Origin: Caryophanales bacterium | GTDB taxonomy: Bacteria > Bacillota > Bacilli > CAJFEE01 | Reading direction: 5' to 3' | DNA: 64,000 nt | NCBI GenBank assembly: GCA_029256085.1 | Contig: JAQSYP010000010.1 | Coordinates: forward strand, 1 to 64,000 | In this document: positions 1 to 64,000 of the stretch, in pieces | How the letters are laid out: each line of letters begins with the position of its first letter | Position numbering within the stretch: position 1 is the stretch's first letter | The notes under the pieces: generated by a model | What the model was told of the DNA's origin: nothing | What the model saw: only the letters and a program-made list of their open reading frames with translations | The model's database searches: none | Translations under genes and position numbers: made by a program

Positions 1-15
1 ATTAAGGCAAAATTA

Positions 16-48
16 AAAATGAGTCCGGTACAATACCGAACTCATTTT
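16..48. terminator. bidirectional intrinsic terminator
   Basis: Nine-base arms AAAATGAGT and ACTCATTTT enclose an inner CCGGTA/TACCG pairing, so T-rich ends lie on both strands. It probably ends a gene lying before the window. No coding region was found between here and hpf. Confidence 0.6.
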
Positions 49-60
49 ATCCAAGCTGCC

Positions 61-99
61 TAATGAAATAACCGTGTCTAACTTTTAGGGGTCACTTCA
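61..99 (-). mobile_element. possible solo end of an IS3-family (IS150-like) element
   Basis: Read on the minus strand, this stretch begins TGAAGTGACCCCTAAAAG and continues TTAGACA. That resembles the terminal inverted repeats of IS150-type insertion sequences known from Bacilli. No transposase reading frame adjoins it, so it would be a decayed solo end. The same bases also form an imperfect hairpin (arms near 53-66 and 94-109) followed by a T-run, so it may now act as a terminator. The IS assignment rests on remembered similarity only. Confidence 0.35.
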
Positions 100-119
100 T
101 TCTAGCAGGTTTTTTTCTT

Positions 120-228
120 AGCTAATAGGAAATTATAAACTCTGACTAGTTCATACTTTCCTAACGCATAAGTGCAACTACGGCTCTGCCGTCGCCTTAT
201 AGGCTCGGCAATCGCCGGGTTTTCTTTA
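120..228 (+). repeat. interspersed three-hairpin repeat, copy 1
   Basis: First of five copies of a family of about 109 bp. It starts AGCTAATAGG directly after the T-run of a terminator-like hairpin and ends TTTTCTTTA. Hairpin 1 pairs TAGGAAATTAT with ATACTTTCCTA (one mismatch here). Hairpin 2 is ACGGC-TCT-GCCGT. Hairpin 3 pairs CTCGGC with GCCGGG (one G-T pair) and is followed by TTTTCTTT, an intrinsic terminator facing hpf. The unit lies upstream of hpf. This is the most divergent copy in the hairpin 1 loop. Confidence 0.9.
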
Positions 229-294
229 TAACAAAAATGTGTCGATTTTTGCAAAAAATAGTCTAATTTGTAAAAATATGTACAAGCATAAAAG

Positions 295-322
295 AGGATT
301 TTTTACTGTACATGTAGTATAT
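295..322 (+). promoter_or_regulatory. candidate sigma-H-type promoter of hpf
   Basis: AGGATTT at 295-301 is followed after 12 bases by GTAGTATAT, close to the sigma-H pattern AGGAWWW-N11/12-RNNGAATWW with one mismatch in the -10 core. The B. subtilis hpf gene (yvyD) is known to be under sigma-H and sigma-B control, which makes the site plausible. No convincing sigma-B promoter was seen. Short AT-rich motifs arise by chance, so this is tentative. Confidence 0.35.
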
Positions 323-355
323 TATATATATAGCTTTTAAGAAGGAGGAGTACAT

Positions 356-892
356 ATGAATTACAACATTCGTGGTGAAAACGTTGAGGTAACTCCAGCA
401 ATTCGCGAGTACGTCCAAAAGAAGTTATCAAAATTAGAGAAGTTTTTTGATTCGACTGACCTTGAGGCAAGAGTAAACGTGAGAGTTTATAATGACAAGC
501 AAAAGGTTGAGGTTACAATACCACTTCCTCATATTTTACTTCGTGCTGAAGAGTCAAATAGTGACCTTTACGCGTCGATCGATCTAGTTGTTGACAAACT
601 AGAACGTCAAATTCGCAAACATAAAACTAAGGTAAATCGTAAATGGAGAGAAAAAATTTCTCCTAAACATATGTTTGTAGTATCTAATACTACTCTAGTT
701 GACGAATCTGAAGATATTGAATTAGTACGTACTAAGTCTTTTGACTTAAAACCTATGGACGTCGAAGAGGCTATTCTTCAAATGAACCTCCTAGGCCATA
801 ACTTCTATGTATTCAAGAATTCAGAGAACAACTCGACAAATGTCGTATATAGTCGTAAAGACGGTAAATACGGCCTAATTGAAGCACTTTAA
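356..892 (+). CDS. hpf: long-form ribosome hibernation promoting factor HPF
   Basis: A protein of 178 residues with the two-domain structure of long HPF: an N-terminal ribosome-binding RaiA/HPF domain (about residues 1-100, starting MNYNIRGENVEVTPAIREYV) and a C-terminal dimerisation domain (about 120-178) reached through a charged linker. In Bacilli the long form joins two 70S ribosomes into inactive 100S dimers in stationary phase and stress. A strong Shine-Dalgarno (AAGGAGGAG) precedes the ATG. As in B. subtilis, secA follows. An 11-base-pair terminator lies after the stop, so hpf is probably a single-gene unit. Confidence 0.95.
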   Translation: MNYNIRGENVEVTPAIREYVQKKLSKLEKFFDSTDLEARVNVRVYNDKQKVEVTIPLPHILLRAEESNSDLYASIDLVVDKLERQIRKHKTKVNRKWREKISPKHMFVVSNTTLVDESEDIELVRTKSFDLKPMDVEEAILQMNLLGHNFYVFKNSENNSTNVVYSRKDGKYGLIEAL

Positions 893-902
893 AATTAATT
901 AA

Positions 903-940
903 CTCGGGCATAGTCTTTTTTGACTATGCTCGTTACTTTT
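903..940 (+). terminator. hpf terminator
   Basis: Arms CGGGCATAGTC and GACTATGCTCG (one G-T pair) with a T-rich loop and a T-rich tail, directly after the hpf stop codon. Confidence 0.8.
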
Positions 941-966
941 TATTATTATGATTTTAACCCCTAGTG

Positions 967-991
967 TTGATAACTAGCCTCTAAAAGTATA
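967..991 (+). promoter_or_regulatory. candidate sigma-A promoter of secA
   Basis: TTGATA is followed after 15 bases by TATAAT, or after 17 bases by the weaker TAATAT. It lies between the hpf terminator and the secA ribosome binding site. The exact -10 cannot be decided from sequence. Confidence 0.45.
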
Positions 992-1035
992 ATATTAAAC
1001 TATGTGTACATAGAAAAATTTGAGGAGCGTAATAA

Positions 1036-3546
1036 ATGTTTGGTATCCTAAAAAAAGTTTTTGATATAAATCAACGTACGTTAAACCGCTATCAAAAAGT
1101 AGCTGATGAGGTATTAGAATTAGCACCTGAAATGGCCAAGCTATCTGATGACGAACTAAGACAGAAGACAGCAGAGTTTAAAGAAAGAGTTCGTGAAGGC
1201 GCTGATCTTGACGATTTATTAGTAGAAGCTTTCGCAGTAGTTCGTGAGGCATCTACACGTGTGTTAGGTATGACTCCATATCCTGTTCAAATCATGGGTG
1301 GTATTGCACTCCATGAAGGTAATATCTCTGAGATGAAAACTGGTGAAGGTAAAACGTTAACTTCAACAATGCCAGTTTATTTAAATGCGTTATCTGAGAA
1401 TGGTGTTCACGTAATCACAGTTAACGAATATTTAGCCGAGCGTGATGCTATGGAAATGGGTAAGCTACATGAATTCTTAGGATTAACTGTAGGTTTAAAC
1501 CTTACATGTATGGGCCGTGAAGAGAAGCAAGCTGCATATGCTGCAGATATTACATACGGTACTAATAACGAATTCGGTTTCGATTACTTACGTGATAACA
1601 TGGTTCTTTACCCTGACCAAATGGTTCAGAAGCGTGGTCTAAACTATGCAATCGTCGATGAAGTTGACTCGATTTTAATAGACGAAGCGCGTACACCTTT
1701 AATTATCTCAGGTACTGCTGAAAAGTCGGCTGCACTTTACGTTCATGCAAATGCTTTTGTTCGTACCTTAACAAAAGATAGAGATTTTAACTATGATGAG
1801 AAAACTAAAAATGTTCAGTTAACTGAAGAAGGTATGACAAAAGCTGAGAAAGCTTTCAATGTTGAAAACCTTTACGATATTAAGCATGTAAAATTAAATC
1901 ATCACATTCAATTAGCATTACGTGCAAATGTAGTAATGCAAAAAGATTTTGACTATGTTGTTCAAGATGGGGAAGTATTAATTGTCGATTCTTTCACTGG
2001 ACGTATTATGAAAGGCCGCCGTTATAGCGAAGGATTACACCAAGCTATTGAAGCTAAAGAAGGTCTAAACGTTCAAAATGAGAGTATGACCTTAGCAACA
2101 ATTACTTTCCAGAATTACTTCCGTATGTATAACAAATTATCAGGTATGACTGGTACTGCTAAAACTGAGGAAGAAGAATTCCGTAACATTTACAATATGA
2201 ACGTTATTGAAATTCCTACGAATGTTCCGATCGTGCGTGATGATAGGGCTGATTTAATTTTCCGTTCGATGGAAGGTAAGTTCAAGGCAGTAGTAGATGA
2301 CGTTGAAGAGCGATATAAAAAAGGACAACCAGTTCTTTTAGGTACTGTTGCAATCGAAACTTCAGAATATATCTCGAACTTATTGAAAAAACGTGGAGTT
2401 CCTCATGAAGTTCTAAATGCAAAAAACCATGCTAAAGAAGCTGAAATCATAAACAATGCTGGACAGCCTGGATCAATCACAATCGCTACTAATATGGCTG
2501 GTCGTGGTACTGATATTAAATTAGGTCAAGGTGTAAAAGAATTAGGTGGATTAGCTGTTATTGGTACAGAACGTCATGAATCAAGACGTATTGATAATCA
2601 GTTACGTGGTCGTTCTGGTCGTCAAGGTGACCCAGGGGTTACACAATTCTACCTTTCATTAGAAGATGAGTTAATGCGTCGCTTCGGAAGTGAGAATTTA
2701 ATGAGTATGATGGATCGTCTAGGAATGGATGATTCACAACCAATTGAGTCAAGAATGGTTTCAAAAGCAGTTGAATCAGCACAGAAACGTGTTGAAGGAA
2801 ATAACTTTGATGCTCGTAAGCAATTACTTCAATATGATGATGTTTTACGTCAACAACGTGAAGTTATTTATAAACAACGTAACGATGTTTTATCTTCAGA
2901 AAGCTTGAGAGACATTGTACAGACAATGATACAGTCTACAATTATTCGAAACATTGCAGCGCACACACCTGCTGATAAAGTAGAAGAAGAGTGGAATATT
3001 GACGGACTAGTTAAATGGGTGAACGCAACACTTTTACCTGAAGGTGATGTTAATGAAGATGAATTAAAGCGCCTTACTCCTGAAGAAATGTCAGAGTTAA
3101 TTTATGAAAAAGTTCAGGAACGCTATGTAGAGCGAGAAGGCAAGATGGAAGAAGAACAAATGCGTGAATTCGAACGTGTTGTTGTTCTTCGAGCAGTAGA
3201 TAGCAAATGGATGGACCATATTGATGCTATGGATCATTTACGTGATGGAATTCATTTAAGAGCATATGGACAAATCGATCCTCTTCGTGAGTACCAGATG
3301 GAAGGCTTCGCAATGTTTGAAAACATGATTCAATCAATTGAGGAAGAAATTTCATTATATATAATGAAGGCTCAAATTTATAACAACCTTGAGCGTGAAG
3401 AAGTAGCTAAAGGTGAAGCAGTTAATCCTAAAGAGGATGAAAACAAGAAGCGCAAACCAATGGTTAAACAAAGCGAAGTTGGTCGTAACGAACCTTGTCC
3501 ATGTGGTAGTGGTAAGAAGTATAAGAACTGTCACGGTCGTATATAG
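1036..3546 (+). CDS. secA: preprotein translocase ATPase SecA
   Basis: An 836-residue ATPase that drives export of unfolded preproteins through SecYEG at the cytoplasmic membrane. Visible motifs are Walker A GEGKT (about 103-107), [11 protein letters not shown] (motif II), the helicase segment [11 protein letters not shown] and [11 protein letters not shown] (motif VI). The C-terminal tail ends in the zinc-binding SEC-C motif [13 protein letters not shown], which contacts SecB or ribosomes in other bacteria. Length matches B. subtilis SecA (841). The ATG is preceded by GAGGAG. prfB follows after about 60 bases, an arrangement conserved across Firmicutes. Confidence 0.98.
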
Positions 3547-3605
3547 ATTTAAAATACCCTCTAGTAATTCTAGAGGGTACATAATTTTTAGAGGTGAAAG
3601 AAATA

Positions 3606-4707
3606 ATGTTGGATTTAACAGAGATTAAACAAGAACTTGAAAAAATTTCAAAACGCTTGGAAGCTTTTAGGGGGTCTCTTTGACCTAGATGAGAAGCAAA
3701 TGCGAATTGAGGATCTTGAGCATTTAATGTCTGATCCTGATTTTTGGAATGATCAAACTGCAGCCCAAGCAATAATTAATGAGAGTAACGCAATTAAAGG
3801 TCAAGTTGATTCATTTTTAAATATGAACGATTCTTATGAAAATTTAGTGTTAACGTATGAATTAGTTCGTGAAGAGTACGATGAAGATCTAGTAAATGAG
3901 CTAACTCAAGAAGTAAAAACTTTAGTAGCAACAATGGAAGATTTTGAATTAGAGATGTTATTAAACGAACCATATGATAAAAATAGTGCGATATTGGAAC
4001 TGCATCCGGGCGCAGGTGGAACAGAATCCCAAGACTGGGGCTCAATGTTACTACGTATGTATACACGATGGGCAGAGAAAAGAGGATTTAAAGTTGAAAC
4101 TTTAGACTATCTTCCTGGTGATGAGGCTGGTATTAAAAGTGTTACTCTTTCTATTAAAGGCCACAATGCTTACGGATATCTTAAAGCTGAAAAAGGAGTA
4201 CACAGACTTGTACGTATTTCACCTTTTGATGCATCTGGTCGCCGTCATACTTCTTTCGTTTCATGCGATGTAATGCCAGAATTCGATGATGAAATAGAAG
4301 TGGATATTAGAACTGAGGATTTGAAAATTGACACTTATCGAGCAAGTGGGGCAGGTGGACAGCATATTAACACTACAGACTCAGCTGTTCGAATAACTCA
4401 CATACCTAGTGGCGCAGTTGTTACGTGTCAAACTGAAAGATCGCAAATTAAAAACCGTGAACGTGCAATGAAAATGCTCAAGGCTAAGTTATACCAAATC
4501 GAAATCGACAAACAGCAAGCGCAGCTGAACGATATTCGTGGCGAACAAAAAGAAATTGGTTGGGGAAGTCAAATCCGTTCTTACGTGTTCCACCCGTATT
4601 CGTTAGTCAAGGATCACCGTACTAACACTGAGGTAGGAAACACGCAAGCCGTTATGGATGGCGACATCGGGATTTTTATCGATGCCTTTCTCCGTGCAAA
4701 ACTATAA
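3606..4707 (+). CDS. prfB: peptide chain release factor 2, read through a programmed +1 frameshift
   Basis: RF2 recognises UGA and UAA stops and triggers peptide release on the ribosome. Translation starts at ATG 3606 (GAGGTG upstream). It reads 25 codons to CTT 3678-3680 and meets an in-frame TGA at 3681-3683. The context AGGGGG-TCT-CTT-TGA-C is the classical autoregulatory site: an internal Shine-Dalgarno, a slippery CTT and a UGA followed by C. Slipping +1 gives join(3606..3680,3682..4707), 366 residues, the normal length for the family. The GGQ peptidyl-hydrolysis motif ([19 protein letters not shown] region) and RF2-type sequence are intact. Confidence 0.97.
3671..3685 (+). promoter_or_regulatory. 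RF2 programmed frameshift site
   Basis: The bases AGGGGGTCTCTTTGAC around 3669-3684 carry an internal Shine-Dalgarno three bases before the shift codon CTT, then TGA C. When RF2 is scarce, the ribosome pauses at UGA and slips to read GAC, so RF2 controls its own synthesis. The base skipped is T3681. Confidence 0.95.
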
Positions 4708-4740
4708 CCGTTAGCAAGAAGTTGCTAGCGGTTTTTCTTA
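4706..4740 (+). terminator. secA-prfB terminator
   Basis: ACCGTTAGCA pairs with TGCTAGCGGT, followed by TTTTTC. It overlaps the last codon of prfB and closes the secA-prfB unit. Confidence 0.8.
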
Positions 4741-4788
4741 TTTGAATAAGATTTGATTTTAGAATTTCAACAATATTCGATATAAATG

Positions 4789-4797
4789 TGCTATACT
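4789..4797 (+). promoter_or_regulatory. extended -10 promoter of the yitT-family gene
   Basis: TGCTATACT carries the TGn extension and a good -10 (TATACT, 4792-4797). No clear -35 lies at 17 bases. It sits between the prfB terminator and the ribosome binding site of the next gene. Confidence 0.5.
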
Positions 4798-4833
4798 CTC
4801 ATATGTAACTTTTTTCAGGAGGTGGGAGATAAT

Positions 4834-5685
4834 ATGGTGCAGCATAGAGGAATCAAAATAATTTCAAATATAATGGAATACTTGTACGTGTTGATCGGAT
4901 CAACTATTATTGCGGTATCATTCAATGTCTTCCTAAGACCAAACGAAATAGCATCGGGTGGAATCAGTGGACTTAGTATTATTACTGAAGCTGTTTTTAA
5001 TTGGGATCCAGCGTTTGTTCAATGGTCTATAAACATACCGTTGTTCTTTGTCGGGACACTACTACTTGGAAAACAATTTGGAGTAAAAACGTTTATCGGA
5101 ACTATTTACTTACCTTTAGTAATTTTTTTAACAAAAGACTTGGATGCAGCAACAAATGAGCCACTTTTAGGAGCATTGTTCGGTGGGATAGGTGTTGGAC
5201 TTGGCTTAGGAGTTGTTTTTAGAGGCAGAGCATCAACAGGTGGTACAGATTTAATCGCGCAAATATTACACAAATACACACCAATTTCGTTAGGTGTTTG
5301 TGTTGCTCTTATAGATGGAATTATTGTTTTATCAGCAGCAACAGTGTTTAATATCGAGCAAGGACTTTATGCGCTAATAGGTTTATTTGTAACAAGTAAA
5401 ACAATTGATCTTGTGCAAGTCGGTGTACCTCACTCGAAAATGGCATTAATTATAACAACTAAGGAAAAAGAAGTATCTGACGGGATATTAAAAGATATAG
5501 ACCGCGGGCTTACTAAACTGTCAGGATTTGGTGGATATACATCTGAAAAAAAGCTAATACTAATGACTGTAGTAGAAACTTCGGAACTTGTACAACTCAA
5601 ACAACTTGTTAAAGAACATGATCCGAATGCATTTATTATTTTAATGGATGCAACGGAAGTTCTTGGACAAGGTTTTAAAATTTAG
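4834..5685 (+). CDS. yvjA: YitT-family (YvjA-like) integral membrane protein
   Basis: A 283-residue membrane protein of the YitT/YvjA family. It has about five to six hydrophobic segments in the first 200 residues (the DUF161-type repeats) and a soluble C-terminal DUF2179-type domain (about 205-283, ending EVLGQGFKI). The molecular function of the family is not established. The chosen start is ATG 4834, because AGGAGGTGGGA lies just before it. A longer reading frame from 4786 would run through that ribosome binding site. A yvjA gene also lies close to prfB in B. subtilis. Confidence 0.85.
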   Translation: MVQHRGIKIISNIMEYLYVLIGSTIIAVSFNVFLRPNEIASGGISGLSIITEAVFNWDPAFVQWSINIPLFFVGTLLLGKQFGVKTFIGTIYLPLVIFLTKDLDAATNEPLLGALFGGIGVGLGLGVVFRGRASTGGTDLIAQILHKYTPISLGVCVALIDGIIVLSAATVFNIEQGLYALIGLFVTSKTIDLVQVGVPHSKMALIITTKEKEVSDGILKDIDRGLTKLSGFGGYTSEKKLILMTVVETSELVQLKQLVKEHDPNAFIILMDATEVLGQGFKI

Positions 5686-5754
5686 ACACAGTATTATTAT
5701 GAAAAAATATGTAAATTGGATATAATATCCATATACATATTTTGGAGGTATACA

Positions 5755-6048
5755 ATGAAAAAAACATTTATAGCTGCTAGTTTATTCTTAGCAATTGGTA
5801 TTATTGGTACAGGTTGTGGTAAAAAGGAACAATCAGTTGAAGAATTATATACATCTAAATGCCAAGGGTGTCACGGTGCAACTTTAGAAGGTACAGCAAT
5901 GCCGAAATCAAACATCGCAGGGGTAGGCAGCCGACTTTCTGTTGACGAAATAAAAAGCGTGATTGTAAATGGTAAAGGAATAATGAAGGGCGGCATGGTT
6001 ACTGAGGAAGAAGCTCAACAACTTGCTGAATATTTAAAAGATAAATAA
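5755..6048 (+). CDS. cccB: lipoprotein cytochrome c551
   Basis: A 97-residue membrane-anchored c-type cytochrome. MKK plus a hydrophobic stretch and the lipobox IGTGC place the mature N-terminal cysteine at about residue 19. A single haem-binding CQGCH motif follows at about 36-40, with a distal Met ligand plausible in the KGGM segment. The B. subtilis homologue carries electrons on the outer face of the membrane towards terminal oxidases. Start ATG 5755 is chosen for its TTGGAGGT; an upstream in-frame start at 5716 would destroy the signal peptide. A strong terminator follows. The B. subtilis gene also lies near ftsEX. Confidence 0.92.
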   Translation: MKKTFIAASLFLAIGIIGTGCGKKEQSVEELYTSKCQGCHGATLEGTAMPKSNIAGVGSRLSVDEIKSVIVNGKGIMKGGMVTEEEAQQLAEYLKDK

Positions 6049-6058
6049 AAATGTTACA

Positions 6059-6088
6059 GGACACCTCAAAGTAGGTGTCTTTTTTTAT
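6059..6088 (+). terminator. cccB terminator
   Basis: Seven-base arms GACACCT and AGGTGTC followed by eight T residues. Confidence 0.85.
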
Positions 6089-6218
6089 TTAGTCAATCAA
6101 CCGACTTGTCGAAAAATCCTTAAATTAACATATAAAAAGGTTCTTTACCCAATTTAATACAAAAACTTACAATGAAACATAAATGTAAAATATATTGTCT
6201 ACATATGAAGAATTATGG

Positions 6219-6227
6219 TGTTATAAT
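6219..6227 (+). promoter_or_regulatory. extended -10 promoter of ftsEX
   Basis: TGTTATAAT has the TGn extension and a consensus -10 (6222-6227). It lies about 45 bases before the ftsE start. The best -35-like element (TTGTCT) sits too far upstream, so the extended -10 would carry recognition. Confidence 0.5.
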
Positions 6228-6270
6228 TAAATGTGGGAATCTTTGAAATAAAAACAATTAGGTGATATAG

Positions 6271-6957
6271 ATGATAGAAATGCAAGACGTTTATAAGCAG
6301 TATAAAAATGGTGTACATGCAATAAACGGAATCAATGTAACAATAAAATCAGGTGAATTTGTATATGTTGTTGGACCTAGTGGAGCAGGTAAGTCTACTT
6401 TTATTAAAATGATGTATCGAGAAGAAAAACCAACATCGGGTGCAATTCTTATTAATGGAATAAATTTAACTACTCTCAAGGAGAGAAAAGTACCGTATTT
6501 AAGAAGAAGTTTAGGAGTAGTTTTCCAAGATTTCAAACTATTACCTAGATTAACTGTATATGAAAATGTTGCATATGCCCTAGAAGTTATTGAAGAAAGT
6601 CCAAAAAACATTAAGAGAAGAGTCTTAGAAGTTTTAGACTTAGTAAAACTCAAACATCGTGCAAGAAGTTTACCAGGGCAACTTTCTGGTGGAGAGCAAC
6701 AACGTATATCAATAGCAAGATCGATTGTTAACAGTCCTAAGGTACTGATCGCGGACGAGCCTACAGGGAACCTAGATCCGGATACCACATGGGATATTAT
6801 GGAAATTTTTAAAGAAATAAATAATAGAGGCACTACGATAGTAATGGCTACTCATAATAGAGAGATAGTTAATACGATTCGCCAGCGAGTAATTGCAATT
6901 GAAGGCGGAAAAATTGTACGTGATGAAATGCGAGGTGACTACGGCTATGAAGCTTAG
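6271..6957 (+). CDS. ftsE: cell division ABC ATPase FtsE
   Basis: A 228-residue ATPase of the FtsEX complex, which couples ATP hydrolysis in the cytoplasm to activation of cell-wall hydrolases outside. Walker A GPSGAGKST (about 36-44), signature LSGGEQQR and Walker B VLIADEPTGNLD are all intact, as is the switch histidine (MATHN). Length matches the family. Its stop lies inside ftsX (11-base overlap), so the two are translationally coupled. In B. subtilis FtsEX controls the endopeptidase CwlO and affects entry into sporulation. Confidence 0.97.
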   Translation: MIEMQDVYKQYKNGVHAINGINVTIKSGEFVYVVGPSGAGKSTFIKMMYREEKPTSGAILINGINLTTLKERKVPYLRRSLGVVFQDFKLLPRLTVYENVAYALEVIEESPKNIKRRVLEVLDLVKLKHRARSLPGQLSGGEQQRISIARSIVNSPKVLIADEPTGNLDPDTTWDIMEIFKEINNRGTTIVMATHNREIVNTIRQRVIAIEGGKIVRDEMRGDYGYEA

Positions 6958-7840
6958 AACAATCGCGAGACATCTTAAAGAAGGACTTAAGAACGTAGGT
7001 AGAAACGGTTGGATGACTTTCGCTTCTGTAAGTGCCGTAACTGTTACCCTTTTACTTCTAGGAGTGTTCCTAGTTGTAATGTTGAATATAAATAACTTTG
7101 GTAGAAACCTAGAAGAAGATGTAGAAATAAAAGTATATGTTGATTTAACAGCTACAGATGAACAGCTTAGAGAGCTTGGCGAGACTATACGTGACATTCC
7201 AGGAGTTAGTCAACTTCGATATTCTTCTAAAGACGAGGAATTAAAAAATTTAATTAATAGTTTAGGAGATCAAGGAAAAGCTTGGTCGATGTTTGAACAA
7301 GAAAACCCATTATACAACGCATATTTCGTAAAAACTTCTGATCCAAGAAAAACTAGCAAGGTCGCAGAACGCTTGAAAACACTTGATTTTGTTAGTGAAG
7401 TTAAATACGGTGAAGCAGAAATCAAACGTTTGTTTAAAGTCGTTGACATCTCTAGAAATGTTGGTATGGCTTTAGTACTTGGTTTATCTTTTACAGCAAT
7501 GTTCTTAATCTCAAATACTATCAAAATAACAATTTTCGCTAGAAGAAGAGAAATTGAGATTATGAAACTTGTTGGCGCAACTAATTGGTTCATTCGCTGG
7601 CCGTTCGTAATTGAAGGTTTATTACTTGGTGTTTTTGGTGCAGTTACTCCTATAGCACTAATTTACTGGGGATATAGCTATGCTTATGACACAGTATCAC
7701 CAATGATAGACAGCTCGTTTATAAGATTACTTCCTACAGAACCATTCATCTATAAAATAGCAGGAGTTTTAATCTTGATTGGTGCTTTAATTGGTATGTG
7801 GGGAAGTACAATGTCGATTCGTAAATTTTTAAAGGTGTAG
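6947..7840 (+). CDS. ftsX: cell division membrane protein FtsX
   Basis: A 297-residue membrane partner of FtsE. It has one N-terminal membrane segment (about 22-45), a large extracellular loop that in other bacteria binds the hydrolase or its activator, and three C-terminal membrane segments, the FtsX/MacB layout. The start at ATG 6947 (MKLRTIARHLKEGLK) fits the family N-terminus and has GAGGTG upstream inside ftsE. The longer frame from 6893 has no support. The M23 endopeptidase follows after 17 bases, making it the likely FtsEX target. Confidence 0.95.
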   Translation: MKLRTIARHLKEGLKNVGRNGWMTFASVSAVTVTLLLLGVFLVVMLNINNFGRNLEEDVEIKVYVDLTATDEQLRELGETIRDIPGVSQLRYSSKDEELKNLINSLGDQGKAWSMFEQENPLYNAYFVKTSDPRKTSKVAERLKTLDFVSEVKYGEAEIKRLFKVVDISRNVGMALVLGLSFTAMFLISNTIKITIFARRREIEIMKLVGATNWFIRWPFVIEGLLLGVFGAVTPIALIYWGYSYAYDTVSPMIDSSFIRLLPTEPFIYKIAGVLILIGALIGMWGSTMSIRKFLKV

Positions 7841-7857
7841 ATTGAGGGGGATTTATT

Positions 7858-9090
7858 TTGGCTGAGAATAAAAAAATTAGTTTAATAGTTTTATTATCAA
7901 TTATTCTAACTTTAAGTTCATTTCTACCGTCATTTACTTTTGGCGTTTCAGCAAATTCATCAATCATAGACAAAATCGAGAACCTTAAAGATGAACGAAA
8001 TGAAATAAAAAGTGATAAGAAAAGTAAAGAAGGCAAACTTGCAGAAGTTAGGAACAAGCAAAGAACAGTAGAAGAGCAAATTGAGTACTTAGATGGACAA
8101 GTTGCTAAAACACAAGTATCAATTAGAAATAAAGAAACTAACATTACCAAGACAAAAGCTGAAATAGCAAAACTTCAAGTTCAAATAAATGAACTTAAAG
8201 AAAAAATTAAAAAACGTAATGAATTATTAAAAGATAGAGCACGTGCACTCCAACAAAACGGTGGAACAATTAACTATCTAAGTGTCTTACTAGGCGCTGA
8301 GAACTTCGCTGATTTTATCGGACGAGTTAATGCTGTGAGTGTGATAATGGGTGCTGATAAAACAATAATTGAAGAACAAACTAATGATCAAAATAGTTTG
8401 GAAGAAAATGAAAAAACAGTACAGAAAAATTTACAACAGCTTAGAGAAGATTTATCAACACTTACAAATTTAAAAAGTGATTTAGTTTCACAACAAAATG
8501 AAAAAAGTGTTGTTATGGACGAACTAAAAAAGCAAGGAAAAGCTATTGAAGAAGAAATAATCACTCTAGCTGAACAAGAACGAATTTTAAAGGCACAAGA
8601 GCGTGCTGCAAGAATTGAGTTAGAAGAGTGGAAACGTCGCCAACAAGAGCAACATAATAATGGTGGCAATTATCCTCCAGTAACTAGTGGTGATTTCATG
8701 CGTCCTGCTACTGGTCCTGTAAGTTCAGAATACGGACCAAGATGGGGTAAGATGCATCATGGTATTGATATTAGTAAAGCTGGTAGGGCAGATGCACCAA
8801 TCGTTGCAGCCGCAGCTGGAACAGTAATACAATCGTATTATTCAAGCAGTTATGGTAATGTAATATTCGTAACACATAATATACGTGGAAACGTTATGAC
8901 TACTGTTTACGCTCACCTTGAATCTCGCTCTGTTGGTGAAGGCCAACGCGTTGAAAAAGGACAGTATCTTGGTGAAATGGGTAATACAGGTCAATCGTTT
9001 GGAGCACACTTACACTTTGAAATCCATGAAGGACCATGGAATGGTGCAAAGTCAAACTCAGTAAATCCAAGGAAATATATTAGTTTTTAA
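7858..9090 (+). CDS. secreted coiled-coil M23 peptidoglycan endopeptidase
   Basis: A 410-residue exported protein: signal peptide (about 1-32, cleavage near SAN), a long coiled coil (about 35-270, rich in E, K and Q heptads), then an M23/LytM domain (about 280-410). The zinc-site motifs are present (HHGID and HLHFE), so unlike EnvC-type activators it should itself be an active endopeptidase. It starts with TTG after GAGGGGG, and the gap to ftsX is 17 bases. By position and structure it is the probable hydrolase gated by FtsEX. B. cereus-group genomes have a comparable gene here, while B. subtilis relies on the unlinked NlpC/P60 enzyme CwlO. Confidence 0.88.
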   Translation: MAENKKISLIVLLSIILTLSSFLPSFTFGVSANSSIIDKIENLKDERNEIKSDKKSKEGKLAEVRNKQRTVEEQIEYLDGQVAKTQVSIRNKETNITKTKAEIAKLQVQINELKEKIKKRNELLKDRARALQQNGGTINYLSVLLGAENFADFIGRVNAVSVIMGADKTIIEEQTNDQNSLEENEKTVQKNLQQLREDLSTLTNLKSDLVSQQNEKSVVMDELKKQGKAIEEEIITLAEQERILKAQERAARIELEEWKRRQQEQHNNGGNYPPVTSGDFMRPATGPVSSEYGPRWGKMHHGIDISKAGRADAPIVAAAAGTVIQSYYSSSYGNVIFVTHNIRGNVMTTVYAHLESRSVGEGQRVEKGQYLGEMGNTGQSFGAHLHFEIHEGPWNGAKSNSVNPRKYISF

Positions 9091-9098
9091 CATTTAAT

Positions 9099-9132
9099 AA
9101 AGCACACACCTAAACAGTGTAGTGCTTTTTTT
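9099..9132 (+). terminator. terminator of the ftsEX-M23 operon
   Basis: AAGCAC pairs with GTGCTT, extended by ACAC/GTGT, followed by a run of seven T. Confidence 0.8.
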
Positions 9133-9242
9133 GCCTTATATCTTGTCTCTTTCTTATGAAAAATAGTGTTATAATTATTTAGTTAATATTTTTTTATAAT
9201 AGGGGTAGACTAGTCAATATATTTTACACAATGGAGGTTGCT

Positions 9243-10688
9243 ATGAGAAAAAGTATAGTAGCAGGTTTAATGACATTGTCATTTTTGACAGGCGTTGGCG
9301 GAACGTATGTCGGTTATAGTTTTATAGATGAAAAACAGGATAGACTGCAAGAAATAAAGCAATCTGCAATGCGAGCAGCAGCCCCTTCTAATTCTCAAGA
9401 TTATACTAAACTTGAGGAAGCTTATGATACTATTGCATTAAACTATTTTAAGAAAGTAGATCAGGACAAGCTAACAGAAGGTGCAATTAAGGGAATGCTT
9501 GATACTCTGAAAGATCCATATTCAACATATATGGATGAAAAGAAAATGAAACAATTCACCGATTCTCTTGGATCGAGCTTTGAAGGTATTGGTGCTGAAA
9601 TAGGTATGGAGGAAGGTAAGTTAATCGTTACCGCTCCAATTAAAGGATCACCTGCAGAGAAAGCAGGGATAAAGGCGAGAGACCACATATATCAAATTAA
9701 CGGGAAAGACATTAAAGGTTTATCACAAACTGATGCTGTTATGAAAATCCGTGGAAAAAAAGGAACTAAGGTTAAACTTGGTATAATGCGTCCGGGCGTA
9801 GATCATCCGTTACAATTCGAGATTACGAGAGACAAAATTCCAATGCATACTGTGTATGCTTCTACTGAAAAGGTAAATGGCAAAAAAATTGGTGTTATGA
9901 GAATTACATCTTTCTCAGAAAAGACATCAACTGAATTCACTAACAATCTTAAAGATTTTGAAAAAGCTGGGGTTAAAGGACTTATTATTGACGTTCGTGG
10001 AAACTCAGGTGGTTATTTACAATCTGTTAAGGACATGTTAGATCAATTAGTAACAAAAGATAAGCCGTATGTTATGACTGAAGAACGTAATGGCAAGCGC
10101 GAAAAGATGTTTTCAAATCTTGATCAGAAGAAAAAATATCCTATAGTTGTTTTAATAGATAACGGCAGTGCGTCTGCATCTGAAATACTAGCTGGTGCAC
10201 TTAAAGAAGCTGGCGGATACAAGCTAGTGGGTGAAAATACTTTTGGTAAAGGTACAGTACAACAAACTATTCCAATGCAAGATGGAAGTACAATCAAGCT
10301 AACAATTTCAAAATGGTTAACACCTGATGGAAATTGGATTAACAAAAAAGGAGTTAAACCTAATATTGTGGTTAAGCAGCCAGACTATTTCTACTTAACA
10401 CCACTACAAATTAAAGAGCCGTTAAAGCTTGATCAAAATAGTGATAAGATTAAAACAGCTCAAAAGCTTCTTAATGCTGTAGGTTATAATCCAGGAAGAA
10501 CTGATGGATACTTTAGTCTACAAACTGAAGAGGCTGTCAAAAACTTCCAAAAGTCTGTTGGGATGAAAGAAACAGGAATGATTGATACAAAGACTTCTGA
10601 TAAGCTTCAACAAATTATTGTTGAAAAAATCAGAGATGATAAAAATGACTTACAATTGAAGAGAGCATTAAAAGAAGTTTCTAAATAA
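9243..10688 (+). CDS. ctpB: S41 carboxyl-terminal processing protease CtpB
   Basis: A 481-residue secreted or membrane-anchored serine protease. Order: N-terminal signal or anchor (about 1-25), N-terminal dimerisation helices, PDZ domain (about 95-180), S41 core with Ser in GSASASEI and Lys in GENTFGKGT, and a C-terminal peptidoglycan-binding domain (about 400-465). In B. subtilis CtpB cuts SpoIVFA and speeds sigma-K activation during sporulation. Start ATG 9243 is chosen because GGAGG at 9232-9236 precedes it; the upstream ATG at 9231 overlaps that site. Confidence 0.93.
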   Translation: MRKSIVAGLMTLSFLTGVGGTYVGYSFIDEKQDRLQEIKQSAMRAAAPSNSQDYTKLEEAYDTIALNYFKKVDQDKLTEGAIKGMLDTLKDPYSTYMDEKKMKQFTDSLGSSFEGIGAEIGMEEGKLIVTAPIKGSPAEKAGIKARDHIYQINGKDIKGLSQTDAVMKIRGKKGTKVKLGIMRPGVDHPLQFEITRDKIPMHTVYASTEKVNGKKIGVMRITSFSEKTSTEFTNNLKDFEKAGVKGLIIDVRGNSGGYLQSVKDMLDQLVTKDKPYVMTEERNGKREKMFSNLDQKKKYPIVVLIDNGSASASEILAGALKEAGGYKLVGENTFGKGTVQQTIPMQDGSTIKLTISKWLTPDGNWINKKGVKPNIVVKQPDYFYLTPLQIKEPLKLDQNSDKIKTAQKLLNAVGYNPGRTDGYFSLQTEEAVKNFQKSVGMKETGMIDTKTSDKLQQIIVEKIRDDKNDLQLKRALKEVSK

Positions 10689-10699
10689 GTTTTGAATAG

Positions 10700-10900
10700 C
10701 CCTTATGTTTTGAGGTAACTGAAAAAAGTCTTGATAATTTATTTTGAATTGATTAGCGCTTTCGGCGGACGATCTGCGAGCCTGTAGTCTCGCTTAGATC
10801 GTTCTTCCGCAGGCGAAATGCATGCATTTCGAGCACCTACGCTTCAATCAATTCAAAGATTAACAAGAAAGTTCCAGTAGCTAAACATAAGGGTTTTTTT
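10700..10900 (+). terminator. ctpB terminator whose loop holds a long palindromic insertion
   Basis: The outer arms CCCTTATGTTT (10700-10710) and AAACATAAGGG (10883-10893), followed by seven T, form a perfect intrinsic terminator. The arms are separated by about 172 bases that are themselves palindromic (see the repeat at 10729-10868). Normal terminator loops are 3-10 bases, so an insertion into the loop is the simplest reading. Confidence 0.65.
10729..10868. repeat. large imperfect palindromic element inside the ctpB terminator
   Basis: The arms TTTGAATTGATT (10743-10754) and AATCAATTCAAA (10846-10857) are perfect complements, extended outwards by TCTTG/CAAGA. Inside lie GATCT-GCGAG paired with CTCG-CTT-AGATC, and an 18-base perfect palindrome CGAAATGCATGCATTTCG at 10814-10831. 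Base composition is richer in G and C than the surroundings. No gene is visible in the 324 bases between ctpB and minJ. Confidence 0.75.
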
Positions 10901-11012
10901 ATGGTAAAGGATTTCCATGGTTTTCTTGAGTGCCATTAAACAACCATTCTATTATTTTTAGTGCCTATCTGTTAAAATGATAGAAAAGGCTTAAGGTTGG
11001 TTGGTGACATTG

Positions 11013-12185
11013 ATGATAGATGATTATTTAATATATTTATTAAAAACTGTCGGAAAGTTCTTTATAAATCCACTGTTTTATTTTCTGATTTTCACTGCAT
11101 GGTTCATAGGGTTAATGAGAATCAAGCGTGAGAGAAAGCAGTTTAGTAGTAAGGTTGCGGACTTCACTGTTGAATTTAGAACCGCTTTAGTACAAGGACT
11201 TTTAGTAAGCTTAGCCCTTTCAATTATCTTTGTCGGGTTAGGACTAGTTTTAGATAAAAGCTTTTTTATTTTATTAACATATAGCGTTTTAATCATGTGT
11301 TTAACAATGAAATGGAAATATCTATCACCGATTTTTACAATCGGAACTGTATTAATTCTATCAATGGCATCTGTTGCTCTTAATAAGTTTCATAATTTAA
11401 ACTACTTACCTAGAACATTTAGTGAAGTTCAGTTTCAAGAAATTTTAGTTGTACTTGGCATAATGCTGATGGCAGAAGCAGTTTTAATCCTTAGAAATAG
11501 TTGGAAAAATTCGTCTCCAACTTTAATATCTAGTAAACGCGGAAAAACTGTCGGGGCACATACGATGGACAAGTTATGGATTTTACCAATATTCTTCTTA
11601 ATTCCAGGAGATATTGCAAATGAAATAACTAAGTATTGGCCAGTAATACCAACTTCATATACTGAAATTGGTATAATCTTATTTCCATTTCCAGTAGGCT
11701 TTCAAATGATAGCTCAAGGTGATATCCCAAAGTTTGTGGCTAAGAGCTATGCGCGTAAGGTAATTACGATTTCAATCATTTGTTTAATTTTAGCTGGTGC
11801 AAGTTTCTACTACCCTATCATTTCAATTGGTGGAATTGCGCTTGTAACGATACTTTATGTGTACTTCTCAATAAAAGCCCGTTACGATGACTCAGTAAAG
11901 GCACCTTACTTTTCATATAAGAACCGTGGCTTAGTTATTTTAAGTGTTATGAAAAATAGTACTGCTGATAAAATGAAGCTGAAAGTTGGAGAAATTCTTG
12001 TAAAAGTTAACGGAGTCGAGATCACATCAGTTAAAGATTTGTACGAAGCACTTAACTTGAATCGTGCATATGTAAAGCTTGAGGTAATCGACGAAGAAGG
12101 ACAAATCCGTTTGGTTAATAAAGCAATTTATGAAGAAGATCACCATGAATTAGGAATTATTGGTGTGAAAAATATGGCGGTGTAA
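11013..12185 (+). CDS. minJ: PDZ-domain cell division topology protein MinJ
   Basis: A 390-residue membrane protein with about seven to eight hydrophobic segments up to residue 280 and a C-terminal PDZ domain (about 295-385). In B. subtilis MinJ bridges DivIVA and MinD at poles and septa and restrains division. Identity rests on this topology, the length (B. subtilis 397) and its place directly after ctpB, as in B. subtilis. The start is uncertain: ATG 11013 with GGTGA five bases upstream is preferred over TTG 11001 or GTG 11004. It ends at a terminator shared with convergent pdxR. Confidence 0.85.
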   Translation: MIDDYLIYLLKTVGKFFINPLFYFLIFTAWFIGLMRIKRERKQFSSKVADFTVEFRTALVQGLLVSLALSIIFVGLGLVLDKSFFILLTYSVLIMCLTMKWKYLSPIFTIGTVLILSMASVALNKFHNLNYLPRTFSEVQFQEILVVLGIMLMAEAVLILRNSWKNSSPTLISSKRGKTVGAHTMDKLWILPIFFLIPGDIANEITKYWPVIPTSYTEIGIILFPFPVGFQMIAQGDIPKFVAKSYARKVITISIICLILAGASFYYPIISIGGIALVTILYVYFSIKARYDDSVKAPYFSYKNRGLVILSVMKNSTADKMKLKVGEILVKVNGVEITSVKDLYEALNLNRAYVKLEVIDEEGQIRLVNKAIYEEDHHELGIIGVKNMAV

Positions 12186-12186
12186 A

Positions 12187-12230
12187 TTTTAAGCTAGGAA
12201 TGAGTGTAAAACTCGATTCCTAGCTTTTTA
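12187..12230. terminator. bidirectional terminator between minJ and pdxR
   Basis: AAGCTAGGAAT and ATTCCTAGCTT are perfect 11-base arms, with A-rich and T-rich flanks suited to termination in both directions. The genes converge here. Confidence 0.85.
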
Positions 12231-12243
12231 ATCAAACGTTTAA

Positions 12244-13647
12244 TTATTTCATCCACACCTTTGCAAGCTTAGAAATTCCAGTTTGGATTTCGTCAAATGA
12301 CAACGATCCGAAACCTAACAAGATTTGCGCGTGTTCTGATCTTCTTCCATCAAAATAATATTGGTAAACAGGGTATACAATCACATCCACACCTCTAGCC
12401 AATGCAACTAACTCCTCTTCATCACCATCTATCTCAATAACTACATGATGACCACTCTTAGCGTCGAGAATGTTAATACTATTACCGAATTTACTCGACA
12501 ACTCCGTGAGAATTAAATCATGCTTTTTCTTATACAGTGTCCTCATTTTATTTAAATGGCGATTCCAATGGCCTTTCTCCATAAAAAGCTCAACCGTTTT
12601 CTGGTGAATATTTGAAACGGTTTGGGAGTATATTTCGGCTTTATCACGGTAAACTTGCAGTAATTTTTCAGGTAAAACCATGTAGCTTAATCTAATAGAT
12701 GGCAAAAGTGACTTTGTGAAAGTACCAAAATATATTACTCTATCACTTTTATCAAGACTATGAAGGGAAGGTATCGGTTTTCCAACAAAGCGATATTCAC
12801 TATCATAATCATCTTCTATTACATAGGATTCATTATTCAATGCCCATTCTAAAATTTCTACACGTCTAGAAACAGGCATTACATATCCAAGAGGGAATTG
12901 GTGAGCCGGAGTTATATAGGCTACCTTAGCTTGTGTTTTCGCTAACGCTTCAACATTCATCCCTTTATTATCAACATCAATACCAACTACATTTGCAGAC
13001 AGATCCTGTAATATCCTTGCTACACGGTCATAACCAGGATTTTCTACAGCATAATCCTGAAAATCAATCAGAATATATAATAAATACAGGAGATATTGTG
13101 TACTCGCCCCAATTACAATCTGTTCAGATGAGCATTTCACGCCACGAGACTCATATAGATACCTAGAAATTTGATTTCTTAAACCAGGCTCCCCTTGTGA
13201 ATCACCTGCAGTATTTAAACACTCCGTAAAATTATTTATAGTATCGTTTGTGAGCTTTTTCCAAACACTAATTGGGAAAATTGAAGTATCAATCCCCGAT
13301 ACAGAAAAATCAATAAAATTATGAGTGTTTTTTTCAGAGTGGCTTTTAAAAGAAATAACGTCACTAATACTAACGTTCTTACTTAAGAAAATCCCTGTAC
13401 TAATGTCACTTACATAGATTCCTGACTTTGGCTTACTTTCAACATAGCCCTCGCTTAACAGCTGTTGATAAGCTTGTTCAATCGTGTTTCTACTGACACC
13501 AAGATGTTCAGCTAATTTCCGATACGAAGGAAGCTTTGTTCCTTTATGTAAAATACCATTTTCAATATCTCGTTTTATATAATCGCAAATTCGTATATAA
13601 AGTGGGGAACTATTATGGTTATTTATTAAATCAATTGCTTCAAGCAT
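12244..13647 (-). CDS. pdxR: MocR-type PLP-sensing regulator PdxR
   Basis: A 467-residue regulator: N-terminal GntR winged helix (about 10-80; LAEHLGVSRNTIEQAYQQL) joined to a fold-type I aminotransferase domain (about 110-460). The PLP-binding lysine is in FGTFTKSLLPSIR and the conserved DYDSEY and AYITPAHQFP segments are present. PdxR proteins bind PLP and control the pdxST genes. Here pdxS is divergent across a 99-base intergenic region, the same arrangement as in Listeria and Bacillus clausii. The ATG start overlaps no other gene. Confidence 0.93.
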   Translation of the reverse strand: MLEAIDLINNHNSSPLYIRICDYIKRDIENGILHKGTKLPSYRKLAEHLGVSRNTIEQAYQQLLSEGYVESKPKSGIYVSDISTGIFLSKNVSISDVISFKSHSEKNTHNFIDFSVSGIDTSIFPISVWKKLTNDTINNFTECLNTAGDSQGEPGLRNQISRYLYESRGVKCSSEQIVIGASTQYLLYLLYILIDFQDYAVENPGYDRVARILQDLSANVVGIDVDNKGMNVEALAKTQAKVAYITPAHQFPLGYVMPVSRRVEILEWALNNESYVIEDDYDSEYRFVGKPIPSLHSLDKSDRVIYFGTFTKSLLPSIRLSYMVLPEKLLQVYRDKAEIYSQTVSNIHQKTVELFMEKGHWNRHLNKMRTLYKKKHDLILTELSSKFGNSINILDAKSGHHVVIEIDGDEEELVALARGVDVIVYPVYQYYFDGRRSEHAQILLGFGSLSFDEIQTGISKLAKVWMK

Positions 13648-13650
13648 AAA

Positions 13651-13696
13651 CTGTCACCCTTAAATTATTTTATTCTGTCACTTTCAACGGTGCCAG
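13651..13696. promoter_or_regulatory. candidate PdxR operators between pdxR and pdxS
   Basis: CTGTCAC occurs twice in direct orientation, at 13651-13657 and 13675-13681 (24 bases apart), and an inverted GGTGCCAG lies at 13689-13696. PdxR sites in other Gram-positives are repeated short motifs in this position. Only the motif arrangement is seen; binding is inferred. The pdxS promoter itself is weak and was not pinned down. Confidence 0.5.
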
Positions 13697-13746
13697 TTAT
13701 TGTATAAATTATATTCTATCAAATAAAATATCGTGGAGGTACATAA

Positions 13747-14631
13747 ATGTTAAAAACAGGTACAGAATTAGTTAAAAGAGGTATGGCTGAAATGCAAAAG
13801 GGCGGCGTTATCATGGACGTTGTTAACGCTGAGCAGGCAAGAGTAGCGGAAGCAGCAGGGGCAGTAGCAGTAATGGCTCTTGAGCGCGTTCCTTCTGATA
13901 TTCGTGCAGCAGGTGGAGTTGCAAGAATGGCTGATTTAACTATCGTTGAAGAAGTTATGAAGGCAGTTTCAATCCCAGTAATGGCAAAAGCACGTATCGG
14001 TCACATCGTTGAGGCACGTACTTTAGAATCAATGGGTGTAGACTACATCGACGAGTCTGAAGTATTAACTCCAGCTGATGACGTTTTCCATATTGCTAAG
14101 AGCGAATTCACAGTTCCATTCGTTTGTGGATGCAAAAATATCGGTGAAGCAGTAAGACGTATCGCTGAAGGTGCTTCAATGTTAAGAACTAAAGGTGAGC
14201 CAGGAACTGGTAACATCGTTGAAGCAGTAAGACATATTCGTCAAGTAAACTCTGAAATCCAACAAATCGTTGCTATGAGAACTGACGAGTTAATGGTATT
14301 CGCAAAAAATCATGGTGCTCCTTACGAAATCCTTTTAGAAATAAAAAAATTAGGTAAGTTACCAGTTGTTAACTTCGCAGCAGGTGGGGTTGCAACTCCA
14401 GCTGATGCAGCATTAATGATGGAATTAGGTGCTGACGGAGTATTCGTAGGATCTGGTATTTTTAAGTCGGAAAATCCTGAGAAATTTGCTAAAGCAATCG
14501 TTCAAGCAACTCATAACTATCAAGACTACGCTTTAATTGCTGAGCTTTCTAAAAACTTAGGTAGCCCAATGAAGGGATTAGAAATCTCTAGATTAGCAAA
14601 AGAAGAGTTAATGTCTGAAAGAGGAATCTAA
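13747..14631 (+). CDS. pdxS: pyridoxal 5'-phosphate synthase lyase subunit PdxS
   Basis: A 294-residue TIM-barrel enzyme that makes PLP from ribose 5-phosphate, glyceraldehyde 3-phosphate and ammonia, in a 12-mer bound by PdxT. The catalytic lysine regions ([10 protein letters not shown] about 80; KGEPGTGN about 150) and the phosphate-binding glycine-rich loops near the C-terminus are intact. GTGGAGGT precedes the ATG. pdxT starts two bases after its stop. Confidence 0.98.
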
Positions 14632-14632
14632 T

Positions 14633-15202
14633 ATGTCTGTCAAAATTGGAGTGCTCGGTGTACAAGGTGCCGTAGCAGAACATATTAAAACGTTAGAACG
14701 TAACGGTGTTGAAGCTGTAAACGTAAAGAGACTTGAGGATTTATCTGATATTAATGGTTTAATTTTGCCAGGTGGAGAATCAACTACAATTGGTAGACTG
14801 ATCGTTCAAGGTAATATGAAAGAAAAAATACAAGAGCTAGCTAAGAATGGTATGCCAGTTTTCGGAACATGTGCTGGAATGGTATTATTATCTGAAAAAA
14901 TTGAGGGTGGGGAACCAGCCCATCTGGGATTGCTAAACGCTACTGTTAACAGAAACGGCTTCGGTCGCCAAGTTCATAGCTTTGAAAAGGAACTAAATAT
15001 TGAAGGCATCGCTGAAGGATTTAACGGAGTTTTCATTAGAGCTCCTTATATTAGTGAAGTTGGCCCAAGCGTTAAAGTTCTTGAAACTATAGACGAAAAA
15101 GTAGTTGCTGTAGAGCAAGATAATATTTTAGCTGTGTCTTTTCATCCAGAATTAACCCGTGATGATCGAATTATCAACTATTTTATCAATAAATGTAAAT
15201 AA
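14633..15202 (+). CDS. pdxT: pyridoxal 5'-phosphate synthase glutaminase subunit PdxT
   Basis: A 189-residue class I glutaminase that supplies ammonia to PdxS. The oxyanion segment PGGESTTIGRL, the nucleophile Cys in FGTCAGM (about 79) and the His-Glu pair in SFHPE (about 170) complete the triad. It is encoded immediately after pdxS, and a terminator follows within ten bases. Confidence 0.97.
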   Translation: MSVKIGVLGVQGAVAEHIKTLERNGVEAVNVKRLEDLSDINGLILPGGESTTIGRLIVQGNMKEKIQELAKNGMPVFGTCAGMVLLSEKIEGGEPAHLGLLNATVNRNGFGRQVHSFEKELNIEGIAEGFNGVFIRAPYISEVGPSVKVLETIDEKVVAVEQDNILAVSFHPELTRDDRIINYFINKCK

Positions 15203-15209
15203 AATAACG

Positions 15210-15246
15210 AAACCAAGCAACCTTTAAGGTTGTCTGGTTTTTTTGC
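15210..15246 (+). terminator. pdxST terminator
   Basis: AAACCA and CAACC pair with GGTTG and TGGTTT, with a small internal loop, followed by seven T. Confidence 0.8.
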
Positions 15247-15330
15247 ATGTTCATAAATATTCTTGCCAAAATTATGCAGCAAATAGGCTATTCACTAGCA
15301 TATTTTAGCATTGAAAAGCAGCCTTATTAT

Positions 15331-15423
15331 TTCTATCGAGCAAATTTACAATTCTATCGAGCAAATTTACAATTCTATCGAGCAAATTTACAATTCTATC
15401 GAGCAAATTTACAATTCTATCGA
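15331..15423. repeat. 21-bp tandem repeat upstream of uvrB
   Basis: Four identical 21-base units (core ATCGAGCAAATTTACAA) run from 15331 to 15414, with a ninth-base partial fifth unit, ending close to TTGTCGAAAA at 15429. There are no spacers, so it is not a CRISPR array. Because 21 is a multiple of three, an open frame passes through and spells a repeated FYRANLQ, but no start signal supports translation. It lies between the pdxST terminator and the uvrB promoter; the rest of the 370-base gap holds only the LexA-regulated promoter. Confidence 0.95.
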
Positions 15424-15454
15424 TCATATTGTCGAAAACAGTCCTACATAACAT

Positions 15455-15483
15455 TTTACGAACCTTTGTTCGTGTGATAAAAT
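15455..15483 (+). promoter_or_regulatory. uvrBA promoter overlapped by a LexA (SOS) box
   Basis: TTTACG and TAAAAT (15478-15483) are separated by exactly 17 bases. The spacer contains CGAACCTTTGTTCG (15459-15472), a perfect match to the Gram-positive LexA/DinR operator CGAAC-N4-GTTCG. LexA bound here would cover the promoter, so uvrBA should be induced by DNA damage, as in B. subtilis. Confidence 0.9.
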
Positions 15484-15577
15484 AGAATTATTATTTACGT
15501 TTCAATATAAACGCAGAGTGGCAATATAGTAATATGAAATTTCGTTTGCGCATTTTCCTTAGGAGGATCATTTTATA

Positions 15578-17560
15578 ATGAAAAAAAATGAATTCGAATT
15601 AATATCAAGATATACGCCACAAGGTGATCAGCCGGATGCTATCAAGAAGCTAGTTGAAGGTATAAAAGAAGGCAGAAGAGATCAGACATTGCTAGGGGCA
15701 ACAGGTACTGGGAAGACGTTTACGATTTCTAATGTAATTAAAGAAATTAATAAACCAACACTAATTATTGCACATAACAAAACTCTTGCAGGGCAACTAT
15801 ACAGTGAGTTTAAAGAGTTTTTCCCAAATAATGCGGTTGAATATTTCGTAAGTTATTATGATTACTATCAACCGGAAGCTTATGTCCCATCAACTGATAC
15901 ATTTATTGAAAAAGACGCGAGTATTAACGATGAAATAGATAAATTGAGACATTCAGCAACGGCATCACTTTTTGAAAGAAATGATGTAATTATTGTTGCT
16001 TCAGTTTCATGTATATATGGTTTAGGTTCGCCTGAGGAATATAAGGAATTAGTACTTTCCTTAAGAGTTGGTATGGAAAAGGAACGTAATGCGGTTCTTA
16101 GAAATCTAGTCGATATTCAATATGCTAGAAATGATATCGATTTCCAGCGCGGAACATTCCGGGTTAGAGGGGATGTTGTTGAAATTTTTCCAGCCTCAAG
16201 GGATGAACATTGCATTAGAGTTGAGTTTTTCGGAGATGAAATTGAGAGAATTAGAGAAGTAGATGCACTAACGGGCGAAATAATTGCTGATAGAGAACAT
16301 GTATCTATCTTCCCAGCATCCCACTTCGTAACTAGAGAAGAAAAGCTACAACAAGCAATTAAAAATATAGAAGTAGAGTTAGAGGAAAGACTTAAAGAGT
16401 TAAATGAAAATGGAAAGCTACTTGAAGCTCAGAGAATTGAGCAAAGAACAAGATATGACCTTGAAATGATGAGGGAGATGGGCTTTTGCTCTGGAATAGA
16501 AAATTACTCTAGACATTTAACCTTAAGACCGCCGGGTTCAACGCCATTTACACTTTTTGATTATTTCCCTAAAGATTTTTTAGTTGTAATTGATGAATCG
16601 CACGTTACGCTACCTCAAGTGCGGGGTATGTTCAATGGTGATAAAGCTAGAAAGCAAGTACTAGTTGATCATGGGTTCCGTTTGCCATCAGCCCTTGATA
16701 ACAGGCCACTAAGGTTTGAGGAGTTTGAGAATGTTGTAAATCAAATTATCTATGTTTCTGCAACTCCTGGTCCATATGAGCTAGAACATACACCAGAGGT
16801 CGTGCAGCAAATTATTAGACCTACGGGACTACTAGATCCTAAAATAGAAGTTAGAAAAAGTGAGGGTCAAATTGATGACCTAATAGACGAGATTAATGAA
16901 ACAGTTAAACGAAATGAAAGAATATTGATTACAACTCTTACTAAAAGAATGTCTGAAGATTTAACGGACTATCTAAAGGATATCGGAATTAAAGTTCAGT
17001 ACTTACATTCGGAAATTAAAACTCTTGAAAGAATTGAAATTATTAGAGATTTACGACTAGGCAAATTTGACGTCCTTATAGGAATAAACCTTTTAAGAGA
17101 GGGACTAGACATTCCTGAAGTATCTTTAATTGCTATTCTAGACGCTGATAAAGAAGGGTTCTTAAGATCAGAACGATCGTTAATCCAAACTATAGGACGG
17201 GCAGCCCGTAACGAACAGGGCCGAGTTATTATGTATGCTGATAGAATAACTCATTCGATGCAAGTAGCTATCGATGAAACGGCAAGAAGACGTGTAATTC
17301 AGGAAGAATATAATATCAAGCATGGAGTTACGCCGAGAACTATCAATAAAGAAATTAGGGACGTTATTAGAGCATCTGTATCAGCAGAAACTGAAGAAAA
17401 ATATACTACTGGCCAAAAAGCTAAGAAGATGACGAAGAAAGAGCGTCAAAACTTAATGAATAACATTGAAACAGAAATGAAGGAAGCAGCTAAGAATCTT
17501 GATTTTGAAAGAGCTGCAGAATTGCGCGATTTACTTTTAGAATTACGCGCAGAAGGGTGA
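15578..17560 (+). CDS. uvrB: excinuclease ABC subunit B
   Basis: A 660-residue damage-verifying helicase of nucleotide excision repair. Walker A GATGTGKT (about 40-47), the beta-hairpin that inserts into damaged DNA ([12 protein letters not shown], about 93-104), helicase motifs ([20 protein letters not shown]) and the C-terminal UVR coiled coil that binds UvrA and UvrC (about 620-660) are all present. AGGAGGA precedes the ATG. uvrA begins four bases downstream, so they form one operon under the LexA box. Confidence 0.98.
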
Positions 17561-17564
17561 AGAA

Positions 17565-20432
17565 ATGGAAGCTAAAAATATTGTCGTTAAAGGTGCTAGA
17601 GCACATAATCTTAAAAACATTGATGTTTCAATACCAAGGAACGAATTAGTAGTTATAACTGGACTATCTGGATCAGGTAAATCTTCTTTAGCCTTCGATA
17701 CAATTTATGCTGAAGGTCAGAGAAGATATGTTGAATCATTATCTGCATACGCAAGACAATTTTTAGGACAGATGGATAAGCCTGACGTTGATACGATAGA
17801 GGGATTATCACCAGCAATCTCTATAGATCAGAAGACAACTAGCCGAAACCCCCGTTCTACTGTTGGAACGGTTACTGAAATCTATGACTACCTAAGATTA
17901 CTGTTTGCAAGAGTAGGTAAACCAATTTGCCCGAATCACGGATTAGAGATCACTTCACAAACTGTTGAACAAATGGTTGATAGAATACTTGAATATCCTG
18001 AAAGAACAAAACTGCAAATTCTCTCACCGATTGTATCAGGCCGAAAAGGTACACACAAAAAAGTTTTTGAGGATATTAAGAAGCAAGGTTATGTCCGTGT
18101 TAGAGTTAACGGTGAAATGCACGAACTTGAAGATGAACTAGAGCTAGAAAAAAATAAGAAGCATTCTATAGAAGTTGTTATAGATAGAGTAGTTGTTAAA
18201 GAAGGAGTGGCAACTAGACTTGCTGATTCCTTAGAAGCTGCGCTTAAACTTGGTGACGGAAAGGTTATTGTTGATGTCATAGGTGAAGAGGAATTACTTT
18301 TTAGTGAAAAACATGCCTGTCCATTTTGTGGTTTTTCAATAGGGGAACTTGAGCCTAGAATGTTCTCGTTCAATAGCCCATTTGGAGCGTGTACTTCATG
18401 TGATGGGTTAGGTGCTAAGCTGGAAGTTGATCTTGATTTAATATTACCTGATAAAACTAGGTCACTAAGAGATCATGCAATAGCACCATGGGAGCCAACC
18501 TCATCACAATATTACCCAAGACTACTTGAGGCAATCTGTACGCACTTTGGTATTGATATGGATACACCAGTTGAGAAACTTTCAAACACTGATCTCGAGA
18601 AAATTTTGTTTGGAAGTGAAACGGACCAAATTTATTTTAAATATGAAAATGATTTTGGATTCCTTAAGGAGACATATATTACATTTGAAGGTGTTGTTAA
18701 AAATGTTGAAAGACGTTTTAAGGAAACATCCTCTGACTATATAAGAGAACAAATGGAAAAATATATGGCTCAACAAGATTGTCCAACTTGTAAAGGGCAC
18801 CGACTTAAAGAAGAAAGCTTATCAGTTTTAATAAACAGTAAACATATCGGACATGTAACTGAATTATCTATTAGTGATTCAATTAGTTTTTTTACTAACA
18901 TTTCATTAAGCGATAAAGATTATAATATAGCTAGATTAATCCTTAAAGAAATTTTAGAAAGACTTAATTTTCTTAATAACGTAGGACTTGAATATTTAAC
19001 GCTTGATCGAGCTGCGGGGACATTATCAGGTGGAGAGGCACAAAGAATTAGGCTCGCAACACAAATTGGTTCTAGATTAACTGGAGTCCTTTATATATTG
19101 GATGAACCATCAATCGGACTCCACCAAAGAGACAACGACCGTTTAATCTCAACACTGAAATCGATGAGGGATCTAGGAAATACACTTATAGTAGTTGAAC
19201 ACGATGAAGACACGATGCTCGCTGCAGATTATTTAATTGATATTGGTCCAGGTGCTGGAATTCATGGTGGACAAATCGTTTCTCAAGGTTCACCTACACA
19301 AGTAATGGAAGATCCGAACTCTTTGACAGGTAAATATTTATCTGGAGATAAGTTTATACCGATACCTGTTGAACGAAGAAGCAATGATGGAAGAAACATC
19401 AAAATTATTGGTGCTAATGAGAACAACCTGAAGAATGTAACGGTAAATTTTCCTTTAGGGCTTTTCATAGCAGTAACTGGAGTGTCAGGATCAGGAAAAA
19501 GTACACTAATAAACGAAATTCTTTATAAATCAGTTGCTCAAAAACTTTATAGAACAAAAGTAAGACCGGGTGAAGTGAAAGAGGTACAAGGATTAGATTA
19601 TCTTGATAAAGTAATCGACATCGATCAGTCACCAATTGGCAGAACACCACGCTCTAATCCAGCAACGTATACTAGTGTTTTTGACGACATAAGAGATGTG
19701 TTTGCACAAACAAATGAATCTAAAGTTAGAGGTTATAAAAAAGGCCGATTTAGCTTCAATGTTAAAGGCGGACGCTGTGAATCTTGTAGAGGTGACGGTA
19801 TCATTAAAATTGAAATGCACTTTTTACCGGATGTATACGTACCTTGTGAGGTTTGTCACGGAAAACGTTACAACCGTGAAACGTTAGAAGTAAAGTATAA
19901 AGGTAAAAGTGTTTCTGATGTTCTAAATATGACTGTTGAGGATGCACTAGAGTATTTTGAAAATATACCGAAAATTAAGAGGAAGCTACAAACGATATAT
20001 GATGTAGGACTAGGCTATATTCAGTTAGGTCAACCAGCTACGACACTATCTGGTGGGGAAGCACAACGTGTAAAACTTGCAGCAGAGCTTCATAAACGCT
20101 CAACTGGAAGAACCCTTTATATCCTAGATGAACCGACAACGGGACTACATGTTCACGATATTGCTAGGTTGCTAAAGGTGCTTCAAAGACTAGTTGATCA
20201 AGGTGACACAGTTTTAGTAATTGAACACAATTTAGATGTCATAAAAACAGCAGATCATATCATAGACTTAGGACCAGATGGTGGTACAAACGGTGGAATG
20301 ATTGTAGCTACTGGAACCCCTGAAGAAATATGTAAAGTGAAAGACTCGTACACTGGAAAATATCTAAAGACTGTAATAGATAGAGATAAGGAAAGAATGA
20401 AGCTGAAGACGACTAAAGTAAGCACTTCATGA
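17565..20432 (+). CDS. uvrA: excinuclease ABC subunit A
   Basis: A 955-residue damage-sensing dimer with two ABC modules: Walker [10 protein letters not shown] (about 32) and GVSGSGKST (about 640), and two signature motifs LSGGEAQR. Zinc modules are visible as CPFC...CTSC, CPTC and CESCRGDG...CEVC. It loads UvrB onto damaged DNA. Length equals the B. subtilis protein (957). The last codons overlap the possible upstream extension of yvlD. Confidence 0.98.
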
Positions 20433-20449
20433 AAGGGAGAGTATCGCTA

Positions 20450-20800
20450 ATGAAAAAATTTATAATTTCACTTCTTGTTAACACTCTTGTGTTAATTGTA
20501 GTTGCTGGATATATGGATACGTTTTATATTAAAGACGTCACGACAGCTCTATTAGCAAGCGTACTTCTTGCCGCTTTAAACGTCTTTTTAAAACCTTTAT
20601 TTATTCTATTTACATTACCTATTACGATTTTCACGTTTGGGATTTTCTTAATCTTTATTAACACCTTTATGCTACTTATAGCAAGCTACTTAATGGGTGA
20701 TATCTTCCATTTCGATAATTTCTGGACGGCATTTATTGCATCGATTTTTATCTCATTATTAAGTAAGCTAATTGATATATTTTTCAAAAAAGAAGACTAA
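20450..20800 (+). CDS. yvlD: YvlD-family small membrane protein (phage holin family 4-like)
   Basis: A 116-residue protein with four hydrophobic segments covering most of its length and a basic C-terminus, matching YvlD. YvlD carries the family 4 holin-like domain but is a chromosomal gene of unknown role, placed near uvrBA in B. subtilis too. Start ATG 20450 follows AAAGGGAGA; a longer frame from 20429 would include that ribosome binding site. It ends at a terminator shared with the convergent small gene. Confidence 0.85.
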   Translation: MKKFIISLLVNTLVLIVVAGYMDTFYIKDVTTALLASVLLAALNVFLKPLFILFTLPITIFTFGIFLIFINTFMLLIASYLMGDIFHFDNFWTAFIASIFISLLSKLIDIFFKKED

Positions 20801-20806
20801 AAATAG

Positions 20807-20840
20807 AAAATGCCTTGCGTGTTTGCAAGGCATTTTTATT
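20807..20840. terminator. bidirectional terminator after yvlD
   Basis: AAAATGCCTTGC and GCAAGGCATTTT are perfect arms with T-rich sequence on both sides. It serves uvrBA-yvlD and the small minus-strand gene. Confidence 0.85.
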
Positions 20841-20982
20841 ATGCATTTTTTTTGCTATATTCGAAATTAAGTTGTCTAGTTTCAACTTTTTTATCAATCT
20901 TATCTAGGACAATCTTGTTACTTAGAATTTCTTTCTTATTAGCAGTGACAAGCTCCTGAAACGAAGTTTTTCGTGGTCTCAT
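20839..20982 (-). CDS. FbpB-family small basic protein
   Basis: A 47-residue basic protein starting MRPRKTSFQELVTANKKEIL, with the pattern of the FbpB family (Fur-regulated basic proteins, which help regulatory RNAs repress iron-rich targets in B. subtilis). AGGAAGG lies eight bases before the ATG. An extended -10 promoter (TGTTATAAT, minus strand, -10 at 21018-21023) lies upstream. No convincing Fur box was found, so iron control is not shown; a cre-like site overlaps the -35 position instead. Paralogues of this family also exist outside iron regulation. Confidence 0.75.
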   Translation of the reverse strand: MRPRKTSFQELVTANKKEILSNKIVLDKIDKKVETRQLNFEYSKKNA

Positions 20983-21017
20983 TTGCAAGCCTTCCTTTCC
21001 TGTATGATTCTAAATAA

Positions 21018-21048
21018 ATTATAACACAGAAATATGAAAACGCTATCA
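21018..21048 (-). promoter_or_regulatory. promoter of the FbpB-like gene with a cre-like CcpA site
   Basis: TATAAT with a TGn extension (minus strand, 21018-21023). The plus-strand sequence ATGAAAACGCTATCA at 21034-21048 fits the CcpA consensus WTGNAANCGNWNNCW at every position and covers the -35 region. The next gene, on the other side, is hprK, the kinase that makes the CcpA corepressors. A single 15-mer match to a degenerate consensus could be chance. Confidence 0.5.
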
Positions 21049-21187
21049 TAAATATGGAAATTTTTTGAATATTAGTATTTCAATGTAACTTAAAGAAAAA
21101 ATTAGAAAATAAACTAGATATTAGTAGTTTTTTTGTTAATAATGATAAAATAAAAGGAAATTTCTAAAACGTCTTCGGAGGAAATTA

Positions 21188-22120
21188 ATGAGCAAAGTTA
21201 CGATTAGTGATGTTATAAATAAATTCAATTTTGAAGTGGTTAGTGGAGAAGAAGGAATCTCAAAGCCGGTACTTAAAAGTGACCTATCGAGACCTGGACT
21301 TGTAATGGCAGGATTTGATGAGTATTATCCTGCGAAACGAATTCAAATTCTAGGTAAAACAGAATTAACATTTTTTGCAGGACTTAATTATGAGGACCGT
21401 CAGAACCGAATGAGCAGACTATGCCAATTGGATACTCCAGGAATCATTGTAACTAGGGGACTTGATGTTCCTGAAGAATTAATTATTGCCTCAGAGTATG
21501 CATCGGTTCCAGTAATGAAGACACCAGCAAAGTCTAGTAGAATTGAAAGTAAACTAACAAACTACCTTGAATACAAACTCGCGCCTACAACTGCAGTGCA
21601 TGGAGTGCTTATAGATATTTATGGTGTAGGTGTTCTGATTACTGGACAAAGTGGTGTTGGTAAAAGTGAAACGGCCCTAGAATTAGTAAAAAGGGGTCAT
21701 AGACTCGTTGCAGATGACTGTGTTGAAATTCATCAAGAGGAAGATGACAAGCTAGTTGGGCATGCACCTGAACTAATTGCGCATCTTTTAGAAATAAGAG
21801 GTCTTGGTATTATAAACGTAATGACACTATTTGGTGCAGGGGCAGTTAGGACGTATAAGCAAATATCGTTAATTATTAACTTAGAAAACTGGGATCCAAA
21901 TAAAGTTTACGATAGACTAGGTCTTGATGAGCAATATGTTAAAATAATAGATACAGAAATACCTAAAATGGTTGTACCTGTTAGACCAGGACGTAACTTG
22001 GCAATTATCGTTGAGGTAGCAGCTATGAATTTCCGTCTGAAGAAGTTAGGTGTAAACGCAGCAGAGCAGTTTGCGAATAAGCTTACTGATGTTATAGAAG
22101 ACGCAGAGAGAGAATTATAG
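21188..22120 (+). CDS. hprK: HPr kinase/phosphorylase
   Basis: A 310-residue bifunctional enzyme that phosphorylates HPr and Crh on Ser46 and removes the phosphate, setting carbon catabolite repression. Walker [10 protein letters not shown] (about 153-161), the HPrK signature [10 protein letters not shown] (about 202-211) and the DDCVEI segment are present. CGGAGGAA precedes the ATG. It leads the conserved hprK-lgt-yvoD-ppaX-yvoF operon, all joined with gaps of under 15 bases or overlaps. Confidence 0.97.
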
Positions 22121-22131
22121 GGGGAATAAAT

Positions 22132-22944
22132 TTGGAAAATACAATACAACCATTAAATAGAGTATTCTTAGAACTCGGACCAATAACTATTTATTGGTAT
22201 GGTTTAATTATTGGAACAGCAGTTTTTTTAGGATTAATGCTAGCAACAACTGAAGGCAAAAAATTAGGATTACATAAAGATTTATTTTTAGATTTAATTT
22301 TATACGCTGTCCCAATAGCGGTAATTTGTGCAAGAATTTATTATGTTTTATTTAATTTAGAATACTACACTGAAAATCCCTCAGAAATTATAAAAATTTG
22401 GAAAGGTGGAATAGCGATACACGGTGCCCTAATTGGGGCGATCGCTACCACAATCGTTTTTGCTAAGAAAAGAAACGTTTCCTTTTGGAAAATTGCTGAT
22501 ATTGCAGCACCAAGTCTTTTAATCGGACAAATGATGGGCCGTTGGGGAAATTTTATGAACCAAGAAGCACATGGTGGAGAAGTTTCTAGATCTTACCTAG
22601 AAGGATTGAACCTTCCAGAATTTATAATTAACCAGATGTATATCGAAGGTACATACTATCATCCAACATTCTTATATGAATCACTTTGGAGTGCTTGTGG
22701 AGTTATTTTACTCTTAATTTTAAGAAGAAAGAATCTATTACGTGGTGAAGTTTTTCTATCATATTTAGTTTGGTATTCTATCGGAAGATTTTTCGTAGAA
22801 CATTTACGTACTGATAGTCTTATGCTCTTTGACACTATTAGAATAGCTCAGCTTGTATCAGCGGTTACAATTATACTAGGATTATCACTAATTTTTTATA
22901 GAAGATATAGTAAAACTGAGACTAAAAGATATAATCAAATCTAA
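22132..22944 (+). CDS. lgt: prolipoprotein diacylglyceryl transferase
   Basis: A 270-residue integral membrane enzyme that adds diacylglycerol to the lipobox cysteine of prolipoproteins, such as CccB, PhnD and the nuclease in this window. It has seven hydrophobic segments and the Lgt signature [14 protein letters not shown] (about 137-150). TTG start with GGGGGAA upstream, eleven bases after hprK. Confidence 0.96.
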
Positions 22945-22947
22945 ACT

Positions 22948-23904
22948 ATGGTTACTACACTTAGAAAAGGGTTAGATGTTGGTCTAAAAACTTCGTGGTC
23001 TTTAAGTAAGGTTATATTTCCTATTACCTTTTTTGTAACAATACTACAATTCACCCCGTTTATTAATACATTAGGTAATTTACTGTCACCATTAATGAAC
23101 ATAATAGGATTGCCAGCGGAAGCTTCGTTTGCAATAGTTCTTGCATCGGTTCTAAATCTCTATGCCGGTATAGGTGCTATCTTGAGCTTAACTTTAACAG
23201 TTAAACAAGCACTAATAATCGCAGTAATGATTTCTATTTCTCATAATTTAATAGTTGAATCGTCTGTAGGTGCAAAAGTAGGGCTCAACTTCTGGATGTT
23301 GCTAATGTATCGAATAGTAATGGCAATCGTTACGGGATGGTTAATCAATGTCTTTTGGATGGGTGGACAGGAGAAGGCTGTTTTCGGTTTTATTTCAAAC
23401 TCAGAAGCTGTTGTTGAAGGGTATTCAAACATCATATTTTACTCGTTTAAAACAGCATTTCTAGGGATTTTTCAGCTTATAATTTTTGTTGTACCGATTA
23501 TGATTTTAATTCAAATTATGAAAGATACAGGGTGGATTAAACATTTTGTCAAGATTTTCTACCCTTTTGTGAAGATAATTGGGGCAAATCGTAATTCAAC
23601 AATGACGTTTGTTGCTGGTATGATTTTTGGTCTTGCCTATGGTGCTGGGGTTATGCTACAAGAGGCAAATGAAAATAAAATCCAAAAGAAAGATTTGTTA
23701 TTAGTTTTTCTTTTCTTATCGACTTGTCATGCAATAATTGAAGATACATTGCTGTTCATACCTTTAGGAATACCAATTTTATATTTATTACTAATTAGAA
23801 TTTTTGTCGCGCTAATTTCAACAATATTAATCTCACTTTTCATAAATCTTAAAGGAAAGTTAGTTAAAGGAGAAGTATATGAAAATAACAACAGTGCTTT
23901 TTGA
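22948..23904 (+). CDS. yvoD: YvoD-like nucleoside-recognition domain membrane protein
   Basis: A 318-residue protein with about eight to nine membrane segments of the Gate/nucleoside-recognition domain type, related to spore maturation proteins. Function is unknown. It starts three bases after lgt without a clear Shine-Dalgarno, so it is probably translationally coupled. Its 3' end overlaps ppaX by 26 bases. Position between lgt and ppaX matches yvoD of B. subtilis. Confidence 0.8.
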
Positions 23905-24520
23905 TTTGGATGGGACGTTAATAAATACTAACGAGCTTATAATTAAATCTTTTCTTCAAACGTTAGATACGTATTATCCAGGTAAATATTCTAGAAACGA
24001 TGTTCTTCCATTCATCGGACCTCCACTTGAAGAGTCATTTGGCACAATCGATGAGACTAAAATTGAAGAACTAGTTAAATATTATCGAGAATTTAATATA
24101 AAACACCATGATGATTTGGTTGAAGAATTTGAAGGGGTAAAGGAAACGGTAGAAATTCTTAAAGAAAAAGGATTTAAGCTTGGAGTTGTCACATCTAAAA
24201 TTCGACAGACAGTTAATATGGGACTTAATTTAACTCAACTTTCGTCTTATTTTGATGTAGTAATAACTGTTGATGATGTTCAAAAGCCAAAACCAGATCC
24301 AGAGCCAATTCTTTTCGCATTGGAAAAACTAGACTCTAAACCTGAAGAAACGATTATGGTTGGCGACATTCATTATGATATTCTAGCAGGAAAAAATGCT
24401 GGAACAAAAACAGCTGGTGTTGCTTGGACACTAAGAGGAAAAGATTATTTAAGTTCATATAATCCTGATTTCATGCTTGATACGATGACTGATTTATTAG
24501 AAATTGTTGGTGCGAAGTAA
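23879..24520 (+). CDS. ppaX: pyrophosphatase PpaX (HAD family)
   Basis: A 213-residue HAD hydrolase with motif [11 protein letters not shown] (about 8-17), motif II VTSK, and motif [13 protein letters not shown]...MVGDIHYDI. In B. subtilis PpaX hydrolyses the pyrophosphate released by HprK when it dephosphorylates P-Ser-HPr, which explains the shared operon. The start lies inside yvoD with AAAGGAG upstream. Confidence 0.92.
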
Positions 24521-24521
24521 A

Positions 24522-25004
24522 ATGCGAAAAACTGTCAGGACGGAAGTTAGCGGGTCAAACTCTCTATGGCAAGTTTATAAAACTGTATCGTTCATTAAAG
24601 TAATGAAATGCTTTGTTGTAATTCAGATTGGACGAATTACACCATTTCTTAGTGTGAAAAATTGGCTATATAGAAATTTATTAGGTATGAAAATTGGCAA
24701 AACCTCGGCCTTAGCATTAATGGTAATGCCTGATACCATGTTCCCAGAATTAATAGAAATTGGGGATAACAGCATAGTTGGATATAACACTACTATCCTA
24801 GCTCATGAGTATTTGATTAAGGAATATCGCCTAGGTAAAGTTATAATTGGCAACAATGTTATGATTGGTGCTAATAGTTTAATTCTGCCCGGGGTTGAAA
24901 TCGGAGATAATTCTATCGTTGCAGCAGGTGCTGTTGTCCATAAGAGTGTTCCATCCAACTGCTTTGCACGTGGAAATCCATTAATAATAAGTGAACTTAG
25001 TTAA
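24522..25004 (+). CDS. yvoF: YvoF-like hexapeptide-repeat acyltransferase
   Basis: A 160-residue protein with a left-handed beta-helix of hexapeptide repeats (for example IGDNSIVGYNT, VIIGNNVMIGANS, IGDNSIVAAGAVV; about 80-150), typical of O-acetyltransferases. Substrate unknown. ATG 24522 begins one base after the ppaX stop; the longer frame from 24504 lies inside ppaX and is not preferred. It is the last gene of the hprK operon. In B. subtilis the his operon follows here; it is absent. Confidence 0.82.
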   Translation: MRKTVRTEVSGSNSLWQVYKTVSFIKVMKCFVVIQIGRITPFLSVKNWLYRNLLGMKIGKTSALALMVMPDTMFPELIEIGDNSIVGYNTTILAHEYLIKEYRLGKVIIGNNVMIGANSLILPGVEIGDNSIVAAGAVVHKSVPSNCFARGNPLIISELS

Positions 25005-25012
25005 AGTACGTA

Positions 25013-25111
25013 AAAGGTTGATGTTCAAGGAGTCTGCGTTAAATACTGTGTTTCCCGGTGGAAGAGTGGGAAATCGTGCAGATTCCAAACATCAACCTTT
25101 ATATTTTTTTT
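25013..25111 (+). terminator. hprK-operon terminator with a three-tier stem
   Basis: AAAGGTTGATGTT (25013-25025) pairs perfectly with AACATCAACCTTT (25088-25100), then a T-run follows. Nested inside are GGAGTCTGC/GCAGATTCC (one G-T pair) and TTTCCC/GGGAAA. The whole 88-base unit can form one long interrupted hairpin. That is far larger than an ordinary terminator and suggests an inserted or structured element. Confidence 0.7.
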
Positions 25112-25220
25112 CAAAGTATTCGACAACTGGCAGATAAAACTCCTAAAGCGGAAGATAAACTGGCACAACAGGAAGATAAATGCCTAGTTTTTTTAGTGAT
25201 AAAAGATTTTTCCTAAGTTT

Positions 25221-25355
25221 ATGTTGATTGCAGCTAGGGTGCTCGACTCCAGCGGGAACAGCACGAGCCGAAAATCCATTTTTGCAAGTGAAACTTGCAA
25301 AAATTAGTTGAGGCCGTGCCCGCGGAAAGCGAGCGCCGAAAGTACAAATCAACAT
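25221..25355. repeat. large imperfect palindrome of the Bacillaceae intergenic type
   Basis: Outer arms ATGTTGATT/AATCAACAT, middle arms GCTCG/CGAGC and GCACG/CGTGC, and a perfect central hairpin TTTTTGCAAG/CTTGCAAAAA. The GC-rich text CCCGCGGAAAGCGAGC is characteristic of palindromic intergenic repeats that I recall from many Bacillaceae. The rest of the 470-base gap between yvoF and the TPR gene holds the terminator above and no supported gene. Confidence 0.75.
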
Positions 25356-25475
25356 TAAAATAAATTTTATACTTTTTCAGTGGCCTCGTCAGATACCCTA
25401 GAAACCTCAATAGAACCTTTTTTTATTTCCTATCTAATGTATAATTGAAAAATAAGTTACGTACTGGAGGTTCAC

Positions 25476-27017
25476 ATGACAAAATCTAATGATAGAAATG
25501 ATATGGGAATTCTTCTCACTTTTGATATAAATGATGAATTGTATTATCGAAAAGGACTTAGAGAATATAAAAACAATAATTTCCAACAAGCAATTAAATA
25601 TATCAAGAAAGCAGTAGAATTAGATCCTACAAACGATGATTACCAACTAGAGCTTGCAAACCTTTATAGCGAAGTAGGTAATTACGTTAAATCAAACGAA
25701 ATACTAAAAGATATATACAATAAAAACAAAAACATAAACGAGTGTGTATATTTAATCGCAACGAATTACGCATACCTTGGTTTATTTTACGAGGCTCAAA
25801 AATACGCAAGAAAGTATATTGAGATTGCCGATGATGGTGAATTTGTTGATGATGCTTTAGATTTACTAGAAATGATTGAGATCGAAGACGAAGATCTTGA
25901 AGAAGGGTTACTTAAGGAAGAATCACTAATTTTCAAGCAAGAACTAGCAAAGGAACTTCTTGAAAAAGGTCAACTTCAAAAAGCCGTTCAACTTTTACAA
26001 GAAATTATTAGTGAACATCCAAAGTATTGGCCGGCGTATAATAACCTAGCACTTGCCTACTTACATCTAGGTAAAACAGAAACAGCAATTGAAAAATTAA
26101 ATTATATATTAGTTAATAATGACGGTAACATACACGCCCTATGTAATCTTGTTGTAGTTTATTTTCATACTGGCGAACGTGAAAGAATGGAAGAACTATT
26201 ATATAAGCTCGAAGTAATTGAGCCGATTTATGTTGAACATCGAGTAAAATTAGGTGCAACTTTTGGTATGGTAGGAAGATATGAAAGGGCATATAGATGG
26301 CTAAGATCAGCTAAAAAACATGGCATTCAAGAAACTACTACTTTTCTATACTGGCTTGCGGTATGCTCTTACGAATTAGGTAAATACGAAATAGCAGAAA
26401 ACGCTTGGGAGAGATTATCCAAAAAACATCCAGAACATAGTCCGAAAAAACCCTGGGTATATAAGAATAGATACTCAAAGACTATGAACCAGGAATTTCC
26501 TATAGAAATGTATGTAGATGATTTTATTGCTCAAGATTTTTCAGTTGAAGAACAACTTTTAGCACTATATTTGTTAATTAGAAATGTACTTACCGAAGAA
26601 AAATCAAAAGTATCCTTAATGGATCTTATCTGTAAATCTAAAGAAATATCTCCCTTTGTTAAAGTTTTCATAGAACAGCTCGTGTCAAAGAAAGATTATC
26701 ATGAGAGTGAATATAGATTAACAGTCGAAAGAAGCATAACAATTGCCGATATTTTGTTTAATACTGTAAAATCAGAGCATAATGAGAAAATAGAATGGCT
26801 ACTTTTAGTTTGGTTCAAAACTTTTATAATCTTTTTTAAATCAACATTAATTGAAAGTGAAAAAGGTTGGGCTGGTGCATTTTATTATTTAGTGTTTAAG
26901 AAACAAGAAAAGAAAGTAACACAAAAGGAAGTTTGTGAGCTTTTCAAAATATCGGTTACAACCTTGAGGCGTTACGCTAAACTGCTTGAAGATTTGACTA
27001 CAAAAGTATACATGTAG
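25476..27017 (+). CDS. yvcD: YvcD-like TPR protein with a C-terminal helix-turn-helix
   Basis: A 513-residue cytoplasmic protein. Tetratricopeptide repeats occupy about 25-320 (for example FQQAIKYIKKAVELDPTN and LQKAVQLLQEIISEHPKYW) with an acidic linker near 125-145. The end (about 480-510, TQKEVCELFKISVTTLRRY) looks like a helix-turn-helix. Function unknown. Position before trxB matches yvcD of B. subtilis. ACTGGAGG precedes the ATG. Confidence 0.82.
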   Translation: MTKSNDRNDMGILLTFDINDELYYRKGLREYKNNNFQQAIKYIKKAVELDPTNDDYQLELANLYSEVGNYVKSNEILKDIYNKNKNINECVYLIATNYAYLGLFYEAQKYARKYIEIADDGEFVDDALDLLEMIEIEDEDLEEGLLKEESLIFKQELAKELLEKGQLQKAVQLLQEIISEHPKYWPAYNNLALAYLHLGKTETAIEKLNYILVNNDGNIHALCNLVVVYFHTGERERMEELLYKLEVIEPIYVEHRVKLGATFGMVGRYERAYRWLRSAKKHGIQETTTFLYWLAVCSYELGKYEIAENAWERLSKKHPEHSPKKPWVYKNRYSKTMNQEFPIEMYVDDFIAQDFSVEEQLLALYLLIRNVLTEEKSKVSLMDLICKSKEISPFVKVFIEQLVSKKDYHESEYRLTVERSITIADILFNTVKSEHNEKIEWLLLVWFKTFIIFFKSTLIESEKGWAGAFYYLVFKKQEKKVTQKEVCELFKISVTTLRRYAKLLEDLTTKVYM

Positions 27018-27989
<972 letters not shown>

Positions 27990-28071
27990 TTTGAAAATTT
28001 AACAATTTTGTAATCTACTTGAAACATAAATAGTGTAAAATAGGGGTTAAACAACCGACCCCCTTTTCATG

Positions 28072-28100
28072 TGCATGGGTATATCCCATGCATTTTTTTA
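28072..28100 (+). terminator. trxB terminator
   Basis: Perfect GCATGGG/CCCATGC arms around TATAT, followed by ATTTTTTTA. A weaker GGGG/CCCC pairing lies just upstream. Nothing else was found in the gap to the Nudix gene. Confidence 0.85.
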
Positions 28101-28234
28101 TTTTGTTAAAAATATGATATAAATGGCTCCATTTAGTTTATTGTAGCGTTTTCATTTTAATAGTATAATTATTTATTAAATATAAACAACAAAAAATCCC
28201 GTGGATTTGATTTATTTTAGTTGGGAGGATGTAA

Positions 28235-28687
28235 ATGCAGATTATAGTTAATTGCCTTTTAACGGATAATAATAAAGCATTACTTTTGCAAAAACCTAGA
28301 AGGAATTGGTGGGTTGCACCTGGTGGTAAGACTGAGACAGGTGAAAATATAAAAGAAGCTGTTATAAGAGAATATAAAGAAGAAACAGGTGTTATTGTAA
28401 TTAATCCAGAATTGAGAAGTGTGGCAACTTCGATAGTTATGGAAGATAACAAAATTGTTAAAGAACTATTAATTTTTACTTTCCATGCAACTAAGTATGA
28501 GGGTGAAAATTGGGATAAGTGTAAAGAAGGAATCCTTGAATGGATAGATTTAGATGAAGTTCTTAATCTAGAAATGGATGAAGGGGATCATAAGACTTTA
28601 ACCTTCATATTAAATGAAGAAGGGATTGTATATAGTTCTTATGTATATGATGAGAATTATAAACTAACAATTTCAGATGTAAATTAA
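28235..28687 (+). CDS. yvcI: Nudix hydrolase YvcI
   Basis: A 150-residue cytoplasmic pyrophosphohydrolase. The Nudix box GX5EX7REUXEEXGU is complete (GGKTETGENIKEAV at about 30 through REYKEETGV), so it should be catalytically active. Substrate is not shown. It opens the conserved yvcI-rapZ-glmR-whiA-crh cluster and has TGGGAGGA before the ATG. Confidence 0.9.
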   Translation: MQIIVNCLLTDNNKALLLQKPRRNWWVAPGGKTETGENIKEAVIREYKEETGVIVINPELRSVATSIVMEDNKIVKELLIFTFHATKYEGENWDKCKEGILEWIDLDEVLNLEMDEGDHKTLTFILNEEGIVYSSYVYDENYKLTISDVN

Positions 28688-28718
28688 GAACTAAATTTTA
28701 AAAAGGAGGATAACAGCT

Positions 28719-29627
28719 ATGAGTAATGACAATCAAAGTATGCAAATGGTTATCATAACAGGAATGTCTGGAGCTGGTAAAACTGTTGCAATTCAATGTT
28801 TTGAGGATTTAGGATATTTCTGCGTTGATAACTTACCTCCGACACTACTTTCTAAATTTGTAGATATAATTAAAGAATCTAGAGATAAAATGGACAAAAT
28901 CGCGTTAGTAATGGATTTACGAGGGCGTGACTTTTTCAATAACGTTGTTGATGCATTAAATGAGTTAGAAACGAAGCATTGGGTTAATCCGCAACTTTTA
29001 TTTTTAGATGCTAATGATGCAACAATTGTAAGACGATATAAAGAATCTAGACGAAGTCACCCACTAGCATCAGAAGGTCTGCCTTTAGAAGGAATTAAGA
29101 AGGAACGAGCACTTTTAGAGGAAATTAAGGGAAGATCTCAAACAATAATTGATTCTTCTGACTTAAAACCTAAAGACTTAAGAGAAAAAATTTATGAAAA
29201 ATTTGAAGTGAGTTCAGAAGATACTTTCAGTATAAATGTCGTTTCATTCGGATTTAAATATGGAATCCTTATTGATGCAGATCTAGTTTACGATGTGAGA
29301 TTTTTACCTAATCCATATTACATTGAAACAATGAGACCTAAAACTGGATTAGATAATGAAGTATCATCCTACGTTTTGAAATGGACAGAATCAAAAATGT
29401 TTCTAGAAAAGCTAACTGACTTATTAGATTACATAATACCTTACTATAAACGAGAAGGAAAAAGACAGCTTGTTATTGGAATTGGCTGCACCGGCGGACA
29501 ACATAGATCAGTAACAATTGTTGAGTATTTAAAAGAACATTTCAAAAGTGACTACAGAACGTTAGTTTTTCATCGTGATATTGAAAAAAGGAAGGATAAG
29601 AGCGATGACAAACCAAAAAAATCCTAA
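28719..29627 (+). CDS. rapZ: RNase adapter / nucleotide-binding protein RapZ (YvcJ)
   Basis: A 302-residue P-loop protein: Walker A GMSGAGKT (about 15-22) and the C-terminal RapZ domain with [10 protein letters not shown] (about 250). In E. coli RapZ controls glmS RNA decay; in B. subtilis YvcJ binds nucleotides and influences competence. AAAAGGAGGA precedes the ATG. The 3' end overlaps glmR by 23 bases. Confidence 0.95.
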
Positions 29628-30582
29628 AATAGTTGTCATTGGAGGAGGTAATGGGCTTTCTGTTTTACTTAGAGGTATAAAAAAATACCCTGCAGATATT
29701 ACAGCTATAGTTACTGTTGCCGATGACGGTGGAAGTTCTGGTATCTTAAGAAAAGGATTGAATATACCAGCTCCTGGAGATATTAGGAATGTTCTGGTAG
29801 CTTTGTCAGATGTTGAGCCACTAGTTGAAGAACTATTTCAACATAGGTTTAATTCGGGTGATGGACTAGCTGGGCATTCATTAGGAAATTTACTTATTGC
29901 TGGAATGACTTCTATTACGGGTGATTTTTTTCATGCGATTAGAGAAATGAGTAAAGTTCTAAATGTTAGAGGAAAGGTATTACCAGCTGTAAATAGAGGT
30001 GTAATACTACATGCGCAAATGGAAGACGGATCTATAGTCTCAGGTGAATCAGTTATACCTAAATCTGGCAAAAAAATATCTAGAGTTTACATTACTCCAG
30101 AAGACGTATCTCCTATAAATGAAACACTTAGGGAAATTAAAGAAGCTGATATAATTGTTATTGGTCCGGGAAGCTTATATACTTCTATCCTTCCCAATTT
30201 ATTAGTAAACAAGATAAATGAGACTATAACAAAGTCAAAAGCTAAAGTAGTATACATTTGTAACGTTATGACCCAAAAAGGCGAAACGATTGGTTATACT
30301 GCCGGGGATCATTTAGAAGCAATATATAAACATATACCAGATCTGAGAATTGATACAATAATTGTTAATAGCGAGGAGATACCTGAATCTCTAATTAAAA
30401 AGTATTCTTTGGAAGAATCCGAACCTGTTAAAATAGATTATGATAAACTATTAAATCTTGGAGTAGAAGTAATTGGAAGTCACTTTGTAAGTTACCAAGA
30501 TGGGGTAATTCGACATAACACTAAGCGACTTTCGAAAGTGATTATTAGTCTTCTTAAACAAAGGGTTAACCAAGAATCTTAA
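29605..30582 (+). CDS. glmR: gluconeogenesis/cell-wall precursor regulator GlmR (YvcK)
   Basis: A 325-residue CofD-like protein that binds UDP-GlcNAc and, in B. subtilis, stimulates GlmS to direct carbon to peptidoglycan; it is needed on gluconeogenic carbon. The N-terminal [12 protein letters not shown] and DDGGSSG loops are present. Start ATG 29605 is chosen over 29575 for fit to the family N-terminus and the purine-rich stretch AAGGATAAGAG upstream. It lies between rapZ and whiA as in most Firmicutes. Confidence 0.95.
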
Positions 30583-30602
30583 TTAATGAACGGAGGCGAG
30601 AC

Positions 30603-31541
30603 ATGTCATTTGCATCGGAAACAAAGAAAGAATTAACCAACCTAGAAGTTAAGGACTGCTGTGCAAAGGCAGAGCTCTCGGCTTTGATAAGAATGAATGG
30701 CTCACTTTCTTTTTCAAATAAAAGATGGGTAATTGACATTCAAACCGAAAACGCTGCAATCGCGAGAAGAATATATTCTTTACTCAAGAGGTTTTATGAA
30801 GTAACAGTAGAACTCATGGTTAGAAAAAAGATGAGACTCAAAAAAAATAATGTCTATATTGTTAGGGTTATTGATAAAGTAGAGAATTTACTTGAAGATT
30901 TAAAAATCTCACAAGGTGGTTTCTCTTTTACTCAAAATATTGATTTAGCCTTAATCAAAAGAAAGTGCTGTAAAAGAGCGTACTTAAGAGGGGCGTTTCT
31001 TGCTGGAGGTTCAGTTAATAACCCTGAAACTTCCTCGTACCATTTAGAAGTATTTTCACTCTATACGGAACACAACGAAGCTATTTGTGAGTTGATGAAT
31101 CAGTTTAAGTTAAATGGCAAAACACTAGAAAGAAAAAAGGGTTTTATAACTTATTTAAAAGAAGCTGAAAAGATTGGTGAATTTCTTAATATCATAGGTG
31201 CTCACCAGTCGCTTCTAAAATATGAAGATGTAAGAATTGTAAGAGATATGAGGAATTCTGTTAATCGTTTAGTTAACTGTGAGACAGCAAATTTGAATAA
31301 AACGATTTCTGCTGCTTTTAGACAAATCGAAAATATAAGATACATTAAGAGAACAGTTGGAATTGACTATTTGCCCGCAAGATTAAGAGAAATTGCTGAA
31401 TTAAGGGTACAGTATGAAGAAGTTAGTTTGAAAGAACTTGGAGAAATGGTTAGCTCAGGGCCAATTAGTAAATCAGGAATTAATCATCGTCTTAGAAAAA
31501 TAGATGAAATAGCAGATAAATTAAGGGCTGAGGAAATGTAA
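30603..31541 (+). CDS. whiA: DNA-binding protein WhiA
   Basis: A 312-residue protein with an N-terminal LAGLIDADG-like fold (two repeats, about 5-190, including [15 protein letters not shown]) and a C-terminal helix-turn-helix (about 215-305, [23 protein letters not shown]). In B. subtilis WhiA binds DNA and affects division and chromosome segregation rather than acting as a nuclease. CGGAGGCG precedes the ATG. Confidence 0.96.
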
Positions 31542-31561
31542 AAATACGGGGGGTTTTGAAG

Positions 31562-31813
31562 ATGGAAAAAAAGGTAACGGTTAATTTAAAGTCGGGACTA
31601 CAAGCAAGGGCAGCTTCGAGTTTTGTGCAATCAGCAAACCGGTTTCAATCTGATGTATATATTCAGAAGAATAACATTAAAGTAAATGCTAAATCGATTA
31701 TGGGTTTAATGTCATTAGGTCTTGCGAGAGGTTCGGAAATAATTATCTTTGCTGAAGGTCATGATGAAGCTGTAGCGATTGAAGAGCTAGCTAGATTAGT
31801 GTCGGAAGAGTAA
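31562..31813 (+). CDS. crh: catabolite repression HPr-like protein Crh
   Basis: An 83-residue HPr paralogue. The key difference is visible: SGLQARAAS has Gln where HPr has the catalytic His15, so it cannot carry phosphate in sugar transport, while Ser46 (NAKSIMGLMSL) remains as the HprK target. P-Ser-Crh serves as CcpA corepressor. Start ATG 31562 follows GGGGGG; a TTG two codons earlier is less likely. Confidence 0.95.
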   Translation: MEKKVTVNLKSGLQARAASSFVQSANRFQSDVYIQKNNIKVNAKSIMGLMSLGLARGSEIIIFAEGHDEAVAIEELARLVSEE

Positions 31814-31830
31814 TATATATTTTTTGATTA

Positions 31831-31863
31831 TGACTGTCCATGATGTTGTGGGCAGTTTTTTTA
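31831..31863 (+). terminator. crh terminator
   Basis: ACTGTCC pairs with GGGCAGT (one G-T pair), followed by seven T. It ends the yvcI-to-crh cluster. Confidence 0.75.
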
Positions 31864-31868
31864 TGTCA

Positions 31869-31907
31869 TAAAAACACAAAAAAGTGCTCAAAAACCTTGA
31901 GCACTTT
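31869..31907 (-). terminator. clpP terminator
   Basis: Perfect 11-base arms AAAGTGCTCAA/TTGAGCACTTT. On the minus strand they are followed by a T-rich stretch, just after the clpP stop. Confidence 0.85.
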
Positions 31908-31920
31908 AGCTATTTATTGG

Positions 31921-32517
31921 TTATTTCTTTTGTAAGTCGCTATTAGTGATTACGTGGTCAACTAAACCATATTCTTTTGCTCTATCAGCTGTCATAAAGT
32001 TATCGCGATCAGTGTCCTTCTCAATAACTTCAATTGGTTGACCAGTGAAATCTGACAACATTCGGTTAAGTTTTTCTCTTAAGAATAAAATACGCTTTGC
32101 AGCTATTTCAATTTCAGTTGCTTGACCTTGAGCTCCACCAAGTGGTTGATGGATCATGATCTCACTGTTTGGTAAAGCTAAACGCTTTCCTTTAGCACCT
32201 GCAGAAAGTAAGAAGGCACCCATTGATGCAGCCATCCCAAAACAAATTGTTGAAACGTTTGGCTTAATGAATTGCATCGTATCATATATTGCCATACCAG
32301 CAGTAATAGAACCACCAGGGCTATTTATATATAGAGATATATCCTTCTCAGGATCTTCAGATGCTAAGAATAATAATTGCGATACAATAGAATTAGCAAC
32401 GTGATCATCAATTGGTCCACCAAGCATAATAATTCTATCCTTTAATAAACGTGAATATATGTCGTATGCACGTTCGCCACGACTAGTTTGTTCGATAACT
32501 GTAGGGATTAAATTCAT
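31921..32517 (-). CDS. clpP: ATP-dependent Clp protease proteolytic subunit
   Basis: A 198-residue serine protease that forms a tetradecamer and degrades proteins fed by ClpC, ClpX or ClpE. Ser in GMAASMGAF (about 98), His in MIHQPLGG (about 123) and the downstream Asp (about 172) make the triad. Start ATG follows AGGAGGAATT. Single-gene unit on the strand opposite to its neighbours, with a CtsR-controlled promoter. Confidence 0.98.
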
Positions 32518-32562
32518 ATCGAATTCCTCCTCATATTTATTATTTTTTATATGTACATCTTA

Positions 32563-32592
32563 ATCTTACACTGATGGTCAAAAAAGGTCAAA
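32563..32592 (-). promoter_or_regulatory. clpP promoter with CtsR operator
   Basis: On the minus strand TTGACC (-35, 32586-32591) and TAAGAT (-10, 32563-32568) are 17 bases apart. GGTCAAA-AAA-GGTCAAA at 32576-32592 (plus strand) is a perfect tandem heptad CtsR operator and overlaps the -35. Heat and protein stress should therefore induce clpP through CtsR release. Confidence 0.93.
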
Positions 32593-32684
32593 CGAAAGAC
32601 ATCGTTATATTATTACAATTAATTTAATAATATAATTACCCTAAATCATTATAACCCTTTTAAAATCTTTTAAAACTAATGTTG

Positions 32685-32713
32685 TTGTATTATTTTGAGC
32701 AATTCCTTATAAT
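32685..32713 (+). promoter_or_regulatory. tRNA-Arg promoter
   Basis: TTGTAT (32685-32690) and TATAAT (32708-32713) are separated by 17 bases and lie 20 bases before the mature tRNA. Confidence 0.6.
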
Positions 32714-32732
32714 AAATTAAACTTTATAATAT

Positions 32733-32806
32733 GTTCCCGTAGCTCAGCTGGATAGAGCAATGGATTCCGGTTCCATGTGCCGCAGGTTCAAATCCTGTCG
32801 GGGACG
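32733..32806 (+). tRNA. tRNA-Arg(CCG)
   Basis: The acceptor stem GTTCCCG pairs with CGGGGAC, with discriminator G. The D-arm AGCTCAGCTGGATAGAGC, anticodon stem ATGGA/TCCAT around the loop TTCCGGT (anticodon CCG, reading CGG) and T-arm GTTCAAATCC are all standard. CCA is not encoded and must be added. A terminator follows, so the tRNA is a single-gene unit. Confidence 0.95.
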
Positions 32807-32814
32807 TTAACAAG

Positions 32815-32847
32815 TAGCTTATGATAAATCTAATCATAGGCTTTTTT
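32815..32847 (+). terminator. tRNA-Arg terminator
   Basis: AGCTTATGAT pairs with ATCATAGGCT (one G-T pair), followed by six T. Repeat copy 2 begins at the very next base. Confidence 0.75.
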
Positions 32848-32954
32848 AGCTATAGGAAAGTATAAACTTCTGCGTAGTTCATACTTTCCTAACGCAGTGC
32901 AACTACGGCTCTGCCGTCGCCCTTAAGGGCTCGGCAATCGCCGAGTTTTCTTTA
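32848..32954 (+). repeat. interspersed three-hairpin repeat, copy 2
   Basis: Starts AGCTATAGG directly after the tRNA-Arg terminator and ends TTTTCTTTA. Hairpin 1 TAGGAAAGTAT/ATACTTTCCTA is perfect. Hairpin 2 is ACGGC-TCT-GCCGT. Hairpin 3 CTCGGC-AATC-GCCGAG plus TTTTCTTT is a perfect intrinsic terminator. Two bases of the linker (AACGCAGTGC instead of AACGCATAAGTGC) are reduced compared with other copies. Confidence 0.92.
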
Positions 32955-33151
32955 TTTATAATATTCCCTAGTGGCTGATATTAGGTCAAATAAATTGTTA
33001 ACTCATTTTATTATAGTTAATATGATATTGAATATATAGAATAAACAAGGAATTATTACTAATACTACAAATAATGTGTAATTTCCATAAAAAGTATAGA
33101 TCATTAGAAACATAAAAATGAAACAGTGTTTCCATCAAGGAGGAATAACCA
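32955..33151 (+). other. gapA upstream region without cggR
   Basis: About 200 AT-rich bases with no supported gene. In B. subtilis the repressor gene cggR stands directly before gapA; no part of a SorC-type regulator is seen here. The gapA promoter must lie in this stretch but no convincing -35/-10 pair or cre site was identified. Confidence 0.6.
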
Positions 33152-34159
33152 ATGGCAATTAGAGTTGGTATTAATGGTTTTGGGCGTATAGGTCGTAACG
33201 TATTTCGTTATGCGATAAAAAATCCAGATATTGAAATTGTCGCTATTAATGATCTTACAGATGCAAAAACGCTTGCTCATTTATTGAAGTTTGACTCGGT
33301 TCATGGGACTTTTGACCAAGAAGTTAGCGTAAGTGGATCGAATATAATTGTAAACGGTAAGGAAATTAAAATTACTGCGGAAAGAGACCCTGCCCAATTA
33401 CCTTGGAAGGAATTAAATACTGACGTTGTAGTTGAGTCAACTGGACGTTTTACAGATAAAAAAGACGCAGAAAAACATATTCAAGCAGGAGCTAAAAAGG
33501 TAATAATTTCTGCACCTGCAACAAATGAAGATATTACAATTGTAATTGGTGTTAACGAGAATAACTATGATGCTAGCACGCATAATATAATTTCGAATGC
33601 ATCTTGTACAACTAACTGCTTAGCGCCACTTGCGAAAATTCTTCATGAGAAGTTTGGTATCCTAAGAGGGATGATCACAACAGTGCATTCGTATACAAAT
33701 GACCAACAAATACTGGACTTACCACATAAAGATCTACGTCGTGCTCGTGCAGCTGCAGAAAGTATAATACCGACATCTACTGGTGCAGCTAAGGCTGTTG
33801 CACTAGTTTTACCTGAACTAAAGGGAAAATTAAACGGCATGGCTATGCGTGTTCCGACACCAAATGTTTCAATCGTTGACCTCGTTTGTGAATTCGATAA
33901 AGAAATTTCGGTTGAAAGTATAAACACTGCATTAGAAGATGCTTCAAATAATAATCTTAAAGGTATATTAGATTACAACGAACTACCACTAGTATCTCGA
34001 GATTATAATGGCAATAAAGCATCATGTACAATTGATGGTCTTTCAACGATGGTAATGGAAGGGAAAATGGGTAAAATTGTTGCTTGGTATGATAACGAAT
34101 CTGGATATTCACACAGAGTTGTTGACCTAATTTTATTTATTGCAACAAAAGGTCTTTAA
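33152..34159 (+). CDS. gapA: glyceraldehyde-3-phosphate dehydrogenase, glycolytic type
   Basis: A 335-residue NAD-dependent enzyme that oxidises glyceraldehyde 3-phosphate. The N-terminal GINGFGRIGRN, the catalytic SNASCTTNCLAP (Cys about 152) and the C-terminal WYDNESGYS are intact. AAGGAGGAA precedes the ATG. It opens the gapA-pgk-tpiA-gpmI-eno block, so it is presumably the glycolytic GapA rather than the gluconeogenic GapB. Confidence 0.97.
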   Translation: MAIRVGINGFGRIGRNVFRYAIKNPDIEIVAINDLTDAKTLAHLLKFDSVHGTFDQEVSVSGSNIIVNGKEIKITAERDPAQLPWKELNTDVVVESTGRFTDKKDAEKHIQAGAKKVIISAPATNEDITIVIGVNENNYDASTHNIISNASCTTNCLAPLAKILHEKFGILRGMITTVHSYTNDQQILDLPHKDLRRARAAAESIIPTSTGAAKAVALVLPELKGKLNGMAMRVPTPNVSIVDLVCEFDKEISVESINTALEDASNNNLKGILDYNELPLVSRDYNGNKASCTIDGLSTMVMEGKMGKIVAWYDNESGYSHRVVDLILFIATKGL

Positions 34160-34225
34160 AATATTTCAATAATAGGTTATTCTAGTTATTGGGAAAAAAT
34201 GGATTATAATTTTTATCATTAATAT

Positions 34226-34266
34226 TAATGGGGGAGGGGAGTGTTCCCTCTCCCTATTGTTTTTTG
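34226..34266 (+). terminator. gapA-pgk intercistronic hairpin
   Basis: A G-rich arm (34227-34240) pairs with a C-rich arm (34244-34258) around GTG, followed by a broken T-run. Its strength suggests partial termination or an mRNA-stabilising 3' end, letting gapA be made in excess of pgk. Which of these occurs is not shown. Confidence 0.65.
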
Positions 34267-34332
34267 GATAAATTTCCTTTAATAACTAAAAATACATAAT
34301 ATGTTTTTCTTTAATCTGAGGAGGATACATAA

Positions 34333-35517
34333 ATGAATAAGAAATCAGTACGTGATATCGATGTTAATGGTAAACGCGTATTTTGCCGTGTTGACTTTAA
34401 CGTACCGATGAACAATGGTGTTGTCACAGACGATACGAGAATTGTTGCTGTATTACCGACAATTAATTATTTAATTGAAAATGGAGCAAAGGTTATATTA
34501 GCAAGTCACCTAGGTCGTCCAAAAGGAAAAGTTGTAGAGGAACTTAGACTAACTCCAGTTGCTGAAAAACTAAGTGAATACATAAACAAAAAAGTTTTAA
34601 AAACAGATGAAGCATTTGGTGAAAGTGTTGAAGCGGCAGTTGCTAAGATGAACGATGGGGATGTTCTATTACTTGAAAATGTACGGTTCTATCCTGGGGA
34701 AGAAGAGAACGATCTAGAATTAGCACAAGCATTTGCTAAGTTCTCTGATATATATGTAAATGATGCTTTTGGTGCTGCGCACCGAGCGCATTCTTCAACA
34801 TCAGGTATTGCAAAGTTTATTCCATCTGTTTCTGGAATGCTTCTTGAAAAAGAGCTAAACGTCCTTGGGAAAGCGTTATCTAATCCTGAAAGACCTTTTA
34901 CTGCAATTGTAGGAGGATCAAAGGTTAAAGATAAGATAGGTGTAATTGAGAACTTACTTGATAAAGTTGACAACTTAATTATTGGTGGAGGCTTAGCTTT
35001 CACGTTTATAAAAGCACAAGGTCATGAAATTGGAAAATCTCTTTTAGAAGAAGATAAGATTGATCTAGCTAAATCTTTTATTGAAAAAGCTAAAGCAAAA
35101 GGTGTTAATTTCTATATGCCAATTGATGCAGTAGTTGCTGACAAATTTGGTGAAGATGCCGACACTTTGGAAGTGGACGTAGATAGCATACCATCTGATT
35201 GGATGGGTCTTGATATTGGACCTAAAACATCAAAATTATATTCTGATGTTATTGCAAGTTCCAAGCTAGTAATTTGGAACGGGCCAATGGGTGTATTTGA
35301 AATTGATAAATTTGCACAAGGAACAAAAACTGTAGCAGAAGCATTAGCTAACTCAACGAATACATATTCAGTTGTTGGTGGTGGGGACTCAGCTGCAGCT
35401 GCTGAGAAGTTTGGTCTAGCTAATAAAATGGACCATATTTCAACAGGTGGAGGAGCGTCTCTTAAATTCATGGAAGGAAAAGAACTTCCTGGAATAGTAG
35501 CTTTAAATGATAAATAA
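34333..35517 (+). CDS. pgk: phosphoglycerate kinase
   Basis: A 394-residue two-domain kinase that makes ATP from 1,3-bisphosphoglycerate. The N-terminal signature [11 protein letters not shown], the HLGRPKGK segment and the C-terminal nucleotide loop [13 protein letters not shown] are present. CTGAGGAGGA precedes the ATG. tpiA follows after 18 bases. Confidence 0.98.
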
Positions 35518-36287
<770 letters not shown>

Positions 36288-36288
<1 letters not shown>

Positions 36289-37823
36289 TGACTAAACAAC
36301 CAGTAATGCTTGTTGTTCTTGATGGTTTCGGCTTAAGGAATGAAACAGAAGGAAATGCAGTTAAACTAGCAAAGAAACCAAACTATGACCGTCTTTTAAA
36401 TGAATACCCGAATTCACAGTTATTAGCTGCAGGTGAGGCTGTTGGTCTACCAGAAGGGCAAATTGGAAATTCAGAGGTAGGACATTTAAATATTGGTGCG
36501 GGTCGAGTAGTTTATCAAAGCCTTACAAAAGTTAATATCTCAATTCGTGATGGTTCATTTGTAAAAAATGACACTCTTGCAAAAGCGATTACATACGCAA
36601 AAGAAAATAATAAAGCACTTCACCTATTTGGTCTTTTATCCAATGGAGGAATACATAGTCACATTAATCATATGTTTGCACTCTTAGAAATGGCTAATGC
36701 TGAAGGTTTAAAAAAGGTTTATATCCACGGTTTCCTGGATGGACGTGATGTTGGGCCTCAAACTGCAAAAACCTTTATTCAACAAACTCTTAATAAAATT
36801 GAAGAACTTGGTGTTGGAGAAATTGCAACGATTTCAGGTCGTTATTATTCAATGGACCGTGATAGAAGATGGGACCGTGTAGAGAAGTCTTACAAAGCAC
36901 TTTGTTGCGGGGAAGGACCTAAATACCGACATCCATTAGAAGTAATTGAAGACTCATATGAAAATGGAATTCACGATGAATTTGTAATTCCTTCGGTTAT
37001 TGTTAGTGAAAACGGTGATCCTGTAGCTACAATTAATAATGAGGATGCAGTTATTTTCTATAATTTCAGACCAGATAGGGCGATTCAGATTTCGAATGCC
37101 TTTACAAATGAGGATTTCCGAGATTTTGATCGTGGAGCAAATCCACCAAAGAACTTACACTTTGTATGCCTAACTCATTTTTCTGAGTCAGTAAATGGAT
37201 ATGTAGCATTTGAACCAACAAATTTAGATAACACTTTAGGAGAAATACTTTCTCAAAACGGGTTAAAGCAATTAAGAATAGCGGAAACTGAGAAGTACCC
37301 ACACGTTACATTTTTCTTTAGTGGTGGACGTGAGAAGGAATTTCCAGGTGAGACAAGAATTTTGATTGATTCACCAAAGGTTGCAACTTATGACCTTATG
37401 CCTGAGATGAGTGCCTACGGTGTATTAGAAGCGTGTATTAAAGAAATTGAAGCAGAAAACTATGATGTTATAATTTTAAATTTTGCAAATTGTGATATGG
37501 TAGGACATTCAGGAAAGCTCGAACCTACAATTAGGGCAGTTGAAGTCGTTGATGAATGTCTAGGCAAGGTTGTCGATGCGTTTACAGCGAAGGGTGGAGT
37601 ATGCCTGATTACAGCTGATCATGGTAATGCAGAAGAAGAAATAGATGAGTCAGGAAACCCGATGACAGCTCATACTTCAAACCCAGTACCACTTATCATA
37701 ACTAAAAAAGGAATTGAAATTCGTGATGGAGGAATTCTAGGAGATCTGGCACCTACAATCCTAGATCTTTTAAATATAGATCAACCTGCTGAAATGAGTG
37801 GAAAAACTTTAATAAAAAACTAA
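36288..37823 (+). CDS. gpmI: 2,3-bisphosphoglycerate-independent phosphoglycerate mutase
   Basis: A 511-residue manganese-dependent mutase interconverting 3- and 2-phosphoglycerate. The metal site DGFGLR (about 11), catalytic Ser in [11 protein letters not shown] (about 62) and the C-terminal metal residues (NCDMVGHSG and TADHGNAEE) are all in place. TTGGAGGGAG lies in the end of tpiA. Length equals B. subtilis Pgm. Confidence 0.98.
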
Positions 37824-39125
<1,302 letters not shown>

Positions 39126-39137
39126 TTTTCACGAATG

Positions 39138-39176
39138 GACATGCCTAACGAAAAAAGTTAGGCATGTTTATACTTT
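39138..39176 (+). terminator. eno terminator
   Basis: Perfect 11-base arms ACATGCCTAAC/GTTAGGCATGT followed by a T-rich tail. Confidence 0.85.
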
Positions 39177-39268
39177 TGTCATAACTTGAGCGTTAGTAGA
39201 GTTGTTTCAATTGGAATTTTATGATAAATTAAATAGTATGGTAGGTTATATATAGGAGGTTCTAAGAT

Positions 39269-39502
39269 ATGCATGCTTTAGTTACAGCTTTATTAATAAT
39301 TTCTTGTATCTCATTAATTGCCCTTGTTTTATTACAGTCTGGTAAATCAGCTGGTTTATCTGGTGCAATTTCTGGTGGTGCAGAACAATTATTCGGTAAG
39401 CAAAAAGCCCGCGGCATCGATGCTGTTTTACACAAAGCAACAATAGTTTCAGCAGTGTTATTCTTCATCTTAGCAATTGCGGTAAGCTTCTTAAAAATAT
39501 AA
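39269..39502 (+). CDS. secG: protein translocase subunit SecG
   Basis: A 77-residue membrane protein with two hydrophobic segments (about 4-24 and 52-75) joined by a glycine-rich loop with [16 protein letters not shown], the SecG hallmark. It assists SecYE and SecA in export. TAGGAGGT precedes the ATG. In B. subtilis estA (yvaK) lies between secG and rnr; here rnr follows directly. Confidence 0.95.
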
Positions 39503-39505
39503 TGC

Positions 39506-39544
39506 AAAGGCAGTGGCTCCTACAAAGAGTTACTGCTTTTTTTG
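39506..39544 (+). terminator. secG terminator
   Basis: AAAGGCAGTGGCTC pairs with GAGTTACTGCTTT, with small bulges, followed by seven T. Confidence 0.7.
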
Positions 39545-39614
39545 TGTATTTAGGAATGAATAAACTACATAGTGAAATAATTAGTAATAGAGAATAAAAA
39601 AATGAGGTGAGTGT

Positions 39615-41945
39615 GTGATAGATTCTAATAAAATATTGGATTTTATGCGTGAAGATGCGTATAAGCCAATGACTGTTCAAGAACTTGAAGAAAGTTTAAA
39701 TATTGAAGAGTCTGTTCAGTTTAAAGAATTAGTTAAGGCGTTAGTTAAGTTAGAGGAAGATGGCTTAATTATACGTACTAGAAGTAATACATATGGTGTA
39801 CCAGAAAAAATGAATTTAATAAGAGGTACAGTTGCTGGAAATGCAAGGGGATTTGCTTTTGTAATCCCGGACGAAACTGGAATGTCAGACGTATTTATTC
39901 CTCCTACCGAATTAAAAACAGCAATGCATGGTGATAAAGTTCTTGTTAGAGTAAATACAAGATCATCTGGTGCACGTGCAGAAGGTGAAATTGTTAGAAT
40001 AATTGACCGTGGTGTAAAAGAAGTAGTCGGTACATATTCAGAATCTAAAAATTTTGGATTTGTTATTGCTGATAATAAGAAAATAGTAAACGATATTTTT
40101 ATCCCTAAGAATGCATCGATGGGTGCAGTAGATGGGCATAAAGTTATCGCTAGAATTACTACATATCCAGAAGGTAGATTATCTGCCGAAGGTGAAATTA
40201 TAAATGTCTTAGGACATAAGAACGATCCAGGCGTGGATATTTTATCAATTATACATAACCATGGACTACCATTGTCATTCGATGATGCAGTTATGAATCA
40301 AGCTCAAAGTGTCCCAGATACTATATCTGAAGCTGATTTAGTAGGACGTAAAGATCTTAGAGGCGAAATTATTGTGACAATTGACGGTGCTGACGCTAAG
40401 GACTTAGACGATGCTGTAAATGTTAAAAGACTTGATAATGGCAATTATAAATTAGGCGTACATATAGCTGATGTTAGTCATTACGTTACTGAAGGGTCAC
40501 CTATTGATTTAGAAGCGTTAGAGCGTGGTACGAGTGTGTATTTAGTTGATCGGGTAATTCCGATGATCCCACATCGATTATCTAACGGTATTTGTTCATT
40601 AAATCCTAAGGTTGACCGTCTAACATTATCATGTGAAATGGAAATTGATAATGATGGAAAAGTTGTTTCTCATGAAATTTTTCAAAGTGTAATTAAAACA
40701 ACTGAGAGAATGACATATAGTGACGTAAATAAAATTCTCGTTGATAAAGACGAAGAAGTACTTTCTCGTTATAAAGATTTAGTTCCATTTTTTGAAGATA
40801 TGGGAAAATTAGCTGAAATTTTAAGAACAAAACGTTTTGGTCGCGGCTCAATTGATTTTGATTTTAAAGAAGCAAAAGTTTTAGTAGCAGAAGACGGAAC
40901 TCCAACGGATGTAGTAATTAGGGAACGTGGAGTAGCTGAAAAGTTAATTGAAGAATTCATGCTTTGCGCAAATGAAACTGTAGCAGAGCACTTCCATTGG
41001 TTACAACTACCGTTCATGTACCGTATACATGAAGAGCCGAAAGAGGATAAGCTACAAAGATTTTTCGAATTTATCACGAACTTTGGATTATCAGTTAAGG
41101 GCAAAGTTAATGATGTTCACCCACGTTCGTTGCAACAAATTCTAGATTCAGTACAAGGTAAACCAGAAGAAACGATCATATCAACAGTAATGCTGCGTTC
41201 CATGAAGCAAGCTAAATATAGTGAGCATTCTTTAGGACATTTTGGATTGGCGACTGAGTTCTATACACATTTCACGTCACCAATTAGACGATACCCTGAC
41301 TTAATTGTTCATAGACTAATTAGAGAATATGCAATTAATAAAAAGGTTGATAATGTAACAAGATCATTATGGGAAGAAAAACTTCCATCTATTGCTGAAC
41401 ACACTTCTAAAATGGAAAGACGTGCTGTTGAGGCAGAAAGAGATACTGATGAGCTCAAAAAAGCTGAATTTATGATGGATAAAATCGGTGAAGAGTATGA
41501 TGGTATCATCAGCTCAGTAACAAGCTTCGGAATGTTTGTTGAACTTCCTAATACTATTGAGGGCTTAGTGCATGTTAGTTACTTAACTGACGATTACTAT
41601 CGTTATGATGAAATGCATTTTGCAATGATAGGTGAACGTACAGGAAATGTCTATCGTATCGGAGACGAGATTCGCGTTCGCGTTCTAAATGTAAATAAAG
41701 ATGAGCGTTCCATTGATTTTGAAGTTGTAGGAATGAAAAACGTTCGTCCAAAATCACCTCGAACAACTTTTTCAGCTAGTGGTGGAAAAAGTGAGAGTAA
41801 GGATAGAAGAGCAAAAAGTACTAATAAAAATGAGCCTAATGTAGGTAGCGGTAGAAGTAGTCGTGGTCCGAAAAAGGAGGATGCCAAGTCAAAAAAGAGC
41901 CGCCCTGGATTCTATTCAAACGTTAAAAAGAAGAAAAAGAAATAG
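39615..41945 (+). CDS. rnr: ribonuclease R
   Basis: A 776-residue 3'-5' exoribonuclease of the RNase II family that degrades structured RNA and works with tmRNA-SmpB. Order: N-terminal helix-turn-helix (about 5-60), two cold-shock domains, RNB catalytic core with [15 protein letters not shown] (about 255-270), an S1 domain (about 625-705) and a basic Lys-rich tail. GTG start with GAGGTGA five bases upstream. smpB and ssrA follow, the usual trans-translation cluster. Confidence 0.97.
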
Positions 41946-41951
41946 TTTACT

Positions 41952-41982
41952 TAGAGGGAACAATTCAGATTGTTCCCTTTCA
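41952..41982 (+). terminator. rnr terminator
   Basis: AGGGAACAAT/ATTGTTCCCT around TCAG with a short T-run. Confidence 0.7.
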
Positions 41983-42008
41983 ACTTATTGGTTCCGGTAC
42001 GAAAAATT

Positions 42009-42054
42009 TGAAACCGCACCGTTATCATTCAAAACCGCATCGTTTTGTCGAAAA
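42009..42054. repeat. two degenerate 21-bp tandem units before smpB
   Basis: AAACCGCACCGTT (42011) and AAACCGCATCGTT (42032) are 13-mers with one mismatch, spaced by exactly 21 bases and followed by TTGTCGAAAA. The period and the closing TTGTCGAAAA match the tandem array before uvrB, although the unit sequence differs. Confidence 0.5.
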
Positions 42055-42141
42055 ATATTTGGGAAACCATGGACTAGACTTTGAAATTGTGCATTTTACA
42101 GAATTTTGATAAACTTATGTATGCATTGGAGGTGTGTTTTT

Positions 42142-42609
42142 ATGCCAAAAGGTGAAGGTAAAATAATAGCACAAAATAAAAAGGCTTATCATGATTATTT
42201 TATAGAGGAAACATACGAGACGGGTATGGTATTACAAGGAACAGAAATTAAATCGATTCGTGCTGGTAAGGTTCAGTTAAAGGATTCATTTGCACGTGTG
42301 ATGCGTGGAGAAGTTTTCGTACATAACATGCATGTTAGTCCATACGAGCAAGGAAACAGATATAATCACGATCCACTTCGTACACGTAAGCTACTTTTGC
42401 ATAATAAAGAAATTGCAAAGCTTATTGGTTATGTTAAAGAAGAAGGGTACACTCTTGTTCCTCTGAAAATTTATCTAAAAAATGGATTTGCAAAATTGCT
42501 TCTTGGTTTAGGTAAAGGTAAAAAGAACTACGATAAACGTGAAGACTTGAAGAGAAAAGAAGCAGGACGCGATATCGAGAGAGCTTTCCGGGAGCGACAA
42601 AAGTTGTAA
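42142..42609 (+). CDS. smpB: SsrA-binding protein SmpB
   Basis: A 155-residue tmRNA partner that loads tmRNA onto stalled ribosomes. The oligonucleotide-binding fold ([38 protein letters not shown]) and the basic C-terminal tail ([18 protein letters not shown] region) are typical. Start ATG 42142 follows GGAGGTG; the longer frame from 42106 would cross that site. ssrA begins 137 bases downstream under its own promoter. Confidence 0.97.
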
Positions 42610-42658
42610 TTACTTTGTCAACATCAAAGTTGGAGGTAATTCTGTAAGAATTAGTCAG

Positions 42659-42686
42659 TTGAATAAGTGATAGCATATGTTATAAT
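42659..42686 (+). promoter_or_regulatory. ssrA promoter
   Basis: TTGAAT and TATAAT (42681-42686) are separated by 16 bases, with a TG extension (TGTTATAAT). Transcription would start near 42693, leaving a short 5' leader for processing to the mature tmRNA end. Confidence 0.75.
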
Positions 42687-42746
42687 AGGTATTGTAGCAA
42701 CAACGCACATTGAGAATTAAATTTCCCGTTTGTGCCCTTATAATAA

Positions 42747-43090
42747 GGGGACGTTACGGATTCGACAGGGGTAGTTTGAGCCTTGGTCGCGAGTCGAGGG
42801 GTCGGCCTCGTAAAAACGTAAACGCCTATAACTGGCAAAAACAATTACGCTTTAGCAGCTTAATGCTAAAACCTTTACTCTCTATCGCCCATGTAGAGTA
42901 CTAAAGGTTCAACTTTAGTGGGATACGCCGGAGTCCACCGTCTGAGGACAAAGGAAGAGACTAACCAGACTAGCCATTAGAACGCCTGTCAGTAGGCAAA
43001 CTAATGTGCGAAATCCAAATATACTGACTACACTCGTAGACGCCTTGGTGGCAATATTTCTGGACGTGGGTTCGACTCCCACCGTCTCCA
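42747..43090 (+). ncRNA. ssrA: transfer-messenger RNA
   Basis: A 344-base tmRNA that rescues stalled ribosomes and tags the incomplete protein for ClpXP. The tRNA-like ends pair (GGGGACG with CGTCTCC, discriminator A), and the T-arm GGTTCGACTCC is present. The tag reading frame at 42834-42863 reads GKNNYALAA then TAA; with the charged alanine the tag is AGKNNYALAA. The terminal ALAA is the proteolysis signal. The tag is short, resembling the B. cereus form rather than the 14-residue B. subtilis form. CCA is not encoded (TCA follows). The start and end are placed from the acceptor pairing. Confidence 0.96.
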
Positions 43091-43130
43091 TCATAGTTTT
43101 ATCTGATGGTTACTACACATTTAAAGAAAT

Positions 43131-43174
43131 GAAGCATAAGTTTTCCGAATTGGAAAGCTTATGCTTTTCTTTTT
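43131..43174. terminator. ssrA terminator
   Basis: AGCATAAG-TTTTCC pairs with GGAAAG-CTTATGCT, followed by TTTTCTTTTT. Repeat copy 3 begins at the next base. In reverse it could also end the convergent nuclease gene. Confidence 0.85.
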
Positions 43175-43272
43175 AGCTATAAGGAAAGTATAAACTTCTG
43201 CGCAGTTCATACTTTCCTAACGCATAAGTGCAACTACGGCTCTGCCGTCGCCCTTAAGGCTCGGCAATCGCC
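43175..43272 (+). repeat. interspersed three-hairpin repeat, copy 3 (3'-truncated)
   Basis: Starts AGCTATAAGG directly after the ssrA terminator. Hairpins 1 and 2 are intact, but the copy stops after GGCTCGGCAATCGCC and lacks the CGAGTTTTCTTTA end, so hairpin 3 and its T-run are lost. The truncated end is fused to the coding sequence of the convergent nuclease lipoprotein, whose stop codon (43234-43236) and last dozen codons lie inside the repeat. Confidence 0.9.
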
Positions 43273-44205
43273 ATCTCGATCGTCCATATATTTATAAATC
43301 CATGATTCGCGAGTAATGGGCATTTTAAAGCCAGCAGCTTTGGCTTCAGCTATCGTAACTCTTCCGTTATGATTGGTATCCACCTTACTAACATCTTCAT
43401 CACTATTTACCGTTTTGTTTACTGGCAGATTGTCTGTTTTCGATGGCGTACTACTCGTATCTGTCGTTTTTCCTAAATTTTTGTTCACTTCATCTGGGTT
43501 TACATTGTCAAATTCATCTGTAATAGAACTGCCTTGAATTTTGTATGTAAATTTAAAGTGGTTAGGAATTTGCGTCTCTATATTAGGGTATTGAATCACT
43601 GCTACGAAATCTGTACAACCTCCTGTATCTCTAATTACTTTTTCCATATAAGCTTGATCTCCGTGCCTATTGAGAATGCTATTTTGAGGTGTAATGTTAT
43701 ATGCGTTAGATACGCCCCCAAGTGAATCAGCAATCACATGCCCTTCATCTAATTCTTGACTCTCGGTACCGGGAACCTTTGCTTCATCAGAATAGTATCT
43801 CCCAGACGATAAAACATGTTCAGTATTCGGATTTTGAAGTGATATAATTTTTGCCTCAACACGAATTAGCTGTCCGTATTCATTTGTAAAAGCCCAATAC
43901 TCCCTGTCGCCAAACCCAATATCAACTCTAACATTAGGCTGTCTATATCCTGACATATCTCCGCCATCTACTACAATTAGTGTATATTTACTGTAGTCAA
44001 AGTCACCATTAACACTTGTTGGTGTATTAGTGGCAGGAACAATGGGACTGACTACGCTTTCACTAGTCGCCTTTTTGGCCTTATCATCTACTGTACTTTT
44101 TTTGCTTTCTGTATTTATTTGTTGTGAGCAACCAGTAGATAAAATAAGTAGTGAAAGTAGTAATAAATTAACCACCCATGATTTTTGATAATATTTATGT
44201 TTCAT
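43234..44205 (-). CDS. secreted DNA/RNA non-specific endonuclease lipoprotein with a rewritten C-terminus
   Basis: A 323-residue lipoprotein: signal peptide with lipobox LSTGC (about 23-27), a Ser/Thr-rich linker, an NS_2-type non-specific nuclease domain (about 70-225; core DEGHVIADSLGG and NITPQNSILNRHGDQAYME), another linker and a calcium-binding Excalibur-like end (about 277-315, DTNHNGRVTIAEAKAAG and YMDDRDGD). Homologues in Bacilli end with DGDG plus a few residues. Here the sequence after DRDGD is CRALRATAEP, encoded by repeat copy 3, so the last part of the calcium loop is altered. Nuclease activity should be unaffected. It may scavenge extracellular nucleic acids. Confidence 0.85.
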   Translation of the reverse strand: MKHKYYQKSWVVNLLLLSLLILSTGCSQQINTESKKSTVDDKAKKATSESVVSPIVPATNTPTSVNGDFDYSKYTLIVVDGGDMSGYRQPNVRVDIGFGDREYWAFTNEYGQLIRVEAKIISLQNPNTEHVLSSGRYYSDEAKVPGTESQELDEGHVIADSLGGVSNAYNITPQNSILNRHGDQAYMEKVIRDTGGCTDFVAVIQYPNIETQIPNHFKFTYKIQGSSITDEFDNVNPDEVNKNLGKTTDTSSTPSKTDNLPVNKTVNSDEDVSKVDTNHNGRVTIAEAKAAGFKMPITRESWIYKYMDDRDGDCRALRATAEP

Positions 44206-44340
44206 ATCGCACCTCTTTTTATAAGTGAGTGGAATTCTATATTTGTGTTTAATTTATAATTTCATGCCACATTATTAACGTCAAGCTAAAACTTAGACAA
44301 TGGTATCGGGACATAGAAGCTTAATATAGTTATATACATG

Positions 44341-44363
44341 AATAGTTAAACTGTTTAACTATT
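44341..44363. promoter_or_regulatory. perfect palindromic operator before marR
   Basis: The 11-base arm AATAGTTAAAC and its exact complement are separated by one T. It lies 39 bases before the start of the MarR gene, in the promoter region. MarR-family proteins bind palindromes of this size and usually repress their own operon, so autoregulation is likely. Confidence 0.75.
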
Positions 44364-44401
44364 AAACAGTAGAATAAAATCAAGAAGGTGAACATATATA
44401 A

Positions 44402-44866
44402 ATGACGGATAAAAATATTAAAGATTTAGTAGATAGGTATATTGCTGTATCTTTTTCGGTTCATAAAAAGGCAGAACAACTAATCCAAGATGAAATCGGA
44501 AGTGGGTTAACTAATGACCAACATTATGTACTAAGGTATATGAATAAGGTTGGTACGTGTACATCATCTGAGTTAGCTGATGTTTTTGAAGTGAAAAAAA
44601 GTGCGATTACGGCAATCATTACTCGTTTGTGGGAAAAAGGATTAATTCAACGTACACGTGATGTAGATGATAGAAGGGTAGTTTACCTAACACTTACAGA
44701 ACAAGGACAAAGTTTATTCGATAAAACCGAGGATAGAATCCATAAACTAGTTGGATCTTTCATCAACCAATTTGATACATCTGAAATTAACCAGTTTATA
44801 AATACTTATGAAAAATTGAATAACATCTTAATTGAATCTTGTGAATGCAGGGGGAATAAAGAGTGA
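44402..44866 (+). CDS. MarR-family transcriptional regulator
   Basis: A 154-residue winged-helix regulator (about 30-110; CTSSELADVFEVKKSAITAIITRL and DVDDRRVVYLTLTEQG, the wing with its conserved DxRxxxxxLT). A CECRG sequence near the C-terminus holds two cysteines that might sense oxidants or metals. The gene overlaps the MMPL transporter by four bases (GTGA), so it most likely controls that pump. AGAAGGTGA precedes the ATG. Confidence 0.9.
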   Translation: MTDKNIKDLVDRYIAVSFSVHKKAEQLIQDEIGSGLTNDQHYVLRYMNKVGTCTSSELADVFEVKKSAITAIITRLWEKGLIQRTRDVDDRRVVYLTLTEQGQSLFDKTEDRIHKLVGSFINQFDTSEINQFINTYEKLNNILIESCECRGNKE

Positions 44867-47800
44867 ATTTAATTATTAAACAAAGATGGATAGTAATAGT
44901 CGCTTGGTTAGCAATAGTAATAGGGTTATTCCAAGTTGCACCAAACATGAACGACCTTGTACGTGAAAAAGGACAAATTGATGTACCGGATGGATATTCA
45001 TCAAAACTTGCAGCGAAAATTCTTGATGATGTTAAAGAAGATGAAGGTGGAGATGACTATTCCACAGTAGCGCTGGTTTTACATGATGATAAGAAACTAA
45101 ACGCATCAAAAATCACAGAGGCTGAAAGAGCTATAAGGCTTTTAGAAAAAAAACAAAATGAATTAGGTATAACTGAAATTATTACTCACTTTAATCAGAA
45201 AGATCTAGAAAAACAGTTAGTATCAAAAGACGGTAAAGCAATTTTGGTGTCGCTTAAGGTTGAATGGAAAGATCGAGAACCTAGTGAAATTAGTGATGCC
45301 TTATACAAAACTATTGAAGATGTAAAAGTAGACCACCATTACACAAGCTCATGGATGATTTCCGAAGCCGTAATGAAAAGCTCTGAAGAAGGTTTGAAAA
45401 AGACTGAGGGAATTACTGTAGTATTTATTTTAGCAGTACTTTTTATCGTATTTAGATCAGTTTTCGCTCCGTTTATTCCTTTAATCACGGTTGGGTTTAC
45501 GTATCTTTTATCTCAATCTATCGTATCAATTTTAGTTGATAAGTTTGATTTTCCAATTTCAAACTACACGCAGATTTTCTTAGTAGCAATTTTATTCGGA
45601 ATAGGTACGGATTACTGCATACTTCTTCTAAGCCGTTTTAAAGAAGAAATGGCTATTAGGGAAAGTAAGATAGATGCAATCCTTGAAACTTACAAAAATG
45701 CTGGTCGAACGGTATTTTTTAGTGGATTAGCAGTAATGATTGGGTTTGCTTCAATTGGTTTCTCAGAATTCAAACTATATCAATCTGCAGCAGCTGTGGC
45801 AGTTGGTGTTGCAATATTATTAGTCGCATTGTTTACGATCGTTCCCTTTTTCATGGCGACTCTTGGCCAAAAGATTTTCTGGCCTTCAAAAGCAAAGGCT
45901 GAACATGGTGAAAGTAAGCTTTGGGGAGTAGTTGGTAAATTTGCGTTAACTAGACCTTTCATGGCACTAATAGCTGTAGTTATTGTATGTTTACCTTTCC
46001 TTGCTAATTATGATGGGGATTTATCATATAATCAAGTTGAAGAGATTGATGATAAATATCCAACAATCCAAGCATATAACGCTATTTCAAAAAGCTTCAA
46101 ACCAGGTGAATCAATGCCGACAAATATAGTTATTAAAAACGATGAAGAAATGAATTCAGAAGAGTATATCGCATTAGCTGAAAAAATTTCTCAAGAATTA
46201 AAAAAAGTAGATTTAGTTGATGTAGTCAGATCAGTTACTAGACCAACAGGTGATCCTATTGAACAACTTTATGTATCTAAACAAGCTGATAGTTTAGAGG
46301 ATGGCCTTGGAAAAGGTAAAGATGGGGTTGATAAAATTTCTGATGGTTTATCAAAAGCAAGCATAGACTTAGCTAAATCTGAACCGCAACTAAAAAGCGC
46401 AGTTAATGGTATAAATAGCCTTGTTACAGGCACTGACAAACTTAAAACAGGTCTTGTTGAAGTAAACATAAACCTTTCTAAAATTGAGAATGGAATTCGT
46501 CAAGGTGCAGCAGGCTCAGAACAAATTAAAGGCGGCTTAGTTCAAGCAAAAGCTGGTGCAGTTCAATTGCTTGATGGTTATAAAAAATTATCAAGCGGAT
46601 ATGAAGATGTTGGTGCGAACTTAACAACTTTAAGTACAGAATATAATAAAATTGGATCAGGATTAAGTGCACTTAATTCTGAACTTAATAAAATCCAACC
46701 AGAGAACTTTTCTAATATCGAAGGAAGCTATTCGGGTATTGTTAATAACACAGATTATCAAAAAGTTAAAGGGACAGTATTAATGCTTCAACAACAGTTG
46801 AGCCCATTGGCACAAGGATTAACTGAACTGAACAATGGGTTAGGTAATTTAAAAAGTGGTGTTTCTACGGCAAACGAAGGATTTAAGGAAGCAAACGCTG
46901 GAAACCAGCAATTTATTAATGGTTTAGAGGAGCTTATCGTCGGTATTGATACGCAATTAGCAGGATTAAAACAATTAGCTGATGGCCAAAGTCAAATCGT
47001 ATCCAATATGCCTCTAGTTACAAATGGATTGACTGATGTTAACTCTGGACAAAAGAAATTATTAGACGGTTTTGGCGGATTAACAGGACAGATATCTAAG
47101 TTAACGTCTGGTTTAGATCAAAGTGCTAAAGGTCTTGAGCAAGTTTCTTCTGGCTTAGGATCAGCACAAGATTATTTATCAGGACTATCTCAGTCAGAAA
47201 CAACAAATAGTTTTTATCTACCAAAAGAAGTTTTGGAAAGTGAAGATTTCACTAAAGCTTTAGATGCTTATATGTCTAAAGATAGAAAAGTAATGACAAT
47301 CGATGTAATTTTTGATGCAAATCCATATTCAAACGAGGCTATCGATAAAGTTAAAGAAGTAAAAGCTGCTGTTAAGCGTGCCACTAAAGATACTAAGCTT
47401 GAAAATGCCGAGGTTGCAATAGGCGGAATAACTAGTGTTAACTATGATTTAAACAAAATGTCTAATTCAGACTACTCAAGAACAGTCGTTTTAATGTTGC
47501 TCGGAATTTCTTTAATTCTTGTTTTCTTATTTAGATCGTTGATTATGCCAATTTATATAATTGCATCGTTAATTTTAACATTCTATACTTCAATGGCAGT
47601 TAACGAAGTAATATATGTAAATATTTTAGGATACACGGGAATTAGCTGGGCCGTACCATTCTTCGCCTTTGTTATTTTAGTAGCGCTTGGTGTGGACTAT
47701 AGTATTTTCCTAATGGATCGATTTAACGAATATACGGAATTATCAATTGCTGAAGCGATGTTGACTTCAATGAAGAAGATGGGGACTGTAATTATATCAG

Positions 47801-47982
47801 CAGCAGTTATTCTTGGGGGTACGTTTGCAGCAATGATGCCATCAGGAATGTTATCATTACTCCAAATAGCTTCAATCCTTTTAGTAGGGCTATTCCTATA
47901 CACGCTAGTTATCCTACCATTATTTATCCCAGTAATGGTTAAAAACTTCGGTGAAGGCAACTGGTGGCCTTTCAAAAGATAA
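44863..47982 (+). CDS. MMPL/RND-family membrane transporter
   Basis: A 1039-residue transporter with about twelve membrane segments in two MMPL halves (about 1-385 and 790-1035). Between them is a long extracellular stretch (about 450-780) with many GL..L..G repeats predicted as helical or coiled coil, as in YdgH/YdfJ-type proteins of B. subtilis. The GTDYCILLLSRF and GVDYSIFLMDRF motifs in the fourth segment of each half are typical of proton-driven MMPL pumps. GTG start overlapping marR. Substrate unknown; export of a drug, lipid or surface-active compound is likely. Confidence 0.88.
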   Translation: MNLIIKQRWIVIVAWLAIVIGLFQVAPNMNDLVREKGQIDVPDGYSSKLAAKILDDVKEDEGGDDYSTVALVLHDDKKLNASKITEAERAIRLLEKKQNELGITEIITHFNQKDLEKQLVSKDGKAILVSLKVEWKDREPSEISDALYKTIEDVKVDHHYTSSWMISEAVMKSSEEGLKKTEGITVVFILAVLFIVFRSVFAPFIPLITVGFTYLLSQSIVSILVDKFDFPISNYTQIFLVAILFGIGTDYCILLLSRFKEEMAIRESKIDAILETYKNAGRTVFFSGLAVMIGFASIGFSEFKLYQSAAAVAVGVAILLVALFTIVPFFMATLGQKIFWPSKAKAEHGESKLWGVVGKFALTRPFMALIAVVIVCLPFLANYDGDLSYNQVEEIDDKYPTIQAYNAISKSFKPGESMPTNIVIKNDEEMNSEEYIALAEKISQELKKVDLVDVVRSVTRPTGDPIEQLYVSKQADSLEDGLGKGKDGVDKISDGLSKASIDLAKSEPQLKSAVNGINSLVTGTDKLKTGLVEVNINLSKIENGIRQGAAGSEQIKGGLVQAKAGAVQLLDGYKKLSSGYEDVGANLTTLSTEYNKIGSGLSALNSELNKIQPENFSNIEGSYSGIVNNTDYQKVKGTVLMLQQQLSPLAQGLTELNNGLGNLKSGVSTANEGFKEANAGNQQFINGLEELIVGIDTQLAGLKQLADGQSQIVSNMPLVTNGLTDVNSGQKKLLDGFGGLTGQISKLTSGLDQSAKGLEQVSSGLGSAQDYLSGLSQSETTNSFYLPKEVLESEDFTKALDAYMSKDRKVMTIDVIFDANPYSNEAIDKVKEVKAAVKRATKDTKLENAEVAIGGITSVNYDLNKMSNSDYSRTVVLMLLGISLILVFLFRSLIMPIYIIASLILTFYTSMAVNEVIYVNILGYTGISWAVPFFAFVILVALGVDYSIFLMDRFNEYTELSIAEAMLTSMKKMGTVIISAAVILGGTFAAMMPSGMLSLLQIASILLVGLFLYTLVILPLFIPVMVKNFGEGNWWPFKR

Positions 47983-47985
47983 TTT

Positions 47986-48018
47986 TTCAGAGACAATCTT
48001 CGGGTTGTCTCTTTTTAT
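47986..48018 (+). terminator. terminator of the marR-MMPL operon
   Basis: AGAGACAA/TTGTCTCT around TCTTCGGG, then TTTTTATTT. Confidence 0.85.
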
Positions 48019-48063
48019 TTCCAAAACTGTAAAAATTGTATATTATCGAATTGAGGTGATACT

Positions 48064-48267
48064 ATGCCATACGTTAATATCAAAATAACTAATGAAAATG
48101 TTACGCCAGAACAGAAAGCACAGCTAATTAAAGGGGCAACACAATTACTAGTCGATGTTCTTGGTAAAAATCCTAGCACAACAATTGTTGTAATCGATGA
48201 GGTACATACTGACAATTGGGGAATTGCAGGAGAAACTGTTACTGAACGCAGAAAGCAAGGCAAATAA
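48064..48267 (+). CDS. 4-oxalocrotonate tautomerase family enzyme
   Basis: A 67-residue protein that begins MPYVNIKIT, leaving the catalytic Pro-1 after removal of Met. A mid-protein basic and acidic pattern and the VIDEVHTDNWGIAG segment match the 2-hydroxymuconate tautomerase family (YwhB-like in B. subtilis). The natural substrate is not known. TTGAGGTGA precedes the ATG. Single-gene unit with its own terminator. Confidence 0.9.
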   Translation: MPYVNIKITNENVTPEQKAQLIKGATQLLVDVLGKNPSTTIVVIDEVHTDNWGIAGETVTERRKQGK

Positions 48268-48303
48268 AAACAGGGTAATCTAATTCGATTCCCCTGTTTT
48301 TTT
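48266..48303. terminator. bidirectional terminator between the tautomerase gene and phnE
   Basis: AAACAGGGTAATC pairs with GATTCCCCTGTTT, with T-rich flanks on both strands. It serves the tautomerase gene and, in reverse, the phnCDE operon. Confidence 0.8.
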
Positions 48304-48308
48304 ACTTT

Positions 48309-48417
48309 GCTATAAGGAAAATATAAACTTCTGCGTAGTTCATACTTTCCTAACGCATAAGTGCAACTACGGCTCTGCCGTCGCCCTTAAGGCTCGGCAA
48401 TCGCCGAGTTTTCTTTA
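48309..48417 (+). repeat. interspersed three-hairpin repeat, copy 4
   Basis: Starts GCTATAAGG five bases after the tautomerase terminator T-run and ends TTTTCTTTA. Hairpin 1 has one mismatch (GGAAAATAT/ATACTTTCC). Hairpin 2 is perfect. Hairpin 3 CTCGGC-AATC-GCCGAG plus TTTTCTTT is a perfect terminator. The phnE stop codon (48387-48389) and its last nine codons are inside the repeat. Confidence 0.92.
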
Positions 48418-50048
48418 ACAATTTTCCGTGATAATCCTGATAAAAAGTCAGTAACAAAAACAATAACAATGTAACAGATAAGTAGCAGGGTCACATTAGT
48501 GTAGTCAAAGAAACTCATACTCATTTTAAACTCCTGGCCGAGCCCGCCTGCACCGGCTAATCCAACTACAATTGTTGTACGGATGATTACTTCAGCACGA
48601 TAAAACAAGAAAGATAAAAATTGTGGGAAGACTGATGGAATAACGCCGTAAAATAACATCTGAACATAATTTGCCCCGTTCAATTGTAAATTTCTAATTG
48701 GTCGTGTATCCATTTCATCAATAACTTCTGCCCATAATTTTCCGAGTATACCGATATTATGGAGAGCTAGTGCGATAGCCCCTGGTATTATACCTGGCTT
48801 AATGATGAAGACTATTAACATTGCCCAGACTAGCTCAGGTACAGATCTTGTAAAAATATAAAAACCTCGGATAAGATAGAAAAATGGTTTTGTAAGTAGA
48901 GAATTACCCATTGTTAATTGCCCAGTTGCAACATTTTTAGATGCTAGTAACACTGTTAACAAAGATGCAACAGCAGTAAAACCAATCGCAAGCACTCCCA
49001 TTATTATCGTTTCAATAGTAAGTGAAATAGCATTTTTCCACTGTTCAATATCTAAGAAGGCAGGATTTTCTACTCCAATCCCAAACATACTTGAGAAAAA
49101 CTTCTTGGCAAAGAGTAAGTTGTTTTCAGTAAAAATACCGAAAAACGAAGCGTCATCTAAAGAAATAATGTAAATCCACGTTGTTAAAGCTAGAAAAACT
49201 GCTAAAACTTGTGAAATTTGGACCCAATTCATTTTTTTTCTTTCGTGTTTAGGGATATTCATTGATTCACGCAATTTAATGCTCCAAAAGTCTAATAGAA
49301 CAGCCATTGCAACTAAGAAAAATATAAATGTCCAAACTTCATCGAATTTTAAATCTGATAATGAAAGTTGAATTTGATAACCAATTCCAGCTATTCCGAT
49401 AAAACTCATTATTGCTGAAGACCTTAACGCACATTCAAAACGATACATTGTGTAGCTAATGATATTGGCTGAAACCATTGGTAAATATCCGTAAAATAAA
49501 GTCTGAAGACGTGAGGCACCAGACGTTCTTAAAGCTAAAATTGAGTTTTTAGGGGCATCTGCAAGGATATCTGCTAAAATCCGCCCAAGAATCCCGCCAT
49601 AAGGAATGCCTAAAGCAAAAACAGCTGCATATGGTGATAAGCCTATTGAAGATACAAAGAGAAACGCCCAAACTAGCTCATGGATTGCACGGATGAATCC
49701 TAAAAATGATCTGGAAATTGTAGCAATCGCATTCCCGAACACACTATTCCCAAATAAAACTCCTGATCCAAGAGTTCCGAAAATAACAGCGATAACAATT
49801 GCAATGAGCATACCAGCGGAAGCGTACATAAGTGTAATAAAAGTTGCTTTTACCCCCAAAATTAGAATTTCTGGGGATAGATTTGGCTTAAATAACGATC
49901 CTAAAATCAGAAAAGTAGTGTTTGCGCCATTAGAGTTGAAAAGATCCTTGTCCCATGAAACTGAAAAAACGCTCCAAAAGAAAGCGCAAATTAAGCTGAT
50001 AGTTAATATTAATTTTCTATGAAGACTGATCCTAGATATTAAGGTCAT
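48387..50048 (-). CDS. phnE: phosphonate-type ABC transporter permease, two PhnE domains fused
   Basis: A 553-residue permease containing two BPD_transp_1 units (about 60-265 and 330-545), each with its own EAA-type cytoplasmic loop (for example SILALRTSGASRLQTLFYGYLP and NLQLNGANYVQMLFYGVIP) and the ELVWA segment. Most phn operons encode one PhnE of about 270 residues, or two separate ones; here one polypeptide does both. The C-terminal KENSAIAEP is encoded by repeat copy 4. Start ATG 50048 follows AAGGAG; the longer frame overlaps phnC. Confidence 0.88.
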   Translation of the reverse strand: MTLISRISLHRKLILTISLICAFFWSVFSVSWDKDLFNSNGANTTFLILGSLFKPNLSPEILILGVKATFITLMYASAGMLIAIVIAVIFGTLGSGVLFGNSVFGNAIATISRSFLGFIRAIHELVWAFLFVSSIGLSPYAAVFALGIPYGGILGRILADILADAPKNSILALRTSGASRLQTLFYGYLPMVSANIISYTMYRFECALRSSAIMSFIGIAGIGYQIQLSLSDLKFDEVWTFIFFLVAMAVLLDFWSIKLRESMNIPKHERKKMNWVQISQVLAVFLALTTWIYIISLDDASFFGIFTENNLLFAKKFFSSMFGIGVENPAFLDIEQWKNAISLTIETIIMGVLAIGFTAVASLLTVLLASKNVATGQLTMGNSLLTKPFFYLIRGFYIFTRSVPELVWAMLIVFIIKPGIIPGAIALALHNIGILGKLWAEVIDEMDTRPIRNLQLNGANYVQMLFYGVIPSVFPQFLSFLFYRAEVIIRTTIVVGLAGAGGLGQEFKMSMSFFDYTNVTLLLICYIVIVFVTDFLSGLSRKIVKENSAIAEP

Positions 50049-50049
50049 A

Positions 50050-50802
50050 TTAAATAATCTCCTTAAGTTCATAAAGATTATTTAATAACTCATCAGTGAC
50101 TTCTGATGAAGGTAGATCAAACGTAACTCTTCCGTCGCGAAGTGCAATAATTCTAGTAAAATATTTTCTAGCTAATTCTACAGAGTGTAAACTAGCAAAT
50201 AGAGTAAGATTTTCTTCAGACGCAAGTCTAGTTAGAGTTGAGATAATATCATCTGCTCTAGCTGGGTCTAATGATGAAACAGGTTCGTCTGCTAAAATAA
50301 TTTCAGGCTTTTGGACTAGTAATCTGGCCAGAGCAACTCGTTGCTGCTCTCCTCCAGAAAGACTGGATGTTTGTTGATAAATCTTGTCTTCTAAGCCAAC
50401 TCTTTTTAATGCAGTTAGTGCTATTTCCTTATCCTGTGGTACGACAAGTGACATTAACGATTTAAACAGACCCCAATCTGATAAGCGGCCAGCTAAGACA
50501 TTATTAATAACAGTAAGTTGTCCAACTAAGTCAAACTGTTGTCTAATAATACCGATTTTCTTAGCGAGGTGCTTATTGTTTTTATATTTATTAAGAGGAA
50601 GATTAGAAATAGTTATTTCGTCTTTAGTAGTTTTATTTAGTCCTATTAAAGAATTTAAAAGAGTAGTTTTACCAGCACCACTTGGGCCGATTATAGCTAC
50701 AAGCTCTCCCTTTTTAACCGTAAAGGAAAGGGAAGATAAGATTATCTTCCTCTCCAAATTTACTGTTAAACTGTTGAGCTCAATCGCAGTTGATTGAGTC
50801 AT
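50050..50802 (-). CDS. phnC: phosphonate-type ABC transporter ATP-binding protein
   Basis: A 250-residue ATPase with Walker A GPSGAGKTT, signature LSGGEQQR, Walker B IILADEPVSSLD and the H-loop (SLHSVELA). It powers uptake through PhnE. The start ATG 50802 is preferred to a GTG nine bases earlier because the AGGTG ribosome site overlaps that GTG. phnE begins two bases after its stop on the same strand. Confidence 0.9.
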   Translation of the reverse strand: MTQSTAIELNSLTVNLERKIILSSLSFTVKKGELVAIIGPSGAGKTTLLNSLIGLNKTTKDEITISNLPLNKYKNNKHLAKKIGIIRQQFDLVGQLTVINNVLAGRLSDWGLFKSLMSLVVPQDKEIALTALKRVGLEDKIYQQTSSLSGGEQQRVALARLLVQKPEIILADEPVSSLDPARADDIISTLTRLASEENLTLFASLHSVELARKYFTRIIALRDGRVTFDLPSSEVTDELLNNLYELKEII

Positions 50803-50814
50803 TTTTAACACCTA

Positions 50815-51720
50815 CTATTTAATTATATTTAGTGATTTAGCTACTTCTTCAATCGCTGTATAGTTTTCGTTCTTAGTTTCGACAAATTTATCTGTAGCAA
50901 ATAAATCAAGTATTGCCTTTTGGTCACTATCCATGTTTAACAATGCTTTAGTAATTTTTTCTTTAGTTCCTTCTCCATATACTTCATCAACGTTATTAAT
51001 AGTCCAGTTATAATCGTAGTAATCAGGAGTTGTATAAAATACCTTTACTTTATTTGTATCGACCTTTTTCTCAGCAATAGCTTTTTCCCAAACAGCAATG
51101 TTCAAAGCGCCTGCTTTAAATGTTCCAGCTTCAACTAACTTATAAGTCGTATCATGGGAACCAGAGAAATTAGGTTTACCATCAAAATCCTTTAAAGGAT
51201 CAATGCCAGCTTCCGTAATAAAGTAGCGAGGCATTAAGTGGCCGGATGTTGAGCTTTCACTACCAAAAGTGAAGCTATTTCCTTTTAGATCTTCTAGTTT
51301 ATTTATACCAGAATTTACTGAAGTGATAAATACTGATTTGAATTCTGCATCTCGTGGGCGTTGAGCAATTGCTTCTGCTTCAGGAACTAAGTTTCTAGCC
51401 TGAACACCCGTTAATCCGCCAAACCATGCTAATTGTGTTTCGCCACGTTGGAATGATGTAACTAATGCTGCATAATCTACTGAAGGAACAAATTCAACTT
51501 TCAAACCTGTTTCTTCACTCAAGTACTTGGCAACATCATCCATACTGCGAGTTATATCAGCCATACTTTGATCTGGTATAGCGCCAATCTTAAATGGTTT
51601 ATCAGAAACTACTACTTTCTTATCTTCTTTTTTAGGTTTAGCTTCTTCCTTAGTTGAACAACCGCTTACAACTAGGATTATAGATAACAGTGCTAGGAAA
51701 ACTAAATTAAATTTTTTCAT
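50815..51720 (-). CDS. phnD: phosphonate-type ABC transporter substrate-binding lipoprotein
   Basis: A 301-residue lipoprotein: signal peptide with lipobox VVSGC (about 18-22) and a PhnD-type periplasmic-binding fold. GAIPDQSMADI at the start and a GSESSTSGHLMPRYF segment, which in PhnD relatives binds the phosphorus oxyanion, are present. Start ATG 51720 follows GGGGGA. No C-P lyase or other phosphonate catabolic genes lie nearby, so phosphonate, phosphite or another oxyanion may be the ligand. First gene of phnDCE. Confidence 0.88.
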   Translation of the reverse strand: MKKFNLVFLALLSIILVVSGCSTKEEAKPKKEDKKVVVSDKPFKIGAIPDQSMADITRSMDDVAKYLSEETGLKVEFVPSVDYAALVTSFQRGETQLAWFGGLTGVQARNLVPEAEAIAQRPRDAEFKSVFITSVNSGINKLEDLKGNSFTFGSESSTSGHLMPRYFITEAGIDPLKDFDGKPNFSGSHDTTYKLVEAGTFKAGALNIAVWEKAIAEKKVDTNKVKVFYTTPDYYDYNWTINNVDEVYGEGTKEKITKALLNMDSDQKAILDLFATDKFVETKNENYTAIEEVAKSLNIIK

Positions 51721-51833
51721 AAAATCCCCCATATAAATCATTATTTGTACAACCGAATAGTAACATAATTTGGACACAATTATAAATTCTTAATATCGAT
51801 TGAAACTATGTATAAATATCTATAAAAACGATA

Positions 51834-51868
51834 CAAAAAAAGGGGCACAATTATCACTTTGTGCTCCT
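51834..51868 (-). terminator. terminator of the collagen-like gene
   Basis: GGAGCACAA/TTGTGCCCC (minus strand) followed by seven T. Confidence 0.8.
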
Positions 51869-51889
51869 TAAAAAATCATATTAAAAAAA

Positions 51890-52660
51890 TCACTCAGGTA
51901 TAGGTGTAAAAACAGGATTTTCAATTCTGTAAATTTGGCATGTAGAGACTAAGTGTACACTACTCTCTGTTTCTAAAACTACAAGTCCTTTTCCTACTCT
52001 AACTACTTCTGCATTTTGAAGTGAAGGTAAACCTTCAACATGAAAATCGCCTTGTTCTAAGTTTTGTAATACTTGTTCTAAATCTCCTGAACAACACTCG
52101 CATGTTTCTGGATCAATTGGCTCAAGTACTAAATCGTTTAGTATAAAATCTGCAATATCCTGATTTTTTTGCGCTGAAACTCCTGTAATTTCACAAGCTG
52201 GTACGATTACTTGGCTTTCACCATTTGCAGTTTCAAGAAATACAATTGTACCTTGAATATCATCTATCAAATAATTTTCTAAATTACCTCCCGATGGATC
52301 AGTAGTACCAATATCAACTACAGCCTCTTGTGCATCGGTAATTTCTTCTTGAGCGGCTTGAATTTGCTCTAATGCATTAATTAACGGTTCAACACAACAC
52401 TCACATTCAGTGTCTCCGCCTGGCCCTGGAGGTCCTGGAGGTCCTGGAGGTCCCGGAGGTCCCGGAGGCCCTGGAGGCCCTGGAGGACAAGGACGACATG
52501 GCTTATAGGGATTTGGATAACAGCATTGTAATGATAACGGCATCTTCAAGTTGCACATTTTACGCCAAACTCTACATTTATTACAATCACATCCGCAACA
52601 ATCATCGTAACGATTTATGCAAAATGGATTGTGATTTTGTTTCCTTTTAAAATCACTCAT
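51890..52660 (-). CDS. cysteine-rich collagen-like protein, probable spore surface protein
   Basis: A 256-residue protein with no signal peptide. It has a Cys-rich N-terminus (about 14-58, including DDCCGCDCNKC), seven collagen triplets (GPP repeats, about 61-81), then ECECC and a C-terminal part of about 170 residues. Two related segments are visible in that part: GTIVFLET...VIVPACEI (about 141-163) and GLVVLETESSVHLVSTCQI (about 230-248). It lacks the TNF-like end and the exosporium leader of BclA. Its neighbours are CotF-type coat genes, so a place on the spore surface is likely; the family was not recognised. AGAGGTG precedes the ATG. Confidence 0.7.
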   Translation of the reverse strand: MSDFKRKQNHNPFCINRYDDCCGCDCNKCRVWRKMCNLKMPLSLQCCYPNPYKPCRPCPPGPPGPPGPPGPPGPPGPPGPGGDTECECCVEPLINALEQIQAAQEEITDAQEAVVDIGTTDPSGGNLENYLIDDIQGTIVFLETANGESQVIVPACEITGVSAQKNQDIADFILNDLVLEPIDPETCECCSGDLEQVLQNLEQGDFHVEGLPSLQNAEVVRVGKGLVVLETESSVHLVSTCQIYRIENPVFTPIPE

Positions 52661-52773
52661 TTTAAATTCACCTCTGTTTAGAATATGTTGAATTCAAAAA
52701 AAGGGATTAATTAAAATGTGCATAAATTCAAAATAATATATGTAATTTAAATAAAAATACAAATAAATTTCAC

Positions 52774-52802
52774 AAAAAAATCACCGATATAAAATCGGTG
52801 AT
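52774..52802 (-). terminator. terminator of the CotF-like pair
   Basis: Perfect ATCACCGAT/ATCGGTGAT arms. On the minus strand a run of seven T follows. Confidence 0.85.
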
Positions 52803-52811
52803 TCAGATTAA

Positions 52812-53135
52812 TTATCTATGTGGGAATTGATTAGTATAGCCTGTAAATTGAGAATGTACTTCTTGAACTTTATTTTGGTCAACTTGCTCTAATCCGTACC
52901 AACCTTTTCTAAACATTAATTGGTAAAGGTCTTGTTGACATTGATGTGTTTCAGTATATAGATTTTGTATATCGGTATTTAATGCGCGATGACTAGCTTC
53001 ATTTTGAGCGATAGAATATCCATTACCTAACCACTTTTCAGTTGCAAGAATATCATTGATAAAATCTCTATCATTCATTTCTGGACCTTTATCTATTTGT
53101 TGCTCAGGGTTTTGAATTTTATTTTGCTGTTGCAT
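52812..53135 (-). CDS. CotF-family spore coat protein
   Basis: A 107-residue protein with the coat F domain (about 25-90; DRDFINDILATEKWLGNGYS and LYQLMFRKGWYGLE), an alpha-helical ferritin-like fold found in B. subtilis CotF and its relatives. Gln-rich N-terminus. It lies ten bases behind the other CotF-like gene with AGGAGGTAT before its ATG, so the two are one operon, probably expressed in the mother cell. B. subtilis has a related gene, yusN, beside fadM. Confidence 0.85.
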   Translation of the reverse strand: MQQQNKIQNPEQQIDKGPEMNDRDFINDILATEKWLGNGYSIAQNEASHRALNTDIQNLYTETHQCQQDLYQLMFRKGWYGLEQVDQNKVQEVHSQFTGYTNQFPHR

Positions 53136-53145
53136 AATATACCTC

Positions 53146-53439
53146 CTAGTGCGTTTTGTTATTCATATGGCTTCCCATATGTTGTAACAATTTATCATAG
53201 TGTCTTTGATGCATATTACAAGCACCTTCTAAAGCCTGTTTTATTTCTTTATCCTGACATTGTTGGGCAAAGAAATGAGCTTTTTTCATTGCTAATAAGT
53301 TCCAAGACAGCATGTCACTTAAATAAGACATGTCTTTCGTTGTTAGAACAAAAGGAACTTCTGTCATTGTTGGAGCCTGTCCAGGCACTTGATTTGGATT
53401 AAGATTTGCCTCACTTGTATTCATTTGTTGCTGGTTCAT
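53146..53439 (-). CDS. small CotF-like spore coat protein
   Basis: A 97-residue, helix-rich protein (TKDMSYLSDMLSWNLLAMKKAHFFAQQC; CNMHQRHYDKLLQHM) resembling the short coat F-related proteins that accompany CotF. Many Met, Gln and His residues. Start ATG 53439 follows AGGAGGGA; the longer frame from 53463 crosses that site. First gene of the two-gene coat operon. Confidence 0.78.
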   Translation of the reverse strand: MNQQQMNTSEANLNPNQVPGQAPTMTEVPFVLTTKDMSYLSDMLSWNLLAMKKAHFFAQQCQDKEIKQALEGACNMHQRHYDKLLQHMGSHMNNKTH

Positions 53440-53629
53440 GTTATCCCTCCTTGTAGTTATCATAGTTATATTTCCAATGTTTAAATAAATCTATTCAGGA
53501 AATATTGTCATAAAAACTACAATAATTTGGTCGTTCATAAAAATTCCACTAATTGTATTTATATAAAAAAAATTCTATAATAATAAAATATTATAAATAT
53601 AAAAAATATTTTGTCTGGGAGGAAAAAGG

Positions 53630-54547
53630 GTGGAAACTTTATTAAAGAATATGTTTTTATTTCTATCAAAAAATAAAACAATGACTAAGCTAGCGAAAAA
53701 ATACGGACTAAGGTTTGGTGCATCTAGATTCGTGGCTGGAGAAACTATTGAGCAAGCTGTTCAAAAAATGAAGGAACTTAATGCACAAGGGAAGTTAGTA
53801 ACAATAGACTATCTTGGGGAATTTGTTAATGACGTTACTGAAGCTAACGAAAGAACAGAAGAGTGTGTTCGTGCAATTGAACAAATAGCTTTAAATAAAT
53901 TAGACGCTGAACTATCTTTAAAAATGACATCGATGGGATTAGATATCTCTGATGAAGTAGTAATGGCTAATATGCGTAAAATTTTACAAGCTGGTAAAGA
54001 TCATAATGTTTTTGTAACAATTGACATGGAAGATTCTGAACGCTGTGAAAATACATTAAGAATTTACAAGAAGTTAAGAAGCGAATACGATAATATTGGT
54101 ACTGTTATTCAATCATACTTATATCGTTCTGAAGATGATGTAAGAGAATTAAATGAATTTAAACCTAATTTACGTTTAGTTAAGGGTGCATACAAAGAAC
54201 CTGCTGATGTAGCGTTTCCTGACAAAAAGGACGTTGATGATAACTTAAAGAAGTTAATTAGAATTCATATGGAGAATGGCAATTATACTGCTGTTGCATC
54301 CCATGATCATGATATGATTGAGTTTACAAAGAAATTAGCTGAAGAATTAGGAACTCCTAGAGATCAATTTGAATTCCAATTACTTTATAATATAAGACTT
54401 GATATTCAAAGAGAATTAGTTAAACAAGGATATAAGATGAGAGTTTATTTACCGTACGGTACTGATTGGTACGGATATTTCATGAGGAGATTAGCAGAAA
54501 GACCTGCTAACGTAGCATTTGTATTAAAAGGAATGGTTAGACGCTAA
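53630..54547 (+). CDS. fadM: proline dehydrogenase-like protein FadM
   Basis: A 305-residue FAD-dependent TIM-barrel protein of the PutA/ProDH family (LRLVKGAYKEPADVAF; ASHDHDMIEF; YLPYGTDWYGYFMRRLAERPAN). In B. subtilis the homologue YusM/FadM lies in the fadN-A-E region. GTG start with GGGAGG upstream. Here it is separated from fadN by the tungsten-cofactor genes and ends at its own terminator. Whether it oxidises proline in vivo is not shown. Confidence 0.88.
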   Translation: METLLKNMFLFLSKNKTMTKLAKKYGLRFGASRFVAGETIEQAVQKMKELNAQGKLVTIDYLGEFVNDVTEANERTEECVRAIEQIALNKLDAELSLKMTSMGLDISDEVVMANMRKILQAGKDHNVFVTIDMEDSERCENTLRIYKKLRSEYDNIGTVIQSYLYRSEDDVRELNEFKPNLRLVKGAYKEPADVAFPDKKDVDDNLKKLIRIHMENGNYTAVASHDHDMIEFTKKLAEELGTPRDQFEFQLLYNIRLDIQRELVKQGYKMRVYLPYGTDWYGYFMRRLAERPANVAFVLKGMVRR

Positions 54548-54554
54548 TAATTTT

Positions 54555-54580
54555 GAAACCCCGATTTCGGGGTTTTTATT
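54555..54580 (+). terminator. fadM terminator
   Basis: AACCCCG/CGGGGTT around ATTT, followed by TTTATT. Confidence 0.8.
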
Positions 54581-54641
54581 CATTTTAGGTGACAGCAATG
54601 AATAAATAATCTTAAAATAAATGTAAGGAGTGTGATTTCAT

Positions 54642-54914
54642 TTGTTAGTTAAAGTATTTGCAAACCTTCGGGAGATTTGCGGTGGAGTTTCTGTAGAAGT
54701 TTTTCCAAAAGGTAATAGGGTAGAAGACGTATTAGATTATTTAATTGAACAATTTCCAGAAATACATAATGAAATATTCACTTCAGAGAAAAAGTTGAAA
54801 CATTTTGTTCATGTATACATTAATGGAAAAAACATAATCCATCTTAAAGATTTAGACACAGAGGTTATAGAGTCAGATCAGATAGCACTGTTCCCACCAG
54901 TAGCAGGCGGATAA
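54642..54914 (+). CDS. MoaD/ThiS-family sulfur carrier
   Basis: A 90-residue ubiquitin-fold protein ending in PPVAGG, the double glycine that an E1-like enzyme adenylates and that then carries sulfur as a thiocarboxylate for molybdopterin. TTG start after AAGGAGTG. It lies near a tungsten-type aldehyde oxidoreductase and a ThiF/MoeB-like gene, so it probably makes the tungstopterin for that enzyme rather than serving general molybdenum enzymes. The next small gene starts two bases after its stop. Confidence 0.85.
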   Translation: MLVKVFANLREICGGVSVEVFPKGNRVEDVLDYLIEQFPEIHNEIFTSEKKLKHFVHVYINGKNIIHLKDLDTEVIESDQIALFPPVAGG

Positions 54915-54915
54915 A

Positions 54916-55185
54916 ATGAACAGGATAATAGAGTTTCGTGGCATAAAATTAAGCCATCTTGTTATGTATTTTGAGGAGTTAAATGGAATCAAAACTTCAA
55001 GTAATTTACCAATTAAATTTAACGGAGATAAGTGGACTTCTGAGATTTTAGAGGAGAAGGAGATTCCATTAACTTCTGTGATAAGTGTTAATTCTGTTTT
55101 AATAAAATTTGAAGCGGAACGAATAGAGGAACTAGAGAGTATTATAAAAAATTATAGATACAAAACCACTAGAGTTGGTGGCTAA
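54916..55185 (+). CDS. small protein of unknown function ending in Gly-Gly
   Basis: An 89-residue protein not recognised with confidence. It starts MNRIIEFRGIKLSHLVMYFEEL, is predicted as alternating strands and helices with Glu/Lys-rich helices, and ends TRVGG. It is cotranscribed with the MoaD-like gene (one base between stop and start). One possibility is a stand-alone version of the C-terminal domain found fused to MoaD in Thermus-type MoaD-related proteins; another is a second carrier, because of the terminal GG. Neither can be settled by reading. Confidence 0.6.
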   Translation: MNRIIEFRGIKLSHLVMYFEELNGIKTSSNLPIKFNGDKWTSEILEEKEIPLTSVISVNSVLIKFEAERIEELESIIKNYRYKTTRVGG

Positions 55186-55194
55186 ACAAAAATT

Positions 55195-55235
55195 AAAGGC
55201 AAGTCGACATTGTATTGTCAACTTGCCTTAATTTA
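55195..55235. terminator. bidirectional terminator between the moaD pair and the aldehyde oxidoreductase gene
   Basis: AAGGCAAGTCGACA pairs with TTGTCAACTTGCCTT (minor mismatch), T-rich on both sides. Repeat copy 5 begins five bases later. Confidence 0.8.
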
Positions 55236-55239
55236 AATT

Positions 55240-55350
55240 AGCTAATAAGAAAGTATAAACTTCTGCGTAGTTCATACTTTCTTAACGCATAAGTGCAACT
55301 ACGGCTCTGCCGTCGCTTTTAAAGGCTCGGCAATCGCCAAGTTTTCTTTA
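55240..55350 (+). repeat. interspersed three-hairpin repeat, copy 5
   Basis: Starts AGCTAATAAG and ends TTTTCTTTA. Hairpin 1 is TAAGAAAGTAT/ATACTTTCTTA: compared with TAGGAAAGTAT/ATACTTTCCTA in copy 2, both sides changed together and pairing is kept. Hairpin 2 is perfect. Hairpin 3 has one mismatch (CTCGGC/GCCAAG) followed by TTTTCTTT. Its last three bases are the stop codon of the convergent aldehyde oxidoreductase gene. Confidence 0.92.
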
Positions 55351-57171
55351 TTGTTCTACTTTTTCTAAAATACCTAGCTCACGAAGTTTCTCGGCTGGAA
55401 CTACACCATCTTTCCATCCGCGTACTTCATAATACTCTTCAAGCATTATATCCATACGGCTTACATGTCCTGCACTATTTCCAGATGCAGGTTCTTCTGT
55501 GAATCGTTTTGGTAAGAAGTCGTCTTCGCGCTTATTGAAACCAGCAAGGTTATTATAGTAACGCTCAAGGTTGTAAATTCTTTCACCTGCTAACATTACA
55601 TCCTCAGCTGTCATTGGAATACCTGTCATCGTACTATATTGCTCTGCGTAATGCTCAGCATTTTCTGAGAAAGATGAGAATTTACAAATATTCATTGAGT
55701 CACCAAATGCAAGCATATCTTGGAATACTTTTAGTAGAGCACCTTTTCCTTTTGGCTCAAGTCGATCTGTAGGTTCTGGGATACCAGCAATTTCACTCGC
55801 AACAGTATAACCACGTAAGTGACAAGCACCTCGGTTACTAGTTGCATATCCAAGACCAATTCCTTGAATTCCTCGAGGATCGTAAGCTGGAATTGATTGA
55901 CCTTTTACAGACATAGAAAGTTCAGGAGCACCCCACGCTGACGTAGCGCGTGCAGGTCCATCAGCAAGAACGTTTCCAAATCCTTCACGGTATGCAATTT
56001 TTCTTGCAAGTTCAATCATTCTATCCGCATCGCCCCAGTCAAGCTTCTCATCGACTAGTCCTTTTTCATAGGCTTCCATAGTAACTGACATTGAATGACC
56101 AAGCTCAATCGTATCCATTCCATACTCATTACATACATCGATTAAGTAAGCAATTGCTTCTGGGTTGCTTAAACCACTATTAGTACCTACAGCCCAAGCA
56201 GATTCGAACTCAATGCTTTCAACTTTAGTTTTATATTTTCCTTCTTTTACTTCAACCTCAATTTTACAAGCTACAGGACAAGCATGACATGCATTATTAG
56301 AAACTAACAAATTGTCCTTATAAAACTCTCCACTATGATTCTCGGCCTCAGCCCAATTAGTTAACTGAGAATTCTTCGTAGGTAATGCTCCTACTTCATT
56401 TATAAGGTTTGTTAGAACGTTTGTACCATAAACAGAAAGACCACCTTTGCGAGGAGCAGTTAGACCACCTTCTAAGATTGCCTTTGTTGCTTTTTGATTC
56501 GCTGCCTTATTTTCCTCAACAAACTTTGGTTCAGGCATATTTCCTTTTTGCTCTGCTTTAATTACTATTGCTTTTAAGTTCTTAAAGCCCGCAACAGCAC
56601 CTGTACCGCCACGCCCAGCAGAACGATCATTTTCATTCATGAAACAAGCATAAAGTACTTGATTTTCACCAGCTTGACCAATTGTAATAACACTTAAATT
56701 ATCTTCACCATATGTAGATTTCATAAGTTGAACTGTTTCTCTTGTACTTTTACCCCAAATACTAGAAGCATCGCAAAGTTCAGCAACACCATTTTCGATA
56801 TAAAGATAGACTGGCTTATCACTTTTACCTTTAAAGATGATGTTATCAACTCCAGCCCATTTTAGTCGAGCTGCACTATAACCACCCATATGAGAATCAG
56901 TAACCGTTCCTGTTAGTGGAGATTTAGTTACAACTGCGAGCCTACCACTCATTGAAGAGCGTGAACCTGTCACAGGCCCTGTCATAATACACAGGATGTT
57001 TTCAGCAGATAATGGTTCAACTTCAGGTCCATTATCAAGTACGTATTTAACCCCTAAACCTCTTCCACCGATGTACTTCTTGGCAAGATCTTCATTAATT
57101 TCTCTGTAATTTACTGTGCCGCTTGATAAATCAACTAATACTTCTTTGTTCTTAAAGCCACCAAGATTCAT
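55348..57171 (-). CDS. tungsten-type aldehyde ferredoxin oxidoreductase
   Basis: A 607-residue enzyme of the AOR family, which oxidises aldehydes to acids with a tungsten-bispterin and a 4Fe-4S cluster. Motifs: N-terminal GGRGLGVKYVL, GPVTGSRSSMSGRLAVVTKSP, cluster ligands C-x2-C-x3-C in CHACPVAC (about 295) and a fourth Cys near MNICKF, and the pterin segments YDPRGIQGIGLGYATSNRGACH. The gene overlaps no neighbour. Rare in Bacillus; AOR is usual in anaerobes and archaea. The stop is in repeat copy 5. Confidence 0.93.
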   Translation of the reverse strand: MNLGGFKNKEVLVDLSSGTVNYREINEDLAKKYIGGRGLGVKYVLDNGPEVEPLSAENILCIMTGPVTGSRSSMSGRLAVVTKSPLTGTVTDSHMGGYSAARLKWAGVDNIIFKGKSDKPVYLYIENGVAELCDASSIWGKSTRETVQLMKSTYGEDNLSVITIGQAGENQVLYACFMNENDRSAGRGGTGAVAGFKNLKAIVIKAEQKGNMPEPKFVEENKAANQKATKAILEGGLTAPRKGGLSVYGTNVLTNLINEVGALPTKNSQLTNWAEAENHSGEFYKDNLLVSNNACHACPVACKIEVEVKEGKYKTKVESIEFESAWAVGTNSGLSNPEAIAYLIDVCNEYGMDTIELGHSMSVTMEAYEKGLVDEKLDWGDADRMIELARKIAYREGFGNVLADGPARATSAWGAPELSMSVKGQSIPAYDPRGIQGIGLGYATSNRGACHLRGYTVASEIAGIPEPTDRLEPKGKGALLKVFQDMLAFGDSMNICKFSSFSENAEHYAEQYSTMTGIPMTAEDVMLAGERIYNLERYYNNLAGFNKREDDFLPKRFTEEPASGNSAGHVSRMDIMLEEYYEVRGWKDGVVPAEKLRELGILEKVEQ

Positions 57172-57340
57172 TCTCGCATTCCACCTCTTTTATTATTTTA
57201 AAATTTAACCCTTCACTATTTAAATATTCAAATTTAAATAATAAATTCCCATAATATAATATTATTAGATTTGTTCGAAAATTTCCAATAATATGCTGTA
57301 CTGTTATATAATAGATTTAATTGAATTGGAGAGTGGTTTT

Positions 57341-58372
57341 ATGGACGATTTATTAAATCGATATTCAAGGCAAATCCTTTTTAATCCTATTGGAAAGTTA
57401 GGTCAAGAAAGATTAATTAATAGTAGAGTTGTGGTTGTAGGAGTAGGGGCATTAGGTTCAGTGGTAGTTAACCATTTAGTAAGAGCTGGAGTAGGTACTA
57501 TTCGTATAATTGATAGAGACGTTGTAGAACTTTCAAATTTACAAAGACAGACACTTTTTAGTGAAGAAGATGTTATAAATAACTTGCCTAAAGTAATTGC
57601 AGCCAAAAAAACTTTAGAAAAAATAAACTCAAGAGTAGTGATCGATTCGATTATTGGAGATTTAAATCCTGATAATGCTGAAGATTTGCTAAATGGATTT
57701 GATGTAATAGTAGATGGTACAGATAATTTCTTCACAAGATTTCTAATTAATGATGTTGCTGTAAAAAATAGAACTCCATGGGTGCATGGAGGGGCGATAA
57801 GTTCAAGGGGAATGTTTGCGGTTATTATTCCAGGTGTAACACCATGCTATCGATGCTTATTCCCGGATGTACCGTTCTCTGCAAGTGATACTTGTGATAC
57901 AGTTGGGGTTTTATCTGCAACAACTGATATAATTGGATCATTTCAAGCTATTGAAATCATTAAATTATTAGTTGGTGCAGTACCAAATAAAAATTTGGAA
58001 CAATTAGATATTTGGTCAAACGAATATATGCAAATGGACATTAGTAATGGAAAAATTCCTGAATGTAAAACATGTGGGAAAAATATATATGAGTTTCTAG
58101 ATAAGAGTTCAGATAAACAGTTGTCGTACACTAGTCTATGTGGAAGGGATACTGTACAAATTAGTTCTAGAAGCAATACCTTAATTGAACTAGAAAAATT
58201 AGCGAATAGATTGAAGAAGAGTGGAGAAGTATTAGCAAATACCTACTTAGTTCAGTTCTCCCCGAACGAGAAAATTAAAATTGTAATTTTTTACGATGGA
58301 AGAGCATTAATACATGGTACGAATGATACTAACGAGGCTAAAAATTACTATGCAAAATATATTGGTACATAA
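57341..58372 (+). CDS. ThiF/MoeB-family E1-like adenylyltransferase
   Basis: A 343-residue enzyme that adenylates the Gly-Gly end of a MoaD/ThiS carrier. ATP-binding GVGALGS (about 35-41), DRD and DGTDNFFTRF, zinc-binding CYRC...CKTC and a DTCDTVGVL loop with the candidate active cysteine. About 90 extra C-terminal residues follow the MoeB core, role unknown. Start ATG 57341 follows GGAGAG; the longer frame from 57293 has no ribosome site. It is divergent from the aldehyde oxidoreductase gene and is the likely activator of the MoaD-like protein. Confidence 0.88.
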   Translation: MDDLLNRYSRQILFNPIGKLGQERLINSRVVVVGVGALGSVVVNHLVRAGVGTIRIIDRDVVELSNLQRQTLFSEEDVINNLPKVIAAKKTLEKINSRVVIDSIIGDLNPDNAEDLLNGFDVIVDGTDNFFTRFLINDVAVKNRTPWVHGGAISSRGMFAVIIPGVTPCYRCLFPDVPFSASDTCDTVGVLSATTDIIGSFQAIEIIKLLVGAVPNKNLEQLDIWSNEYMQMDISNGKIPECKTCGKNIYEFLDKSSDKQLSYTSLCGRDTVQISSRSNTLIELEKLANRLKKSGEVLANTYLVQFSPNEKIKIVIFYDGRALIHGTNDTNEAKNYYAKYIGT

Positions 58373-58435
58373 AAGATTTATAAAACTATATTCTTAATTA
58401 AAACGAGCCGCAATAGCGTAAATCAATATTGTGAA

Positions 58436-58614
58436 GCTTAGTCAGATTTTTTTAGATTGAATACACACAGCAAAAAACTGCGAGACTTCTACGGGATAGC
58501 TAGGCAGGCGAGACCCCGCAAGGAGTTTGCGACTGAGGAGGCTCGCGCCTAGCCCGAGAAAAGCGAGCAGTTTTTTTAGTTTAGATATTTATTACAAAGC
58601 TAACTTGACTAAGC
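58436..58614. repeat. large GC-richer imperfect palindrome before yuzL
   Basis: Outer arms GCTTAGTCA (58436-58444)/TGACTAAGC (58606-58614), inner arms AAAAAACTGC (58472-58481)/GCAGTTTTTT (58567-58576), then AGCTAGGC/GCCTAGCC and GCGAG/CTCGC. The text GCGAGACCCCGC...GGAGGCTCGC belongs to a style of palindrome recalled from many Bacillaceae. The second arm with its T-run could terminate transcription of the E1-like gene. CCAAGTTTTCTTTAG at 58614-58628 resembles the end of the three-hairpin repeat and may be a remnant of one. Confidence 0.75.
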
Positions 58615-58624
58615 CAAGTTTTCT

Positions 58625-58762
58625 TTAGTTTACCCTGTTTGGGTATTGTTCGTTATTTCCATGCTTCCCTTTTTTCTTCGGATTAAAAGAAGGACCTGCT
58701 TTACCATGTGCATCTGCCGCGCTTTTTGCGCCTTTTGAAGGGCTTCTCTTTATTTTTGACAT
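58625..58762 (-). CDS. small YuzL-like protein
   Basis: A 45-residue basic protein, starting MSKIKRSPSKGAKSAADAHG and ending QYPNRVN, rich in Lys, Ser, Ala and Gly. It resembles YuzL, a short protein of unknown function that I recall near fadN in Bacillus. GGAGGTG lies eight bases before the ATG, a strong coding signal. It may be a minor spore protein, as many small Lys/Asn-rich proteins of Bacilli are; no function is shown. Confidence 0.65.
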   Translation of the reverse strand: MSKIKRSPSKGAKSAADAHGKAGPSFNPKKKGKHGNNEQYPNRVN

Positions 58763-58909
58763 TTAAAAACACCTCCAATAATAATCTTCCCAAATAATAA
58801 TAACTTCAAGTTGGTAATTTTTATTAAAAATTTAAACATATGGACTAAAAACAACAATAGAATTTACTGTACCGAACTTTTTATAAAAGTTTATTGGGGG
58901 GAGTTAAAA

Positions 58910-61255
58910 TTGCCTAAATTTATTCGGAAGGCTGCAGTAATTGGTTCCGGGGTAATGGGAGCTAGTATTGCTGCACATTTAGCAAATGTAGGTATTACAA
59001 CGTACTTGTTTGATATAGTTCCAAAAAATATATTAGAAAGTGAAAGCAGGAATATTGTTGCAGAAAATGCAATCAAACGTTTGATTAAAACAAAACCTGC
59101 ACCAGTTTCGTCGCCGGTAATTTTACAACGACTAATTGCGTGTAATCTTGAAGATGACTTAAGTAAACTCAAGGAAGTAGACTGGATTATTGAGGCTGTA
59201 ATTGAAAATCTAGACATAAAAAAACATTTATTTCAAACCGTAGAACAATACAAGAAACCAAGTGCTATTGTAAGTTCTAACACTTCTGGGTTAAGTGTTA
59301 ATCAAATGATTGAAAATTGTAGTTTGAACTTTAAGCAGAATTTCTTAGGAATTCATTTTTTTAATCCACCTCGTTATCTTAAGTTAGTTGAAATAATCCC
59401 AGTAAATGAAACTCTTCACGAAACTACACAAAAGATGAAAGACTTTTTAGAAACTGTTCTCGGTAAAGGTGTAGTTATTTGTAATGACACCCCTAACTTT
59501 ATAGCAAATAGAATTGGAACATTCGGTATCATGTCAACATTAAGGGCAATGGCCAAACATAAGTTTACAATTGGCGAAGTAGATACACTGACTGGCTCAT
59601 TAATAGCTAGGCCAAAAAGTGCAACATTTAGAACCCTTGATGTCGTTGGGCTAGATACTTTTTCTTTTGTATTAGCAAATGCGAAAGACAGATTACCTGA
59701 CGAACTAATTTTCGAAACACCAGAATCATTTAAACAAATGATTAATAAAGGTCTTCTAGGTGCGAAAAGCGGGCATGGCTTCTATAAAAAAGTAGATAAT
59801 GAAATCCATGAAATAAATTTAAATACTTTAAATTATCATGTTAAATCGCTGCTCTCAGACACAACTTATGACACTGCGAAAAAAATTAAGAATAAGAAAG
59901 AAAGGTTAAAGTACCTGGCGTATTCAGAAAGTAAGGTTGGTAACTTCATATGGGACATTATTTCTTCAGTATTAGTTTACTCAGCTAACTTAGTTGGTGA
60001 GGTTGCTGATGATATTATTTCAATCGATCAAGCGATGAAATGGGGATTCGGTTGGGATTTAGGACCATTTGAAGTATGGGATGCAATAGGTTTAGAAGAA
60101 TCCTTTAAACGTTTAAGTGCAGAAGGTGTAAAACTACCCGATTGGATAACTACACTAGTTAACAGTGAGAATAAAGATTTTTATAAGAATGTAGAAGACA
60201 ACCTTTATTTTTATAACGGTGAGGACTATGTACAGGATAAAAGACCTAATTCACATATAATCATCCAAAAAAATTCGAAAAAATATTTGCAGGTTATGAA
60301 AAATAATGGTGGTACTTTATGGGAGATTGGTGATGATGTAGGTCTTCTTCAATTCCATTCACCTAACCAAGCGATTGGGTTAGATTTCATAGATATCTTA
60401 GGTAAGTCAATTACTTATGCCGAAGAAAATTTGAAAGGATTAGTTGTAAGTGCTTTTTCTAAAAATTTCTGTGTTGGCGCAAATATCGCAATGATACTTA
60501 TGGAAGCCCAAGATGATAACTACGACGACATTGAACTAGTAATTAGGAAATTTCAAAATGTGCTAATGAAAATGAAGTATAGTACGGTACCAGTAGTAGC
60601 AACTCCTTTTGGAATGACATTAGGCGGCGGTACAGAATTAAGTCTTCATGCACATGCCTTACAGGCAAATTTTGAAACATACATGGGCCTAGTCGAGGTT
60701 GGTGTCGGTGTAATTCCAGGTGGCGGAGGTAATAAGGAGCTCTACGAAAGATATTATAATTCAATACCAGACTCAATGAACAAGGATTTACAATCTATTG
60801 CACTTGCGGCATTTGAAACTATTGCAATGGCGAAGGTTTCAACGTCTGCACACGAAGCAATAGGTTTACAATATTTACGATCAACCGACAGGATTACGAT
60901 GCTTCAAGAAAACTTAGTTTCCGATGCTAAAAAATTAGTACTTGAACTTTACGAAAGCGCACATATACCAAAAATCAAAAGAAAGCTAAAAGTTCCTGGT
61001 GAAAATGGTTATGCAGCAATGAAACTTGCTGCACAGTCTCTATTAGAATCAGAGAAAATTACTAAACACGATTTTAAAATTGCTTCAAAACTGGCATTCG
61101 TACTTGCTGGTGGAAAACTTCCATATGGAACTGAAGTTAGCGAGCAATATTTATTAGATATTGAACGAGAGGCTTTCTTAAGCTTAGTTGGAGAACCAAA
61201 GACACAAGCAAGAATGATTCACATGCTTCAAAAAGGCAAACCATTACGTAATTAG
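58910..61255 (+). CDS. fadN: 3-hydroxyacyl-CoA dehydrogenase/enoyl-CoA hydratase FadN
   Basis: A 781-residue bifunctional beta-oxidation enzyme: N-terminal NAD-binding 3-hydroxyacyl-CoA dehydrogenase (AAVIGSGVMGASIAAHLA about 7-24; SNTSGLSV; GIHFFNPPRYLKLVEI), a second dehydrogenase-type C-terminal domain (about 370-430) and an enoyl-CoA hydratase-like domain (about 490-690, with GMTLGGGTELSLHA and GVIPGGGGNKEL). TTG start 58910 with GGGGGGAG upstream. The first 33 codons of the longer frame lie before that site. fadA follows after 11 bases. Confidence 0.94.
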   Translation: MPKFIRKAAVIGSGVMGASIAAHLANVGITTYLFDIVPKNILESESRNIVAENAIKRLIKTKPAPVSSPVILQRLIACNLEDDLSKLKEVDWIIEAVIENLDIKKHLFQTVEQYKKPSAIVSSNTSGLSVNQMIENCSLNFKQNFLGIHFFNPPRYLKLVEIIPVNETLHETTQKMKDFLETVLGKGVVICNDTPNFIANRIGTFGIMSTLRAMAKHKFTIGEVDTLTGSLIARPKSATFRTLDVVGLDTFSFVLANAKDRLPDELIFETPESFKQMINKGLLGAKSGHGFYKKVDNEIHEINLNTLNYHVKSLLSDTTYDTAKKIKNKKERLKYLAYSESKVGNFIWDIISSVLVYSANLVGEVADDIISIDQAMKWGFGWDLGPFEVWDAIGLEESFKRLSAEGVKLPDWITTLVNSENKDFYKNVEDNLYFYNGEDYVQDKRPNSHIIIQKNSKKYLQVMKNNGGTLWEIGDDVGLLQFHSPNQAIGLDFIDILGKSITYAEENLKGLVVSAFSKNFCVGANIAMILMEAQDDNYDDIELVIRKFQNVLMKMKYSTVPVVATPFGMTLGGGTELSLHAHALQANFETYMGLVEVGVGVIPGGGGNKELYERYYNSIPDSMNKDLQSIALAAFETIAMAKVSTSAHEAIGLQYLRSTDRITMLQENLVSDAKKLVLELYESAHIPKIKRKLKVPGENGYAAMKLAAQSLLESEKITKHDFKIASKLAFVLAGGKLPYGTEVSEQYLLDIEREAFLSLVGEPKTQARMIHMLQKGKPLRN

Positions 61256-61266
61256 GAGGGGTATTA

Positions 61267-62442
61267 GTGAAGGAAGCAGTAATCGTTGCTGGTGCTAGAA
61301 CTCCAGTTACAAAAGCAAACAAAGGTGCATTGAAAAATGTTCGACCTGAAGACCTTGCAGCGTTTTCAGTTAAAGAAACTCTTAAGCGAGCAAATATGTA
61401 TGATGGTTATATTGATGATGTTATTTTTGGAACTGCGATGCCCGAGGCAGAACAAGGTTTAAATATATCAAGAAATATTAGTGCCTTAGCAGGTGTAAGA
61501 TTTGACGCACCAGCAATTACTATAAATCGTTATTGTAGCTCTGGATTACAATCAATCGCTTATGCTGCTGAAAAAATACAGTTAGGCCAGGCAAAGGCGA
61601 TCATCGCTGGTGGTGTTGAGTCGATGTCGATGGTACCAATGACTGGCAACACTCCCAGGTTTCATCACAAAATAGTCGATGATTACCCTGAATATTACAC
61701 AAGTATGGGCCAAACTGCTGAAAATGTAGCTATAAAATATAATATTAGTCGAGAGAAGCAAGATGTATTTGCGCTTAATAGCCATAAAAAGGCGTATGAG
61801 GCCCAAATTTCAGGTAAATTTGATGATGAAATTGTGCCGATACACTATAAATTAAATACGGTAGTAGCAGATAAATTAAGAACGCAAATAGTAATATCGG
61901 ATAAGGACGATGGAATCCGAATAAACACGAATCTTGAAACGTTAGGTAAGCTAAAGCCAGCATTTAGGGCAAATGGGACTGTTACCGCAGGAAATTCATC
62001 ACAGACTAGTGATGGCGGTGCAAGTGTACTAGTGATGGAAAAAGAATATGCTTTGTCTTTAGGGTTAAAGCCTTTAGCTAAGTTTAAGGCATTTAGTGTA
62101 GCTGGAGTTAGACCTGAGTATATGGGAATTGGACCTATTGAAGCCATACCAAGAGTGCTAAATTATTTAAATTTAAGTATGAAGGACATTGGACTGTTTG
62201 AACTAAATGAAGCGTTTGCAGCACAAAGTATTGCTGTGATTGAACAATTAGGACTAGATGAGAATATTGTAAACGTTAATGGAGGGGCAATTGCACTTGG
62301 GCATCCTCTTGGTTGTACTGGTACAAAGTTATCCATTTCTTTAATAAATGAGATGCGAAGAAGAAATGTTCAATTTGGAATGGTAACGATGTGTATTGGT
62401 GGAGGAATGGGAGCAGCAGGTATTTTTGAGCTAATAAATTAG
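61267..62442 (+). CDS. fadA: acetyl-CoA acyltransferase (3-ketoacyl-CoA thiolase) FadA
   Basis: A 391-residue thiolase that cleaves 3-ketoacyl-CoA in the last step of beta-oxidation. Nucleophile Cys in [10 protein letters not shown] (about 90), [11 protein letters not shown], His in [14 protein letters not shown] and Cys in [14 protein letters not shown] start after AGGAGGGG. fadE begins 15 bases downstream. Confidence 0.96.
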
Positions 62443-62457
62443 CGGGGAGAGATGTTT

Positions 62458-64000
62458 ATGAGCAAGAATAACTGGAAGCGTGGTGGAAGTTTTTTACTAG
62501 AGGACCTTACTGTTTCAGATATTTTCACCCCTGAAGATTTTGATGATGAGCAATTATTAATAGGTCAAGTTACTGAAGATTTTGTTAAGAAAGAAGTAGT
62601 ACCGAACGTTGATAAAATGGAAAATCATAATTTTGATGTTTCAGTTAGACTTTTGAAGGAAGCTGGTGACCTAGGACTTCTAGGTGTTGACGTAGATGAA
62701 GAATATGGTGGCCTAGGACTTGATAAAGTTACATCTGCTTTAATTGCAGAAAAGATGTCGCTTGGAGGGGGTTTCTCCGTTTCCTTTGGTGCGCATGTTG
62801 GTATAGGCACACTTCCAATCGTTTTATTCGGTAAAGCTGAACAAAAGCAAAAATATTTGCCAGATCTTGCGTTAGGAAATAAGCTTGCAGCATATGCGTT
62901 AACAGAGCCGGGTGCGGGTTCTGATGCGCTTGGAATTAAAACGTCTGCAAAACTAAGCGACGATGGAAAATATTATATTTTAACAGGTGAAAAACAGTGG
63001 ATTACTAACTCAGGTTTTGCTGATGTTTTTGTAGTCTATGCTAAAATTGATGGTGATAAATTTACAGCTTTTATATTAGAACGTATGTATGCAGGAGTTT
63101 CTTTTGGGCAAGAAGAGAAAAAGTTAGGAATTAAAAGTTCATCAACAAGAACGTTAATTTTAGATAATGTTTTAGTTCCTGTTGAGAATGTATTAGGCGA
63201 AATTGGAAAAGGTCATCATATAGCATTCAATATTTTAAATATTGGTCGACTAAAGCTAGCAGTTGGTGCAGTTGGTGCCGCAAAACAAGCCCTGAAAATT
63301 TCTAAACAATATGCAGAGGAACGTAAACAGTTTGGTGTTCCGATCGAGAAGTTTAACTTAATTAAAAATAAGCTTGCAAGCATGACAGTTAAACTATTTA
63401 GTAGTGAAAGTGTTGCGTATCGTACAGTCGGTTTGCTAGATGAAAGACTAGAATGTTTATCAAAAGATGATAATGTTACTAAGGCTGTAGCAGAATATGC
63501 AATTGAATGCTCGCTTGCGAAAATATATTGTTCAGAGGTTTTAGACTTCATAGTTGACGAAGGTGTTCAAATCCATGGCGGTTATGGCTACATGTCAGAG
63601 TATGAAATAGAGAGATTGTATCGAGACTCAAGAATAAACCGTATTTTTGAAGGAACTAATGAAATTAATAGACTTCTTGCAGCTGGAACACTCCTTAAAA
63701 AATCATTAAAGGGAGAATTGGAATTATTCGATATTGCAGAAAAGCTTCAATTAGAAATTCTGAGTTTAGGATTAGCTGACGATGATGAAAGCTTTCTTGC
63801 AGAACAAAAAAAGCTAGTGAAAAATATGAAGAAGATTTGTGTGCTCGCGACAGGACTTGCAGCACAAACTTTTGGAAAAAAAGTAGATAAAGAACAAGAA
63901 GTAATGGCAATAATATCTGATCTCATGACGTTAACATATGCATCTGAATCGGTACTGCTAAGAACTGAGAAAAACCCGGACGACTTCAAAATACTGTGTG
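62458..64000 (+). CDS. fadE: acyl-CoA dehydrogenase FadE (3' end beyond the window)
   Basis: The reading frame is open from ATG 62458 (GGGGAGAG upstream) to the end of the window, 514 residues so far. It starts MSKNNWKRGGSFLLEDLTV. Acyl-CoA dehydrogenase motifs: ALTEPGAGSDA (about 150), GEKQWITNSG (about 178), KLGIKSSSTRTL (about 222) and the C-terminal QIHGGYGYMSEYEIERLYRD with RIFEGTNEI (about 365-400). B. subtilis FadE has 594 residues, so roughly 80 are missing. It does the first step of beta-oxidation. Confidence 0.95.
   Translation, partial: MSKNNWKRGGSFLLEDLTVSDIFTPEDFDDEQLLIGQVTEDFVKKEVVPNVDKMENHNFDVSVRLLKEAGDLGLLGVDVDEEYGGLGLDKVTSALIAEKMSLGGGFSVSFGAHVGIGTLPIVLFGKAEQKQKYLPDLALGNKLAAYALTEPGAGSDALGIKTSAKLSDDGKYYILTGEKQWITNSGFADVFVVYAKIDGDKFTAFILERMYAGVSFGQEEKKLGIKSSSTRTLILDNVLVPVENVLGEIGKGHHIAFNILNIGRLKLAVGAVGAAKQALKISKQYAEERKQFGVPIEKFNLIKNKLASMTVKLFSSESVAYRTVGLLDERLECLSKDDNVTKAVAEYAIECSLAKIYCSEVLDFIVDEGVQIHGGYGYMSEYEIERLYRDSRINRIFEGTNEINRLLAAGTLLKKSLKGELELFDIAEKLQLEILSLGLADDDESFLAEQKKLVKNMKKICVLATGLAAQTFGKKVDKEQEVMAIISDLMTLTYASESVLLRTEKNPDDFKILC

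Follow-up and report, generated by a model that had tools for sequence, protein, structure and literature searches.

A nuclease gene ending within a truncated copy of a terminator-associated repeat element in a Caryophanales bacterium

Described repeats and the element of this genome

Repeats that overlap the C-terminal ends of genes are already known from Coxiella, in which QMITE1 copies overlap these ends by 2-50 bp and QMITE2 copies lie mainly in 3' untranslated regions (PMC5896051). The bcr1-bcr3 repeats of the Bacillus cereus group are likewise found in UTRs, and bcr1 has been reported as specific to that group (PMC3446304). REP and BIME palindromes, including GTAG- and CGTC-tagged REPs, are mobilised by RAYT (Y1) transposases (PMC3733652), and structured stem-loop intergenic repeats of 70-75 nt, Bhal-1 and Bant-1, have been described in Bacillus genomes (PMC2267715).

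The repeat analysed here, found in a 64,000-nt stretch of DNA (the window) from a Caryophanales bacterium, is a small non-coding mobile element of ~110 nt in this genome and 70-115 nt elsewhere. Like QMITE1, QMITE2 and bcr1-bcr3, it is short, non-coding and interspersed in tens of copies, but its anatomy is different: it has no flanking direct repeats where an insertion site is resolved, is fixed behind terminator T-tracts and carries a conserved box between two hairpins. It resembles a MITE in being short, non-coding, multicopy and polymorphic for presence or absence, whereas terminal inverted repeats and a target-site duplication are both lacking, the ends being GCTA or GTCGA on the left and CTTTA or CTAA on the right, with two internal hairpins and no inverted ends. 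With REP/BIME sequences it shares extragenic hairpins, a position at gene 3' ends and the lack of coding capacity, and a 72-nt filled/empty alignment shows the precise insertion without target-site duplication that is typical of REP and IS200/IS605 elements. However, its box and anatomy differ from those of REP/BIME, and neither this genome nor several of the genomes richest in the element contain a Y1 transposase. The lack of inverted ends and duplication on the one hand, and of a Y1 enzyme on the other, therefore makes the element neither a typical MITE nor a REP. Bhal-1 and Bant-1 were compared with it by description rather than by sequence, and Bhal-1 could overlap with this family.

IS200/IS605-type elements carry hairpins near both ends and insert precisely 3' of a short motif without duplicating the target. 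The element is similar to their non-autonomous forms in its hairpins near both ends and its precise insertion without duplication, but it has no Y1 association, and its target seems to be recognised through a terminator hairpin and T-tract. Group IIC introns insert behind intrinsic terminators, and the element also lies directly behind such terminators; however, it is far too short for an intron of this kind, the genome has no RVT_1 match, and no Rfam intron match was found in the element stretches scanned. The element family is the new part of these observations, and no description of its box sequence or of a terminator-associated family of this kind was found in the open-licence literature.

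Anatomy, placement and mobility of the element

Searching the 2.63-Mb genome for the repeat core gave 69 matches, of which 48 lie on one strand of the contigs in their written orientation and 21 on the opposite one. A reversed control pattern has none in the same genome, so its overlap with the nuclease gene described below is not due to chance. In the 66 copies read out of these matches, the unit begins GCTA(A/T)(A/T)AGGAAAGTATAAAC and ends CTCGGCAATCGCCGAGTTTTCTTTA, and the order is hairpin 1, the conserved box ATAAGTGCAACTA, hairpin 2 and then AGTTTTCT followed by TTA or AA. In nearly all of them the GCTA start lies immediately 3' of a T-rich tract ending in A or G. The 42 nt before GCTA fold as a hairpin (mean -13.7 kcal/mol, vs -3.9 for shuffles; 91% lie below the shuffled 5th percentile), and the upstream gene is directed at the repeat in 55 of the 64 copies for which it is readable, usually across a gap of ~30-60 nt. 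The element would thus insert in one orientation, directly 3' of the T-tract of an intrinsic terminator, leaving the target unduplicated.

Among 400 Bacilli genomes, blastn with the element gave matches in 15, and the strict pattern ATAAGTGCAACTA-N(26-50)-AGTTTTCT was present in 41, covering 22 of 145 genera with up to 44 copies per genome; the reversed control of this pattern had no match in the same genomes. From genome to genome the box and the terminal AGTTTTCT are constant, and the stem sequences of both hairpins vary in concert. In an arm-swapping test of stem pairing within and between sequences (200 shuffles), hairpin 2 paired at 6.5 of 8 positions within vs 4.9 between sequences (highest shuffle 5.28), and hairpin 1 at 6.8 vs 6.1 (highest shuffle 6.36). 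Single pairs in the terminal hairpin also change on both sides across genomes, and the right end looks terminator-like. RNAalifold on a first alignment, in which hairpin 1 was misaligned, gave short stems only. Rfam held no family for the element in the copies at window positions 42600-48600 and 14 further loci, where three weak matches appeared; plasmid records yielded one weak match to the element and phage records none. One of these three, at or beside the copy in L213 (1455-1650), fits the guanidine-I riboswitch below threshold (51.9 bits, cut-off 63).

Mobility is evident from a 72-nt element that occupies an identical place within one genus, with four genomes filled and five empty. The filled site reads TTTTGTTTTG-GTCGATAAG...TTTTCTAA-GATCTTATTG and the empty site TTTTGTTTTGGATCTTATTG, with no target duplication and a placement ambiguity of at most 1 nt. 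At a second presence/absence locus in this genus, orthologous terminators either have or lack an element behind them, the left boundary alone being resolved. Such pairs represent insertion or precise excision, and either means mobility. The stretch upstream of the 72-nt site folds at -39.5 kcal/mol, as a strong terminator, and the gene just 3' of the site reads as gcvT-like. As the site lies behind a strong terminator that precedes this gene, the target is seemingly the terminator rather than a gene 3' end; the family may accept any terminator hairpin with a T-tract, apparently including this regulatory one. At L304-L315 (genus g23), the element lies between the strong terminator upstream of the gcvT-like gene and the ribosome-binding site of that gene, where it may interfere with a regulatory leader.

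Y1 transposases (PF01797) are absent from this genome and from five others (G018, G372, G120, G384 and G164), four of which have 25-44 element copies, and RVT_1 reverse transcriptases have no match in this genome. A Y1 transposase or a reverse transcriptase as the current mobiliser in this genome was therefore rejected. We give about even chances to the full reading, in which a Bacilli-wide family with a terminator-like right end targets intrinsic terminators, inserts or excises precisely without duplication and is moved by neither a Y1 enzyme nor a group II reverse transcriptase. An element that lands only behind terminators without duplication, keeps its box fixed while its stems are free to change, and is abundant without the usual enzymes raises the question of which enzyme moves it and whether terminator hairpins are read as single-stranded DNA.

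Beside 15 full-length copies a long convergent ORF reaches or enters the element's right end, and 10 of these 15 genes stop exactly on its last three bases, TTA read as TAA. Profile matches beside such copies are complete for CorA (319/320) and a formate/nitrite transporter (237/239), and a ferritin likewise appears complete. As convergent genes end complete there, the normal landing point of the element is the stop codon, for which it substitutes its own without loss; however, A is so common in the left flank of the ten stop-codon loci that a TTA or CTA there departs only mildly from expectation. At other sites the element lengthens or alters the gene end slightly, as for PhnE (48387-50072) beside copy 4, which ends VKENSAIAEP and a stop, whereas the joined flanks would give VK-stop, right after RKIVK. 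Because the element supplies stop codons to many neighbouring genes, the annotation of 3' gene ends is affected in these bacteria.

The altered C-terminus of the nuclease

Table 1. Features of the window at and around the element copies
Feature	Position	Strand	Basis
Repeat copy 1, full length, after T-tract	120..228	+	sequence
Repeat copy 2, full length, after terminator 3' of tRNA-Arg	32849..32954	+	sequence
ssrA (tmRNA), tag GKNNYALAA	42747..43090	+	ARAGORN; Rfam RF00023, 207.6 bits
ssrA intrinsic terminator, hairpin AAGCATAAG...CTTATGC and T-tract TTTTCTTTTTA	43132..43175	+	sequence; hairpin energy
Repeat copy 3, canonical left end (GCTATAAGG...), right end truncated in terminal hairpin	43176..43272	+	sequence
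Secreted DNA/RNA non-specific endonuclease lipoprotein, altered C-terminus	43234..44205	-	ORF; Pfam Endonuclea_NS_2; lipobox Cys26
10 codons CRALRATAEP from repeat, in place of GLVGE	43237..43266	-	sequence and relatives
Junction ATCGCC (GGCGAT on minus), assignable to gene or repeat	43267..43272	.	
Repeat copy 4, full length; convergent phnE extends 31 nt into copy	48309..48417	+	sequence
Repeat copy 5, full length; last TTA = stop of convergent aldehyde ferredoxin oxidoreductase-like gene (55348-57171)	55241..55350	+	

The nuclease ORF, read from 44205 to 43234 on the minus strand, terminates in YMDDRDGDCRALRATAEP, and the C-terminal residues of the protein are YMDDRDGD-CRALRATAEP. The first-pass annotation had proposed that this end consists of repeat bases, and the coordinates bear this out: copy 3 contains the stop codon (43234-43236) and all ten sense codons before it, whereas the two preceding G-D codons could have come from either gene or repeat. 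Copy 3 breaks off at GGCAATCGCC and lacks the final 12 nt (GAGTTTTCTTTA) that are present in other copies, rather than the 13 nt first given.

All 80 named relatives of the nuclease end in the pattern [DN]x[DNE]x[LMV]-[VI]-G-[EK]-stop, their final residues being G/S/E-[LMV]-[VI]-G-[EK], and this nuclease is the sole exception. Across 45 full relative proteins the final residues hardly vary (V 45/45, G 45/45, E 44/45). The earlier expectation that relatives end with an acidic loop and never in CRALRATAEP was thus upheld, none of the 80 carrying that ending. The notion that the ending arose as natural variation within the nuclease family, independently of the repeat, is refuted by this absence and by codons identical to the repeat sequence, and retains practically no probability.

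The lipobox Cys26 and the catalytic region DEGHVIADSLGG agree with those of relatives and the first acidic loop (VDTNHNGRVTIAEA) is retained, while the second acidic loop and the final glutamate have been lost. A second calcium-binding-like loop may thereby have been lost functionally. The label Excalibur, initially applied to the missing end, finds no Pfam match in the nuclease or in the two relatives tested, in which Pfam returned Endonuclea_NS families, spurious weak matches and, in one relative (L060), a faint EF-hand. AlphaFold2 gave a mean pLDDT of 40 with the altered end and 50 without it, values too low for a structural claim.

An assembly or sequencing error would be conceivable, since the assembly is a draft and the junction lies within a sequence present ~69 times. 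However, a misjoin at a repeat would link full copies, whereas here a unique right flank runs into the middle of a copy. Within the window alone five copies are resolved on the contig, and an independent junction of the same kind exists at another copy (L146, described below). Such an error is very improbable.

Proposed history of the fusion

The left end of copy 3 follows directly on the T-tract of the ssrA terminator, placed as the left ends of other copies are, and the hairpin energy before this T-tract is in the same range as at those copies; the ssrA terminator is the insertion target of copy 3. Insertion into the nuclease without DNA loss was rejected, the normal gene end being absent beyond the element. 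With a canonical left end and no nuclease 3' remnant found on the far (left) side of the copy, insertion alone cannot explain the lost GLVGE, so a deletion comprising the right end of the element and the end of the nuclease is needed. The first-pass annotation had taken copy 3 as direct evidence that the repeat moved, or was recombined, into coding sequence. This stands insofar as the gene end is repeat-derived, relatives without the repeat are normal and the family is mobile, as its filled and empty sites show, but the canonical left end behind the terminator and the missing remnant speak against the repeat itself having moved into the gene. Copy 3 is better taken, with partial support, as evidence of insertion beside the gene and later deletion than of direct transposition into it.

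The best account of the fusion, and probably the correct one, begins with canonical insertion at the nuclease stop and ends with an in-frame deletion of 33 nt. The element would have entered 3' of the ssrA terminator, very probably at the nuclease stop itself, and its terminal TTA would have served as the new TAA stop, as it does for ten other convergent genes. A deletion from GG(C/T)GAT in the DGDG codons of the nuclease to GGCGAT in the terminal hairpin of the element would then have removed GLVGE, the stop and the element's last 12 nt, and translation would have continued for ten codons into the repeat. In a reconstruction, the usual nuclease end joined to a canonical element end (TAAAGAAAACTCGGCGATTGCC...) gives RDGDGLVGE-stop before the deletion, and removing 33 nt yields exactly the observed RDGDCRALRATAEP, RDGD-CRALRATAEP. 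We infer the order of these events, and slippage as the mechanism of the deletion. The GGCGAT microhomology proposed earlier for the junction would span 6 nt if the gene had GGC, but only 2 nt if it had GGT, and the longer form is uncertain, as 77 of the 80 relatives lack the GGCGATGG form and mostly have GGTGAT, leaving 2 nt.

A second 3'-truncated copy, L146 (contig C4, ~14.77 kb), is cut in the terminal hairpin and fused in frame to a convergent menA, whose protein ends VATRLPSLKGDGRAVVALMR / LPSLKGDGRAVVALMR and whose profile match is 21 positions short (290/311). The gene there loses roughly its last 20 residues (the final helix region). In these two of ~66 copies read, each joined to a convergent gene, the breakpoints lie only a few bases apart, following GGCAATCGCC in one and GGCAATCG in the other, and such near-identical positions could mean incomplete insertion rather than later deletion. 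The element would then have inserted already 3'-truncated and taken the nuclease end with it, the fusion being a direct product of movement as in the first-pass annotation, and the canonical left end of both truncated copies fits this as well. However, the nuclease's own last codons, absent on the left side, would need an extra loss, the right end is complete in nearly every other copy examined, and one deletion accounts for both losses, so incomplete transposition is unlikely. It is also possible that the nuclease was already shortened before a truncated insertion, since YMDDRD is followed by an in-frame TAA when the left flank is joined directly to the right side of the truncated copy.

The state before the proposed deletion was not found in a close strain or species; G001, the sole other family member examined, has neither the nuclease nor the repeat, and the DNA 3' of its ssrA is unrelated. 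This absence, together with the rarity of the nuclease among 60 class relatives and best named matches in Metabacillus and Neobacillus (77-87%), would also fit a nuclease acquired horizontally that lost its end on arrival, through illegitimate recombination with a repeat already behind ssrA. Yet the incoming piece would have had to end by chance at GG(C/T)GAT, a deletion between adjacent sites is simpler, and none of the 80 relative nuclease loci has a member of the repeat family nearby; we hold horizontal arrival to be improbable, somewhat more so than incomplete transposition. The fusion is in itself a minor, unremarkable accident, yet it illustrates how repeats supply new protein C-termini.

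Other repeats adjoin the element elsewhere. A second repeat (TGTGAAAATAAAAAATTGTTGGGCTAAAAGTAGAGGACAC...) follows directly after the element's GAGTTTTT in six copies (L119, L128, L177, L184, L186 and L191), and its inner ~155-nt segment has opposite orientations in different copies (79-97% identity). At L107, L115 and L189, the terminator to the left of the element resembles a relic element end (GGC..GCCAAGTTTATTT), as if elements had inserted behind older ones. In addition, the window contains at 15331-15435 a tandem array of ~5 copies of the 21-nt unit TTCTATCGAGCAAATTTACAA.
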